Source of the DNA: Bradyrhizobium sp. sBnM-33
Lineage (GTDB): Bacteria > Pseudomonadota > Alphaproteobacteria > Rhizobiales > Xanthobacteraceae
Length of the DNA: 64,000 nt
NCBI RefSeq assembly: GCF_032917945.1
Contig: NZ_CP136624.1
Coordinates: 4,588,001-4,652,000, forward strand
Reading direction: 5' to 3'
Within the stretch, counting starts at the first letter, position 1. Each line of letters begins with the position of its first letter. Shown here piece by piece: positions 1-64,000 of this stretch. The notes beneath the pieces were generated by a model, which saw only the letters and a list, made by a program, of their open reading frames with translations, was not told the DNA's origin and searched no databases. The position numbers and the translations under genes are program-made.

Positions 1-76
1 GATTGATTTTCGGCGAAGGCCGGCGAGCCCCTTTCAGGCTCCCGATGAACTCGCGCTTCATTCAACGACGACCGGC

Positions 77-289
77 CTATTCTGCCACGCCGGCTTTCTC
101 GCGCATCTTGTCGATCAGCTTCGACGCTTCCGCCTTCGTGAGGTTTTCATTGAATGCCTCGGGGCAATGCGCCTGCTCGCACAATGTTTTCAGGTAAGAT
201 GCCTGAGCCCCCGTCATCGGTTCATCGCCGGAGACCCAGTCGTCAGGGTCCTTTTCTGTGTTCGAATCGATGTGCGTCTTGGAAGTCAT
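77..289 (-). CDS. DUF3072 family small protein
   Basis: This 70-residue protein of unknown function has an acidic N-terminus followed by the segment DEPMTGAQASYLKTL and a C-terminal LTKAEASKLIDKMRE helix, which I recognise as the DUF3072 signature. The family is small, cytosolic and common in Bradyrhizobium and relatives; its role is not known. There is no signal peptide or membrane segment. The start is the first ATG downstream of a sigma-EcfG-type promoter about 20 bases away, so general-stress induction is the best regulatory guess (inference). It is a single gene on its strand at the window edge. Confidence 0.85.
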   Translation of the reverse strand: MTSKTHIDSNTEKDPDDWVSGDEPMTGAQASYLKTLCEQAHCPEAFNENLTKAEASKLIDKMREKAGVAE

Positions 290-311
290 TTGCCGTCCTC
301 TTCAGTCCAAG

Positions 312-336
312 AACGCATTTGTTCATGTATTGTTCC
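312..336 (-). promoter_or_regulatory. sigma-EcfG-type (general stress) promoter of the DUF3072 gene
   Basis: Read on the minus strand, the site is GGAAC, 16 bases, CGTT, which matches the alphaproteobacterial EcfG consensus GGAAC-N16/17-CGTT exactly. The -10 element ends about 23 bases before the DUF3072 start codon. Spacing and position are seen directly; sigma use is inferred. Confidence 0.7.
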
Positions 337-429
337 GTGAGTGCGTTCAGGGGAGCACCGGTGCAACTCCAACGAACTACCGCCGCTTCAGCAACGATGC
401 CATTGCTTGCGCTGCAATCGGGGAGAGCG

Positions 430-1119
430 AGGGAAGACCGAGGGAAGACCAATGGGACCCCTGTGGCGGGATCGCGAAGGCCGTTTCGGGCTTCCTCGCG
501 CGCTCAAGCGATCCGATGTCCGGGGACGACCGCGACAATTCTCGGGGTCGTCACCGTCCTGATCCTGATAACGGCATTGCCGGGTTTCGGCGAATGCGCA
601 CTGCACTGAATGCGACGTTCACGGCCAAGCCGGTTGAACAGCGCATCTCCTCCTAGATCAGGCCTCGTGTCGCCAGCCTCGGCTCGTGGCCGCCCTCGGC
701 TCTAATGTTGATCGTTTCGTTGGCCGCCAGCGCCGCGCTATCGCCTCGGAACAGTGGGCTGCTGACAAGGTCGTCCTGAGTGCTCTCAACACGGTGGTGC
801 CGATAGGGATATTCACGTTGTTGTTCGCAGCGATCTACCGGGTACTGCCCGATACGGACATCTACTGGTGCCATCTCGTCCTGAGCGCATTTGTCACAGC
901 CGTGTTGTTCACTATCGGCAAGTCGGTGATCGGCTTTAGCCCGGTCGCGCAGCGCCGAGTTCGGCCTATGCGCGGCGGGGTGCGCTGATCGTCCTCATGT
1001 TCTGGGCCTATTACTCATCGCAGGTTTTCCTGTGCGGTGCTGAACTGACGAAGGCGATCGATCACGAGCGTCATTCGGCCAGGCGCAGCGAGCGCGAGGA
1101 ACAATTCAATAGCGCGTGA
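430..1119 (+). pseudogene. Decayed YihY/BrkB (ribonuclease BN-like) membrane protein gene
   Basis: Family-like segments appear in collinear order but in different frames: TTATILGVVT near 527-560, then ALNATFTAKPVEQ near 604-645, an in-frame TAG near 654, MLIVSLAASAAL near 705-740, LLFAAIYRVLPDTDIYW near 820-870, and ALIVLMFWAYYSSQVFLCGAEL near 988-1056, ending at TGA 1117-1119. This order matches the C-terminal two-thirds of YihY/BrkB inner-membrane proteins. At least three frame changes plus a nonsense codon make it non-functional. The 5' limit is uncertain, and the N-terminal part seems missing or too degraded to see. The last bases overlap a candidate promoter for the next gene. Confidence 0.8.
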
Positions 1120-1122
1120 GTT
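1098..1122 (+). promoter_or_regulatory. Possible sigma-EcfG-like promoter of the stress membrane operon
   Basis: GGAAC, 16 bases, then AGTT (three of four bases of the CGTT -10 element) lies 41 bases before the 1163 start codon. It sits inside the 3' end of the yihY pseudogene. It is weaker than the 312-336 site, and is supported mainly by position and by the stress-type genes that follow. Confidence 0.4.
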
Positions 1123-1162
1123 CGTCCCAAAACCAACACGAACCCAATAGGGCGGTGACGAC

Positions 1163-2191
1163 ATGGCACGATCCGTAGAGGAGCTACGACGGGACTCCGA
1201 GATAAGCCGCGCCCAGCTTGCGGCGACCGTCGATCGGTTGAGGGAACAGATCACCGACACTGCAGAAGACATCCGCTACAAGGTTTCGCCGGATGGCATC
1301 AAGGCGGAGGTTTCCGGCTTCATCAGTCACAAGACCCAGACTTGGCTTGGCGCTCTCAGGCAGCAAGCGATGGAAAACCCGATGCAGGCGCTTGCCGCCG
1401 GCACCGCGATCGCGGTGCCGGCGTTGCGGCTGGCCCGCGGTTTTCCACTCCCGCTTCTGATGATCGGCGCGGGGCTCGCCCTGAGTTCGAAAACCGTGCG
1501 CGACCGCGCTGCGGAAGCGGCGGCGCCCGGAATTGAAAAAGCCAGGGAAGTGATGGACGAGACCGCGGCACGCGCGCAGTCACTCGGCGATAGCCTGCGT
1601 CAGGCGGTATCCTCCACCCAGAGCGAGGCAGCCGCTAGGGCCGGCGACGCACAGGAGGCCGCGGGCGAGATGGCGAGCGAGACGAGGAATCGGGCCGCCG
1701 AAACCGCTGACGCCGTCAGCGGCAAGGTCAAGGCCGGCATGGATGCCGCTTCTGAAATGGCAAATGACACCATGGAAATGGCGAAAGAAAAGATGGAGCG
1801 CGCTCGCTCCTCCGCCACCCGGGCAGCGACCGCGGCACCCGCAGCGGCAAGCAAGGTGATCCGCGACAACGCTGCATTGATCGGCGGCCTGGGAGTGGCG
1901 ATTGGTGCGATCCTTGCTGCTTCGCTTCCAAGTACCAGGGCCGAGGCCGGCGTATTGGGTAAAGCGAGCGACAGCGTTAAACGCGCCGCAGGCACGGCAG
2001 CTCAATCCGGATTTGATGCCGCCAAAGACGCCGCTATGTCGGCTGCGGACGCCGCGGCGAAAAGCGTTTCCGACGCCGACCTCGGCAAGCACGCCAGTCG
2101 GATCACGGAAGGCGTGACCGAGAGGCTCCAAGAAGTGGCCGACGACGTCGTGACGACGGCATTTGATCCTTCCCGTAACCCACATAGCTGA
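1163..2191 (+). CDS. DUF3618 domain protein with long helical tail
   Basis: The product has 342 residues. Its N-terminus (SVEELRRDSEISRAQLAATVDRLR) is the DUF3618 signature, predicted to be a short coiled coil. A hydrophobic stretch near residues 88-108 (PLPLLMIGAGLALSS) could anchor it in the membrane. Residues about 120-240 are rich in Ala, Glu and Lys with repeating amphipathic periods resembling LEA or apolipoprotein-like helices, followed by a second hydrophobic segment near 237-255 (AALIGGLGVAIGAILAASLP) and another helical tail. No enzyme motif is visible. It is first of four closely packed genes. Function is unknown; envelope or desiccation stress is a guess from composition and the upstream EcfG-like site. 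Confidence 0.75.
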   Translation: MARSVEELRRDSEISRAQLAATVDRLREQITDTAEDIRYKVSPDGIKAEVSGFISHKTQTWLGALRQQAMENPMQALAAGTAIAVPALRLARGFPLPLLMIGAGLALSSKTVRDRAAEAAAPGIEKAREVMDETAARAQSLGDSLRQAVSSTQSEAAARAGDAQEAAGEMASETRNRAAETADAVSGKVKAGMDAASEMANDTMEMAKEKMERARSSATRAATAAPAAASKVIRDNAALIGGLGVAIGAILAASLPSTRAEAGVLGKASDSVKRAAGTAAQSGFDAAKDAAMSAADAAAKSVSDADLGKHASRITEGVTERLQEVADDVVTTAFDPSRNPHS

Positions 2192-2204
2192 AAAAGAGAC
2201 CGCC

Positions 2205-2816
2205 ATGAGCGATTTGGACCTCAACACCCGTAACACCAATTCCTCTCAGAACCAGAATACGACGACGTCGTCCCAGGACCTGAAGGACCAGGCTACCGAA
2301 GCCGGCGCAGAGATGAAGCAGCGCGCCGGCGACGCGCTGAAGGCGTCGACGGATATGGCACGCGAAAAATTCAAGGAAGCGGCGGATGTCGCCAAGGACG
2401 TGGCGTCAGGAACTGCCGATCGTCTGCAGGAGCAGGCTGGCGAACAACAGCGCACGGGCGCGGATTTCATCGGCCGGCTTGCCGGCGATATCAGGAATGC
2501 GGCGCGCGCGTTCGAGAATGACGCACCGTTTGCTGCCCGCAGCATCAATTCCGCGGCTGAATATGTTGACGAGGCCGCCGACAAGATCCGCAACGGAAGT
2601 CTCCGCGATCTCGTCGATGGCGCGACCGATTTTGCGAGACGGCAGCCTGCGGCTTTTCTCGGTCTCTCGGTGCTTGCCGGTTTCGCCGCGGTCCGCTTCC
2701 TGAAGGCATCCGGCAGTCAGAGCTCTTCACCGCAAAGCTCTTCCTCATCGTACTCGCCTTCATCGTACACGCCATCACCCTCCACCTCGTCCTCCTACAA
2801 AGCGGAGGCATCATGA
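2205..2816 (+). CDS. Helical, Ser-rich-tailed hypothetical protein
   Basis: Starting at ATG 2205, 13 bases after the previous stop, the product has 203 residues. It has a polar Asn/Ser/Thr N-terminus, a long Ala/Lys/Glu amphipathic helix region (about 27-130) resembling DUF883/ElaB-type ribosome- or membrane-associated helices, one hydrophobic segment near 157-172 (AAFLGLSVLAGFAAVRFL), and a low-complexity Ser/Pro/Tyr tail. The in-frame GTG/ATG-type codon at 2163 would overlap the preceding gene, so the later ATG is preferred. Its stop overlaps the next start (ATGA), indicating translational coupling. I do not recognise a named family with certainty. Confidence 0.7.
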   Translation: MSDLDLNTRNTNSSQNQNTTTSSQDLKDQATEAGAEMKQRAGDALKASTDMAREKFKEAADVAKDVASGTADRLQEQAGEQQRTGADFIGRLAGDIRNAARAFENDAPFAARSINSAAEYVDEAADKIRNGSLRDLVDGATDFARRQPAAFLGLSVLAGFAAVRFLKASGSQSSSPQSSSSSYSPSSYTPSPSTSSSYKAEAS

Positions 2817-3208
2817 GCACTAAAACGGATATTCGGACGATCTCCAGCCTGCTGGGCGATGCACTTTCGCAATTCGCCAAGCTGTTTCAAAACGAAGTCG
2901 ATCTCGCCAAGGCTGAGCTTGGCGAAAAGGTTCAGCAAATCGGTGTCGCCGTTGGTCTCGTCGCGGCTGGCGCCATTCTCGTCGTTCCAGCGATTGTCAT
3001 GGCCCTGTTCGCCCTTTCCGCGGCCTTGATCGCGGGAGGATGGTCGCAGCCCGTCTCGTATCTGATCTCCGCGATCGTGGCCGCGGTGATTGCGGCCATC
3101 CTGCTTGCGATCGGCATGAACCGGCTGGACGCGCGGAAACTGGCGCCACGTGAAACGCTGCGGCAGCTCGAAAAGGACAAGGATACCGTGAAGGGAATGG
3201 TGCGATGA
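2813..3208 (+). CDS. Holin-X-like (Phage_holin_3_6 / DUF1469) membrane protein
   Basis: This 131-residue protein has an N-terminal amphipathic helix (LFQNEVDLAKAELGEK), two strong transmembrane segments at about 46-70 and 80-104, and a charged C-terminus. The pattern is that of the Phage_holin_3_6 (putative holin-X, DUF1469) family. Members are usually chromosomal and sit beside DUF3618 or DUF883-type genes, as here, so a phage role is unlikely. It overlaps both neighbours by four bases and is clearly operonic. The membrane function is unknown. Confidence 0.8.
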   Translation: MSTKTDIRTISSLLGDALSQFAKLFQNEVDLAKAELGEKVQQIGVAVGLVAAGAILVVPAIVMALFALSAALIAGGWSQPVSYLISAIVAAVIAAILLAIGMNRLDARKLAPRETLRQLEKDKDTVKGMVR

Positions 3209-3942
3209 GCGGAACACAAGGGAGTTTCATAGATGGCCTGACGGCTGCTGCCCGCGACAATCCGCTTGCTGCGGCTCTGATCGGAGGCGGTGCACTTTGG
3301 CTACTTATCGGCAATGACAAGTTGAAGAACGCGGCGAACTCGGTCAGGGCCGCTGCCGCGCCGCTTGCCGATACGGCTGCGCGTGGTTCACGGGCCGCCG
3401 CCTCGAAATTCGAGAATAGCTATGAGTCCATCCGGGATCGAACCTCCCGAATGCAGGACGAAGCCTCGCGGGGCGTCAATGAGACGGTGCGCAACGCCAG
3501 AAGCGGGGCTTCCGATGCGATGTCGGATGCGGCGGATACGATCAGCGATCGGTTCGAGGAAGGCATCTCCGGTGCGCGGGAAATGTGGGACCGGCTGGGC
3601 AGAGCCCTGCCACGGAGGGAAACGCTGGCTCAGGCGCAATCCTCGCTTTCCGATCTCCTCGAACGACAACCGCTGGTCCTCGGTGCCGTCGGTCTGGCGA
3701 TCGGTGCCACGGTGGCCGGGGCGTTGGCGAAGTCCCATCTCGAAGATGAGTGGGTTGGCGAGCTCAGCGACAGTTTGAAGGCGGACGCGAACGCCCGCGC
3801 CGGCGCCGTGTCTCAAAGCGTCAGAGAGGCCTCCGACACGCTCCAAGCGGAACTCGGGGACGCCGGCGCCGAATTATCCGATCGGGTGCAACAGGCGGGC
3901 CGGGATGCAATGGATGCGGCCCGACAGAAAGTAGGGTCCTAG
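3205..3942 (+). CDS. Membrane-anchored helical protein, last gene of stress operon
   Basis: The product has 245 residues, with an N-terminal hydrophobic segment (about 17-36: NPLAAALIGGGALWLLIGN), a long Arg/Ala/Asp/Glu helical region with heptad-like periodicity (50-140), a second hydrophobic stretch near 152-170 (LVLGAVGLAIGATVAGAL), and another amphipathic tail. This repeats the architecture of the 1163 gene, so the two may be distant paralogues. Its start overlaps the holin-like gene by four bases. There are no catalytic motifs. With its neighbours it could form a membrane-associated helical assembly (inference). Confidence 0.7.
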   Translation: MSGTQGSFIDGLTAAARDNPLAAALIGGGALWLLIGNDKLKNAANSVRAAAAPLADTAARGSRAAASKFENSYESIRDRTSRMQDEASRGVNETVRNARSGASDAMSDAADTISDRFEEGISGAREMWDRLGRALPRRETLAQAQSSLSDLLERQPLVLGAVGLAIGATVAGALAKSHLEDEWVGELSDSLKADANARAGAVSQSVREASDTLQAELGDAGAELSDRVQQAGRDAMDAARQKVGS

Positions 3943-4015
3943 GCAGCGAGCGTCGGCGGGGAAAAATTGCTGTTAGGTCAATTAGTTGGCCCAATTTTCT
4001 AGAGCTGTCGCGAAG

Positions 4016-4201
4016 CTAGCCGAAGAATGCGGTGAGGACTGCCATGTCCGACGTGGCGGGCGTGTCGCCGCGCAGGTCGGCATCGATGACCCGTCGGCAG
4101 GCATCGACGGTAACGGTGTCGCCGAGGTCGTTTGCCGCGTCGAGAATGGTCCACGCGGTCTCGCCCGAAGGTCTTTCGCAGTCTTGGCCCAACATTGCCA
4201 T
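4016..4201 (-). CDS. Small hypothetical protein (61 residues)
   Basis: From ATG 4201 this encodes 61 residues with no hydrophobic segment and a balanced charged composition (SGETAWTILDAANDLGDTVTVD). A GGGGAG ribosome-binding site lies about ten bases upstream of this ATG, which favours it over the TTG at 4240. It runs against its neighbours and stands alone. I do not recognise a family. The clean SD and sensible composition support a real gene, but its short length keeps confidence moderate. Confidence 0.5.
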   Translation of the reverse strand: MAMLGQDCERPSGETAWTILDAANDLGDTVTVDACRRVIDADLRGDTPATSDMAVLTAFFG

Positions 4202-4357
4202 GGTCGTGTCACTCCCCAGTGGAGCAAACAGGTTATCCAAGAGCTTTTAAAATCGGGATCGCGGCCTTGTATGCATTTGAGCCGACCCGGTACCGGCGGT
4301 TAACCAATGGCTCCGCCCCGTTTCAGTCTGCCGACAGGGGCCGCGGCACCCCGTACC

Positions 4358-4386
4358 TTGACCTTTTGCCCGGCCGGCAGTAGATA
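4358..4386 (+). promoter_or_regulatory. Candidate housekeeping promoter for secE-nusG
   Basis: TTGACC, 17 bases, TAGATA lies about 170 bases before secE. It fits a sigma-70 -35/-10 pair with ideal spacing. The remaining sequence from 4241 to 4557 contains no gene I can support. In particular, the tRNA-Trp that often precedes secE in bacteria is not visible here. Confidence 0.4.
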
Positions 4387-4557
4387 CCCGCCACCTGCTG
4401 CTGGCCCGTTAGATGCGGATATCCGGCGCGGCCTTGAATTCCCCCGAACAATCGAGCCCGCTTGGTGGCTCATCCTTCGAGAGAGGGCTGGGCACTGGAG
4501 GGCTGTTCGGATTCGCTTTAAATCACAATCGTCTCACGAAGGACGCGGTAACCAACG

Positions 4558-4749
4558 ATGGCTTTCAGCCCGTTCAAATTCCTGCAGGAAGTGCGCTCGG
4601 AGACCGCCAAGGTCACTTGGCCGACCCGCCGCGAGACGACGATCACCACGATCATGGTGTTCGTGATGGTTGCCTTGGCTTCGATCTTTTTCTTCATGTC
4701 GGATTTGATCATCCGCTACGTGGTCACCTTCCTGCTGGGCGTCCAATGA
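4558..4749 (+). CDS. secE: Preprotein translocase subunit SecE
   Basis: SecE clamps SecY in the SecYEG protein-conducting channel of the inner membrane. The 63-residue product is the short single-span form usual in alphaproteobacteria: an N-terminal amphipathic helix with the conserved VRSETAKVTWPTRRET motif and one transmembrane helix near 31-58. The stop codon overlaps the nusG start (ATGA), and the secE-nusG pairing is nearly universal. Confidence 0.97.
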   Translation: MAFSPFKFLQEVRSETAKVTWPTRRETTITTIMVFVMVALASIFFFMSDLIIRYVVTFLLGVQ

Positions 4750-5300
4750 TGAGCACCGGAACTCTTACGATGGACAAGCGCTGGTATATCGTTCACGCCT
4801 ACTCGAACTTCGAGAAGAAGGTGGCGGAATCGATCCGGGAGCAGGCGAAGCAGCGCGGCCTCGAGGAACTGTTCGACCAGGTGCTGGTGCCGACTGAAAA
4901 GGTTACCGAGGTGCGCCGCGGCCGCAAGATCGACGCCGAGCGCAAGTTCTTCCCGGGCTACGTGCTGGTGAAGATGAAACTGACCGACGAGGCGTTCCAT
5001 CTCATCAAGAACACGCCGAAGGTGACGGGCTTCCTCGGCGCCGAAAACAAGCCGATGCCGATCTCCGAGTCCGAGGCGATGCGGATCCTGCACCAGGTGC
5101 AGGAAGGTGTCGAACGGCCGAAGGCGTCGGTGTCGTTCGAAATCGGCGAGAACGTCCGCGTCGCCGATGGCCCGTTCGCGTCGTTCTCCGGCGTGGTTGA
5201 AGAAATTGACGAGGCGCGTTCGCGCGTGAAGGTCGCGGTGTCGATCTTCGGCCGCGCCACGCCGGTCGAACTGGAATTCGGTCAGGTCGAGAAGGTCTGA
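4746..5300 (+). CDS. nusG: Transcription termination/antitermination factor NusG
   Basis: NusG binds RNA polymerase, suppresses pausing, and links it to Rho or to ribosomal S10. The NGN domain begins at KRWYIVHAYSNFEKKV and the C-terminal KOW domain is at ENVRVADGPFASFSGVVEEID. The start at 4746 overlaps secE by four bases and gives 184 residues; an in-frame ATG at 4770, immediately before the conserved KRWYIVHA, gives the more usual 176 residues and is a real alternative. It is co-transcribed with secE. Confidence 0.95.
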   Translation: MMSTGTLTMDKRWYIVHAYSNFEKKVAESIREQAKQRGLEELFDQVLVPTEKVTEVRRGRKIDAERKFFPGYVLVKMKLTDEAFHLIKNTPKVTGFLGAENKPMPISESEAMRILHQVQEGVERPKASVSFEIGENVRVADGPFASFSGVVEEIDEARSRVKVAVSIFGRATPVELEFGQVEKV

Positions 5301-5312
5301 TCGATGCTGTCG

Positions 5313-5412
5313 TTGCCGGGCTAAAGCGCGAAGCGCGTCTTCGCACTGGATCACCCGGCAATCCATCTTGCTTCGTGAGAAGCAAGAGCGACGGGCCCGG
5401 GTCAAGCCCGGG
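5313..5412. repeat. Intergenic palindromic repeat between nusG and rplK
   Basis: Two adjacent palindromes are present. TTGCCGGG (5313) pairs with CCCGGCAA (5354) around an inner GCGAAG/CTTCGC stem, and CCCGGG-TCAAG-CCCGGG lies at 5396-5412. The AAAGCGCGA and CTTCGC parts recur in the rpoB-rpoC gap. This is the style of dispersed REP-like elements in Bradyrhizobium. Confidence 0.6.
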
Positions 5413-5544
5413 CATGACAAGAGTGGAGGCGGCGACGCCTTTGGAATGCCGTGGAAGGGGACTGACGGTCGCCAGCCGTCATGCGAACCGTACCACGGTC
5501 CTGTGAAGCTTCCGGATTGTCCGGAGCAACATGAGGAGCAATAA

Positions 5545-5973
5545 ATGGCAAAGAAAGTGACCGGATACCTGAAGCTTCAGGTCCCGGCCGGTGCGGCAAA
5601 TCCGTCGCCCCCGATCGGTCCCGCGCTTGGTCAGCGCGGCCTCAACATCATGGAATTCTGCAAGGCGTTCAACGCGCAGACGCAGAAGGAAGAAAAGAAC
5701 ACCCCGATCCCGGTAATCATCACCATCTATGCGGACCGTTCCTTCACCTTCGAGATGAAGACGCCGCCGATGTCCTACTTCCTCAAGCAGGCTGCCAAGA
5801 TCCAGTCCGGCTCGAAAACTCCGGGCCGCGACAAGGCGGGCCAGGTGACCAAAGCGCAGGTGCGCGAGATCGCCGAGAAGAAGATGAAGGATCTCAATTG
5901 CGATTCCGTCGAATCGGCCATGAAGATGGTCGAGGGCTCCGCCCGTTCGATGGGTCTGGAAGTTGCGGGGTAA
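5545..5973 (+). CDS. rplK: 50S ribosomal protein L11
   Basis: L11 forms the GTPase-associated centre on 23S rRNA and is the thiostrepton-site protein. The 142-residue product has the conserved N-terminal [20 protein letters not shown] segment and the C-terminal RNA-binding domain ([21 protein letters not shown]). An AGGAG site precedes the ATG. It is followed after six bases by rplA, the standard autoregulated pair. Confidence 0.98.
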
Positions 5974-5979
5974 CGGACC

Positions 5980-6672
5980 ATGGCAATCGGAAAACGTTTG
6001 AAGAAGGTCCGTGAGGGCATCGACCGCGAGAAGCTCTATCCGCTCGCGGATGCCATCAAGATGGTCAAGGAACGCGCCACGTCGAAGTTCGACGAGACGA
6101 TCGAGATCGCGATCAATCTCGGCGTCGACCCGCGCCACGCCGACCAGATGGTTCGCGGCGTCGTCAACCTGCCGAACGGCACCGGCCGCACGCTGCGCGT
6201 CGGCGTGTTCGCCCGTGGCGCCAAAGCGGACGAAGCCAAGGCTGCCGGTGCTGACGTCGTCGGCGCCGAAGACCTGGTCGAGAAGGTCCAGGGCGGCACG
6301 ATCGACTTCGACCGTTGTATCGCAACCCCCGACATGATGCCGCTGGTTGGCCGCCTCGGTAAGGTGCTCGGCCCGCGCGGCATGATGCCGAACCCGAAGA
6401 TCGGCACCGTGACGATGGACGTCACGTCAGCCGTGAAGGGCGCCAAGGGCGGCTCGGTCGAATTCCGCGTCGAAAAGGCCGGCATCGTGCAGGCCGGTGT
6501 CGGCAAGGCGTCGTTCTCCGAGGAAAAGCTGGTGCAGAACGTGAAAGCGCTGGCGGATGCGGTGGCAAAAGCAAAGCCGGCCGGCGCCAAGGGCACCTAC
6601 ATCCAGCGCGTGGCGGTCTCCTCCACCATGGGCCCGGGCGTCAAGGTCGAGCCGGGCACATTGCTCGGCTAG
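5980..6672 (+). CDS. rplA: 50S ribosomal protein L1
   Basis: L1 builds the mobile stalk that helps release deacylated tRNA and often represses its own mRNA. The 230-residue length is typical, and [18 protein letters not shown] is the family signature. It follows rplK at six bases. Unusually, rplJ does not follow directly: a terminator and about 3.5 kb of unrelated genes intervene. Confidence 0.98.
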
Positions 6673-6696
6673 TCCGTGGCGGTCTGAGTGAATTGC

Positions 6697-6732
6697 AGGG
6701 CGGAATCGGGTGACCGATTCCGCCCTTTGCGT
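6697..6732 (+). terminator. Strong hairpin terminator after rplA
   Basis: A perfect 13-bp stem, AGGGCGGAATCGG with loop GTGA and its complement, ends at 6726 and is followed by a short T-containing tract (TTGCGTTT). It closes the secE/nusG-rplKA transcription unit before the inserted dehydrogenase gene. Confidence 0.8.
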
Positions 6733-6788
6733 TTGACGTCGCGTTTTCGTAGTCGTTGCGTCGCCGGACTTGGCAAGAAGGAAAAAGA

Positions 6789-7742
6789 ATGCCCGAGAAA
6801 GTCCTGATCTATTCGCGTTTTCCCAAAGCCCAGATGGAACGTTTTGGCGAGCGCTTCGAGTTGTTGAACGCCGCGGGCAAGGCGCCCAACGAGGTGTTCT
6901 CGGCCGATCAGCTCGCCGACATTCGCGCGCTGATCACGGCGGGCGGGACGCCGCTTCGCAGCGAGGCGATGGACATGATGCCGAAACTGGGCGCGATCAT
7001 CTGCTACGGCACCGGCTATGACGGCGTCGACCTCGACGCTGCGGCGAAGCGCAACATCGCCGTCGGCCACAGCCCCGGCGCCAATGCGGCGTCAGTCGCC
7101 GATATCGCGATCACGCTGATGTTGGCGGCCACGCGGCGGCTGCTCGTGGCTGACGACTATGTGCGCGGCGGGAGTTGGGCGGCCGCAAAACCGTCGCCGA
7201 TGATGCGCCCGCAAGCCGGGATGCTCGGCCGCAAGATCGGCGTCTACGGCATGGGCGAGATCGGCCGCAAGATTGCCTCGCGGGCTGCCGCGTTCGAGAC
7301 CGAGGTCGGCTATTTTAGCCGCAGCCGGCACGATGTGCCGTATCGGTATTTACCGAGCCTGGATGCGCTGGCCGAATGGTGCAGTGTCCTGATGATCGCG
7401 GTGCGGGCAGGAGCGGATACCCATCACGTTGTCGATGCCAATATTCTGCGCAAGCTCGGCAAGGATGGTTACGTCGTCAACATTTCGCGCGGCTCGGTGA
7501 TCGACCAGCCTGCGCTGATTGCGGCGCTGACCGATCAGACCATCGCCGGCGCGGGCCTCGACGTCTACGAGAAGGAGCCGCATGCGCCGGACGCCCTGAC
7601 GGCGCTGCCCAATGTCGTGCTCTCGCCGCACATCGGCGGTCATACGCTGGAGTCGCATGTGGCGATGCAGGATTGCGTGTTGGCCAATCTCGATGCGTTT
7701 TTTGCCGGCAAGCGCCTGCCTTACCCGGTGCCGCTCGCCTGA
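6789..7742 (+). CDS. D-isomer-specific 2-hydroxyacid dehydrogenase
   Basis: The product has 317 residues from ATG 6789, preceded by AAGAAGGAAAAAG. It is an NAD(P)H-dependent reductase of 2-oxoacids such as glyoxylate or hydroxypyruvate; the exact substrate cannot be read. It has an N-terminal catalytic flap, a nucleotide-binding VYGMGEIGRKIA motif, and the catalytic Arg (NISRGSVID), Glu (DVYEKEP) and His (LSPHIGG) all in order. It is unrelated to translation and is inserted between rplA and rplJ. It converges with the sigma-factor gene, only five bases apart. Confidence 0.92.
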   Translation: MPEKVLIYSRFPKAQMERFGERFELLNAAGKAPNEVFSADQLADIRALITAGGTPLRSEAMDMMPKLGAIICYGTGYDGVDLDAAAKRNIAVGHSPGANAASVADIAITLMLAATRRLLVADDYVRGGSWAAAKPSPMMRPQAGMLGRKIGVYGMGEIGRKIASRAAAFETEVGYFSRSRHDVPYRYLPSLDALAEWCSVLMIAVRAGADTHHVVDANILRKLGKDGYVVNISRGSVIDQPALIAALTDQTIAGAGLDVYEKEPHAPDALTALPNVVLSPHIGGHTLESHVAMQDCVLANLDAFFAGKRLPYPVPLA

Positions 7743-7747
7743 CTGCT

Positions 7748-8647
7748 TCAGTGCGCCGTGCCGGCCGGCACGTGGCGCAGCTTGTCGGGATTGCGGACGA
7801 CGTAGATCGCAGCGATTTTCTCGCCATCGATCGCCATGCTCAGGGTGAGGTCGAGTTCGCCATCCAGATAGAGTAGCGCGCCAATGGCGCCGTTGATGAC
7901 AGCCGGCTCGATACGGACGTCCTGGCCGGCAGTTTTGCCGGCAATACCGACGAAGAAGCGGGCGACCTTGTCTTTCCCGACAATCGGATTGCGCGCCGCG
8001 AACTTGCGGCCGCCGCCATCGGTGATTGCAACCGCATCCTCGCGCAGCAATTCGGCCAGCCGGCTGACGTCACCGCTGGTAACTGCTTCGCTGAAAGCAT
8101 GCAGCAGGCGCGCGTGACTGTCCGGCGCGGCCGCAGGCGCCGGGCGGTTGTCGCGCACCGCTCGGCGGGCGCGCGAGGCAAGCTGACGGCAGGCGGCCTC
8201 GCTATGGTCGAGCATCGCGGCGATTTCGGAAAACGGCGTGTCGAACACATCGTGAAGCAGGAAGGCCGCGCGCTCCATCGGGGAAAGCCGGTCCAACGCC
8301 AGCAACAGGGCGAACGATAGATCGTCAGCCAGTTCGGTGGCGGCTTCGACCGACAGACTTTCCGCGTCGAACGCCGGTTCCGGGAGCCAGGGCCCGACAT
8401 AGATCTCCCGCTGCGCCTTTGCGCTCCTCAGGCGATCGAGGCAGAGCCGGGTCACGACGGTGACGAGAAGCGCTTCCGCGTTGCGGACATCCTCGGCGCC
8501 GGCAAAGCGGAGATAGGCGTCCTGCACGACGTCTTCGGCGTCGCTGCGGCTGCCGAGCATGCGATAGGCGAGCCCGAGCAGGCGCCCGCGATGGGGCGCC
8601 AGCGGGTCGTCATGCGGCCTGTTTGACGACATCGATATTGTGTCCAT
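7748..8647 (-). CDS. ECF41-family RNA polymerase sigma factor with SnoaL-like C-terminal domain
   Basis: The product has 299 residues. Region 2 (about 16-75) contains RMLGSRSDAEDVVQDAYLR and region 4 (about 110-165) an HTH. The linker carries WLPEP (87-91), and the C-terminal SnoaL/NTF2-like domain carries DGGGR (210-214) and NPDKL (286-290). These three motifs are the published hallmarks of ECF41, in which the C-terminal domain, not an anti-sigma factor, controls activity. It is last of three minus-strand genes and its start overlaps the preceding gene by about 38 bases; the in-frame ATG at 8632 would shorten the overlap. Confidence 0.93.
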   Translation of the reverse strand: MDTISMSSNRPHDDPLAPHRGRLLGLAYRMLGSRSDAEDVVQDAYLRFAGAEDVRNAEALLVTVVTRLCLDRLRSAKAQREIYVGPWLPEPAFDAESLSVEAATELADDLSFALLLALDRLSPMERAAFLLHDVFDTPFSEIAAMLDHSEAACRQLASRARRAVRDNRPAPAAAPDSHARLLHAFSEAVTSGDVSRLAELLREDAVAITDGGGRKFAARNPIVGKDKVARFFVGIAGKTAGQDVRIEPAVINGAIGALLYLDGELDLTLSMAIDGEKIAAIYVVRNPDKLRHVPAGTAH

Positions 8648-9155
8648 TCACCGAAACGCGGCGGCACTCCTTGGCGTAGCCGAGCCCGGCTTTTACCATC
8701 GGGAACATGCGGCCGAGCTGGAGCGCGATCGTCAGGTCTATCACGCCTTTCGGGCCCCATTGGGCGCGGACGGCGTCGCGAAACTCATCGTCGTTGGCGG
8801 AGCGGCGCACCACGGCATCGGCAAACCGGAACCCGAGCATGGTCGCATCATTCATCGCGCGCGGATCGCGGCGAAGAACCGCCTCGATCTGGTCCTTGGC
8901 CATGCCCGCTTCCAGCGCCATGTCGACGACCAGTTGCGTACAGGGACCGCAATCCTCCGCCAGCGCGCCAACGATTTTGGCAGCAAAGCTGGCATCGATC
9001 GGAACCGCCTCGCGGTGCGCGGCCGCCTTCATGATGGGCGCGAACTTGAAAAAGGCGGTAGGGGATTCGTTCAGCATCATCTCGAGATAGCTGACGTCGT
9101 AACCATAGCGTTTGGCGAATGCACGCAAACTGCGGCGGGCGATCCAACTACGCAT
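8610..9155 (-). CDS. Carboxymuconolactone decarboxylase-like (AhpD-fold) protein
   Basis: The product has 181 residues from ATG 9155, which has AAAGGAGAACAAT immediately before it; longer in-frame starts lack this site. It is all-helical with a CGPC pair at 69-72 (AEDCGPCTQLVVDMALEAGM), which fits the AhpD-like redox version of the carboxymuconolactone decarboxylase fold. In ECF41 systems the sigma factor regulates a neighbouring COE gene (carboxymuconolactone decarboxylase, oxidoreductase or epimerase), and this is evidently that partner. The physiological substrate is unknown. Confidence 0.88.
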   Translation of the reverse strand: MRSWIARRSLRAFAKRYGYDVSYLEMMLNESPTAFFKFAPIMKAAAHREAVPIDASFAAKIVGALAEDCGPCTQLVVDMALEAGMAKDQIEAVLRRDPRAMNDATMLGFRFADAVVRRSANDDEFRDAVRAQWGPKGVIDLTIALQLGRMFPMVKAGLGYAKECRRVSVNGHNIDVVKQAA

Positions 9156-9525
9156 ATTGTTCTCCTTTGTTGGGGAAGGCGGAATAGAGGGCGAGTGCGG
9201 AGGGCAGAACCACGGCAAGAAGATCGAACACGGCGTGATGGACGTGCCCGCTAGCGATCAGCACCAGGTGGATCAGGCCATGCGCGGCTAGGAAGCCGGC
9301 GCCCGCCACCGCCGCCGGCCAGTACCGTGGTCGCCATGCCCGCGCGGCCAGCGCCAGACCGGCCACCAGAAATGCTGCGCCGACGTCCTGCACGAAATGC
9401 GGGTTGAAGGGACCGGTATCGGTGACGCCGGGAACGTTGTGGTACCAGAGGGGGCCGGCAACAAGCATCGCCAGCCCGTTCAGAACGGCCGGTATCGCAA
9501 GGATCGCCGCTATTTGACGCCGCAT
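9148..9525 (-). CDS. Small four-helix integral membrane protein
   Basis: The product has 125 residues from ATG 9525, with an AGGAGG site just upstream. Hydrophobic segments lie at about 5-24, 44-64, 72-95 and 98-118, giving four predicted membrane helices with polar histidines in the third and fourth (HGLIHLVLIASGHVHH). I do not recognise a named family. It overlaps the downstream AhpD-like gene by eight bases and lies first behind an ECF41-type promoter, so it belongs to the same stress module. Confidence 0.75.
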   Translation of the reverse strand: MRRQIAAILAIPAVLNGLAMLVAGPLWYHNVPGVTDTGPFNPHFVQDVGAAFLVAGLALAARAWRPRYWPAAVAGAGFLAAHGLIHLVLIASGHVHHAVFDLLAVVLPSALALYSAFPNKGEQYA

Positions 9526-9544
9526 GGGAACCTCCTGCGACCAA

Positions 9545-9571
9545 GACGAGCGTGGAGAGAGCAGTGTGACG
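9545..9571 (-). promoter_or_regulatory. ECF41-type autoregulated promoter
   Basis: On the minus strand CGTCACA, 16 bases, CGTC matches the described ECF41 target TGTCACA-N16-CGTC at ten of eleven positions with exact spacing. It lies about 20 bases before the membrane-protein start codon. This predicts that the sigma factor at 7748-8647 transcribes its own operon. Confidence 0.75.
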
Positions 9572-10170
9572 GCGCGGGTCAAAAATTTTGGCGCGCGTTT
9601 CGAACGAAAATTTTTGCCGAGGAACTTTGCCTGGGCCGGGTCGACAAACTGGTGTGAATTTTGCCCTTGGCAAGCCGGGCAAGACTCGCTAAACAACGGC
9701 TTCCAGGCGTGCTGGCCGTAGCTGGCACGGCTGTGCGCGCATTCCGAAAACCCGTTACGGTAGGAGATCATTCCTTTCAGGACATCCGCATGGATTGCTC
9801 GAAAGGAAGGAAAACCTGTCGTTTCGTGGAAATGCGGCAGGGGTCGTTCGGCTTGCCGAATGGCTCCGTCCTGTCCGAGACTGCAGGCGCCCGCGAAGAA
9901 CGCAAGTTCCTCAACGGCTTAATCTTATAGCCTGCATAGACGGGTGAAGACCGGATTTCGCTTTAGCGTCGCCTCGCGCGGCGCCATGGCTGATTTGGTT
10001 CGAACCTCGACACCCCGCACCATCCGGTTCGGGAGGGCAGGCTTTTCAAATGTCGTCTGCCCGGCGTGTCCTTGAGACTGGTGTCTAGAGGTCAGGTTTT
10101 GGGCGAGACGATGGGTGCAACCCGGCGGTCTCGCTCTTAAGCGAAGGCCGCCAACCGGAGAGAGCTTGCT
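9572..10170 (+). other. Long 5' leader region of rplJ with no supported gene
   Basis: About 600 bases separate the ECF41 operon from rplJ. Short open frames here lack SD sites and sensible composition. A possible promoter is TTGGCA, 17 bases, TAAACA at 9667-9695. The region downstream of it would form a long leader, the usual place where L10-(L12)4 binds to repress rplJL. Confidence 0.45.
10124..10152 (+). promoter_or_regulatory. rplJ: Leader hairpin upstream of rplJ
   Basis: GGCGG and TCGCT pair with AGCGA and CCGCC around a CTTA loop, ending about ten bases before the GGAGAGAG ribosome-binding site of rplJ. The position suits a translational control element for the L10 operon. Binding by L10 is inferred from the family, not seen. 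Confidence 0.5.
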
Positions 10171-10689
10171 GTGGAAAGAGCGGCAAAAAAGGACGCGGTT
10201 GAGGCGCTGAACGAGGTCTTCAAGACCACGAGCGTTGCAGTCGTCGCCCATTATTCCGGCCTCACCGTGGCCCAGATGCAGAAGCTGCGTACGCAGATGA
10301 AGCAGGCGGGCGCGTCGGTGAAGGTCTCGAAGAACCGTCTCGCTAAAATTGCTCTTGAAGGCACGGACGTCGTTGCCATCGGGTCCCTTTTGAAGGGGCC
10401 GACCGTGATCGCGACTTCAAACGATCCGGTAGCGGCGCCGAAGGTTGCCATGGAGTTCGCCAAGACGAACGAGCGGTTCGTCATTCTCGGCGGCTCGATG
10501 GGTAAAACCGTCCTGGATGTGAACGGCGTGAAGGCACTTGCCTCCTTGCCGTCGCTGGACGAACTGCGCGGCAAGCTTGTCGGCCTCCTGGTGGCGCCGG
10601 CGACCAAGATCGCTCAGCTCTCCACTGCGCCCGCGGCCAAGCTCGCGCGCGTCGTCCAGGCCTATGCCTCAAAGAGCGAAGCGGCCTGA
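10171..10689 (+). CDS. rplJ: 50S ribosomal protein L10
   Basis: L10 is the base of the L7/L12 stalk that recruits translation factors. The 172-residue product starts at GTG 10171 with CGGAGAGAG upstream. The N-terminal rRNA-binding domain contains [14 protein letters not shown] and [12 protein letters not shown], and the C-terminal helix binds L12 dimers. A GTG start in a gene thought to be translationally repressed by its own product is notable. rplL follows at 50 bases. Confidence 0.97.
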
Positions 10690-10739
10690 CCCTTCGCTAA
10701 TCAAATCTGGTTCGAACCAAACCTTTAAGGAACTGATCA

Positions 10740-11117
<378 letters not shown>

Positions 11118-11487
11118 GCGTACTACACAGAAAAGTGTGGGGATTCGCGGGGTTAGCCCCTCGAATCTCCACGTTTCTGCCCCATATCAGGGCGGCAGCA
11201 GGAAAAGGCGGTAGGCGGCGGGGACGGCAGGGTTCCCGGCGTAAGCCGTTGGGAGACAGTCAGATTTCGGGCTTTTTCAGTCCGTGAAGCAACCAGTTGT
11301 GACGGGCGGGTGCAGTCATGCGCCCGCGCGTCGTTTTGCGTTTTGAAGGTCTAAAGTGCGGGTTCAGGATTTAATTCCTGAAAGTGGGCTTTGTTCCTTT
11401 TGAGCGATTCGACAATTCAACCCGGGGGCGATGGCAGTCGCGCTTCGGAAGGTTCGCCTACTAAGGCGACGAAAATGAGAGGCCACG
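11118..11487 (+). other. rplL-rpoB intergenic region with processing/attenuator hairpins
   Basis: There is no gene in these 370 bases. A strong hairpin at 11137-11172 pairs GTGGGGATTCG with CGAATCTCCAC around CGGGG/GCCCC arms with loop TTA or similar, and it lacks a T-tract. A smaller GC-rich stem (CGGGTGC/GCGCCCG) lies near 11307-11330. In E. coli the same gap holds an attenuator and an RNase III site; a comparable role here is inference. Confidence 0.6.
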
Positions 11488-15606
<4,119 letters not shown>

Positions 15607-15620
15607 CGCTTGAGATTCCA

Positions 15621-15667
15621 TGTCCGGCCCAAAGCGCGAGGCAAGCCTTCGCGCAAAGGGCCGGACA
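15621..15667. repeat. Long palindrome between rpoB and rpoC
   Basis: TGTCCGGCCC at 15621 pairs exactly with GGGCCGGACA at 15658, enclosing AAAGCGCGAGGC/GCCTTCGCGC arms, so the transcript can fold into one hairpin of about 47 bases. There is no T-tract. The inner arms resemble the element between nusG and rplK, which suggests a dispersed repeat family. Confidence 0.7.
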
Positions 15668-15758
15668 TTCGCGCTTCGCTCGGACGTTGAGTGGGGCGCG
15701 CACCAAATAAGAGTTTCGAATTTGCTGCCGGTGACGACCGGCACGCGAGGAGAAGACG

Positions 15759-19958
<4,200 letters not shown>

Positions 19959-19982
19959 GGGTTCCACTCCGATCAACAGGAA

Positions 19983-20013
19983 AGCCGGCTGCGAAGCCGG
20001 CTTTTTCTTTTTA
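19983..20013 (+). terminator. Rho-independent terminator after rpoC
   Basis: AGCCGGCT, loop GCGA, AGCCGGCT is followed by TTTTTCTTTTT. It is a perfect eight-base stem with a strong T-tract, about 25 bases after the rpoC stop. Confidence 0.95.
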
Positions 20014-20099
20014 CGAGTGAGGATAGTGCTTCACCCGGATGGGTGACCGCTGCTATCAAGTCAGGAAATGCCCTCCTGCCAAAATATTTGCAATTCCCC

Positions 20100-21197
20100 A
20101 TGAGCGAGTCGGATCATTTTGAACCCCTGATCGACCGCATCTACGAGGCGGGGCTCATTCCGTCGCTTTGGCCGGCTGTGCTCGGCGAACTCGGTGCCGC
20201 GATCGGCGGCAACGGCGGCTTTCTGTTCGGCGTGCGCGACGGCTACACGAGCGCGGTCAATTCTGCCGAATATGACCAGCTCATGCCCGTGTTCTGGAGA
20301 GACGGATGGAGCGAGCGCGATCCAAATCTTCCGCGCGCCATCGCCCTCAATCATGCGGGCTTCGTCACCGACTATGACCTCCTTTCGGAGGAGGAGATTG
20401 CGACCAACGACGTCTACTGCAACTTCTACCGCAAATACGGCATTGGCTACCGCGCCGGGACGATCATTCCGATGCCGACCGGCGATTCAATCGCGATCGT
20501 GATGCCGCGGCATCAGGATCACGGCCCGGTGCCGCAACAGGTCGTCGATCTGCTGGACGGGCTGCGGCCGCATCTGGCCCGGGCCTCCCTTGCAGCAAAC
20601 CGCATTGGCTTCGAGCGCGCCCGTGCCCAGGCTGACGCGTTGCAGGTGCTTGGCCTGCCGGGCGCAGTGCTGCGCGGGCGCGGCAAGGTGTTCGCGGCAA
20701 ACGGCTTGTTCGAAGCGCTTGTCCCTTCGCTGTTTCAGGATCGTATCGAGCGCGTAACGGTGACGGATGTCACGGCGGACGTGCTACTTGCAGAGGCGCT
20801 CGGTCCGCAGTCCCTTGCCGGCGGCCGGACCGTCAAGTCGATCCCGATCGCCGCGACGGCGGACCGCGTGCCGATGGTATTGCATGTCGTCCCTGTGCGG
20901 GGCGATGCACGCGATATTTTCACGCAGGCCACGGCGCTATTGGTGGTGACGCCGGTCGATCGCGCTGCGGTGCCGACGGCGGAAGTCCTGCAAGGCCTGT
21001 TCGACCTGACGCCGGCGGAGGCGCGCGTGGCGCGGGGCATCGGCCAGACAGTAACCATCGATGCGCTTGCGAATGCGACCGGCGTCAATCGGGAGACCGT
21101 GCGCAGCCAGCTCAAGGCCGTGCTATCGAAGACCGGCCTGTCACGCCAGCAGGAGCTTGTCAGCCTGCTCGCCGGCAAGGCGTTTCGTGGCGGATAG
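20100..21197 (+). CDS. LuxR-family transcriptional regulator
   Basis: The product has 365 residues from ATG 20100 (an in-frame GTG at 20043 would add 19 residues; neither has a good SD). The C-terminal 65 residues form a GerE-type HTH (LTPAEARVARGIGQTVTIDALANATGVNRETVRSQLKAVLSKTG). The N-terminal 290 residues look like a sensory region but show no acyl-homoserine-lactone-binding signature, so the ligand is unknown. It follows the rpoC terminator and precedes the amine-oxidase fusion by 251 bases on the same strand, so it could regulate that block (inference). Confidence 0.85.
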   Translation: MSESDHFEPLIDRIYEAGLIPSLWPAVLGELGAAIGGNGGFLFGVRDGYTSAVNSAEYDQLMPVFWRDGWSERDPNLPRAIALNHAGFVTDYDLLSEEEIATNDVYCNFYRKYGIGYRAGTIIPMPTGDSIAIVMPRHQDHGPVPQQVVDLLDGLRPHLARASLAANRIGFERARAQADALQVLGLPGAVLRGRGKVFAANGLFEALVPSLFQDRIERVTVTDVTADVLLAEALGPQSLAGGRTVKSIPIAATADRVPMVLHVVPVRGDARDIFTQATALLVVTPVDRAAVPTAEVLQGLFDLTPAEARVARGIGQTVTIDALANATGVNRETVRSQLKAVLSKTGLSRQQELVSLLAGKAFRGG

Positions 21198-21448
21198 ACA
21201 ACCGTGCCGCGCAGCACTGGAGTCGAAACGGCCGACCGTGCCGCGGCCAGAATAGGGCACCCGCAAGAATACGGTGCGAAGACAAAAGGCCGGCGCAAGC
21301 CGGTCATTTTGCTGCTTTCTTTCATTGCTGCGTTGCGAGGACCTGATTTGTTCATCTTCCCTTCAGGGTGAAAAGCGCCTTTGCTAATGTGGACTAGACC
21401 GGCTGCTTTCCTAAGGGCAGGGGGAGCCGGAGGGGCGACTGGAAAGAC

Positions 21449-23503
21449 ATGTTGGATCTTGCAATTGTGGGCGGCGGCCCAGGCGGCTTGATGAGCGCCT
21501 GGTACTTGAAGAAAAAGCTCGGCGATCTCTGCCGCGTCACGATTTACGAGGCGTCCGACCGCGTCGGCGGCAAGATCGTCTCGCGCAAATTCGATTCCGC
21601 GCCGGCGATGTATGAGGCAGGCGTCGCCGAAATCTACGATTATTCGATGACCGGCCCAGATCCCTTACGGGAACTGATCCAGCATTTCGGTCTGCAGACG
21701 ATTCCGATGGATGCCGAGCTGGTGCACCTTGACGGCGAGCTGCTCAGCGACGTCCGGGGGATGCGCCGCAAATATGGCGAGAAGACCGCGGCTGCGATCG
21801 AGGCGTTCCGCAAGCGCTGCGCCGACATGGTGTCGCCGATCGAATATTACGAAGGCGTCGGCGCCCACGACAACGAGCATCCCTGGGCCTACATGACCTG
21901 CGAGGAAGTGCTCGACAAGGAAGTCGACGATCCCACGGCCAAACGTTTCTTCAAGGTGATGGCGCGTTCGGATATCGCAACCGAGGCCCACAACACCAAC
22001 GGGCTGAATGCGCTGAAGAACTTCGTGATGGATATCGACGGCTATATCGGCCTGTACTCGATCCAGAACGGCAATGAGCAGTTGATCGAATGCCTGCGCT
22101 CGGAAGTCGATGCCGATATCCAGCTCAATCACCGCGTGCTGAAGGTCGGAAAGACCGCTGCCGGCCGCTATCAGCTCAACATGATGAACGGGAAGGGGCC
22201 CGAGACACGGGATTTCGATCTGGTCTTGATGTGTCTGCCGCATTCCTGGCTCGCCACCATGCGGTGGGACGGCGAGGAACTGCGCAAGTCGATGGTCAAG
22301 CACGTCGCCTATTTCGACCGTCCGGCGCATTACTTGCGGGTCTCGATCCTGTTCGACGAACCGTTCTGGGGCGAGAAGATCCCCGGCGCCTGGTTCATGT
22401 CGGAAGCGTTCGGCGGCTGCTGCGTCTACAACGAGGGCGCCCGCCACGACGTCGGCCGGCACGGCGTGCTCAACTGGCTGATCGCGGGATCGGACGCGCT
22501 GGCATTTGCCAATCTCAGCGACGAGGAATTGATCGACGCCGCCATCAAGTCGCTGCCGGCTTCGTTCGGCAACGCCCGCGATCATTTCCTGGAAGGCAAG
22601 ATTCACCGCTGGCTGTCGTCGGTGAACGCGCTGCCGGGCGGCATGCCGGTGCGTGACGTCATGACTAACCACCGTCCGGAACCGAAGCAGCATCCGGGGA
22701 TTGTGGTGGTCGGCGATTATCTGTTCGATTCGACGCTCAATGGCCTGCTCGATTCTTCCGACGCCGCAACCGATATCGTTTTGACCGAGATGATGCGGTT
22801 GCGACGCGCCCGCGCGCAGCAGGGCGAAGTGTCGTACGACAGGATCGATCGCAGCTATTTCGAGAATTACCGTGGGCTAGGCCCTTACAGCGAAGTCTGG
22901 AGCCAGTTTACCGATCCGGCCTATCTGACGGAACTGATCAAGATCGTCTGGAGCAGGGCCAAGGGTTACAAGCTCCTGGTCGCCGGCTCCGCCAGCGGCG
23001 AACTGGTCGGCGCGCTGCGCGAGCGCGGCATCGATGCCTGGGGTATCGAGAACAACAAGACGATTCACGCCAAGACGCCGAAGGCGCTGAAGAAGTTCAA
23101 CAAGCTTGGCTCGATCGTCGACATGCCGTTCAAGGACGACGAGTTCGATTTCGTGTTCGAGACCAGTCTGTGTCATGTCGCCGAGAAGCAGGTCCCGCGA
23201 GCGGTGCGCGAACTGAACCGCGTCGTGAAGACCGGCCTGGTGTTCGGGTCGGTGACGTCGGACATGGCGCCTGCACTGATCGACCGTTACGATCTGTTGC
23301 GCGGCGTGAAGAAGCTCGGCACCTGGTGGGAATGGTCCGAATTATTCTTCGGCAACGGATTCGACCTCTCGATGCACCGGCGCGACTGCACCGATGCGGT
23401 ATGGGCGGCGACGCTGGCTGCCAACAAGGGACCGGGGCAGTGGTATGCCGACGCCGACAGCCTGCGCTATTCGTTTTTTGACAAGGTCGAATCAGACGAT
23501 TGA
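21449..23503 (+). CDS. FAD amine-oxidase-like / SAM-methyltransferase-like fusion protein
   Basis: The product has 684 residues. Residues 3-45 form an FAD-binding Rossmann unit (AIVGGGPGGLMSAWYL, then YEASDRVGGK), and GIVVVGDYLFDSTLNGLLDSSDAA at 417-440 is the matching C-terminal FAD contact of flavin amine oxidases and desaturases. After a linker (450-500), residues 505-610 resemble a class I methyltransferase: LLVAGSASGELVGALRERGIDAWGIEN as motif I/II and a DMPFKDDEFDFVFETSLCHV segment. The glycine motif is atypical (AGSASG for the usual GCGTG), so catalysis is uncertain. No leader peptide is present. The substrate is unknown. Confidence 0.8.
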   Translation: MLDLAIVGGGPGGLMSAWYLKKKLGDLCRVTIYEASDRVGGKIVSRKFDSAPAMYEAGVAEIYDYSMTGPDPLRELIQHFGLQTIPMDAELVHLDGELLSDVRGMRRKYGEKTAAAIEAFRKRCADMVSPIEYYEGVGAHDNEHPWAYMTCEEVLDKEVDDPTAKRFFKVMARSDIATEAHNTNGLNALKNFVMDIDGYIGLYSIQNGNEQLIECLRSEVDADIQLNHRVLKVGKTAAGRYQLNMMNGKGPETRDFDLVLMCLPHSWLATMRWDGEELRKSMVKHVAYFDRPAHYLRVSILFDEPFWGEKIPGAWFMSEAFGGCCVYNEGARHDVGRHGVLNWLIAGSDALAFANLSDEELIDAAIKSLPASFGNARDHFLEGKIHRWLSSVNALPGGMPVRDVMTNHRPEPKQHPGIVVVGDYLFDSTLNGLLDSSDAATDIVLTEMMRLRRARAQQGEVSYDRIDRSYFENYRGLGPYSEVWSQFTDPAYLTELIKIVWSRAKGYKLLVAGSASGELVGALRERGIDAWGIENNKTIHAKTPKALKKFNKLGSIVDMPFKDDEFDFVFETSLCHVAEKQVPRAVRELNRVVKTGLVFGSVTSDMAPALIDRYDLLRGVKKLGTWWEWSELFFGNGFDLSMHRRDCTDAVWAATLAANKGPGQWYADADSLRYSFFDKVESDD

Positions 23504-23660
23504 GCTCCGACCGGTTATGTTGAGCGTGACCGCTGAAGCAGAGCCGGTCATGCCAAATGTTTGCCGAATTGATCCCGATCGCATAGAATCGTTGCGGTAG
23601 CGCTCGCCGCTGCCGCCTTCGATTTGCGGTCATGCCGGCCGTGCAGCATCGGTTGGTTTC

Positions 23661-25688
23661 ATGGCGCCCAAGCCTCCGTCCTCGGATGATCAGAATCCCG
23701 CGCCGGCGGACGATCCCGAGCGTGCGAAGAAGCTCGCGGCCGGGGCTGCCGCTGCGCCCGTTGCCGGTGGTAAGGCGGCCGGCATCCCGCCGGGCGCTGA
23801 CAAGGACGACGAAGGGGACGAGATAGAGCTCGACGACGATGATGATGACGAGGACCTCGTCGTTTTCACCGCCAAGGAAGCCGCCGGCGCGATGGCGACC
23901 ATCTACGGCTTCGTCAAGCCGTATCTGGGCAATTACAGGAAGCTGCTCGTCTTCGTGACCTTCGGCGTTCTCGTCGAGACATTGTTCAACGTCATCATGC
24001 CGTTGAGCCTGAAATTCCTGATCGACGATGCGCTGGGCGAAGAGGATTTTCAGGCGCTCTACAAGATCCTCGGCGTGCTCGCGGTCGCCGGTATCATCAC
24101 CTCGATCATCGCGGTCTGGTACGAGCGCTGGGATGCGCGGCTGGCGGCGTGCATCATTGCCGATGTGCGGTCGCGGCTGTTCGAGCACGTCCAGAACCTG
24201 CCGGCGTCGTATTTTGCCCGCACCAAGCGCGGCGAAATCCTCTCGCGCTTCTCAATCGACCTCGCGGCCTTTGAGGGCTCGGTCAAGACGTTCGCCAACA
24301 GCGCCGCTTTGCCGTTCCTGGAATTGGTCGCCGGCATCATCCTGATGCTGTTTTTGAACTGGCAGCTCGCGGCGGTCGCCCTCCTGGTATTCCCGATCAC
24401 GCTGATCGGGCCGCGAATCCTGACGCCGAAGGCGGTGCAGGCGAATTACGAGCAGAAGCTCAATGAAGCAGCACTGCTCGGCACGGTGCAGGAAAACGTG
24501 GCTGCGCAGGCCGTGATCAAGGCGTTCAGCCTGCAGCGCCGCACGCTCGGCTGGTTCACCATGCGTAACCAGGAAGTCCGCATCAAGACGGCGTCCGCCG
24601 TGTTCCTGTCGACCATGGTAGAGCGCACCGTCACCATTTCGGTGCTGTTGCTGCATCTCGTGGTGCTGGCGATCGGCGCCTATCTCGCCACCAAGGGCCA
24701 GATCACCATCGGCACCTTCGTCACCTTCGAGAGCGCGTTCTGGGAGGTGTCCTACAACATCGCCCATCTGATGCACTTCATCCCGGTGTCGATCCAGTCG
24801 GCGGCGGCGGTGCGGCACATCCAGGAACTGCTGGATGAGCCGACCCGTGGCGCCGACCGGCCGGGCGCGCCGGATTTGCCGCCGATCACCAACGACATCG
24901 CCTTTGAACGCGTCACCTTCGCGTATGAAGGCAGCGAGACGCCGGTGCTCGACGATTTCAGCCTCAAACTCAATGTCGGCAAGCGCATCGCGATCGTGGG
25001 GCCGAGCGGCTCGGGCAAAAGCACGCTGCTCAACCTGATCCTGCGTCTTTACACGCCGGACGAGGGGCGGGTGGCGATCGACGGCGTCGATATCCGCCGC
25101 GTGACCCGCGAATCGCTGCGCGCAGGCATGGCCGTCGTGTTCCAGGAGAACATGCTGTTCAATATGTCGATCCGCGAGAACATCCGGCTTGGCAAGGAAG
25201 GCGCCACCGACAAGGAGGTCGAGGAAGCCGCGCGCAAGGCCGAGATTCACCGCTACATCATGAGCCTGCCGCAGAAATACGACACGCCGGTCGGCGAGCG
25301 CGGCGACACGCTATCGGGCGGCCAGCGCCAGCGCATCGCGATCGCGCGCGCCATCATCCGCAATCCCTCGCTGCTGCTGCTCGATGAAGCGACCTCGGCG
25401 CTCGACCAAACCACGGAGGCCGCGATCAACCGCACGCTGATGAAGGTGGCGGAAGGGCGCACCATGATCTGGTCGACGCACCGCCTGACGTCGGTGGTCG
25501 AGATGGACGAGATCATCGTGATTTCAGGCGGCAAGGCGATCGAGCGCGGCTCGCATGCGCAGTTGCTCGCGGCCAACGGCGTCTATCGCAAGCTCTGGGA
25601 CGACCAGGGCCATGTGGCGCACAACGTCGCCGCTCAGGCCGACGACGATGACGATGAGGACGACGATGATGAGGATGACGAGGAATGA
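23661..25688 (+). CDS. ABC exporter (fused TMD-NBD) with poly-acidic termini
   Basis: This 675-residue half-transporter is of the MsbA/lipid-or-peptide exporter type and acts as a dimer in the inner membrane. Residues 1-65 form a disordered extension ending in a run of Asp/Glu; six membrane helices lie at about 90-380. The ATPase has Walker A GPSGSGKS (447-454), Q-loop Gln495, signature LSGGQ (551-555), Walker B LLLLDE (571-576) and switch His607. The last 15 residues are almost all Asp/Glu. It lies 157 bases after the amine-oxidase fusion on the same strand, so it may export that enzyme's product; the substrate is not readable. Confidence 0.92.
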   Translation: MAPKPPSSDDQNPAPADDPERAKKLAAGAAAAPVAGGKAAGIPPGADKDDEGDEIELDDDDDDEDLVVFTAKEAAGAMATIYGFVKPYLGNYRKLLVFVTFGVLVETLFNVIMPLSLKFLIDDALGEEDFQALYKILGVLAVAGIITSIIAVWYERWDARLAACIIADVRSRLFEHVQNLPASYFARTKRGEILSRFSIDLAAFEGSVKTFANSAALPFLELVAGIILMLFLNWQLAAVALLVFPITLIGPRILTPKAVQANYEQKLNEAALLGTVQENVAAQAVIKAFSLQRRTLGWFTMRNQEVRIKTASAVFLSTMVERTVTISVLLLHLVVLAIGAYLATKGQITIGTFVTFESAFWEVSYNIAHLMHFIPVSIQSAAAVRHIQELLDEPTRGADRPGAPDLPPITNDIAFERVTFAYEGSETPVLDDFSLKLNVGKRIAIVGPSGSGKSTLLNLILRLYTPDEGRVAIDGVDIRRVTRESLRAGMAVVFQENMLFNMSIRENIRLGKEGATDKEVEEAARKAEIHRYIMSLPQKYDTPVGERGDTLSGGQRQRIAIARAIIRNPSLLLLDEATSALDQTTEAAINRTLMKVAEGRTMIWSTHRLTSVVEMDEIIVISGGKAIERGSHAQLLAANGVYRKLWDDQGHVAHNVAAQADDDDDEDDDDEDDEE

Positions 25689-25719
25689 GCGGGGCGGTTT
25701 GACCGCGCGCTGACTCGCA

Positions 25720-25963
25720 GGTGGCGCGAATCGCGATCCAGTTTTCGCCGTCATGGAGGCCGCGCGCAGCACCGAATCGGCGATTCAGGTCTCGTAGAAG
25801 CGGCCGAGCTGCTCGTCGCCGCTGATTTTTCGACGCGAAAGTCGAATGGATAGACCCGATGCGGGTCGATCAGAGCGGTCGAAATTCCCGTGCGACCGAG
25901 CATGGCGGCCGCCGTCGAACCGGCGAGGCCGCCTCCGACGATCGCAATATCGGTGTACTTCAT
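25720..25963 (-). pseudogene. Fragment of an FAD-dependent oxidoreductase gene
   Basis: From ATG 25963 the reading frame encodes YTDIAIVGGGLAGSTAAAML, a clear N-terminal FAD-binding fold, then DPHRVYPFDFRVEK. A frameshift follows, after which the adjacent frame continues ISGDEQLGRFYET, a TGA, and IADSVLRAAS. The rest of the expected 350-400 residues is missing. It is a 5' remnant of a monooxygenase or geranylgeranyl-reductase-like flavoprotein, running opposite to the ABC exporter. The 3' limit is approximate. Confidence 0.75.
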
Positions 25964-26643
25964 GAAGAATTCCGGCCCTGTTGCGCAAGTTTTGCGCCCG
26001 GAACGACAAGTAAAGGCTTGGCGGGGAAAAACTGGAACCAAGGAATCAGGTTTCCGGTCTTATTTACCCGGGTAAAAATATCCGACTCGACGCGCTCGGA
26101 AGAGGGGCAGGGCACCGCCGTTCGACTTTTTCGATTTCGCGGCAAACGCCGAATCCGCAGACGCCATAGGCATTTCCAGCGTTCTCGTTTTGCTTGACTT
26201 AGCTATCCACCGCTTATAGAAGACGCCCACTTAACGACAGGCGGTGAGCTACGCCAACGTCGGAACGGAACACCCTTTCAAATCCTTATGGGCAATTCCT
26301 AAAGGTACTGGACGGGCACCAACCTCGACGAATGCCGCTCAAACGCTGTCGATCATATAGCTAGGCAATGCCAGGACGATTTTAGTTCTCTTGAGCACGT
26401 CCTCTTGAGAGTGAACTCGGATGCATGATCTCGGTAGCGGGTCGGACAGCGAACGCTGATCGGTCCTAATTCGCGGTCCTCTGTGGCGTCGAAGCGCTTT
26501 CCGCTCAGCGATGGGTGGTTGGCGCGATTTCGTTTTGCGCGGATGTTTTTTCGCGTGAGGCGGGCCGAACGGAACGGCTAGTTCCGAGAAGAATTTGCGA
26601 AAGCCATTCAAGGTTTCGCGTGAACTAAAGGGTGAAGGCTGAC
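25964..26643 (+). other. Intergenic region and long leader of the rpsL operon
   Basis: About 680 bases hold no gene I can support. Open frames on either strand lack SD sites. The segment 26000-26200 has lower GC than its surroundings. The likely rpsL promoter is at 26194-26220, leaving a leader of about 420 bases whose function is not obvious. Confidence 0.5.
26194..26220 (+). promoter_or_regulatory. Candidate promoter of the str operon (rpsL-rpsG-fusA-tuf)
   Basis: TTGACT, 15 bases, TATAGA (or CTTGAC with 16 bases) lies about 420 bases before rpsL, in an AT-richer stretch. It is the best -35/-10 pair in the gap; spacing is slightly short. Confidence 0.45.
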
Positions 26644-27015
26644 ATGCCGACGATCAACCAGCTGATCGCAAATCCGCGTACGGTACAGAAGTCGCGCAAG
26701 AAGGTGCCGGCGCTGCAGCAGTCGCCGCAGAAGCGTGGCGTCTGCACGCGCGTCTACACCACGACCCCGAAGAAGCCGAACTCGGCGCTTCGTAAGGTCG
26801 CCAAGGTGCGCCTGACCAACGGCTTTGAGGTGATCGGATACATCCCGGGTGAAGGCCATAACCTTCAGGAGCACTCGGTGGTCATGATCCGCGGCGGCCG
26901 CGTCAAGGATTTGCCCGGCGTGCGCTACCACATCCTCCGCGGCGTCCTCGATACCCAGGGCGTCAAGAACCGTAAGCAGCGTCGTTCGAAGTACGGCGCG
27001 AAGCGTCCGAAATAA
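26644..27015 (+). CDS. rpsL: 30S ribosomal protein S12
   Basis: S12 sits at the decoding centre. The 123-residue product starts at ATG 26644 (MPTINQLI), preferred over an in-frame GTG 12 bases upstream because it matches the family start and has AAGGGTGAAGG before it. Lys43 (TTPKKPNS) and Lys88 (GGRVKDLPG) are both present, the residues usually changed in streptomycin-resistant strains, so it reads as sensitive. It is first gene of the str operon. Confidence 0.98.
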
Positions 27016-27501
<486 letters not shown>

Positions 27502-27530
27502 CGGCGAAGAACGGATTTAAGGAACAGCCC

Positions 27531-29603
27531 ATGCCCCGCCAACATGCCATCGAGGACTACCGTAACTTCGGTATCATGGCGCATATCGACGCCGGCAAGA
27601 CTACGACCACCGAGCGCATCCTCTATTACACCGGCAAGAGCCATAAGATCGGCGAAGTGCACGAAGGTGCCGCGACCATGGACTGGATGGAGCAGGAGCA
27701 GGAGCGTGGCATCACGATCACCTCGGCTGCGACCACCGCGTTCTGGAACGGTAAGCGCCTGAACATCATCGACACCCCCGGCCACGTCGACTTCACCATT
27801 GAAGTCGAGCGTTCGCTGCGCGTGCTCGACGGCGCGGTATGCGTGCTCGATTCCAACCAGGGCGTCGAACCGCAGACCGAAACCGTGTGGCGCCAGGGCG
27901 ACAAGTACAAGGTTCCGCGCATCGTCTTCGCCAACAAGATGGACAAGACCGGCGCCGACTTCTTCAAGTGTCTGGCCGACATCGTCGACCGCCTCGGCGC
28001 CAAGCCGATCGCGATCCAGCTTCCGATCGGCGCCGAGAACAACTTCAAGGGTCTCGTCGACCTCGTGAAGATGCAGGGCATCATCTGGAACGATGAATCG
28101 CTCGGCGCCAAGTTCGACTATGTCGACATCCCGGCCGATCTCGTCGACCAGGCCAAGGAATACCGCGAGAAGATGGTCGAAGCCGCTGTCGAGCTCGATG
28201 ACGACGCTCTGGCCGCTTTCCTCGACGGCAAGGAGCCGGACGAGGCGACGCTGAAACGGCTGATCCGCAAGGCCGTGCTGACCGGCGCGTTCTATCCTGT
28301 GCTGTGCGGTTCGGCGTTCAAGAACAAGGGCGTGCAGCCGCTGCTCGACGCCGTCGTCGACTACCTGCCATCGCCGATCGACGTGCCCGCGATCAAGGGT
28401 ACCGACGATGACGGCAACGAAGTGGTGCGCAAGGCCGACGACAAGGAGCCGCTGGCTCTGCTCGCGTTCAAGATCATGGACGACCCGTTCGTCGGCACCA
28501 TCACCTTCTGCCGAATCTATTCGGGCATCCTGCAGTCGGGTACCGGGGTCATCAATTCGACCCGCGAGAAGAAAGAGCGTATCGGCCGCATGCTGTTGAT
28601 GCATGCGAACAACCGCGAAGACATCAAGGAAGCCTATGCCGGCGACATCGTCGCACTGGCGGGCCTGAAGGAAGCGCGCACCGGTGACACGCTGTGCGAT
28701 CCCGACAAGCCGGTGATCCTGGAAAAGATGGAATTCCCGGAGCCGGTGATCGAAATCGCGATCGAGCCGAAGTCGAAGGCCGACCAGGAAAAGCTCGGCG
28801 TCGCGTTGGCGAAGCTCGCTGCCGAAGATCCGTCGTTCCGCGTGTCGACCGACCAGGAGTCCGGCCAGACCATTTTGAAGGGCATGGGCGAACTCCATCT
28901 CGACATCAAGGTCGATATTCTCAAGCGAACCTACAAGGTCGACGCCAACATCGGCGCGCCGCAGGTGGCGTTCCGCGAGCGCGTCACCAAGCGCGCTGAA
29001 GTCAAGTACACGCACAAGAAGCAGACCGGCGGTACCGGTCAGTTCGCCGAAGTGTCGATCATCGTGGAGCCGAACGAGCCCGGCAAGGGCTACGAGTTCG
29101 AGTCCAAGATCGTCGGCGGCGCGGTGCCGAAGGAATACATCCCCGGCGTCGAAAAGGGCCTCAACAGCGTGATGGGCTCGGGCGTCGTTGCCGGCTTCCC
29201 GGTTGTTGACGTCAAGGTTCAGCTCGTCGACGGCAAGTATCACGACGTCGACTCGTCGGCGCTGGCCTTCGAAATCGCGGCGCGCGCGGCATTCCGCGAA
29301 GCGCTGCAGAAGGGCAAGTCTGTTCTGCTCGAGCCGATCATGAAGGTCGAAGTGGTGACCCCGGAAGACTATACCGGTTCTGTCATCGGCGACCTGAATT
29401 CTCGGCGCGGCCAGATCCAGGGCCAGGACATGCGGGGCAACGCCAACGTCATCAACGCGATGGTGCCGCTTATGAACATGTTCGGGTACGTGAATAACCT
29501 GCGCTCGATGAGCCAGGGACGCGCGACCTTCACGATGCAATTCGATCACTACGCCGAAGCACCGGCGAACGTGTCGGCAGAAGTCCAGAAGAAGTTTGCC
29601 TGA
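27531..29603 (+). CDS. fusA: Elongation factor G
   Basis: This 690-residue translocase GTPase has [12 protein letters not shown] G1 ([19 protein letters not shown]), G3 DTPGHVDF and G4 NKMDKTG, followed by domains II-V with the [15 protein letters not shown] and [11 protein letters not shown] segments. An AAGGA site precedes the start. It lies 29 bases after rpsG and 40 before tuf, in standard str-operon order. Confidence 0.98.
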
Positions 29604-29643
29604 TTGTCGTTGGTTGCAAGCTAACGACTGAACGGAGAGTCAA

Positions 29644-30834
<1,191 letters not shown>

Positions 30835-30835
30835 G

Positions 30836-30900
30836 CGAATAGGGAATGGCGAGTAGCGAGTGGACTGGTTCCATTCGCTATTCGCTGCTCACCACTCGCC
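30836..30900. repeat. Palindromic repeat between tuf and rpsJ
   Basis: GCGAGTAGCGAGTGG at 30849-30863 pairs with CCATTCGCTATTCGC at 30871-30885 through a seven-base loop, using G-U pairs at the mismatched positions. The leading GCGAATAGGGAATGGCGA is repeated, with one or two changes, in the rpsM-rpsK gap. It is a dispersed REP-like element. Confidence 0.7.
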
Positions 30901-30927
30901 CTACGCGACAAAGAAAGACAAACGGCA

Positions 30928-31236
30928 ATGAACGGCCAAAATATTCGCATCCGTCTCAAGGCGTTCGACCATCGAATCCTCGATACGTCGACCCGCGAGA
31001 TCGTGAACACGGCGAAACGCACCGGTGCCCAGGTTCGCGGACCCATTCCGCTGCCCACCCGCATCGAGAAGTTCACCGTCAACCGTTCGCCGCACGTCGA
31101 CAAGAAGAGCCGCGAGCAATTCGAGATGCGCACCCACAAGCGCCTTCTCGACATTGTCGACCCGACCCCGCAGACCGTCGATGCTCTCATGAAGCTCGAT
31201 CTGGCCGCCGGTGTCGACGTCGAGATCAAGCTCTAA
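30928..31236 (+). CDS. rpsJ: 30S ribosomal protein S10 (NusE)
   Basis: S10 acts in the 30S head and as the antitermination partner of NusB and NusG. The 102-residue product has [35 protein letters not shown] and [15 protein letters not shown], all family-typical. It is first gene of the S10 operon, with AAAGAAAG upstream. No separate promoter was found between the repeat and the start. Confidence 0.98.
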
Positions 31237-31288
31237 GATTTTTTAGCTCGTCCGAACTTAGCGGACAGAAAGAACAGGAAGCACGCCG

Positions 31289-32011
31289 ATGCGCTCCGGA
31301 GTGATCGCACAAAAGGTCGGGATGACGCGGGTCTTTACGGAGGCCGGCGAACATATCCCTGTGACCGTGCTGAAGCTGGGCAATTGCCAGGTGCTGGGCC
31401 ACCGCACGACCGAAAAGAACGGTTACGTCGCGCTGCAGCTCGGTGCGGGCACCCGCAAGACCGTGTATCTGCCCAAGGCGGAGCGCGGCCAGTTTGCCGC
31501 GGCCAAGGTCGAGCCCAAGCGGAAAGTCGCCGAATTTCGCGTGTCGGAAGATGCGCTGATTCCGGTTGGCGCCGAGATCCAGGCGGACCATTTCGTGGTC
31601 GGCCAGTTCGTCGACGTCACCGGCACCTCGGTTGGTAAGGGTTTTGCCGGCGGCATGAAGCGCTGGAATTTCGGCGGCCTGCGCGCCACCCACGGCGTGT
31701 CGGTTTCGCACCGTTCGATCGGTTCGACCGGCGGACGTCAGGATCCCGGCAAGACCTTCAAGAACAAGAAGATGCCCGGTCACATGGGTGTCGATCGCAT
31801 CACCACGCTTAATTTGCGTGTGGTGCAGACCGACGTCGAGCGCGGTCTGATCCTGGTCGAGGGCGCCGTTCCGGGCTCCAAGGGCGGCTGGATATCGGTG
31901 CGCGACGCCGTGAAGAAGCCGTTGCCGAAGGAAGCTCCGAAGCCCGGCAAGTTTAGGGTTGCTGGCGGTGAGCAGGCTGCTGCTGCGCCGGCCGAGCAGG
32001 AGGGCGCGTGA
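31289..32011 (+). CDS. rplC: 50S ribosomal protein L3
   Basis: L3 is an early assembly protein close to the peptidyl-transferase centre. The product has 240 residues, with [15 protein letters not shown] at the N-terminus and the long loop [23 protein letters not shown], whose Gln is the usual methylation site. The C-terminus carries an Ala/Glu-rich extension. An AGGAAG site precedes the start, and rplD begins one base after the stop. Confidence 0.98.
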
Positions 32012-32012
32012 G

Positions 32013-32633
32013 ATGGAACTGAAAGTCACGACCCTTGAGGGCAAGGAAGCCGGATCGGTCCAGCTCTCGGACGCGATCTTCGGTCTCGAGCCGCGCGCCG
32101 ATATCATCCAGCGTTGCGTGCAATGGCAGCTCAACAAGCGCCAGGCCGGAACGCACAAGACGCAGGGCCGCGCCGACGTCTGGCGCACCGGCAAGAAGAT
32201 GTACAAGCAAAAGGGCACCGGCGGCGCCCGTCACGGCTCGGCGCGCGTGCCGCAGTTCCGCGGCGGTGGCCGTGCGTTCGGTCCGGTGGTTCGCTCGCAC
32301 GCGACCGACCTGCCGAAGAAGGTGCGTGCTCTCGCGCTCAAGCATGCTCTATCGGCGAAGGCCAAGGATGGCGGCCTGATCGTGATCGACAGCGCGCAGG
32401 TCAAGGAAGCCAAGACCAAGGCGCTGGTCGGTCACTTCTCCGGCCTTGGGCTCACCAACGCGCTGATCATCGACGGCGCCGAGCTCAACCAGGGTTTCGC
32501 GACCGCGGCCCGCAATATTCCGAACATCGACGTGCTGCCGATCCAGGGCATCAACGTCTACGACATTCTGCGTCGTCAGAAGCTCGTGCTGACGAAGGCG
32601 GCAGTCGATGCGCTGGAGGCGCGCTTCAAATGA
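32013..32633 (+). CDS. rplD: 50S ribosomal protein L4
   Basis: L4 lines the exit tunnel and in many bacteria represses the S10 operon. The product has 206 residues from ATG 32013 ([14 protein letters not shown]). The tunnel loop has [16 protein letters not shown] and [10 protein letters not shown]. In-frame upstream starts would overlap rplC heavily and are rejected. Its stop overlaps the rplW start. Confidence 0.97.
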
Positions 32634-32929
32634 AGAACATCGATCCGCGCCATTACGACGTGATCGTAGCTCCTGTCGTCACCGAAAAGGCGACGGTAGC
32701 GTCCGAGCACAACAAGGTCGTGTTCAAGGTCGCCAGCAAGGCGACCAAGCCGCAAATCAAGGAAGCCGTCGAGAAGCTGTTCGACGTCAAGGTGAAGAGC
32801 GTGAACACGCTGGTCCGCAAGGGCAAGACCAAGGTGTTCCGCGGCAATTTCGGTTCGCAGTCGGACGTGAAGCGGGCTGTCGTGACCCTCGAAGAGGGCC
32901 ACCGCATCGACGTCACCACCGGACTATAA
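32630..32929 (+). CDS. rplW: 50S ribosomal protein L23
   Basis: L23 is the docking site for trigger factor and signal recognition particle at the tunnel exit. The 99-residue product starts at ATG 32630, overlapping the rplD stop by four bases, with [15 protein letters not shown] and [15 protein letters not shown] as family motifs. rplB follows at 12 bases. Confidence 0.97.
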
Positions 32930-32941
32930 GGCGACACAGCG

Positions 32942-33775
32942 ATGGCATTGAAAACATACAATCCGACGACGCCGGGCCAGCGCCAACTGGTGATGGTCGA
33001 CCGTTCGGCGCTCTACAAGGGCAAGCCGGTCAAGGCGCTGACCGAGGGCAAGCTCGGCAACGGCGGCCGCAACAACACCGGCCGCATCACCGTGCGCTTT
33101 CGCGGCGGCGGCCACAAGAAGGCCTACCGCTTGGTGGACTTCAAGCGGAACAAGGTCGACGTTCCCGCCATCGTCGAGCGGCTGGAGTATGACCCGAACC
33201 GCACCGCGTTCATCGCGCTGATCAAGTATCAGGATGGCGAGCAGGCTTACATCCTGGCGCCGCAGCGTCTGGCTGCGGGCGACACGGTGGTTGCCGGCAA
33301 CTATGTCGACGTGAAGCCCGGCAATGTCATGCCGCTCGGCAACATGCCGGTCGGCACCATCGTCCACAACATCGAGATGAAGATCGGGAAGGGTGGCCAG
33401 ATCGCCCGTTCCGCCGGCACCTACGCCCAGATCGTCGGCCGCGACCAGGAATACGTCATTCTGCGCCTGAACTCGGGCGAACAGCGCCTGGTGCACGGCC
33501 GTTGCCGCGGCACCATCGGTGCGGTGTCGAACCCCGATCACATGAACATTTCGATCGGCAAGGCCGGCCGCACCCGCTGGCTGGGCTGGCGTCCGCATAA
33601 CCGCGGCGTCGTCATGAACCCGATCGACCATCCGCACGGCGGCGGCGAAGGCCGCACCTCGGGCGGCCGCCACCCGGTTACGCCGTGGGGCAAGCCGACC
33701 AAGGGCAAGAAGACCCGTTCGAATAAGTCGACCAATCGATTCATCCTCCTAAGCCGCCACAAGCGGAAGAAGTAA
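32942..33775 (+). CDS. rplB: 50S ribosomal protein L2
   Basis: L2 supports subunit joining and peptidyl-transferase architecture. The 277-residue product is a standard length, with [19 protein letters not shown] and the C-terminal [19 protein letters not shown] containing the conserved essential His. It ends in a Lys/Arg tail. rpsS follows at 12 bases. Confidence 0.98.
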
Positions 33776-33787
33776 GGAACGCCGGAC

Positions 33788-34066
33788 ATGGTTCGTTCAG
33801 TCTGGAAAGGCCCGTTCGTCGAAGCCTCTCTGCTCAAGAAGGCAGATGCTGCGCGCGCGTCCGGCCGTCACGACGTCATCAAGATCTGGAGCCGCCGCTC
33901 GACCATCCTGCCGCAATTCGTCGGCCTGGTGTTCGGCGTCTACAACGGCCAGAAGCACGTGCCGGTCTCGGTCAACGAGGAAATGGTGGGTCACAAGTTC
34001 GGCGAGTTCTCGCCGACCCGTACCTTCCATGGCCACTCGGGCGACAAGAAAGCCAAGAAGGCTTGA
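33788..34066 (+). CDS. rpsS: 30S ribosomal protein S19
   Basis: S19 is a 30S head protein bridging to the 50S subunit and near the A-site tRNA. The 92-residue product starts with [18 protein letters not shown] and contains [21 protein letters not shown] and [20 protein letters not shown]. It lies in the tight S10 operon, ten bases before rplV. Confidence 0.98.
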
Positions 34067-34076
34067 GGAATAGACG

Positions 34077-34463
34077 ATGAGCAAACCAAAGCGCGAACGT
34101 AGCCTCGCGGACAACGAGGCCAAGGCAGTCGCCCGGATGCTGCGCGTCAGCCCGCAGAAGCTCAATCTTGTCGCGCAATTGATCCGCGGCCGGAAGGCGT
34201 CTGCTGCGCTCGCCGACCTGCAGTTCTCGCGCAAGCGGATCGCGGTCGACGTCAAGAAGTGCCTGGAATCGGCGATCGCGAACGCCGAGAATAACCATGA
34301 CCTCGAGGTCGACGATCTCGTCGTCGCCGAGGCCCATGTCGGCAACGGCATCGTCATGAAGCGTTTTTCGCCCCGCGGCCGTGGCCGTTCGGGCCGTATC
34401 TATAAACCGTTCTCGCACCTGACCATCGTGGTTCGTCAGGTCGAGGCCGAGGCAAGCGCTTAA
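34077..34463 (+). CDS. rplV: 50S ribosomal protein L22
   Basis: L22 lines the exit tunnel opposite L4. The 128-residue product has [23 protein letters not shown] at the N-terminal domain and the beta-hairpin with [19 protein letters not shown] reaching into the tunnel, where macrolide resistance changes normally occur; no deletion is visible. rpsC follows at 19 bases. Confidence 0.97.
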
Positions 34464-34482
34464 AGCGGCGCGGGAGAAAACG

Positions 34483-35187
34483 ATGGGTCAAAAGATCAAT
34501 CCAATCGGACTGCGTCTCGGCATCAACCGCACGTGGGATTCGCGCTGGTTCGCCGGCAAGAACGAATACGGCAAGCTCTTGCACGAAGACGTCAAGATCC
34601 GCGAGATCCTGCACAAGGAGCTCAAGCAGGCGGCCGTCGCCCGCATCGTGATCGAGCGTCCGCACAAGAAGTGCCGCGTGACGATCCACTCGGCGCGTCC
34701 GGGCGTCGTGATCGGCAAGAAGGGAGCCGACATCGACAAGCTGCGCAAGCGGGTTGCCGACATCACGGCTTCCGACGTCGTCATCAACATCGTCGAAATC
34801 CGTAAGCCCGAACTCGACGCCACCCTGGTTGCCGAGTCGATTGCGCAGCAGCTCGAGCGCCGCGTCGCATTCCGCCGCGCCATGAAGCGGGCGGTGCAAT
34901 CGGCGATGCGTCTTGGCGCCGAAGGCATCCGCATCAACTGCTCGGGCCGTCTCGGCGGCGCCGAAATCGCGCGCATGGAGTGGTATCGCGAGGGCCGCGT
35001 GCCGCTGCACACGCTGCGCGCCGACGTCGATTACGGCGTGGCGACGGCGTTCACCACGTTCGGTACCTGCGGCGTCAAGGTCTGGATCTTCAAGGGCGAG
35101 ATCCTCGAGCACGATCCGATGGCCCAGGACAAGAAGATGGCCGAAGGCGATACCGCGCGTCCGCGCCGCGACACCGCCGCAGCGTGA
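34483..35187 (+). CDS. rpsC: 30S ribosomal protein S3
   Basis: S3 is an mRNA-entry protein with helicase activity together with S4 and S5. The 234-residue product has [23 protein letters not shown] at the start, a KH domain around [18 protein letters not shown], and a C-terminal domain with [20 protein letters not shown]. It is followed by rplP at 30 bases. Confidence 0.98.
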
Positions 35188-35217
35188 GACATTAGGAAAG
35201 TTTGAGGGCTCAAAGCC

Positions 35218-35631
35218 ATGATGCAACCAAAGAAAACGAAGTTCCGGAAGGCGCATAAGGGCCGTATCCACGGCGTTGCGACTTCGGGTGCGACGTTGTC
35301 GTTCGGCCAGTTCGGCCTGAAGGCGATGGCGCCCGAGCGCGTCACTGCCCGCCAGATCGAAGCCGCGCGCCGCGCGCTGACCCGCCACATGAAGCGCGCC
35401 GGCCGCGTCTGGATCCGCGTATTCCCGGACGTGCCGGTGTCGAAGAAGCCCGCCGAAGTCCGCATGGGCTCCGGCAAGGGCACGCCGGAATTGTGGGTGG
35501 CGCGGGTCAAGCCCGGCCGGGTGATTTTCGAGATCGACGGCGTCAACGTGCAGACCGCGAAGGAAGCGCTGACGCTCGCCGCCGCCAAGCTGCCGATCAA
35601 GACGCGCTTCGTCGCGCGCATTGCGGAGTAA
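35218..35631 (+). CDS. rplP: 50S ribosomal protein L16
   Basis: L16 positions A-site tRNA next to the peptidyl-transferase centre. The 137-residue product begins [19 protein letters not shown] and has [25 protein letters not shown] and [14 protein letters not shown], the signature segments. Its stop is five bases before rpmC. Confidence 0.98.
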
Positions 35632-35636
35632 CACTC

Positions 35637-35843
35637 ATGGCCCCGATGAAAGTTGAAGACATCCGCACGATGAGCGACGACCAGAGGGAGGATGCCGTCC
35701 TCAATCTGAAGAAGGAACGCTTCAACCTGCGTTTCCAGCGCGCCACCGGGCAGTTGGAAAACACCTCGCGGCTGCGCGAAGCCCGCCGCGATATCGCCCG
35801 CATCAAGACCATCGCCGCGCAGGTTCGCGCGAAGAAGAAGTAA
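35637..35843 (+). CDS. rpmC: 50S ribosomal protein L29
   Basis: This is a small tunnel-exit protein. From ATG 35637 it has 68 residues with the helical-hairpin motif [17 protein letters not shown] and [26 protein letters not shown]. The in-frame longer reading would overlap rplP and is rejected. rpsQ follows at 11 bases. Confidence 0.97.
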
Positions 35844-35854
35844 GAGGCCGTATT

Positions 35855-36103
35855 ATGCCGAAACGTACCCTTCAGGGCGTGGTCGTGAGCGACAAGCAAG
35901 CCAAGACGGTGGTGGTGCGCGTCGATCGCCGCTTCACCCATCCGATCTACAAGAAGACGATCCGCCGCTCCAAGAACTACCACGCGCATGACGAGAACAA
36001 CGAGTTCAAGCCGGGCGACATGGTGTGGATCGAGGAAAGCAAGCCGATCTCGAAGTTGAAGCGCTGGACCGTGGTCCGGGGCGAACAGAAGAAAACGGCC
36101 TGA
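35855..36103 (+). CDS. rpsQ: 30S ribosomal protein S17
   Basis: S17 is a primary rRNA-binding protein of the 30S body with an OB fold. The 82-residue product has [23 protein letters not shown] and [18 protein letters not shown], typical of the family. A 75-base gap separates it from rplN, slightly larger than most gaps here, and marks the S10 to spc operon junction. Confidence 0.97.
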
Positions 36104-36178
36104 TAACTTCGGTTTAGCCGAGGGAATTCAGGGAAATTTTGAGCGCGCTAAAGCGCAGAAAGAGGACGAGGTGCATCA

Positions 36179-36547
36179 ATGATTCAGATGCAGACCAACC
36201 TCGACGTGGCCGACAATTCAGGCGCACGCCGTGTCATGTGCATCAAGGTGCTGGGGGGCTCCAAGCGCCGCTATGCCACCGTGGGCGACGTTATCGTCGT
36301 GTCGATCAAGGAAGCGATTCCGCGCGGCAAGGTGAAGAAGGGCGACGTGATGAAGGCCGTCGTGGTGCGGGTCCGCAAGGACATCCGCCGCGCCGACGGT
36401 TCGGTCATCCGCTTCGACCGCAACGCCGCCGTCTTGATCAACAACCAGTCGGAGCCGGTCGGCACCCGTATCTTCGGGCCGGTGCCGCGCGAGCTTCGCG
36501 CCAAGAACCACATGAAAATCATCTCGCTTGCGCCGGAGGTGCTGTGA
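36179..36547 (+). CDS. rplN: 50S ribosomal protein L14
   Basis: L14 is an interface protein contacting 16S rRNA and a target of silencing factor RsfS. The 122-residue product has [27 protein letters not shown] and [15 protein letters not shown], a near-canonical sequence. Its stop and the rplX start share one base (TGATG), indicating translational coupling. Confidence 0.98.
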
Positions 36548-36853
36548 TGGCCGCCAAGATCCGGAAAGGTGACAAGGTCATGGTGATGACCGGTCGCGAC
36601 AAGGGTCGCACCGGCGAAGTATTCGAGGTCCGCCCCGCCGAGAACAAGGCGCTGGTGCGCGGCGTCAACATGGTGAAGCGTCACCAGAAGCAGACCCAGA
36701 ACCAGGAAGGCGGCATCATCTCCAAGGAGTCGCCGATCCACCTGTCCAACCTTGCCTATGTCGGCAAGGACGGAAAGCCGACCCGCGTCGGCTTCAAGAT
36801 TCAGGCCGATGGCAAGAAGGTACGCATTGCCAAGAGCTCGGGAGCAGAGATCG

Positions 36854-36861
<8 letters not shown>
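36547..36861 (+). CDS. rplX: 50S ribosomal protein L24
   Basis: L24 initiates 50S assembly. From ATG 36547 it has 104 residues with a KOW motif ([22 protein letters not shown]) and [15 protein letters not shown]. It overlaps rplN by one base and the rplE start by eight. Confidence 0.97.
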
Positions 36862-37411
<550 letters not shown>

Positions 37412-37454
37412 GACGCAGCTAAGCCTCTCAAACGCGGAAACCCAGGAGCCAAGC

Positions 37455-37760
37455 ATGGCAAAGAAGAGTTCGATCGAGAAGAACAACCGGCGCAAGCGGA
37501 TGGCCAAGAACGCCGCGCCTGCGCGCGCGAAGCTGAAGGCGATCATCGCCGACAAGACCAAGCCGATGGAAGAGCGGTTCGCGGCGACGCTGAAGCTCGC
37601 CCAGATGCCGCGCAACTCGTCGACCACGCGGATTCGCAACCGCTGCGAACTGACCGGCCGCCCGCGCTCGAACTACCGCAAGAACAAGCTTTCCCGCATC
37701 GCGCTGCGTGAACTCGGCTCCAAGGGCCTGGTTCCCGGGCTCGTGAAGTCGAGCTGGTAA
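37455..37760 (+). CDS. rpsN: 30S ribosomal protein S14 (zinc-independent form)
   Basis: This 101-residue S14 is the long type lacking the CxxC pairs of the zinc form: only one Cys is present, in [25 protein letters not shown]14 completes the 30S head. A GGAG-containing leader precedes the ATG (CCCAGGAGCCAAGC). It is 14 bases upstream of rpsH. Confidence 0.97.
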
Positions 37761-37774
37761 GGAGGGTCGTCACG

Positions 37775-38173
37775 ATGTCAACGCACGATCCGATCTCCGA
37801 TCTCATCACCCGCATCCGCAACGCGCAGATGCGTTCGAAGTCCAAGGTCTCGACCCCGGGCTCGAAGATGCGCGCCAGCGTGCTCGAAGTGCTGAAGGCC
37901 GAGGGCTACATCCGCGGCTATGCCAGCGTGGAGCATGCTTCGGGCCGGAGCGAACTCGAGATCGAATTGAAGTATTTCGACGGCGAGCCCGTCATTCGCG
38001 AGATCGAGCGGGTCTCGAAGCCGGGCCGTCGGGTTTACGCCTCGGTGAAGAACCTGCCGCGCGTGAACAACGGTCTCGGCATTTCGGTGTTGTCGACGCC
38101 GAAGGGAATCATGGCCGACCACGCCGCGCGAGACGCGAATGTGGGCGGCGAAGTTCTCTTCACGGTGTTCTGA
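37775..38173 (+). CDS. rpsH: 30S ribosomal protein S8
   Basis: S8 binds helix 21 of 16S rRNA and in E. coli represses the spc operon. The 132-residue product begins [19 protein letters not shown] and ends with the signature [45 protein letters not shown] precedes the ATG, a strong SD. Confidence 0.98.
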
Positions 38174-38189
38174 GGAAGGATTTTTAGCC

Positions 38190-38723
38190 ATGTCACGTGT
38201 TGGCAAACGGCCTGTGGCGATCCCGTCCGGTGTGACGGCGACCGTCGAGGGACAGACCGTCAAGGTGAAGGGGCCGAAGGGCCAGCTTCAGTTCGTCGTG
38301 CATGACGACGTCGAGGTGAAGTCCGAAAGCGGGGCGATCAAGGTCGCGCCGAAGTTCAAGACCAACCGTGCGCAGGCCATGTATGGCACCGCGCGCGCGC
38401 AGGTGGCGAACCTGGTCGAGGGCGTCACCAAGGGTTTTGAGAAGAAGCTCGAGATCACCGGCGTCGGCTATCGCGCCGCGATGCAGGGCAAGAACCTGCA
38501 GCTCGCGCTCGGCTACAGCCACGACGTGGTCTATGCGATCCCGGAAGGCATCACCATCGCGGTGCCGAAGCCGACCGAGATCACGATCTCGGGCACCGAT
38601 TCCCAGCGCGTCGGTCAGGTCGCCGCCGAGATCCGCGCCTACCGTCCGCCGGAGCCCTACAAGGGCAAGGGCGTGAAGTACGCCAACGAATTCATCTTCC
38701 GCAAGGAAGGCAAGAAGAAGTAA
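38190..38723 (+). CDS. rplF: 50S ribosomal protein L6
   Basis: L6 lies near the sarcin-ricin loop. From ATG 38190 the product has 177 residues, with [21 protein letters not shown] and the C-terminal [26 protein letters not shown]. The preferred start has a GAGGAAGG site; the upstream in-frame start would overlap rpsH. rplR follows at 11 bases. Confidence 0.97.
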
Positions 38724-38734
38724 CGGAGCCGGTC

Positions 38735-39094
38735 ATGTCACTCAAGGTTACGAATGCCCGGCGCAAGCAGCGAGTGCGCAACTCGCTGCGCCGGTCCGCC
38801 AATGGACGCCCGCGTCTGTCGGTGTTCCGTTCGTCGAAGCACATCTACGCCCAGGTCATCGACGACCTGAAGGGCGAGACGCTGGCTTCCGCCTCGTCGC
38901 TGGAAAAGACCATGCGCGAGGCCGGCAACACCGGCGCCAACATCGATGCGGCCAAGGCCGTCGGCAAGCTGCTGGCGGAACGCGCCGTGAAGAACGGCGT
39001 CAAGGAAGTGGTGTTCGATCGCGGTCAGTATCTCTACCACGGGCGCGTCAAGGCGCTCGCGGACGCCGCTCGCGAAAGCGGACTGAGCTTCTAA
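38735..39094 (+). CDS. rplR: 50S ribosomal protein L18
   Basis: L18 binds 5S rRNA with L5. The 119-residue product has [20 protein letters not shown] and [24 protein letters not shown], the family ending. It is followed by a 62-base gap before rpsE. Confidence 0.97.
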
Positions 39095-39156
39095 CGAAAC
39101 GGTTTTGGATAATTACGAGGACAGGGGCTTTCTTCCCCTAAAGATTGGAAAACACC

Positions 39157-39732
39157 ATGGCAGGTGAACGCGAACGCGGCGGACGCGAACGGAGCAGGGA
39201 TCGCGAGGAGCGCGACAGCGAGTTCGTCGACAAGCTCGTCCACATCAATCGCGTGGCGAAGGTCGTCAAGGGCGGCAAGCGCTTCGGCTTTGCGGCGCTG
39301 GTTGTAATCGGCGACCAGAAGGGCCGCGTCGGTTTCGGCCACGGCAAGGCGCGCGAAGTGCCCGAGGCGATCCGCAAGGCGACCGAGTCGGCCAAGCGCA
39401 ATTTGACCCGCGTGGCGCTGCGCGAAGGCCGCACGCTGCATCACGACATTGCCGGCCGTCACGGCGCCGGCCGCGTCTACCTGCGCGCCGCTCCGGCCGG
39501 TACCGGCATCATCGCCGGCGGCCCGATGCGCGCGGTGTTCGAGACGCTCGGAATCCAGGACGTGGTGGCGAAGTCGATCGGCTCGTCGAATCCCTACAAC
39601 ATGGTTCGCGCGACCTTCGACGCGCTGAAGCATCAGGATTCGCCGCGTTCGGTTGCGGCGCGCCGCAACATCAAGGTGTCCACGCTGCAATCGCGCCGTG
39701 TCGGCGGCGACGCCGAAGCGGTGGCTGAATAA
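39157..39732 (+). CDS. rpsE: 30S ribosomal protein S5
   Basis: S5 affects decoding accuracy. The product has 191 residues from ATG 39157, preferred over an in-frame TTG 12 bases earlier because the family begins here. The N-terminus is an Arg/Glu-rich stretch, followed by [40 protein letters not shown] and [15 protein letters not shown]. rpmD follows at 37 bases. Confidence 0.97.
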
Positions 39733-39769
39733 CCGGCGCGAACTTTAAGCGCTATTTGGAGTTAAGACG

Positions 39770-39964
39770 ATGGCCAAGGCCGCAAAGACGATCAAGGTCG
39801 AGCAGACCGGCAGCGCGATCCGCCGCCACCACTCGCAGCGTTCGACGCTGATCGGCCTCAAGCTCAACAAGATCGGCCGGGTAGCCGAGCTTCAGGATAC
39901 GCCTGAGGTTCGCGGCATGATCAGCAAGGTTCAGCATCTCGTCCGCATCGTCGGCGAGCAGTAA
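39770..39964 (+). CDS. rpmD: 50S ribosomal protein L30
   Basis: The 64-residue product has [32 protein letters not shown] and [19 protein letters not shown], the compact L30 fold. L30 is often absent from reduced genomes but regular in this lineage. It is 20 bases before rplO. Confidence 0.96.
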
Positions 39965-39984
39965 GAAAGCAAGGAGACAGGGCG

Positions 39985-40473
39985 ATGAAGCTCAGCGATA
40001 TCGCCGACAACGCCGGCTCGCGCAAAAAGCGCATGCGCGTCGGCCGTGGGATCGGTTCCGGCAAGGGCAAGACTTCGGGCCGCGGCGGCAAGGGCCAGAC
40101 CGCGCGTTCGGGCGTGCGCATCAAGGGTTTCGAGGGCGGCCAGATGCCGCTGCATCGCCGCCTGCCGAAGCGTGGCTTCAACAACATTTTTCGGCTCGAC
40201 TTTGCCGAGATCAATCTCGACCGGCTGCAGGAGGCGATCGATGCCAAGCTGGTCGACACCAAGGAAACCATTACCGCGGAATCGCTGGTCAAGGCCGGCG
40301 TGATCCGTCGCGTGAAGGACGGCGTGCGGCTGCTCGGCCGCGGCGAACTCAAGTCCAAGCTCGCGATCGAGGTGCACGGCGCCTCGAAATCCGCGGTTGC
40401 GGCGGTCGAGAAGGCCGGCGGCACGGTGAAGATCCTGGCCCCAGCCAAGAAGGAAGAAGGCGAGGCGGCGTAA
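39985..40473 (+). CDS. rplO: 50S ribosomal protein L15
   Basis: L15 is a late-assembly 50S protein. The 162-residue product has the Gly-rich [24 protein letters not shown] and [17 protein letters not shown] region and the C-terminal globular domain. It carries an AAGGAG site. A 145-base gap before secY includes an imperfect GC-rich stem but no gene. Confidence 0.97.
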
Positions 40474-40618
40474 AATCTGCGTCATCGCCCGCTGACCGCG
40501 GGCGTTACGCACGATAGGATGATGGACTTATCGAAGCCGAGCACCAAATAATGTCCGGCGTCTGCCGGTCGCCCGTTATCGGAGCGACGGCGCGAGGGCG
40601 GCGGGAGAAAGCCTGAAC

Positions 40619-41950
40619 ATGGTCTCAGCAGCAGAACAACTTGCGGCAAACCTCAATTTCGGCGCTTTGGCCAAAGCCGACGAACTGAAGAAGCGCATCT
40701 GGTTTACGCTGGGTGCGCTGCTTGTTTATCGGCTCGGTACCTATATCCCGCTGCCCGGCATCGATCCCGCGGCCTGGGAGCAGGTATTCAAGTCGCAGGC
40801 CGGCGGCATTCTCGGCATGTTCAACATGTTCGCCGGCGGCGGCATCAACCGCATGGCGATCTTCGCGCTGAACATCATGCCGTACATCTCGGCATCGATC
40901 ATTATCCAGCTCCTGACGACGGTATCGCCCAAGCTCGAAGCCTTGAAAAAGGAAGGCGAGGCGGGCCGCAAGACGCTGAACCAGTATACCCGCTACCTCA
41001 CGGTGATTCTGGCAACATTCCAGGCCTACGGCATCGCCGTCGGCCTCCAGGGCGCCGGCAATGTTGTCAGCGAACCCGGGCTGTTCTTCCTGATTTCCAC
41101 CACGGTCACGCTGACCGGCGGCACCATGTTCCTGATGTGGCTCGGCGAGCAGATCACCTCGCGCGGCATCGGCAACGGTATTTCGCTGATCATCCTGGCC
41201 GGCATCGTTGCCGAGCTGCCGTCTGCTCTCGCCAATATGCTGGAACTGGGACGCCAGGGCGCGCTGTCGACTGGCCTGATCCTGCTCGTGATCGTGATGG
41301 CGGTCGTCGTGATCGCCTTCATCGTGTTCATGGAGCGCGCGCAGCGCAGGCTTCTGATCCAGTATCCGAAGCGGCAGGTCGGCAACAAGATGTTCGAGGG
41401 CCAGTCCTCGCATCTGCCGCTCAAGCTCAACACCTCGGGCGTGATCCCGCCGATCTTCGCCTCGTCGCTGTTGCTGCTGCCCGCGACCGTTGCAAACTTC
41501 AACGCCGGCCAGGGCCCGGAATGGTTCCAGTGGCTCAACACCCAGCTCAGCCACGGCCGTCCGCTGTTCCTGATCCTCTATCTGGGCCTGATCGTGTTCT
41601 TCGCGTTCTTCTACACCGCGATCGTGTTCAACCCGACCGAGACCGCAGACAATCTGAAGAAGCATGGCGGCTTCATACCCGGCATTCGTCCGGGCGAACG
41701 CACAGCCGAGTATATCGATTACGTGCTGTCGCGCGTCACGGTGCTGGGCGCGATCTATCTGGCGATCGTCTGTCTGATTCCCGAAATCCTGATTTCCTAC
41801 GCCTCGGTGCCGTTCTATTTCGGCGGAACCTCGCTTCTGATCGTCGTCAGCGTAACCATGGATACAGTGGCGCAGGTGCAGGGTTATCTGTTGGCCCATC
41901 AGTATGAGGGGCTGATCCGGAAATCCAAGCTGAGGGGCCGCCGCCGCTGA
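40619..41950 (+). CDS. secY: Preprotein translocase subunit SecY
   Basis: SecY is the channel-forming subunit of SecYEG in the inner membrane. The 443-residue product has ten predicted membrane helices, the plug-adjacent GTYIPLPGID motif, and the cytosolic loops RGIGNGISLII and IVFNPTETADNLKKHGGFIPGIRPG that contact ribosome and SecA. GCGGGAGAAAG precedes the ATG. No rpmJ (L36) follows it. Confidence 0.98.
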   Translation: MVSAAEQLAANLNFGALAKADELKKRIWFTLGALLVYRLGTYIPLPGIDPAAWEQVFKSQAGGILGMFNMFAGGGINRMAIFALNIMPYISASIIIQLLTTVSPKLEALKKEGEAGRKTLNQYTRYLTVILATFQAYGIAVGLQGAGNVVSEPGLFFLISTTVTLTGGTMFLMWLGEQITSRGIGNGISLIILAGIVAELPSALANMLELGRQGALSTGLILLVIVMAVVVIAFIVFMERAQRRLLIQYPKRQVGNKMFEGQSSHLPLKLNTSGVIPPIFASSLLLLPATVANFNAGQGPEWFQWLNTQLSHGRPLFLILYLGLIVFFAFFYTAIVFNPTETADNLKKHGGFIPGIRPGERTAEYIDYVLSRVTVLGAIYLAIVCLIPEILISYASVPFYFGGTSLLIVVSVTMDTVAQVQGYLLAHQYEGLIRKSKLRGRRR

Positions 41951-42027
41951 TTTCGCGGACAGGCGTGGTCTGAAATTCAAGACAAGGTGTGCGGCGATTC
42001 GCTCACCAAGCCGGGGGGCGAATAGTC

Positions 42028-42909
42028 ATGAGATTGATCCTTTTGGGTCCGCCGGGCGCGGGCAAGGGGACCCAGGCACAGCGGCTGGTCCAGAAGTACG
42101 GCATCGTGCAGCTCTCGACCGGCGAAATGCTGCGTGCTGCGGTAGCCGCCGAAACGCCGGTCGGCCTGCAGGCCAAGGACATCATGGCGAGCGGTGCGCT
42201 GGTGCCGGATGAGATCGTGATCGGGATTATCTCCGACCGTCTCGATCAGCCCGACATGAAGAAGGGTTTCATTCTCGACGGCTTTCCGCGCACGGTGCCG
42301 CAGGCCGCTGCCCTCGACGAGCTCCTGAAGAAGAAGCACATCAAACTCGACGCCGTGATTGAACTGCGCGTCAACGAGAGCGCGCTTCTGAATCGCGTCG
42401 AGACGCGGGTTGCCGAGATGCAGGCCCGCGGCGAGGAAGTGCGAATCGACGACACCCCCGAAGTGCTGTCGAAGCGGCTGGCGAGCTACCGTTCGATGAC
42501 CGAGCCGCTGATCCACTATTATTCCGAGCGTCGGAAGCTCGCTACCGTCGACGGCATGATGACCATCGAGCAGGTCACGCGGGAGATTAACCGGATCCTG
42601 TCCGCCGTCGGTGCGGTGGAACCCAAGGCCGCCAGGTCCGCGGCGCCGGCCAGGAAGGCCAGGGCGGGCACCAGCAAGAGCGCGAAGCCGGCGGGTAAAA
42701 AAGCTGCCAAAACCGCCGGGAAGGCGGCCAAATCGGCTGGAAAGGCTAAGAAAGCGGCCTCCAAGAGGGCTCTGAAGGCGACCCGCACCGCCGCGTCGGC
42801 TGCCAAAGGGGCTGCCAGGGGACGGGCGGCCGGCAAGGCCAAAAAGACCGCCAAGAACACCGTCCGCAAGGCTGCCAAAAAGGTCACGAAAAAGCGAGCT
42901 AAGCGATAG
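42028..42909 (+). CDS. adk: Adenylate kinase with a long Lys/Ala-rich C-terminal tail
   Basis: The enzyme interconverts ATP, AMP and ADP. Residues 1-200 form a short-LID adenylate kinase: P-loop LGPPGAGKGTQAQ (6-18), AMP-site LSTGEMLRAA, and GFILDGFPRT. Residues about 201-293 are a very basic tail of Ala, Lys and Arg (KAAKTAGKAAKSAGKAKKAA style), like histone H1 or AlgP-type DNA-binding tails. The reading frame runs through without a break and uses the same codon style, so the tail is real. The usual length of this type is near 190-220. The tail could bind RNA or DNA (inference). Confidence 0.95.
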   Translation: MRLILLGPPGAGKGTQAQRLVQKYGIVQLSTGEMLRAAVAAETPVGLQAKDIMASGALVPDEIVIGIISDRLDQPDMKKGFILDGFPRTVPQAAALDELLKKKHIKLDAVIELRVNESALLNRVETRVAEMQARGEEVRIDDTPEVLSKRLASYRSMTEPLIHYYSERRKLATVDGMMTIEQVTREINRILSAVGAVEPKAARSAAPARKARAGTSKSAKPAGKKAAKTAGKAAKSAGKAKKAASKRALKATRTAASAAKGAARGRAAGKAKKTAKNTVRKAAKKVTKKRAKR

Positions 42910-42915
42910 AGACGG

Positions 42916-42944
42916 TTGACGAAACCGAGTTGAATCCTTAATAA
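42916..42944 (+). promoter_or_regulatory. Candidate promoter of the alpha operon (rpsM-rpsK-rpoA-rplQ)
   Basis: TTGACG, 17 bases, TAATAA lies right after the adk stop and about 150 bases before rpsM. It is a near-consensus sigma-70 pair with ideal spacing, placed exactly at the operon junction. Confidence 0.6.
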
Positions 42945-43094
42945 GCCCCGCATCCAAGTCGGATAGTTTTTTGACGATGCCGGGCCCCGAAGAAGATGAG
43001 GGGAAGGGCGTCGTGTTCGCGTTTGCGGACGCCTGCCCGAGATAGCAAGAACTTTAGGCCGATCCATTAGGGATCGGCGACAGGAGAGAAGTCC

Positions 43095-43463
43095 GTGGCC
43101 CGTATAGCCGGCGTGAATATCCCGACCAACAAGCGCGTTCTGATCGCGCTCCAGTACATCCATGGCATCGGCCAGAAGAACGCGTCCGAGATCATGGAGA
43201 AGGTCAAGATCCCGACTGATCGTCGCGTCAGCCAGTTGAGCGACCAGGAAGTCCTGCAGATCCGCGAAGTCATCGACCGCGACTATCTCGTCGAGGGCGA
43301 CCTTCGCCGCGAGACCGGCATCAACATCAAACGTCTGATGGACCTCGGCTGCTATCGCGGTCTGCGTCATCGCCGCGGACTTCCGGTGCGCGGTCAACGC
43401 ACCCACACCAATGCGCGCACGCGCAAGGGCCCGGCCAAGTCAATCGCCGGCAAGAAGAAGTAA
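43095..43463 (+). CDS. rpsM: 30S ribosomal protein S13
   Basis: S13 is a 30S head protein bridging to L5. The 122-residue product starts at GTG 43095 with GACAGGAGAGAAG before it. [25 protein letters not shown] and the C-terminal [22 protein letters not shown] are family signatures. The 129-base gap to rpsK holds a palindromic repeat. Confidence 0.97.
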
Positions 43464-43473
43464 TTCGGCGAAT

Positions 43474-43530
43474 TGCGAATAGGGCATGGCGAATAGAAAC
43501 CTATTCGCTGCTCGCCGTTCGCCACTCGCG
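43474..43530. repeat. Palindromic repeat between rpsM and rpsK
   Basis: GCGAATAG (43490) pairs with CTATTCGC (43502) across a four-base AAAC loop, flanked by GCGAATAGGGCATGGCGA and GCTCGCCGTTCGCCACTCGC. Both flanks resemble the element between tuf and rpsJ, about 12.6 kb away, so these are two copies of one family. Confidence 0.7.
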
Positions 43531-43592
43531 TTTTTAGGTGTAGCCGCTGGCATTACGGCGGCGTTGAGATCACAGGAAAGGTTTTAGGTAAT

Positions 43593-43982
43593 ATGGGCAA
43601 GGAAGCCACCCGCGTCCGCCGTCGCGAACGCAAGAACATCGCCTCCGGCATCGCGCACGTGAATTCGTCCTTCAACAACACGACCATCACCATCACCGAC
43701 GCGCAGGGCAACACCATTGCCTGGTCCTCGGCCGGCACGATGGGCTTCAAGGGCTCGCGCAAATCGACCCCCTATGCCGCGCAGGTCGCGGCCGAAGACG
43801 TTTCCAAGAAGGCGCAGGAACACGGCATGCGCACCCTGGAAGTGGAAGTTGCCGGCCCCGGTTCGGGCCGCGAATCGGCGCTTCGCGCGCTGCAGGCGGC
43901 GGGCTTCACCGTGACGTCGATCCGCGACGTGACGACGATCCCGCACAATGGTTGCCGTCCGCGCAAGCGCCGGCGCGTTTGA
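43593..43982 (+). CDS. rpsK: 30S ribosomal protein S11
   Basis: S11 is a platform protein near the mRNA exit. The 129-residue product has [21 protein letters not shown] and [23 protein letters not shown], the family ending. AGGAAAGG lies upstream of the start. rpoA follows at 130 bases. Confidence 0.98.
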
Positions 43983-44112
43983 TACTGGTCGCGCGCGGTT
44001 ATGCCGCTCGCGATTGCTTTTGGAATTTTCCGCGGACTGACCCGCGATCTCCAACGCCAGTGATCTGAAGGCGGATCGACTGGCCGGTCTATTGACCCGA
44101 AGGGGTGACAAA

Positions 44113-45132
44113 GTGACGATCCAGAAAAATTGGCAAGAACTTATTCGACCGAACAAGCTGCAGGTAACGCCGGGCTCCGACGCGACCCGGTTTGCGACCG
44201 TCGTCGCCGAGCCGCTCGAGCGCGGTTTCGGCCAGACGCTCGGCAACGCGCTACGCCGCATCCTGTTGTCGTCGCTGCAGGGCGCCGCCGTGCAGTCGGT
44301 GCACATCGACGGCGTGCTGCACGAGTTCTCCTCGATCGCGGGCGTTCGCGAGGACGTCACCGACATCGTGCTCAACATCAAGGACATCTCGATCAAGATG
44401 CAGGGCGAAGGCCCCAAGCGCATGGTCGTGAAGAAGTCGGGTCCGGGCGTCGTCACCGCCGGAGACATCCAGACCGTCGGCGACATCGTGGTGCTCAATC
44501 CCGAGCTGCAGATCTGCACACTGGACGAGGGCGCTGAAATCCGCATGGAGTTCACGGTCGCCGCCGGCAAGGGCTACGTCGCCGCCGAGCGTAACCGGCC
44601 CGAGGATGCGCCGATCGGCCTGATTCCGGTCGACAGCCTGTTCTCGCCCGTGCGCAAGGTCTCCTACAAGGTCGAGAACACCCGTGAGGGCCAGATCCTC
44701 GACTACGACAAGCTGACCATGACGATCGAGACCAACGGCGCGATCTCGCCGGAGGACGCGGTGGCCTATGCCGCACGCATCCTGCAGGATCAGCTCAACG
44801 TGTTCGTGAACTTCGAAGAGCCGCGCAAGGAAGTCGCGCAGGAGATCATTCCCGATCTCGCCTTCAACCCGGCGTTCCTCAAGAAGGTCGACGAGCTCGA
44901 GCTGTCGGTGCGTTCGGCAAACTGCCTGAAGAACGACAACATCGTCTATATCGGCGACCTCGTGCAGAAGTCGGAAGCGGAAATGCTCCGCACCCCGAAC
45001 TTCGGCCGCAAGTCGCTGAACGAGATCAAGGAAGTGCTGGCCCAGATGGGTCTGCATCTCGGCATGGAAGTGCCGGGCTGGCCGCCGGAGAACATCGACG
45101 AGCTCGCCAAGCGCTTCGAGGATCACTACTGA
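44113..45132 (+). CDS. rpoA: DNA-directed RNA polymerase subunit alpha
   Basis: The alpha subunit dimerises to assemble polymerase and binds UP elements and activators through its C-terminal domain. From GTG 44113 (AAGGGG seven bases upstream) it has 339 residues. The N-terminal domain has [23 protein letters not shown], and the C-terminal domain has [29 protein letters not shown] and [18 protein letters not shown] 21 bases upstream is in frame but has no SD. Confidence 0.98.
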
Positions 45133-45137
45133 TTTTC

Positions 45138-45214
45138 GTCATTCCGGACGTCGCGAAGCGGCGATCCGGAATCTCGAGGCTCCGGGTTCGTGCTCACGCG
45201 CGCCCCGGAATGAC
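45138..45214. repeat. Palindromic repeat between rpoA and rplQ
   Basis: GTCATTCCGG (45138-45147) and CCGGAATGAC (45205-45214) form perfect outer arms, with an inner ATCCGGAAT near 45164-45172. A shorter copy with the same GTCATTCCGGGG and CCCGGAAT parts lies at 58396-58430. It is a dispersed intergenic element of a third type in this window. Confidence 0.65.
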
Positions 45215-45292
45215 TTGGGCGAACGCAGGCAGCCCACCTGAGCAATATGTCCGACGAACCGTCGCGACGAAGACAAGTCAAGGAACAGATCA

Positions 45293-45709
45293 ATGCGTCA
45301 CGGCAAGGTTCATCGTAAACTTAACCGCACCGCCGAGCATCGCCGCGCGATGTTCGCCAACATGTGCGCCGCCCTGATCAAGCACGAGCAGATCGTCACC
45401 ACGCTGCCGAAGGCCAAGGAATTGCGTCCGATCGTCGAGAAGCTCGTCACCCTCGGCAAGAAGGGTGGGCTCGCCATGCGCCGTCAGGCGATCTCAGAGA
45501 TGCGCGACGTCGACCAGGTCAAGAAGCTGTTCGACACGCTGGCGCCCCGCTACAAGGACCGCCAGGGCGGCTACACCCGCATCATCAAGGCCGGCTTCCG
45601 CTACGGCGACAACGCGCCGATGGCCGTGATCGAATTCGTCGACCGCGACGTTGATGCCAAGGGCCAGGATTCCGGCCCGGTGGAGGAGAAGTCCGCCGAA
45701 GCGGCGTAA
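45293..45709 (+). CDS. rplQ: 50S ribosomal protein L17
   Basis: L17 lies at the tunnel exit rim. The 138-residue product has [36 protein letters not shown], highly conserved, and ends with an acidic alphaproteobacterial extension. CAAGGAACAG precedes the ATG. It is last gene of the alpha operon, followed by a strong terminator. Confidence 0.98.
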
Positions 45710-45731
45710 CTCTTCCAAATCGCAGTTTTCA

Positions 45732-45760
45732 AAAGCGGCGCCGCGGGCGCCGCTTTTTTG
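45732..45760 (+). terminator. Rho-independent terminator after rplQ
   Basis: AGCGGCGCC, loop GCG, GGCGCCGCT is followed by TTTTTT. It is a perfect nine-base stem ending the ribosomal super-cluster. Confidence 0.95.
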
Positions 45761-45833
45761 TTGCCCGTGCCCGCCATCGCGCCGGCGCGTGACTTCATAG
45801 GAACCCTCCCGGGCCGATAAACGTTCAACATGT

Positions 45834-46292
45834 ATGAGTAGGGCGTTCGTCAAAGACACAGAGGACGTCGAAGGTCTGCCTGACCGGCCAATCTCCGATC
45901 TTCCGAATGACGTGACGGCTGAAGGCCTGCGCCGGATCGAGCAGGCGTTGGCTGTGGCCGAGGCGGCCCAGGCTGCGGCGCAATCTGCTGGCGATCGCGC
46001 GGCGCTGGCCAGCGCCCGCCGTGACTTCCGCTATTGGAATGCTCGCCGCGCCACGGCGAGGGTGGCGCCCGAGCCATCAGACAATTCCGTCGTGCGTTTC
46101 GGCCACACCGTCACCATCGTGCGCGAGGATGACCGGCGACAGACGTTCCGGATCGTCGGTGAAGACGAGGCCGAGCCCGCGCATGGGACGATCTCGCACG
46201 GATCGCCGCTGGCGCGCGCGCTGTTCGGCAAGGGTGTCGGTGATGTCGTCGCCATCGCCGGAGGTGAAGCGGAGATCGTCGAAATCCGGTGA
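45834..46292 (+). CDS. GreA/GreB-family transcription elongation factor-like protein
   Basis: The product has 152 residues. The N-terminal 85 residues are helical and charged (EGLRRIEQALAVAEAAQAAAQSAGDRAALASARRDFRYW), suiting a coiled-coil polymerase-channel finger. The C-terminal part (VVRFGHTVTIVREDDRRQTFRIVGEDEAEPAHGTISHGSPLARALFGKGVGDVV) is the FKBP-like domain of GreA/GreB/Rnk proteins. The acidic tip residues differ from classical GreA, so cleavage-stimulating activity is uncertain. It stands alone beyond the ribosomal operon. Confidence 0.82.
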   Translation: MSRAFVKDTEDVEGLPDRPISDLPNDVTAEGLRRIEQALAVAEAAQAAAQSAGDRAALASARRDFRYWNARRATARVAPEPSDNSVVRFGHTVTIVREDDRRQTFRIVGEDEAEPAHGTISHGSPLARALFGKGVGDVVAIAGGEAEIVEIR

Positions 46293-46319
46293 TGCGTAAC
46301 ACCGTCCGTGAGGCGAAGG

Positions 46320-46618
46320 ATGTCAGCTTACGTTATTTCCGAAGTCGATGATGTGCGCGATCCGGCAGAGTTCGAAGTCTATCGCAGCCTCGCCGCGAAG
46401 GCGATCGCGCATTATGGCGGCCGCTATCTGATCCGTGCCGGCGCCGCCAATTTGATCGAAGGTGGCCCACCGCCGAAAAACATCATTGTCGTCGAATTTC
46501 CCACGATGGAGCGTTTGCGCGAATGGTACGCCTCGCCGGAATACGCGGAGGACTGAACGGGCGGCAGACCGCGTTCGATCGGCGGTTGATCTTCGTTGAC
46601 GAGGTCCCGTTGGCTTGA
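46320..46618 (+). pseudogene. DUF1330 gene with a late frameshift
   Basis: From ATG 46320 the frame gives SAYVISEVDDVRDPAEFEVYRSLAAKAIAHYGG and VVEFPTMERLREWYASPEYAED, then stops at 46556, about 20 residues short of DUF1330 proteins. The next frame continues without a break as GLNGRQTAFDRRLIFVDEV to 46618, the expected family ending. A one-base loss near 46550 explains this. It could be a recent mutation, a sequencing error, or a tolerated C-terminal truncation. Confidence 0.75.
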
Positions 46619-46702
46619 GCTTGCACTGCAACGTCGCGCTGACAACGGGTGCGTCGGTGATATTGCTGCGCGCTCAACGCGTTGCTGTGCCGGATTCTTC
46701 CC

Positions 46703-46727
46703 GGAACAAGTGAGTGGAAAATCTGTT
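46703..46727 (+). promoter_or_regulatory. Possible sigma-EcfG-like promoter of the DUF1236 gene
   Basis: GGAAC, 16 bases, TGTT (three of four -10 bases) ends about 40 bases before the 46768 start codon. It is weaker than the 312-336 and 62765-62790 sites. Confidence 0.4.
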
Positions 46728-46767
46728 TTTCCTGTAGCCGCGCTTATGCGGTTTGAGGAGGAACTAG

Positions 46768-47112
46768 ATGAAGAAGCTGTTCATGATTGCGGCGGCAGCG
46801 TCGCTGGTTGCGACGATGGCCAATGCACAGACCACCACCGTTGAGACGACGACCGGAGCTGCGGGCGCCACGGTTCGGATCGAGCCGGAATATCGCACGA
46901 AGATCAAGAGCTACGTGACCGAGCACAAGATCCGTCCGGTGGAAACGCGTGAAAGGATCGTGGTTGGTGCCAAGGTACCGACCGATGTCGAACTCGCGCC
47001 GGTGCCGTCCGATTGGGGCCCGTCAGTGACGAAGTATCGCTATGTGTACTCGAACAACCGCGTGATGCTGGTCGACCCCGCCACCCGCACCGTGGTGCAT
47101 GAAATCGACTGA
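46768..47112 (+). CDS. Secreted DUF1236 protein
   Basis: The product has 114 residues with a cleavable signal peptide (MKKLFMIAAAASLVATMANAQ) and a single DUF1236 domain (YRTKIKSYVTEHKIRPVETRERIVVGAKVP, then VYSNNRVMLVDPATRTVVHEI). The family is periplasmic, of unknown function and expanded in Bradyrhizobium. GGAGGAACTAG precedes the ATG. It is followed by a terminator shared with the convergent His-rich gene. Confidence 0.9.
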   Translation: MKKLFMIAAAASLVATMANAQTTTVETTTGAAGATVRIEPEYRTKIKSYVTEHKIRPVETRERIVVGAKVPTDVELAPVPSDWGPSVTKYRYVYSNNRVMLVDPATRTVVHEID

Positions 47113-47125
47113 CGCTTCATCCATA

Positions 47126-47159
47126 AAAAGGGCCGCCAACTCGGCGGCCCTTTTCTTTT
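47126..47159. terminator. Bidirectional-type terminator between convergent genes
   Basis: GGGCCGCC, loop AACTC, GGCGGCCC is flanked by AAAAA on one side and TTTTCTTTT on the other. It can end both the DUF1236 transcript and the opposing 47166-47534 transcript. Confidence 0.9.
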
Positions 47160-47165
47160 GCTTGA

Positions 47166-47534
47166 TCACCAATGACGCCAGTGGCGGTGACCCCAGTGGT
47201 GGTGACCCCAGTGGTGGTGGTGGCGGTGGTAAAACCGCGGGCCGCCATAGTAGGCGAATGCCGGGCGAACGACGCGACGGTAGCGAACCACAGGCACGTA
47301 CGGCTCGTCGTAATATCCGCCATAGTAGGCCGGGTAATACCCGCCGTAATATGCGGGACTATAGGCGTAGGCGCTCGAAGCCAGTCCGCCGATCACCGCG
47401 CCCGCGATCAATCCGCCAGCCACGGCCGGAAAAAATCCTCCTCCGCGCCAGTGGGCCTCGGCCGGCGACGGTGCCGTTACGGCCGTCAAGCCCAGGACCG
47501 CCGCCGCGGCCAAGGCTAAAGGTGCTTTCCTCAT
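47166..47534 (-). CDS. Secreted Gly/Tyr/His-rich low-complexity protein
   Basis: The product has 122 residues with a signal peptide (APLALAAAAVLGLTAVTAPSPAEA), a glycine-zipper-like hydrophobic stretch (GGLIAGAVIGGLASSAYAY), tandem YYGGYYPAYYGGYY repeats, and a C-terminal His/Trp tail of HHWGH-type repeats. The coding DNA of the tail is a short tandem repeat (47170-47225). It resembles the small BA14K-like or glycine-zipper envelope proteins seen in rhizobia. A metal-binding role for the His tail is possible but unproven. AAGGAGTAG precedes the start. Confidence 0.75.
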   Translation of the reverse strand: MRKAPLALAAAAVLGLTAVTAPSPAEAHWRGGGFFPAVAGGLIAGAVIGGLASSAYAYSPAYYGGYYPAYYGGYYDEPYVPVVRYRRVVRPAFAYYGGPRFYHRHHHHWGHHHWGHRHWRHW

Positions 47535-47745
47535 GGACTACTCCTTTCCGTAAAGCAGACACTCGCTAAACACATTGGGGTGAAGTTTGTTGCTTAAGTG
47601 CCCGCTTTCAAAGGCCTTTGGCGGTAAATTTAATTTTGATGAATGTGTGTTCAGGCGAGGGCCCGACAGCCAAGCCGCCGTCGGAGGAGGCGAATCCGCC
47701 ATTTTTTCCGATGTGGAACTCGGGGTGGAATTGGCGAGCAGCCAC

Positions 47746-48759
47746 CTACCACCCCTCCAGCACGATCTTGCCGCGCGATTTGCCGCTTTCCAACAGCGCA
47801 TGCGCGCGTTTCAGATTGGCGGCGTTGATGGTGCCGAAGGTCTGGTCGAGCGTGGTGCGCAGCACGCCCTTGTCCAGGAGGTCGGAGACGTCGTTCAGCA
47901 GGTGATGCTGGGCGATCATGTCAGGCGTTTGGAACGACGAGCGCGTGAACATCGATTCCCAGTGGATGGAGACCGCCTTGCCCTTGAAGGCACTGACGGT
48001 GAATTCCGGGGGATCGTCGATCAGGCCGAACTTGCCCTGTGGCGCGATGAAATCTGCGATCGCCTTGTAGTGCTGGTCGGTGAAGGTGAGGCTCGCGACC
48101 AGGCCGACAGGCGGCACTTTCAGTTTCTCGATCTGCTCTTTCATCGGCTGGGAATGATCGATCACCGCATGCGCGCCGAGCTCGATGCACCATTTTTGCG
48201 ATTCGGGACGCGTGGCGGTAGCAACCACCGTCAGCCCGGTCAGGCGGCGCGCGAGCTGGATCAGAATCGAGCCGACGCCGCCGGCGCCGCCGGTGATCAG
48301 CAGCGTGCGCGGATCGAGGCTCTTGCCCGGTGTGGCGCCGAGCCGGTCGAACAGCAATTCCCATGATGTGATCGAGGTCAGCGGCAGCGCCGCGGCCTGC
48401 GCGAATGACAAGGATTTCGGCTTCTTGCCGACGATCCGCTCGTCGACCAGGTGAAATTCCGCATTCGTGCCCTGGCGCAGGATCGAGCCGGCGTAAAACA
48501 CTTCGTCACCCGGTTTGAACAGCGTGACGTCCGGGCCGACGGCATCGACGATGCCGGCAGCGTCGTAGCCCAGGATTTTGGTCTCGCCCTCGGGCGGGGC
48601 GGCGCGCTTGCGGACCTTGTAATCGACCGGGTTGGCCGAGATCGCCTTGACGGCGACTCTGATGTCGCGGCCCTTCGGTTCCGGCGTGGGAGCTTCGAAA
48701 TCGATCAGCGCATTCGCATCTTCGATGGGGAGCGATTTTCTGTATCCGACGGCCTTCAT
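47746..48759 (-). CDS. Zinc-type alcohol dehydrogenase-like / quinone oxidoreductase
   Basis: This 337-residue medium-chain dehydrogenase/reductase has an N-terminal GroES-like domain (IRVAVKAISANPVDYKVR) and an NADPH-binding LLITGGAGGVGSILIQLAR Rossmann segment. The catalytic zinc Cys/His set of true alcohol dehydrogenases is absent, so it belongs to the zinc-free quinone-oxidoreductase-like branch (YfmJ/ZADH type). It is divergent from an HxlR regulator, 128 bases apart, a classic arrangement for electrophile-responsive control. Confidence 0.88.
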   Translation of the reverse strand: MKAVGYRKSLPIEDANALIDFEAPTPEPKGRDIRVAVKAISANPVDYKVRKRAAPPEGETKILGYDAAGIVDAVGPDVTLFKPGDEVFYAGSILRQGTNAEFHLVDERIVGKKPKSLSFAQAAALPLTSITSWELLFDRLGATPGKSLDPRTLLITGGAGGVGSILIQLARRLTGLTVVATATRPESQKWCIELGAHAVIDHSQPMKEQIEKLKVPPVGLVASLTFTDQHYKAIADFIAPQGKFGLIDDPPEFTVSAFKGKAVSIHWESMFTRSSFQTPDMIAQHHLLNDVSDLLDKGVLRTTLDQTFGTINAANLKRAHALLESGKSRGKIVLEGW

Positions 48760-48819
48760 GCCCGTTTCTCCTGCCTGGCTTGAGGATAGTTGCTTAACTG
48801 TCGCGCTGGCATCGGATTG

Positions 48820-48875
48820 GCAAGCACTGTAAATTCGGGGAACTAGTCCCTGTTTGGATACTATTGGGAAAACTC
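48820..48875. promoter_or_regulatory. Candidate HxlR operator in the divergent region
   Basis: The region between the dehydrogenase and hxlR-type gene contains GGGAACTAGTCCC and, 10 bases on, GGATACTAT. TAGT and ACTA half-sites face each other as in HxlR-family operators. Match quality is modest; the assignment rests on position. Confidence 0.35.
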
Positions 48876-48887
48876 CAGGAAAAACCC

Positions 48888-49265
48888 ATGAAACGGCGGA
48901 ATTTTGCCCGTCGGCCGGGCTGCGCAGTTGAAGCGACGCTCGACCTGATCGACGGCAAGTGGAAAGGCGTGATCCTGTTTCATCTGCAGGCCGGCACCCA
49001 GCGCTTCGGGGAGTTGCGGCGGCGGATGCCCGGGATTACCCAGCGCATGCTGACCAAGCAGCTTCGCGCGCTCGAGGACGACAAGCTCGTGATCCGCAAG
49101 GTCTATGCCGAAGTGCCGCCGCGGGTCGAATACACGCTGTCGGAAATCGGCGAGAGCCTGCGGCCTGTGATCGAGACGCTCAGGGCATGGGGCGAGGGCC
49201 ATCAGGAACGGCTATCCTGTGCGCCGGCCTCCGACACCGTCAAAACGTCAGACCGCGCGGCCTGA
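48888..49265 (+). CDS. HxlR-family transcriptional regulator
   Basis: The product has 125 residues from ATG 48888 (CCAGGAAAAACCC upstream). It has a winged helix with CAVEATLDLIDGKWKGVILFHLQAGTQRFGELRRRMPGITQRMLTKQLRALEDDKLVIRKVY, the HxlR/DUF24 signature including the N-terminal Cys used in redox or aldehyde sensing. It is divergent from the quinone-oxidoreductase-like gene, which is its likely target. Confidence 0.9.
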   Translation: MKRRNFARRPGCAVEATLDLIDGKWKGVILFHLQAGTQRFGELRRRMPGITQRMLTKQLRALEDDKLVIRKVYAEVPPRVEYTLSEIGESLRPVIETLRAWGEGHQERLSCAPASDTVKTSDRAA

Positions 49266-49347
49266 CCGGCAGTATTGTGTACCGCCTTATCTTCTCTCGT
49301 TGCTGCCTCGCATCTATATCTGAGGCCATCAATTTTGGGATTCTTGC

Positions 49348-50745
49348 ATGACGTTGATGATCCGCTGTTTCGCCTTGCTGCTGGTTTCCGCAGTCGTTGC
49401 AACGCCGGCGCCGGCGCAGGACCGGCGCGTGCCGACCTCTGGCGCCGAACTGCGTCTGTCGTACGCGCCGATCGTGCAGCGCGCGCAGCCGGCAGTCGTG
49501 AACGTCTATGCCGCCAAGACCGTACAGAATCGCAACCCGCTCCTGGACGACCCGATCTTCCGCCGCTTCTTCGGCGTGCCCGGAATGCAGCCCGAGCAGA
49601 TGCAGCGCTCGCTGGGATCGGGTGTGATGGTCGATGCTTCGGGGCTCGTGGTCACCAACAACCACGTCATCGAGGGCGCTGATCAGGTCAAGATATCGCT
49701 CGCCGACAAGCGCGAATTCGAGGCCGAGATCGTGCTGAAGGACAGCCGCACGGATCTCGCCGTGCTGCGCGTGAAGGACGGACGAGAGAAATTTCCGACG
49801 CTGGACTTCGCCAATTCCGATGAATTGCTGGTCGGCGACGTCGTGCTCGCGATCGGCAATCCTTTCGGCGTCGGCCAGACCGTGACCCACGGCATCGTCT
49901 CCGCGCTGGCCCGCACCAAGGTCGGCGTCACCGATTACCAGTTCTTCATTCAGACCGATGCCGCGATCAATCCCGGTAATTCCGGCGGCGCGCTGGTCGA
50001 CATGACCGGCAAGCTCGTCGGCATCAACACCGCGATCTTCTCGCGCTCCGGCGGCTCGCAGGGCATCGGCTTTGCGATTCCCGCCAACATGGTGCGCGTC
50101 GTCGTGGCCTCCGCCAAGAGCGGCGGCAAGGCCGTCAAGCGGCCGTGGCTGGGTGCGAAACTGCAGGCGGTGACGCCTGAAATCGCCGAGACGCTGGGGC
50201 TGAAACTGCCGAACGGCGCTTTGGTCGCGAATGTCGCGCCGAACAGTCCGGCCGCCCGCGCCGGTCTGAGGCCGTCGGACCTGATCGTCGCCATCGAAGG
50301 GCAACCGATCGACGAACCCAACGCGTTCGACTACCGCTTCGCTACAAGGCAACTCGGCGGCGCCGCGCAGATCGACGTGCAGCGCGCCGGCAAGACCGTC
50401 AAGCTGACGGTGCCGCTGGAGACTGCGCCCGACACTAACCGCGATGAAATCGTGCTCACTGCGCGCTCGCCGTTCCAGGGCGCCAAGGTCGCCAATATTT
50501 CGCCGGCGGTTGCCGACGAGCTGCATCTGGATTCCCAGGCCGAGGGCGTCGTGGTGATCGATCTTGCCGATGGTGGTACTGCGGCAAGCGTCGGCTTCCA
50601 GAAAGGCGATATCATTCTTGCGGTCAACAACCAGAAGATCAGCAAGACCAGCGACCTCGACAAGGCTTCGAAAACTTCATCCAGGCTCTGGCGCATCGTC
50701 GTGGTGCGCGGCGGCCAGCAGATCAACGTGACGTTGGGCGGATGA
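49348..50745 (+). CDS. Do-family (DegP/HtrA) periplasmic serine protease
   Basis: The product has 465 residues with a signal peptide (residues 1-24). The trypsin-like domain has the triad His106 (NNHVIEG), Asp136 (SRTDLAVL) and Ser212 (PGNSGGAL). PDZ1 spans about 265-350 and PDZ2 about 380-460. It degrades misfolded envelope proteins, here with a shorter Q-linker than E. coli DegP. It overlaps rarA by four bases (ATGA), so protease, rarA and the TPR gene form one operon. Confidence 0.93.
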   Translation: MTLMIRCFALLLVSAVVATPAPAQDRRVPTSGAELRLSYAPIVQRAQPAVVNVYAAKTVQNRNPLLDDPIFRRFFGVPGMQPEQMQRSLGSGVMVDASGLVVTNNHVIEGADQVKISLADKREFEAEIVLKDSRTDLAVLRVKDGREKFPTLDFANSDELLVGDVVLAIGNPFGVGQTVTHGIVSALARTKVGVTDYQFFIQTDAAINPGNSGGALVDMTGKLVGINTAIFSRSGGSQGIGFAIPANMVRVVVASAKSGGKAVKRPWLGAKLQAVTPEIAETLGLKLPNGALVANVAPNSPAARAGLRPSDLIVAIEGQPIDEPNAFDYRFATRQLGGAAQIDVQRAGKTVKLTVPLETAPDTNRDEIVLTARSPFQGAKVANISPAVADELHLDSQAEGVVVIDLADGGTAASVGFQKGDIILAVNNQKISKTSDLDKASKTSSRLWRIVVVRGGQQINVTLGG

Positions 50746-52079
50746 GCCCGAAGAAACCCCGCGAGGCGACCAATCTCTTTGCTGCGGCAGGGATGGAGGA
50801 GGATGCGCCGCGTCCGCTTCCCGACCGGCTGCGGCCGCGCTCGCTCGCCGATGTCGTCGGACAGGATCACATTCTCGGCGCCGACGGTGCGCTGACGCGG
50901 ATGCTGGAGACGCGCACGCTGGGCTCGCTGGTGTTCTGGGGGCCACCGGGCACCGGCAAGACCACGGTGGCGCGGTTGTTGGCGGATGCCACCGAACTGC
51001 ATTTCGAGCAGATTTCGGCAGTGTTTTCCGGCGTCGCCGATTTGAAGAAGGTGTTCGACGCGGCGCGCGCCCGGCGCGAGATGGGCAAGGGTACGCTGCT
51101 GTTCGTCGACGAGGTGCATCGTTTCAACCGCGCGCAGCAGGATTCGTTTCTGCCCGTGATGGAAGACGGCACCGTGGTGCTGGTCGGTGCCACCACGGAA
51201 AACCCGTCATTCGAGCTCAACGCCGCGCTTCTGTCGCGCGCGCGCGTGCTGGTGTTCCACTCGCTCGATGCCCCCGCGATCGAAAAGCTCTTTGCGCATG
51301 CCGAGAAGGTCGAGGGCCGAAAACTGCCGCTCGATGCCGAGGCGCGCGCCGTGCTGGTGCGGATGGCCGACGGTGACGGCCGCGCCGCGCTGACCTTGGC
51401 CGAAGAGGTCTGGCGCGCCGCGCGCAAGGAAGAAATCTTCAATGCTGCGCAGTTGCAGGAAATCCTGCAGCGCCGCGCGCCGATCTACGACAAGTCCGCC
51501 GACGGCCACTACAACCTAATTTCGGCGCTGCATAAGTCGGTGCGCGGCTCCGATCCCGATGCCGCGCTGTATTACCTTGCGCGAATGCTGGACGCCGGCG
51601 AGGACCCGCTGTTTTTGGCCCGGCGCGTCGTGCGCATGGCGGTGGAGGATATCGGGCTTGCCGATCCGCAGGCGCTGGTGATCTGCAATGCGGCCAAGGA
51701 TGCCTTCGACTTCCTCGGCCATCCCGAGGGCGAGCTCGCGATCGCGCAGGCCGTGATCTATCTCGCCACCGCGCCGAAATCGAACGCCGCCTACAAGGCC
51801 TTTGGCGCTGCGATGCGCACGGCGAAAGAGGGCGGCTCGCTGCTGCCGCCGAAACATATTCTCAATTCGCCGACAAAATTGATGAAGTCGGAAGGCTATG
51901 GCTCCGGCTACGAATACGATCACGACGCGCCCGATGCCTTCTCCGGACAAGACTACTTTCCGGAAGCGCTGGGGCGGCAGACCTTTTACGATCCGCCCGA
52001 TCGCGGCTTCGAACGCGAAATCCGCAAGCGGCTGGATTACTGGGCGAAGCTGCGTAAGGAACGAGGCCAGGGCGAATGA
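50742..52079 (+). CDS. rarA: Replication-associated recombination protein RarA (MgsA)
   Basis: This 445-residue clamp-loader-like AAA+ ATPase acts at stalled replication forks. Walker A GPPGTGKT is at 67-74 and Walker B is LLFVDEVHRFN. Sensor segment GATTENPSFELNAALLSRARV and the C-terminal MgsA-AAA+ assembly domain (AIYLATAPKSNAAYKAF) are characteristic. It overlaps both neighbours by four bases. Confidence 0.95.
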   Translation: MSPKKPREATNLFAAAGMEEDAPRPLPDRLRPRSLADVVGQDHILGADGALTRMLETRTLGSLVFWGPPGTGKTTVARLLADATELHFEQISAVFSGVADLKKVFDAARARREMGKGTLLFVDEVHRFNRAQQDSFLPVMEDGTVVLVGATTENPSFELNAALLSRARVLVFHSLDAPAIEKLFAHAEKVEGRKLPLDAEARAVLVRMADGDGRAALTLAEEVWRAARKEEIFNAAQLQEILQRRAPIYDKSADGHYNLISALHKSVRGSDPDAALYYLARMLDAGEDPLFLARRVVRMAVEDIGLADPQALVICNAAKDAFDFLGHPEGELAIAQAVIYLATAPKSNAAYKAFGAAMRTAKEGGSLLPPKHILNSPTKLMKSEGYGSGYEYDHDAPDAFSGQDYFPEALGRQTFYDPPDRGFEREIRKRLDYWAKLRKERGQGE

Positions 52080-52792
52080 AGCGTTTCGAGAACCATCTGA
52101 AGCAGGCTGTTCGGGCCGTCGCATGTGTGTTGATGCTGGCGTCGCCGCTTGCTGCCGCCGCTGAGAGCGTCGAGGTGGCACCGGGCGTGCAGGTGACAAA
52201 GCGAACATATGCAGCAGCGCCGACCAACGAGCAGCCATTCTTCGGATTTGCGGCCAAGAATGCGGAGGAAAAGACCGGCGACGAGAAATTCGTAAGCGCC
52301 ATCATCGGGGCCACCGGCTCGCGCGAGAAGGCGTTTGAGGAAATAACCATGCGGGGCTGGAGGGCGGTAAATACCGGCAAGATCCGGGAAGCCGCGCTGC
52401 GGTTTAACCAGGCGTTTCTCATTTCACCGGAGCAGAGCGCCGTCTATCACGGCCTCGCGGTGGTCGCGCAATTTCGCTTCAACGACCTCGATGCCGCGGA
52501 CGAGCTTTTCAAGATCGCGCTCAAGCAGCCCAATCCGGTGAAGGCATTGAGAGCCGACTATGGCCGCATGTTGCTGATCGCAAAGCGCCCGCGCGACGCC
52601 CAGCCCGTGTTGGAGCAGGCGGTCAAGGATGCGCCTGATTTCGGTGACGCCTGGACCAATCTCGCCGTGGCTCGCTTCCAGAACGGTGACGCGGCGGCCT
52701 GCGCAGCAGCGGATGAAGCCGCCAAGAAGCGTCCGTCGAACAATTCCGGGGCCGACCTGACCGCGGTGAGAAACGCCGCGCAGTGCAAATAG
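52076..52792 (+). CDS. Secreted TPR-like protein
   Basis: The product has 238 residues with a signal peptide (about 1-29) and then 3-4 degenerate tetratricopeptide repeats (GWRAVNTGKIREAALRFNQAFLISPEQSAVYHGLAV; WTNLAVARFQNGDAAACAAADEAAKK). No enzyme motif is visible, so it is probably a periplasmic scaffold. The start overlaps the rarA stop, so it is the third gene of the protease operon. Convergent with the YCII-like gene. Confidence 0.8.
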   Translation: MKRFENHLKQAVRAVACVLMLASPLAAAAESVEVAPGVQVTKRTYAAAPTNEQPFFGFAAKNAEEKTGDEKFVSAIIGATGSREKAFEEITMRGWRAVNTGKIREAALRFNQAFLISPEQSAVYHGLAVVAQFRFNDLDAADELFKIALKQPNPVKALRADYGRMLLIAKRPRDAQPVLEQAVKDAPDFGDAWTNLAVARFQNGDAAACAAADEAAKKRPSNNSGADLTAVRNAAQCK

Positions 52793-52810
52793 CACCGCTG
52801 GTCTTCCGCG

Positions 52811-53098
52811 TCAGCCTGACCTTACTTCGTAGATTCGAATGCTCGAAATGAAAGGGTTGGCTTGCGCCATCTTCTCGGCATCGTCGAGCGTTGCCGCGTT
52901 GACAATTGTGAAGCCGGTGATGGAGTCGGGTCCAAGCGGAAGATCCTTCGTTCCGCCCTTCGAGATTTCGCGACCATTGCCGAAGCCGCCCATGTCCACG
53001 GTATGCGGCTTGGTGGCCTCGAACCACTTGCCCCAGGCGGCCATGATTTCGGGAGTGGGCCTTTCAAATCCGTAATGCAGCAGCACAAACTTCTTCAT
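52811..53098 (-). CDS. YCII-like domain protein
   Basis: The product has 95 residues with a ferredoxin-like pattern: KKFVLLHYGFERPTPEIMAAWGKWFE at the start and a conserved DDAEKMAQANPF segment near the end. This matches the YCII-related / EthD-like small protein family, often linked to sigma factors or dioxygenase-like chemistry. Its start overlaps the TfoX-like gene by four bases. It is last of a four-gene minus-strand operon. Confidence 0.8.
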   Translation of the reverse strand: MKKFVLLHYGFERPTPEIMAAWGKWFEATKPHTVDMGGFGNGREISKGGTKDLPLGPDSITGFTIVNAATLDDAEKMAQANPFISSIRIYEVRSG

Positions 53099-53490
53099 GC
53101 TTGGCTCCTTTTCAGCGTTCGGGGCAATTGCTTTTTCTTTGGAGATTTCGCCTTCGGCGCGATTGCCTCGGCATAGTGCAGCGAAAGATTGATCCAGAAT
53201 GCGCGCTTATCCGCATCGGCCAGTAGCTCCTCGGGCAATCGCACATATTCGCGCATCGGTCGGCCCTTCATCGGCTCGAAGATCCGTTCGCCAAATTCGG
53301 CGGCGAAGCGTGCGCGATCCTTCTCCGACAGCCGCATGACGAAATCGTTCTGGTGCAGCCCGATAAAGAGATTTCCGTTGGCAAAGGCCGCCGGGTAGCC
53401 GAACATCTTGCGGCGGGAGATATTTGCGCCTGACGGAACCGACTTGTCGAATAGATCGATCAGCGACTGCGGCGATTTCGTCCAGGCCAC
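53095..53490 (-). CDS. TfoX/Sxy N-terminal domain protein
   Basis: The product has 131 residues containing the TfoX-N pattern (RKMFGYPAAFANGNLFIGLHQNDFVMRLSEKDRA and KGRPMREYVRLPEE). Full Sxy has a second domain that is missing here. A Lys-rich tail ends the protein. It lies 11 bases after the HxlR-SCP2 gene and overlaps the YCII gene. The natural role in alphaproteobacteria is not known. Confidence 0.85.
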   Translation of the reverse strand: MAWTKSPQSLIDLFDKSVPSGANISRRKMFGYPAAFANGNLFIGLHQNDFVMRLSEKDRARFAAEFGERIFEPMKGRPMREYVRLPEELLADADKRAFWINLSLHYAEAIAPKAKSPKKKQLPRTLKRSQA

Positions 53491-53501
53491 CGGTCCCTCC
53501 G

Positions 53502-54182
53502 TCAGTTTGCAGCAGCTGTTATGCGCCGGCGTTCCGCAAGGTCGAACAGAACGGGAAGCTTGCGGACGGCTGCCATGGAGCCGCTCACGCTGGCGCGCTT
53601 CGCATCGATCGCGTCCTGAAGGGACACGCTCGTCCCGACAATCTGGAGCACCGCGTCGAACGGGGCTTCCAGCGTTCCCTTACAATCGGTGATGCCTCTC
53701 TCAATAGCCGTCCCGACGCCGCCGCCCGCGACGGTGAAACCTGCCGATTTCTTGCCATGGGTGACCACAAGGCCGACCCTGATTTCCGGCACGGGTGAAC
53801 GCTTCGCAATGGCATCGAGGCCCAACAGCACCCAATCCGGCTCGAACGTGTCGCCCGGCACCGGTGGGAACAGGAAGCGGCCGCCCCAGCGGATCAACTC
53901 CCGGATCGCAGGCTGAATTTCCCGGCCGATTTCGGTCAATTCGTACACCTGCGCATTGGCCGGCGGCGGCAAGGCGGTCCGCCGCACGACGTTGCACTCG
54001 ATCAGGGCGGTGAGGCGCGTTGTCAGCAGGGTGGGACTCATGCCGTCAAGATGATCCAGGAGATCGCCAAACCGCTTCGGCCCAAGAAGAAGCTCGCGGA
54101 TGATCAGGAGAGTCCAACGCTCGCCGATGATCTCGGCCGCGCGGGCGAGTGCGCAGAATTGCGGATAGTGAAGATTGCTCAT
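53502..54182 (-). CDS. HxlR regulator with C-terminal SCP2-like domain
   Basis: The product has 226 residues. Residues 1-100 form an HxlR winged helix (CALARAAEIIGERWTLLIIRELLLGPKRFGDLLDHLDGMSPTLLTTRLTAL) with a conserved N-terminal Cys. Residues 110-226 resemble an SCP2 sterol-carrier-like ligand domain (RVGLVVTHGKKSAGFTVAGGG). It is the second gene of the operon and the likely repressor of the promoter at 54658-54699 (inference). Confidence 0.87.
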   Translation of the reverse strand: MSNLHYPQFCALARAAEIIGERWTLLIIRELLLGPKRFGDLLDHLDGMSPTLLTTRLTALIECNVVRRTALPPPANAQVYELTEIGREIQPAIRELIRWGGRFLFPPVPGDTFEPDWVLLGLDAIAKRSPVPEIRVGLVVTHGKKSAGFTVAGGGVGTAIERGITDCKGTLEAPFDAVLQIVGTSVSLQDAIDAKRASVSGSMAAVRKLPVLFDLAERRRITAAAN

Positions 54183-54206
54183 GCCTTCGAGGTCGGCTCC
54201 TCCGTA

Positions 54207-54641
54207 TCATCGTCGGTAGGCGAGGGCGATCAACGGCCCCACGACGGCAAATTGCAGGATCGTAAACGCGGTTTCGAGCAGCACGTAATCAGGCACGGAA
54301 ACCATCACATTCTTGGCTGCGATCGCGAGCGTGGTGAACGACCACGACAGCAGGCCAGCGCCAAGACCGTACAGGAGCCCGTCCTTCAGGAAGGAGCCGC
54401 TACCTTGTGCGAATACGCGCGGGAACAACCACGAGAACACCGCGCCCTGGATAATCATTGAACCCAGTCCGAACGCGATCACCGGCTGGTCGCGATAGAT
54501 CTGGAGCGCGTGGTATCTCTGCTCGAACAGGACGAGGTGCCAGACATAGGCGATCGGAAACGAGGGAAGCAGGTAGGCGGCAAAGCCAAGCCAAAAGCTG
54601 CGGACGCCGGTTGGACGGGCAACATCGGACGTTGCTGACAT
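54207..54641 (-). CDS. Small four-helix membrane protein under HxlR-type control
   Basis: The product has 144 residues with hydrophobic segments at about 17-39, 54-74, 84-107 and 118-140. I do not recognise the family. It is first in the operon, 24 bases before the HxlR-SCP2 gene, and its promoter is overlapped by a perfect palindrome. Its start codon is about 30 bases from the -10 element. Confidence 0.75.
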   Translation of the reverse strand: MSATSDVARPTGVRSFWLGFAAYLLPSFPIAYVWHLVLFEQRYHALQIYRDQPVIAFGLGSMIIQGAVFSWLFPRVFAQGSGSFLKDGLLYGLGAGLLSWSFTTLAIAAKNVMVSVPDYVLLETAFTILQFAVVGPLIALAYRR

Positions 54642-54657
54642 CGGAACAGCTCCATCG

Positions 54658-54699
54658 TACTACATTTTTTATAGTACATGCTATAAAATATGGAGTCAA
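54658..54699 (-). promoter_or_regulatory. Promoter with overlapping palindromic operators
   Basis: On the minus strand TTGACT, 17 bases, TACTAT is a near-consensus promoter (54671-54699). A perfect inverted repeat, TTTTATAG / CTATAAAA with six bases between (54667-54688), covers the spacer and -10. A second repeat, TACTA-N9-TAGTA (54658-54676), covers the -10 and start. These half-sites suit an HxlR-family dimer, and the regulator lies in the operon. Confidence 0.75.
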
Positions 54700-54769
54700 T
54701 ATTTCGTGCCGGCAACTTCGCCGTGCGGCGTTCCGGGCGCGAGGCCGTAATGCGCCCTGAGCTCGGTCG

Positions 54770-55705
54770 CTATTTCCCTGTCTTCACGAAATCCAGGATC
54801 TGATCGGTCAGCCGGGTGTCGGCGGTGTTGATCGAATACACCTCCGACATGTGGCTGTGCTGCGGCAGCAGGAAAGTGCGTGCGCATCCGGCGGCGCGCT
54901 TGCAGCTTGCATCTTTCGCGAGATCGAATTGCAGCACGAAACCTTCCGGGTCCAGTTCGGCGGCGGCTATCATCAGCGGGATATCCGTTGTTGCCAAACC
55001 GGACAGCGAGGATCGTTCGGCGTAGCGCGCGGGATCGGCGCCGAAATAGGCGCGCCCGGTATCGGCAAGCGGTGTCGCGGTCAGGTCGTAAATTCCCGAG
55101 AGCATGATCGCGCCGGCCAGGCCGCCACCCTTCACCTTCTGGAATTCGGGATGCGCGACATAGTTTGCGACGTGAACCGCGCCGGCGGAATGTCCCATCA
55201 GGTAGATGCGCGCGGGATTGCCGCCATGCTCGCCGATCTTGTCGGTGATCCACTTGACCGCGGTGGCGATATCCTCCGTGCCCGCCGGCCAGGGTGCCAG
55301 TGGCGCGAGCCGATAGGTGACGTTGACGCCGACAAAGCCGTTCCTTGCCGCCCATAGCATGATGTTGTCGTAGAACGGGCTGGTCGGTGTGGTCCGCTTG
55401 TTGCCGCCGACGAAGGCGCCGCCATGGACAAAGATCAGCACCGGCCGGGCCGATGTCACGTTATCCGGTGCGAATATATCGAGCAGGTTGCGATCGGCGG
55501 GGCCGTATTTAACGTCTCGTTCGACCTTGACGCCCTGATACGGCTCTTTTTCCTGCAGCGGCGCGTAGAGCTCCACCGTCTTGGGTGGGTCGATGACGCG
55601 GCCGAGTTCCAGGAGCTTCCAGGCCAGATCCTCCGGCATCTGTGCCCACGCCGTGCTTGCGACCATTGCCGCCAGAACGGTCAAAGCCGATCTTGATAAG
55701 TTCAT
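54770..55705 (-). CDS. Secreted alpha/beta-hydrolase (carboxylesterase/lipase type)
   Basis: The product has 311 residues from ATG 55705, with a signal peptide (NLSRSALTVLAAMVASTAWAQ). It has an oxyanion HGGAF motif, nucleophile GHSAGAVH, and a C-terminal His in LPQHSHMSE; the acid is probably in the AAELDPEGF segment. This is the BD-FAE/HSL-like esterase pattern, with the natural ester unknown. A GTG 15 bases upstream is in frame. Confidence 0.87.
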   Translation of the reverse strand: MNLSRSALTVLAAMVASTAWAQMPEDLAWKLLELGRVIDPPKTVELYAPLQEKEPYQGVKVERDVKYGPADRNLLDIFAPDNVTSARPVLIFVHGGAFVGGNKRTTPTSPFYDNIMLWAARNGFVGVNVTYRLAPLAPWPAGTEDIATAVKWITDKIGEHGGNPARIYLMGHSAGAVHVANYVAHPEFQKVKGGGLAGAIMLSGIYDLTATPLADTGRAYFGADPARYAERSSLSGLATTDIPLMIAAAELDPEGFVLQFDLAKDASCKRAAGCARTFLLPQHSHMSEVYSINTADTRLTDQILDFVKTGK

Positions 55706-55838
55706 CCGGCCTGCCCCCACGTTTCTTGGTTGTTTGGCCTAACATGGCCGATCCGGCGCCTGATTTGTACTGAATTCGCCGTGACGATTCGCTGCTTTTG
55801 CGCTACTCAACCGCTCAACTTTCGGAGCCGCAGCCATC

Positions 55839-57035
55839 ATGAGCCGACGCGTCAAGAGACCTCTCCGCCCAGCGGGCGATCGCCCCAAGGGTGCGCGTCC
55901 GTATCGGGGTTCGCAGGCCGAGCGGCCGCCGGCACATCGCCCGGGCGGAAAGCCAGCGGCGCGGTTTGCGGCCTCGCCACCTCGTGCCTCAAAGCATCTT
56001 GTCGCCGAGCCCGCGAAGGTCATCGCCGAGCCGCCGCCGCTGCCGACGAAGGTCCAGACCGTCGTCGTCACTGCGGACGAGAACAACATGCGCGTCGACC
56101 GCTTCCTGGAAGCGCGTTTCCCCGGCCTGTCGTTCTCCCACATCCAGCGCATCGTCCGGAAAGGCGAGCTGCGCGTCAACGGCAAGCGCGCCGACAGCAA
56201 GGACCGGCTGGAAGAAGGCCAGAGCGTTCGTATCCCGCCGCTCAAGCTCGATACGCCGAAGGGCGCAGGCGCGCTCTCGGAAGCCGCAACGAAGACGCTG
56301 CAGGCGCTGAAGGAGATGACGCTATTCGAGGACGCCGACGTCATGGTGCTGAACAAGCCCGCGGGGCTGGCGGTGCAGGGCGGCTCCGGCATCACGCGCA
56401 ATGTCGACCAAATGCTGGAAGTGATGCGCGACGCCAAGGGGCAGAAGCCGCGGCTGGTGCACCGGCTCGACAGGGAAACGTCGGGCTGCCTGCTGGTCGC
56501 CAAGACGCGCTTCGCGGCGACCGCCCTGACCGGGTCGTTCCGCCACCGCTCCGCGCGAAAAATCTACTGGGCGCTGGTCGCGGGCGTGCCGAAGCCGAAG
56601 CAGGGCCGCATCTCGACCTATCTAGCCAAGGAGGAGAGCGAAGAGGACAGCATCATGCGGGTCGCAAAACATGGCGACGAGGGCGCCAGCCACGCGGTGA
56701 CGTATTACGCCGTGGTCGAGACCTCGGCGCAGAAGCTCGCCTGGGTGTCGCTGAAGCCGGTCACCGGGCGAACCCACCAATTGCGCGCTCACATGGCGCA
56801 TATCGATCACGCCATCGTCGGCGATCCCAAATATTTCAACAAGGAGAACTGGGATCTGCCGGGCGGGCTGCAGAACCGCTTGCATCTGCTCGCGCGGCGG
56901 ATCGTGATCCCGCACCCGCGCGGCGGCGTGATCGATGTCAGTGCGCCGCTGCCGCCGCACATGCTGCAATCCTGGAATCTGCTCGGGCTGGAGCACGATC
57001 GGTTCGATCCTATCGAGAACGCGCCGGAAGAATAG
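55839..57035 (+). CDS. RluA-family 23S rRNA pseudouridine synthase
   Basis: The product has 398 residues. Residues 1-75 form a basic disordered extension; about 80-145 an S4 RNA-binding domain (MRVDRFLEARFPGLSFSHIQRIVRKGELRVNGKRA). The catalytic domain contains HRLDRETSG with the nucleophilic Asp, and RTHQLRAHMAH. It modifies uridines, probably RluC-like, but the site cannot be read. The extra N-terminal stretch is longer than in E. coli RluC. Confidence 0.92.
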   Translation: MSRRVKRPLRPAGDRPKGARPYRGSQAERPPAHRPGGKPAARFAASPPRASKHLVAEPAKVIAEPPPLPTKVQTVVVTADENNMRVDRFLEARFPGLSFSHIQRIVRKGELRVNGKRADSKDRLEEGQSVRIPPLKLDTPKGAGALSEAATKTLQALKEMTLFEDADVMVLNKPAGLAVQGGSGITRNVDQMLEVMRDAKGQKPRLVHRLDRETSGCLLVAKTRFAATALTGSFRHRSARKIYWALVAGVPKPKQGRISTYLAKEESEEDSIMRVAKHGDEGASHAVTYYAVVETSAQKLAWVSLKPVTGRTHQLRAHMAHIDHAIVGDPKYFNKENWDLPGGLQNRLHLLARRIVIPHPRGGVIDVSAPLPPHMLQSWNLLGLEHDRFDPIENAPEE

Positions 57036-57150
57036 CGGGTACGCAACGCGCTGGCTGGCGCAATAACTGTCAAACGCAGAACGCGCCAATTTGATATTGC
57101 GCGATTGAGGCGGCCTCTAACATCACGCCGTCAGGTGCAGGGGACCGCGC

Positions 57151-58373
57151 ATGAACGGAAATCTGGTCAGGCTCGCGTTCTGCTTTTTCGTTTTGATCGG
57201 AGCGCCCGGCGCAAGTGGTCTGGCCAACGCGCAGACGCTTGCTCTCGTGGGCGGCAGCGTTTACGCATCACCCGATTCCGCTCCACTTGCCGATGCAGTC
57301 ATTGTCACGCCCAACGGCGCGATCACTGCGCTCGGCAACCGCAGCGATATTCACATTCCCGCTGATGCCAGCGTCGTCGATTGCTCAGGCAAGACGGTGG
57401 TTGCGGGATTCTGGAACAGCCACATCCATTTCACGGAAGAAGTATGGAAGAACGCCGGCTCAGCTCCTGCCGCACCGCTGGCCGAGCACATGCAGGCGAT
57501 GCTGACCCGGTGGGGGTTCACGACCGTCTGGGATATCGGCTCAGACGGGAAAGATACGCTGGCATTGCGCCGCCGGGTCAATTCCGGCGAGGTGCCGGGC
57601 CCGGATATCTATACCGCAGGCAGCATCTTCCCCAGGGACGGCCATCCTGCCTACCTGCCCCCCGAGATCAAGCTGCCGGAAGCTTCCACGCCGGAACAAG
57701 CCACGCAATTGACGCGCACCTATATGGGCTTCGGTCTTGATGGCGTGAAACTGTTCACCGGCTCCTTCAAGGGCACCGGAAAGCCGGTCGTGAATATGGA
57801 CCCAGCGATTGCCAAAGCGGCGGTCGACGTTGCGCATGCCGCAGGCAAGCCAGCGTTCGCCCATCCGCAAAACATGGCGGGCGTCGACGCCGTGATTGCG
57901 GCCGGCGTCGACATCATGGCTCATACGGTACCCGGCGAGCCGATCTATTCGCCCGAGCAGCTCACGCGATTCAAGCAGCAGGGCATTGCCCTGGTTCCGA
58001 CGCTCTCGCTATTTGCAAAGCTTCCGTTGCGCCAGATATAGCTGCACGCCTCATCGCGACGACCGTCGCTCAAGTCAAGGCGTTCTCCGACAATGGCGGC
58101 CCGGTCCTGTTCGGCACCGATGTCGGCTTCACCAAACTCTACGATACCACGCTCGAATTTGAGCTGATGCATCGCGCACTGTCCGCGCGTCAAATCCTGG
58201 CCACGCTGACCACTAATCCCGCGCAATATTTCAAGGCGGCGAAGAAGGGGCGGGTCGAGAACGGATTTGACGCCGACCTCGTGGTGCTCGACGGCGATCC
58301 GCTCGCCGATGTGACCAACCTCGCCAAGGTCGCTTACACGATCCGGGCGGGGAAGGTGATTTATCAGAAGTGA
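57151..58373 (+). pseudogene. Secreted amidohydrolase gene with a frameshift
   Basis: The first frame (57151-58041) encodes a signal peptide and 296 residues with VVDCSGKTVVAGFWNSHIHFTE (metal HxH), GVKLFTGSFKG and a His in KPAFAHPQNMAG. It stops after LSLFAKLPLRQI. The adjacent frame resumes at 58032 as PDIAARLIATTVAQVKAF, then GTDVGFTKLYDT, ADLVVLDGDPLADVTNLAKVAYTIRAGKVIY, ending at 58373. Together they make one imidazolonepropionase/metal-dependent hydrolase of about 406 residues. One base lost near 58030 breaks it. Confidence 0.83.
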
Positions 58374-58395
58374 GCTGACGTCTAAGCCTGTCCCC

Positions 58396-58430
58396 GTCAT
58401 TCCGGGGGCGCGCGCACGCGATCCCGGAAT
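58396..58430. repeat. Short copy of the GTCATTCCGG palindrome
   Basis: GTCATTCCGGGG and ATCCCGGAAT face each other across a GC-rich loop. The outer arm matches the element at 45138-45214. It lies in the gap after the broken amidohydrolase. Confidence 0.55.
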
Positions 58431-58591
58431 CCATCAGGTTCGCTGGTGCGGCGAATGGAACCCGGCGTCAGCGGGTCGTCCAGCAGAACCAGCATCGCAG
58501 CTTGCCGCCGCAACCTCCTCATCGCCTTTATTTGCATCCACCGGCATCGTATTGTCGGGACTGGATTAATCACCGACCTGCTGGATACCGC

Positions 58592-59365
58592 ATGCGTGAA
58601 CTATTCGATGACGTCGCCGGACAGTCTCCGCTCGATCCGACGGAGGCTGTGCGCCGCGCCACGCGCGCGCCCCAGCGCAAGCGCTTCTACAAGGAGGCCG
58701 GCGTTGCGCCGGCCGATGGCGGGTTTGCCGTGACGCTCGACGGCAAGTCGATCCGCACGCCTTCCGGCCGCCAGGTCGTAGCGCCGGTTAGCGCCATCGC
58801 GGAAGCGATCGCCGCCGAATGGAATGCGCAAGGCGAGACCGTCGACCCCCTGACCATGCCACTGACGCGCTTTGCTAACTCCGTCGTCGAGGTCGCCGAT
58901 CGCGTCGATGCCGTGGCCGACGACGTCGCAAAATACCTCGGCTCCGACTTGCTGTTCTACCGGGCCGGCCATCCCGAGGCGCTGGTCGCGCGGGAAGCGG
59001 CGCATTGGGACCCCGTGCTGTCATGGGCCTCGAACGAGCTCGGAGCCCATTTCATCCTGTCCGAGGGGATCGTGCATGTGACCCAGCCGGAGCAGGCGAT
59101 CAAGGCCGCTCGTCGCGTGTTTCCGGCCGACCCTTGGTCCGTGGCGGCGCTGCATGTGGTGACGACGTTGACAGGCTCCGCGCTATTGGCGTTGGCGTTG
59201 CTGCGCGGGGCCCTCGATTCCGACCAGGTTTGGACGGCGGCCCATGTCGATGATGACTGGAACGCCGAGCAATGGGGCGTGGACGAGGAGGTGGCGGCTC
59301 GCCGGGCCGCCCGGCTGATCGATTTCCGGGCCGTGGTGACCGTTCTGGACGCCCTGAAGACCTGA
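58592..59365 (+). CDS. ATP12-family F1-ATPase assembly chaperone
   Basis: The product has 257 residues from ATG 58592. The conserved RKRFYKEAGVAPADGGFAVTLDGKSIRTPSGR and AEWNAQGETVDPLTMPLTRFANSVVE are ATP12 signatures; the C-terminal DLLFYRAGHPEALVAREAAHWDPVLSW also fits. ATP12 holds the F1 alpha subunit during assembly and occurs in alphaproteobacteria and mitochondria. An in-frame ORF extension upstream has no SD and is rejected. Confidence 0.92.
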   Translation: MRELFDDVAGQSPLDPTEAVRRATRAPQRKRFYKEAGVAPADGGFAVTLDGKSIRTPSGRQVVAPVSAIAEAIAAEWNAQGETVDPLTMPLTRFANSVVEVADRVDAVADDVAKYLGSDLLFYRAGHPEALVAREAAHWDPVLSWASNELGAHFILSEGIVHVTQPEQAIKAARRVFPADPWSVAALHVVTTLTGSALLALALLRGALDSDQVWTAAHVDDDWNAEQWGVDEEVAARRAARLIDFRAVVTVLDALKT

Positions 59366-59437
59366 GCGCCCGCTGTCCGGTTAAGGAGAGGTTTACGGCG
59401 CCGGGGTAGGCTTCGGGCTTGGCCGAGACATCACACT

Positions 59438-61027
59438 ATGGCGATTTCCATCAATCCCGTTCTTCCGGTGCTTGCTGCCCAAGAAGCTGGCGGCGTGGCG
59501 TCCGAACTGGTGCTGCAGCCGGGTAGCGTGGTCAACGCCCAGGTCCTGAAAGTGCTGTCCGCCGATCTCGTACGCATTGCGATCGCCAGCCTCTCGATCG
59601 ACGTGACCTCGGAAATTCCGTTGCAGCAGGGCCAGAACCTGCAGCTTGCGGTATCGCAGACGAAGGATGGCGGCATCCGCCTGGCCCTGGTCGGGCAGGG
59701 CAGTGATGCCGCCGGGGCATCCGCCGATGCCGTCACCTTGTCGCCCGATGCGCTGGCCGATGCCGTCAATCGGCCAGCTATCGTGTCCGCGAAGAACGTG
59801 CTGACGCCGCTGGAGCGCGCAACCGTCTCCGCCGCCGCCCAAGCCGCCGCGACCGAACAGGACAGCCTGGCGCCGTTGTTTGCCAACCTGGGCGCGGCAG
59901 TTTCCTCCGGCAATCTGCCGCCGAAATTGCAAGCGGCAATCACGCAGGTGCTGGCGCAACAGACCAATCTCGATCAGAACCTTGGTGGCCCCGACATCAA
60001 GACGGCGTTCCAGAAGTCCGGAATATTCCTCGAAGCGTCGCTGGCGTCGGGCTCCGTCCCCCCAAGCGGCGTACCCGATCTCAAGGCCGCGCTGATCGTG
60101 CTGCGTCAGACGCTGCAGTCGGCGCTCGGCGGCAATTCGACGACCCCGCCGCCGACACCGGCCGGGGCACAACAGGCTGCGCCGCCACAGGCCGGCGCGA
60201 GCCTTGCGCCGTCTTTGTCGCCCAACGTCGATCTGCCGGAAATCCTGCTGCCGCAGGCGCGATTGCTTGCAGCCGAAAATCTCGCGCTGCCGATCCATGC
60301 CGCCCGAAGCTCACTGACGGCCCCGCCTGGGTCTTCGGCGGGCGCAACGCTGAACCTGCTGCAGGAGGCGCTGCAGGAGCTCGGCGTTCCAGTTCGGGCT
60401 GCCGCGGCCACATCGAAAGACGTTCGGGGCGGCGACATCACCTTCCACACCAACACGCCGCCGCCACCCATCCGGGGCGGGCTGCCGGCCGCACAGCCGA
60501 TCGCCTCGCCCAGCATCACGCCGCATGCACCGCTCGAGGCGACCGCGCATCATCTGCTCGATGTTACCGATGCCGCCATCGCGCGGCAGACGCTGCTGCA
60601 GGTCGCCTCCTTGCCTGATCGCATCGATACGGGGCCGAAAGCTGACGTCGCGGCGCCACGCTGGAATTTCGAAATTCCCTTCGTGACGCCGCAGGGCACC
60701 GCGATGGCGCAGTTCGAGATTTCCCGCGATGGCGGCAGCGAGGCCGTCGAGGCAGTGAAGCGGGTGTGGCGCGCGCGGTTTTCGCTCGACGTCGAACCGG
60801 CAGGTCCGGTTCACGCGCTGATATCGCTAACCGGCGACAAAACTTCGGTGCGGATCTGGGCGGAACGACCGGCGACCGCAGAGCAACTGCGCGCCGGGAC
60901 GTCGCAACTGAGCGAGGCGCTCAGCCGGGCCGAATTGCAGCCTGGCGATATCGTGATCCGCGACGGTGCGCCGCCGCAGGCCGCGCCCGCCGCCCGTGCC
61001 GGTCATTTTCTGGACCGTGCGCTATGA
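59438..61027 (+). CDS. fliK: Flagellar hook-length control protein FliK
   Basis: The product has 529 residues. The N-terminus and a long Ala/Pro/Gln-rich middle (about 100-350) act as the secreted ruler. The C-terminal domain (FVTPQGTAMAQFEISRDGG, RARFSLDVEPAGPVHALISLTGDKTSVRIWAE, LRAGTSQLSEALSRAELQP) is the Flg_hook substrate-switch domain. It is exported by the flagellar type III system. The start is GGAGAGG-distant but unambiguous. It overlaps the FlhB-like gene by four bases. Confidence 0.85.
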   Translation: MAISINPVLPVLAAQEAGGVASELVLQPGSVVNAQVLKVLSADLVRIAIASLSIDVTSEIPLQQGQNLQLAVSQTKDGGIRLALVGQGSDAAGASADAVTLSPDALADAVNRPAIVSAKNVLTPLERATVSAAAQAAATEQDSLAPLFANLGAAVSSGNLPPKLQAAITQVLAQQTNLDQNLGGPDIKTAFQKSGIFLEASLASGSVPPSGVPDLKAALIVLRQTLQSALGGNSTTPPPTPAGAQQAAPPQAGASLAPSLSPNVDLPEILLPQARLLAAENLALPIHAARSSLTAPPGSSAGATLNLLQEALQELGVPVRAAAATSKDVRGGDITFHTNTPPPPIRGGLPAAQPIASPSITPHAPLEATAHHLLDVTDAAIARQTLLQVASLPDRIDTGPKADVAAPRWNFEIPFVTPQGTAMAQFEISRDGGSEAVEAVKRVWRARFSLDVEPAGPVHALISLTGDKTSVRIWAERPATAEQLRAGTSQLSEALSRAELQPGDIVIRDGAPPQAAPAARAGHFLDRAL

Positions 61028-61290
61028 TCGTCGGAACCAGGAACAAGGTTGCGATCGCGCTGCATTATGATAAGACCGGCGCCCCGCGGGTTGTCGCCAA
61101 AGGCAAGGGCGGCATCGGCGCGAAAATCATCGAGCTCGCCCGGGAACACGACATCCCGATCGAGGAGAACGAGGTGCTGGCGGGCGCCTTGTCCCATGTC
61201 GAAATCGGCGACGAGATTCCGCCGGAGCTCTACAAGGCGGTCGCCGAAGTGCTGATCTTCGTGCTGCGGCTGTCGGGTCGGATACGGTGA
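61024..61290 (+). CDS. FlhB C-terminal-domain-like protein
   Basis: The product has 88 residues (RNKVAIALHYDKTGAPRVVAKGKGGIGAKIIELAREHDIPIEENEVLAGALSHVEIGDEIPPELYKAVAEVL) and equals the cytosolic FlhB/YscU C-terminal domain after the NPTH autocleavage site. The membrane part is absent. Such short proteins (FhlB/FlhX) can replace the cleaved FlhB tail. It overlaps fliK, consistent with hook-length control. No NPTH motif is present. Confidence 0.9.
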   Translation: MIVGTRNKVAIALHYDKTGAPRVVAKGKGGIGAKIIELAREHDIPIEENEVLAGALSHVEIGDEIPPELYKAVAEVLIFVLRLSGRIR

Positions 61291-61422
61291 TTGCGGTGGT
61301 TTTTCGCGCGAGCGGATGCCGGCTTGCGCCGGGAACACAGGGCAACTAAAGGCCCACTTGTCATAGTTTTTCCACGATGCCATCCGCATCGTCGGCATTC
61401 CTCAACCAGCCCGGATATCCTC

Positions 61423-62241
61423 GTGATCAATCGTCGTCATGCGCTCGGCCTGCTTGCCGCGACCACGCTGTTGCCCGCGCGCGCCCTTGCCAATGTCTCC
61501 TACCAGCGCAGCGAGTTTCGCGACGATCTGGCCAAGCGGTTTTTCGATCTCGGCACGACCGGCACCTTCGTCGGCTACAAGGTGGACGATTATTTGATCA
61601 TCGCCAGCGACAAGGTGCGGTCGGGCGAGGGCAGCCTGCCGGCCTCGACGTTCAAGGTTCCGAATTCGATCATCGCACTCGAGACCGGCGTGGTCGAGGA
61701 CCCCGACAAGGATGTCTTCAAGTGGGATGGCGTGAAGCGCAGTATCGAGCCCTGGAACAAGGATCATACGTTGCGTTCGGCGATCGCGGCTTCAGTGGTG
61801 CCGGTGTATCAGGAGATCGCTCGCCGCATCGGGCAGGAGCGTATGCAGAAATATGTCGACCTGTTCGACTATGGCAACCGCGACATCGGCGGCGGCATCG
61901 ACCAGTTCTGGCTGACCGGCAGTTTGCGCATCGACCCGGTGCAGCAGATCGATTTCATCGACCGGCTGCGGCGCGGCGTGCTGCCCGTCTCCAAGCGCAG
62001 CCAGGAATTGACGCGCGATATCCTGCCGGTAACAAAGGTCGGCGACGCCACCATCCGCGCCAAGAGCGGCTTGCTGGGCGCGGAGCAGGGCAAGCCTTCA
62101 CTGGGCTGGATGGTAGGCTGGGCCGAGAAGGGCAACCAGCAGACCGTGTTCGCCATGAACATGGATTGCAAGGAGCAAAGCCACGTCGCCGCGCGCATGA
62201 CGGTCGTACAGCAATGCCTCGCCGATATCGTGGCGATCTAG
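61423..62241 (+). CDS. Class D (OXA-type) beta-lactamase
   Basis: The product has 272 residues from GTG 61423, with a twin-arginine-like leader (INRRHALGLLAATTLLPARALA). The class D motifs are all in order: Ser75-x-x-Lys78 (PASTFK), Ser-x-Val (SVV at 124-126), YGN (150-152) and KSG (214-216). QFWLTGSL is also typical. It hydrolyses beta-lactams by a serine mechanism with a carboxylated Lys in the family; spectrum cannot be inferred. No mobile element flanks it, so it looks like a resident gene. Confidence 0.9.
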   Translation: MINRRHALGLLAATTLLPARALANVSYQRSEFRDDLAKRFFDLGTTGTFVGYKVDDYLIIASDKVRSGEGSLPASTFKVPNSIIALETGVVEDPDKDVFKWDGVKRSIEPWNKDHTLRSAIAASVVPVYQEIARRIGQERMQKYVDLFDYGNRDIGGGIDQFWLTGSLRIDPVQQIDFIDRLRRGVLPVSKRSQELTRDILPVTKVGDATIRAKSGLLGAEQGKPSLGWMVGWAEKGNQQTVFAMNMDCKEQSHVAARMTVVQQCLADIVAI

Positions 62242-62248
62242 TTCGCGG

Positions 62249-62737
62249 TTAGCGCCGGTTCAACGCCAGCGAGACCGACGTGATATTGGTGCCCTGGGGC
62301 TGGATGGACACCGTCTGCCTGCCGCCGCGGGTCGTCAGCGACAGATGGGCCGAAAAGTTGTCGCCTCGGGCGGCAGCCTCGACATGATCGCCGGCGGCGC
62401 GCCCGGTAAGCGTCCCGGAAGCGTTACGGCTCGCTTCGCTCCATGAACCCGAAATCGCGCCGCCACGGTATTGGACCTCGCTTGCGAGATCGAAATTGTA
62501 GCTCGCGCTGGCGCACCTCAGGTTGAGCTGGAGCTGTTCGCCGCTTCCGGCGACGTCGTACGACGCGCGGCAGCGCAATTGCTCGCGTTGTCCATCACTG
62601 GTGCTGATCACGCCGCCGCCCGACCACGTACCCGCCATCGCGGTGAAGGGCGAGGCAGGTGCGGCCAGCGCCGCGCTGCCGGTCAGGCTGAGTGATGCCA
62701 AAAGAAGCGCTGCTCTCGTGAGATTGGATCCGTACAT
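62249..62737 (-). CDS. Small secreted hypothetical protein
   Basis: The product has 162 residues from ATG 62737 (GGAGGCC before it), with a signal peptide (ALLLASLSLTGSAALAAP) and a beta-rich globular part (WSGGGVISTSDGQREQLRCRASYDVAGSGEQLQLNLRCASASYNFDLASEVQYRGGAISGSWSE), a lipocalin-like or outer-membrane barrel pattern. I recognise the sequence type from bradyrhizobia but not its role. A near-perfect EcfG promoter lies upstream, so stress induction is likely. Confidence 0.72.
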   Translation of the reverse strand: MYGSNLTRAALLLASLSLTGSAALAAPASPFTAMAGTWSGGGVISTSDGQREQLRCRASYDVAGSGEQLQLNLRCASASYNFDLASEVQYRGGAISGSWSEASRNASGTLTGRAAGDHVEAAARGDNFSAHLSLTTRGGRQTVSIQPQGTNITSVSLALNRR

Positions 62738-62764
62738 CTGATGGCCTCCTTCGGTTTGGCAATC

Positions 62765-62790
62765 AACGCCATCCAAGGGTTCACGGTTCC
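62765..62790 (-). promoter_or_regulatory. sigma-EcfG-type promoter of the secreted protein gene
   Basis: On the minus strand GGAAC (within GGAACC), 17 bases, CGTT matches the EcfG consensus fully. The -10 element ends about 28 bases before the ATG at 62737. Confidence 0.7.
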
Positions 62791-62863
62791 TTCACCGGCA
62801 AGTGTACGGCGAGGTTCCGCCGGGGAGCAAGTTGTACTAGCTTGTCATGGCTACCAGAGGATT

Positions 62864-64000
62864 GTGCATGCCGCATCGTCGCTCGGTGCTGTCAGGAGGC
62901 TTGGCGTTTTCGCTTGGCCGGATTGGGGTTGGGCCCAGATGCTACGGGGGCAGGATGTTGCCGCCACTCTTAAGGAGAGGGTGGATGTCGGGCGTGAAAC
63001 GATGGGCCTCGTTGCCGCTTTCCTCGACGGGGACCGGCACAGCATCGCGGCGTATGGTCAATCCGACTCCCCCGGCAATCGCCCGCTCGATGGCGATACG
63101 GTGTTCGAGATCGGCTCGATCACCAAGGTGTTCACGGCGCTGCTGTTCGCCGACATGGTGCTGCGCGGCGAGCTCGCACCTGATGACCCTGCGGCGAAAT
63201 ATCTGCCTGCCAGCGTCAGGATGCCCGATTTCGAAGGGGCGCCGATCACGCTGATAGACCTTGCGACCTATACGTCGGGCCTGCCGCGGATGCCGTCGAA
63301 TTTCGCGCCGAAGGATTGGAGCAATCCCTATATCGACTACACCCCCGAGCGGCTCTACGACTATCTCTCGAACCACAAGCTCGCCCACAAGCCTGGCAAG
63401 CATTACGAATACGCCAATCTCGGCTTCGGCCTGCTTGGCCACATCCTCGAACTGCGCGCCGGCAAGAGCTACGAGGAGCTGGTGGTCTCGCGCATTTGCG
63501 CGCCGCTCGGCATGGAGGATACGCGCATCACGCTTTCGAGCTCGATGCAGCGACGCCTGGCGCGCGGCCACAGCGCGACGCTCGCACCCGTCGCGAACTG
63601 GGATTATTCGGCGTTCGCCGGCGCCGGTGCCTTCCGTTCGACGGCGAACGACTTGATGAAATTTCTGCGGATATGCATGAATCCCGCTGAAGGGCCGCTC
63701 GCTTCCGCGCTGCAGATGACGCTTTCCGAACGGCGTCCAATGATGGAGGAGCGTGACGTGGCGCTGGGCTGGTTTATCTCGTCGCAGTTCGGCGACGAGG
63801 TGATCTGGAAGAGTGGGGGCACAGGCGGTTATGCAGCCTTCATCGGTTACTCGACCAAGACCTGGCGAAACTGCATCGTGCTCTCCAATGCAGCCGACTA
63901 TGACCCAAATATCGCGCTTGGCACCCATCTCATCAACGCGGCATACCCGCTCGCAAAAATTCGGCGCGAGGTGCCGGTCGATCCGGCCGTGCTTGCAACC
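62864..64000 (+). CDS. Class C-type beta-lactamase/serine hydrolase, cut by window end
   Basis: The frame carries ATLKERVDVGRETMGLVAAFLDGDRHSIA, then catalytic SITK (Ser-x-x-Lys), YAN (Tyr-x-Asn) and KSGG, the class C beta-lactamase/AmpH-like fold. It runs open to the last base. The start is problematic: a convincing leader, MPHRRSVLSGGLAFSL, begins at ATG 62868 in another frame, and the hydrolase frame itself can start only at GTG 62864 or internal ATG 62939. A one-base shift near 62910-62930 would join leader and enzyme. The annotation here uses the open GTG start. The gene may be functional with a corrected base or truly disabled. Confidence 0.75.
   Translation, partial: MHAASSLGAVRRLGVFAWPDWGWAQMLRGQDVAATLKERVDVGRETMGLVAAFLDGDRHSIAAYGQSDSPGNRPLDGDTVFEIGSITKVFTALLFADMVLRGELAPDDPAAKYLPASVRMPDFEGAPITLIDLATYTSGLPRMPSNFAPKDWSNPYIDYTPERLYDYLSNHKLAHKPGKHYEYANLGFGLLGHILELRAGKSYEELVVSRICAPLGMEDTRITLSSSMQRRLARGHSATLAPVANWDYSAFAGAGAFRSTANDLMKFLRICMNPAEGPLASALQMTLSERRPMMEERDVALGWFISSQFGDEVIWKSGGTGGYAAFIGYSTKTWRNCIVLSNAADYDPNIALGTHLINAAYPLAKIRREVPVDPAVLAT

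Follow-up and report, generated by a model that had tools for sequence, protein, structure and literature searches.

An amine oxidase-fold/methyltransferase fusion and its neighbouring ABC exporter between rpoC and rpsL probably modify and export a molecule in Bradyrhizobium and its relatives

Introduction

Amine oxidases have a lysine located near the flavin N5. The flavin amine oxidases of Pfam family PF01593, which include putrescine oxidase (2yg3) and MAO-A (2z5y), share their FAD-binding motifs and overall domain with the fusion protein described here, as judged by profile. ABC exporters of the MsbA and NdvA/ChvA types combine membrane and ATPase parts in one chain, a layout common to the exporter encoded beside the fusion. 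One product is both oxidised by a flavin enzyme and methylated with SAM, as we propose for the fusion, in the UfaD/UfaM/FufM furan fatty acid pathway: in the excerpted account, a flavin desaturase acts first in R. palustris and R. sphaeroides, followed by SAM methylases on phospholipid acyl chains (PMC7380195). In the alphaproteobacterial CenR regulon, the consensus is given in an excerpt as TGA-N8-TGA (PMC9275681). Here we analysed a 64,000-nucleotide stretch of Bradyrhizobium sp. sBnM-33 (NZ_CP136624.1, positions 4,588,001 to 4,652,000), designated the window, and compared a gene block within it to these systems.

Results

The block lies between rpoC and the ORF taken as rpsL, and its features are numbered from the first nucleotide of the window.

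15759-19958, + strand: rpoC (window ORF list)
19979-20006, + strand: terminator-like hairpin after rpoC (pattern scan)
20043-21197, + strand: LuxR-like regulator gene, an optional member of the block (ORF list, Pfam, locus comparison)
21288-21305, + strand: another terminator-like hairpin, with a weak tail, lying between luxR and the box (pattern scan)
21347-21366, + strand: conserved box ahead of the fusion gene, a TTCA-N7-TTCA direct repeat (upstream-region comparison)
21449-23503, + strand: fusion gene, 684 aa, encoding a flavoprotein domain of amine-oxidase fold joined to a class I SAM methyltransferase domain (Pfam, alignments)
23661-25688, + strand: ABC exporter gene, 675 aa, with an acidic stretch at each end (Pfam, NCBIfam, locus comparison)
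25679-25993, - strand: disrupted remains of a convergent FAD_binding_3 (UbiH-like) gene (tblastn with the L025 protein)
26632-27015: ORF taken as rpsL (ORF list)
27031-27501: ORF taken as rpsG (ORF list)
27531-29603: ORF taken as fusA (ORF list)

The gene order rpoC ... rpsL-rpsG-fusA was found in relatives as in the window (tblastn). The first-pass annotation had placed three same-strand genes between two essential clusters, and the ORFs, Pfam matches and dN/dS values bore this out. In pairwise comparisons with eight other loci, dN/dS was 0.05-0.12 for the fusion gene, 0.075-0.174 for the ABC gene and 0.149-0.202 for the luxR-like gene, which was present in four of the eight. Because these values are low, the three ORFs are true genes under purifying selection and not chance ORFs. 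The constant core of the block is two genes, the fusion and the ABC exporter.

Residues 12-432 of the fusion protein matched Amino_oxidase (PF01593; E 1.9e-29, 103.7 bits versus a cut-off of 19.8) and residues 512-596 matched Methyltransf_11 (PF08241; E 2.5e-9, 38.1 bits versus a cut-off of 21.2). With both Pfam domains above their cut-offs, the earlier description of a flavin oxidoreductase fused to a methyltransferase-like domain was supported. The fusion differs from the PF01593 amine oxidases in its attached methyltransferase and in R297, which was invariant in all 29 aligned sequences and aligns with the lysine of MAO-A and putrescine oxidase, so that the lysine characteristic of amine oxidases is missing. 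Since this N5 lysine is replaced by an invariant arginine, ordinary primary-amine oxidase activity is unlikely for the oxidase domain. In the second domain, the SAM motif residues G48, G52, E69, F101 and D102 (domain numbering) were invariant in 11 of 11 sequences. Its best solved matches, the class I SAM methyltransferases 8gdu and 6mro, aligned only over the SAM-binding part, at profile positions of about 40-131; unlike these enzymes, it forms the C-terminal half of a larger protein.

The 675-aa protein scored 125.2 bits with ABC_membrane (PF00664; cut-off 28) and 133.3 bits with ABC_tran (PF00005; cut-off 25). MsbA-type and NdvA/ChvA-type families gave its top NCBIfam scores, yet it fell far below the cut-off of each of the 25 NCBIfam families among the matches listed, and its identification as an MsbA lipid A exporter (TIGR02203) was not supported, at 375 bits against a cut-off of 602. 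The acidic stretches at both ends set it apart from both types. All 106 core exporters and all ten of the Phreatobacter type carried the N-terminal stretch, which none of 13 paralogues had. In the ABC tree, from which three of 14 paralogue rows were left out as matches too short, the fusion-linked exporters formed one group separate from the remaining 11 paralogues, and in one genome (G054) the fusion-adjoining exporter scored 507 bits versus 272 for the next paralogue. By sequence, the fusion-linked exporter is its own clade with acidic ends.

The ABC gene follows the fusion gene in all 80 named loci, which are the best 80 of the 262 loci found. Among 296 family genomes, 109 carried both genes, eight carried the fusion only and none carried the ABC gene only; the two genes adjoin in 107 of the 109. 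The co-conservation of exporter and fusion on which the first-pass annotation had staked its reading was thus not refuted, either over these best 80 of 262 loci or over the 296 genomes.

The fusion family, in a tree built by a quick method, has a second branch in which 12 of 12 loci lack such an exporter and instead encode a small membrane-anchored protein, P280, in the exporter's slot beside the fusion; the contigs of G1040 and G796 were too short to tell exporter status. As these 12 P280-type loci do without the exporter, export is not constant across the fusion family. In the ten genomes tested, P280 did not occur away from a fusion gene, and the members scanned had no match in Pfam, NCBIfam or PDB. 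Two of 95 P280 relatives in UniRef are named 'DUF155 domain-containing', an assignment to which the Pfam scan gave no support.

The earlier suggestion of LuxR as a possible switch fared less well. The LuxR-like gene was present in 15 of the 80 named loci (best 80 of 262) and, among 30 further core loci, in seven at no less than 42% identity. The box upstream of the fusion occurs with or without it, and an obligate LuxR switch was rejected. The window protein, for which the first-pass annotation had used an in-frame ATG at 20100 as the start, had no GerE (PF00196) match at E<=1; in another genus, a homologue occupying this position (L150) matched GerE at E 1e-4, with 22.3 bits versus a cut-off of 23.5.

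The pattern scan found six terminator-like sites versus a shuffle mean of 1.5, and a hairpin resembling the one after rpoC was seen by eye after rpoC in nine other aligned loci. Of 136 distinct core upstream regions, 134 have the TTCA-N7-TTCA box ahead of the fusion. The reverse strand of the box reads TGA-N8-TGA in 127 of 127 core regions with the box within 220 nt, which fits the CenR consensus, although a six-base pattern is weak alone. At the known CenR target tolQ, TTCA-N7-TTCA was absent within 1.5 kb upstream in eight of eight genomes, and TGA-N8-TGA occurred at no shared place upstream in these eight; CenR, suggested by the repeat, was therefore unsupported as the regulator of the box. 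Searches with the box 18-mer, allowing two mismatches or fewer, gave one site per genome, at the fusion, in four of four genomes, so that a multi-site regulon was rejected and the box gives no hint of function. An RNA element was likewise rejected: Rfam gave two matches at E<=1, both far below their gathering scores.

Other genes occur in the rpoC-rpsL interval. The FAD_binding_3 gene is intact in relatives; in the window, tblastn with the L025 protein recovered fragments of roughly its first 93 residues, spread over different reading frames and interrupted by a stop codon, together with a short stretch of the C terminus, but nothing of the middle. This gene is probably accessory. A GNAT gene lies nearby in some species (12 ORFs among 83 entries), and an AAT-type acyltransferase lies nearby at one locus, L028.

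Discussion

In Bradyrhizobium and its relatives, the fusion and exporter probably act as a pair that modifies and exports a molecule. Chances appear about even that two genes of the block form a modify-and-export unit in which an envelope-type or small molecule would be oxidised, methylated and exported. Judging from its fold, the FAD domain would remove two electrons from the substrate; the fused SAM domain, given its motifs, would methylate the oxidised product; and a dedicated acidic-ended ABC exporter, as the constant linkage suggests, would take that product through the inner membrane. A promoter belonging to the unit itself probably lies past a terminator and behind the conserved direct-repeat site. 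This box would be of the kind bound by OmpR-type response regulators, with the LuxR-like gene as an optional extra. Because no scaffold-making gene lies beside the unit, it probably acts on a common metabolite or on a lipid of the membrane. More tentatively, the unit may represent an undescribed envelope-modification pathway, in which a single-chain flavin oxidase-methyltransferase, its active-site chemistry unusual in having arginine for lysine, would produce a novel methylated compound, either a lipid or something lipid-like, the dedicated exporter would move it outward, and an OmpR-type envelope regulator would control the unit. The exporter is unlike the host's other exporters examined.

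The product could instead be a secreted small natural product, such as a signal, an antibiotic or a siderophore-like molecule, and in certain species luxR could serve as the switch. An exporter with tailoring-type enzymes, and the nearby LuxR-like, GNAT and AAT-type genes, are consistent with this reading, which is nevertheless rather unlikely: no synthase-type gene was found among the examined ORFs of the rpoC-rpsL interval, and a fixed place with strong purifying selection across genera would rather resemble core physiology. Alteration of membrane acyl chains along the lines of the furan fatty acid pathway, where a flavin desaturase and SAM methylases work one after the other (PMC7380195, excerpt), is improbable. 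According to that excerpt, UfaD, UfaM and FufM are separate proteins from other genes (RPA2569-RPA2571), set apart from the fusion by description, and the excerpt mentions no exporter.

A further proposal is that the methyltransferase domain has lost methylation and serves as a SAM sensor regulating the oxidase. Identity between the two branches was 32-35% for this domain versus 43-47% for the oxidase domain, and its lower conservation means that its role could be altered. Both branches retain the SAM-binding motif positions, however, and the domain dN/dS is 0.05-0.15, which leaves this proposal with little probability.

It is very unlikely that the fusion and exporter have no functional relation and stay adjacent solely because the ribosomal-gene neighbourhood is frozen. 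Most core loci are at one place, and linkage there therefore does not represent many independent events; but Phreatobacter-type genomes keep the pair away from rpoC-rpsL in ten of ten loci, and for this reason a frozen neighbourhood alone is an unlikely cause. The lack of ABC-only genomes, the clustering of fusion-linked exporters apart from paralogues, and the different membrane protein in the same slot of the other branch also argue against it. The first-pass annotation had asked whether the exporter is a constant neighbour of the fusion; this held for the named and Phreatobacter-type loci but failed for the second branch. Modification of hopanoids, for instance the hopanoid that Bradyrhizobium lipid A is described in excerpt as bearing, is barely credible and unlikely as a general explanation. 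A squalene-hopene cyclase (TIGR01507) was found in 13 of 18 fusion-plus-ABC genomes tested, which favours this reading; against it, the cyclase had no match in the other five (G097, G054, G909, G992 and G1058) and was present in three of ten fusion-less genomes.

In USDA 110, rpsL is bll5405 (PMC8585493, excerpt) and RNA polymerase subunits are bll5409 and bll5410 (PMC8225791, excerpt), so numbers 5406-5408 should be this block. No paper was found on bll5406-bll5408, or on blr5406-5408 and three guessed newer locus tags. The unit adjoins essential genes, and its fusion has a match in 35 of 35 same-genus genomes, yet it has been little noticed. If the product were an envelope component, it would be a conserved addition to a cell surface important for symbiosis and stress tolerance. 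In three of the 35 genomes (G021, G030 and G033), the fusion gene is broken or in pieces, for which assembly faults are a possible cause.

Organization of the block in the window

The genome containing the window is one contig of 9.18 Mb with Bradyrhizobium as its close relatives. The first-pass annotation had placed luxR-like, fusion and ABC genes on one strand between rpoC and rpsL, and all three were present there.

Features between rpoC and rpsL in the window
20043-21197, +, LuxR-like gene
21449-23503, +, fusion gene, 684 codons
23661-25688, +, ABC transporter gene, 675 codons
25679-25993, -, broken FAD_binding_3 (UbiH-like) remnant with its middle missing, between ABC and rpsL

Pairwise comparison of the window with eight other loci gave dN/dS values of 0.05-0.12 (fusion) and 0.075-0.174 (ABC gene); the values for luxR, which only four of these loci have, were 0.149-0.202. 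The block is a real, conserved unit built from parts of known kinds, and no published description of it was found: within a literature search that covered subscription journals poorly, no title or abstract was about the oxidase-methyltransferase/exporter combination, and nothing was found on the presumed USDA 110 gene numbers of the block.

The exporter is the constant partner of the fusion

The exporter is the constant partner of the fusion, a question that the first-pass annotation had raised. In each of the 80 named loci, which were the best of 262, the ABC gene lay downstream of the fusion; rpoC was present in 78 of these, and the remaining two were short contigs. The family sample of 296 genomes contained the fusion in 117 genomes from 14 of 47 genera and the ABC gene (E<=1e-130) in 109. 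Comparison of the two lists yielded 109 genomes with both genes, none with the ABC gene only and eight with the fusion only. Seven of these eight came from the distant branch of the fusion (G349 and six genomes of genus g65 or similar), and the contig of the eighth, G231, stops about 100 bases beyond the fusion. Both genes were adjacent and on the same strand in 107 of the 109 genomes; they lay on separate contigs in G272 and G351, whose assemblies are fragmented.

A fusion match was found in 35/35 genomes of the window's genus and was split or in pieces in three of them (G021, G030, G033). In G021, a one-contig genome, the fusion consists of two overlapping frames (L130, L133). The class sample had the fusion in 4 of 385 genomes, namely the window's own, G021 and two more at about 40-42% identity. 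In a genome of a third family (G1058, locus L183), the order was rpoC-luxR-fusion-ABC-rpsL, with identities of 42% (luxR), 63% (fusion) and 58% (ABC); its fusion match contains one internal TGA.

L134, a fusion of the second ABC-linked type, was also used as a query (E<=1e-100). It matched 34 of 397 genomes in the order sample, 12 of them from one genus, which was taken as Phreatobacter because a 93%-identical relative carries that name; the 11 matches among 398 genomes of the phylum sample were confined to two genera of one family, that of the window being one of the two. In these Phreatobacter-type loci the pair is placed elsewhere: the fusion was followed by ABC in 10/10 loci examined, and rpoB, rpoC and rpsL had no match in the 17-18 kb examined around the ten. 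A quick tree of the fusion resolved core, Phreatobacter-type and P280-type sequences as three groups (SH-aLRT 99, 100, 100). The fusions of L181 and L182 (G1040, G796) were nearest the Phreatobacter-type, and both sequences end before any partner gene would show.

The ABC exporter stands out in sequence. MsbA-type exporters were its closest kind in NCBIfam, but its score did not reach the cut-off of any of the 25 families shown. Among exporters with the C-terminus present, the first membrane segment was preceded by an acidic stretch (7 or more of 12) in 106/106 core and 10/10 Phreatobacter-type proteins, compared to 0/13 paralogues. The final 20 residues included 8 or more acidic ones in 103/106 core and 4/10 Phreatobacter-type exporters; the remaining six had 7, and paralogues had a maximum of 4. 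The ABC tree joined the core exporters with the Phreatobacter-type ones (100/100), separate from 11 paralogues of two genomes.

The fusion enzyme and its possible role

The proposed joining of a flavin oxidoreductase to a methyltransferase-like domain was borne out: the protein carries a class I SAM methyltransferase domain C-terminal to an amine-oxidase-fold flavoprotein domain. In the sources it is called 'FAD-dependent oxidoreductase' or 'protoporphyrinogen (or monoamine) oxidase/SAM-dependent methyltransferase', so annotation does show the fusion, but no account of what it does was seen. The oxidase domain profile could be aligned to putrescine oxidase and MAO-A. Where those enzymes have a lysine, at a position near flavin N5, the fusion has an arginine, R297, invariant in 29/29 aligned fusion sequences. 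This residue sets the fusion apart from standard amine oxidases. SAM motif residues were retained in the aligned fusions of both branches.

We infer that the block may carry out modify-and-export chemistry. The furan fatty acid pathway of R. palustris, which comprises a flavin desaturase and SAM methylases (PMC7380195), is a useful analogy, as both combine a flavin enzyme with SAM methylation. However, that pathway uses separate proteins encoded by other genes, whereas the block has one fused protein, and the two are probably not the same. A hopanoid role is counted against by the absence of squalene-hopene cyclase from 5/18 fusion+ABC genomes tested.

A conserved repeat upstream of the fusion

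A terminator-like hairpin was detected by scan 3' of rpoC in the window, and a similar one was seen by eye in nine other aligned loci; the window has another, weaker hairpin between the luxR and fusion genes. The box, a direct repeat TTCA-N7-TTCA (window 21347-21366, +) with half-sites 11 nt apart, lies 3' of a terminator-like hairpin. TCA-N8-TCA was retained in 127/127 distinct core upstream regions with a box within 220 nt. Nine of 136 had no box within this distance; seven of these had one farther up with <=3 mismatches, and L163 and L183 had none there either at that threshold. All ten Phreatobacter-type loci, which represent one genus and are not independent, had TTCA-N7-TTCA at -208 to -221, with invariant half-sites and a variable spacer. 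In P280-type loci, whose start sites are uncertain, the repeat was absent within 250 nt in 11/12, and L185 had an unrelated one. In four genomes, the 18-mer of the box occurred once per genome, at the fusion. Sequence comparison lends strong support to both the fusion-exporter linkage and the box.

Read on the reverse strand, the box is TGA-N8-TGA, which matches the CenR consensus of R. sphaeroides, also reported for R. palustris (PMC9275681). The same paper lists tolQ as a CenR target, and tolQ served as a control: TTCA-N7-TTCA was found in none of the 1.5-kb regions 5' of tolQ in 8 genomes, nor was TGA-N8-TGA at a common place. The control did not support CenR as the regulator; the box is conserved and resembles an OmpR-type site.

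P280 stands in the exporter's slot in a second branch

The fusions of this branch, with roughly 42% identity, come from 12 loci (L135-L144, L184, L185), which had no core-type ABC gene beside the fusion and encoded a protein of 280-300 aa, P280, directly 3' of it. In L138 (7653-8552, -) and L144 (11312-12151, +), for example, P280 occupies the slot where the exporter otherwise stands. A hydropathy scan predicted a C-terminal membrane segment in 9/10 P280 proteins. The members scanned had no match in Pfam, NCBIfam or PDB; the family comprised 95 proteins at E<=0.001. Among 10 genomes searched, P280 was present in 7/7 P280-type genomes, always near the fusion, and in 0/3 ABC-type genomes. Two P280 genes each occur in G349, which has two fusions, and in G759, which has one. 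L185 (about 5461-8080, -) has a single fusion and two consecutive P280 matches, between which lies a P130 match. P130, a 130-aa protein with no match in Pfam or NCBIfam, follows P280 in several second-branch loci (e.g. L138 7245-7634, -).

Accessory genes vary among loci

Fusion and exporter were constant, whereas luxR, FAD_binding_3 and GNAT genes varied across loci. luxR was present in 15 of the best 80 of 262 loci. Among 30 further core loci (L145-L173, L183), seven had a LuxR-like gene of at least 42% identity and two more a 26% LuxR-like match. A hand count over 83 entries, the window plus 82 loci, gave 53 with a convergent FAD_binding_3, UbiH-like ORF between ABC and rpsL, in some cases a fragment; L025 carries a full-length relative. 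Twelve ORFs between ABC and rpsL in these entries belonged to the GNAT family. Located in the same interval are a GNAT protein (PF13480) in L035 (13816-14952, +) and an AAT-type acyltransferase (PF03417) in L028 (12360-13367, -).
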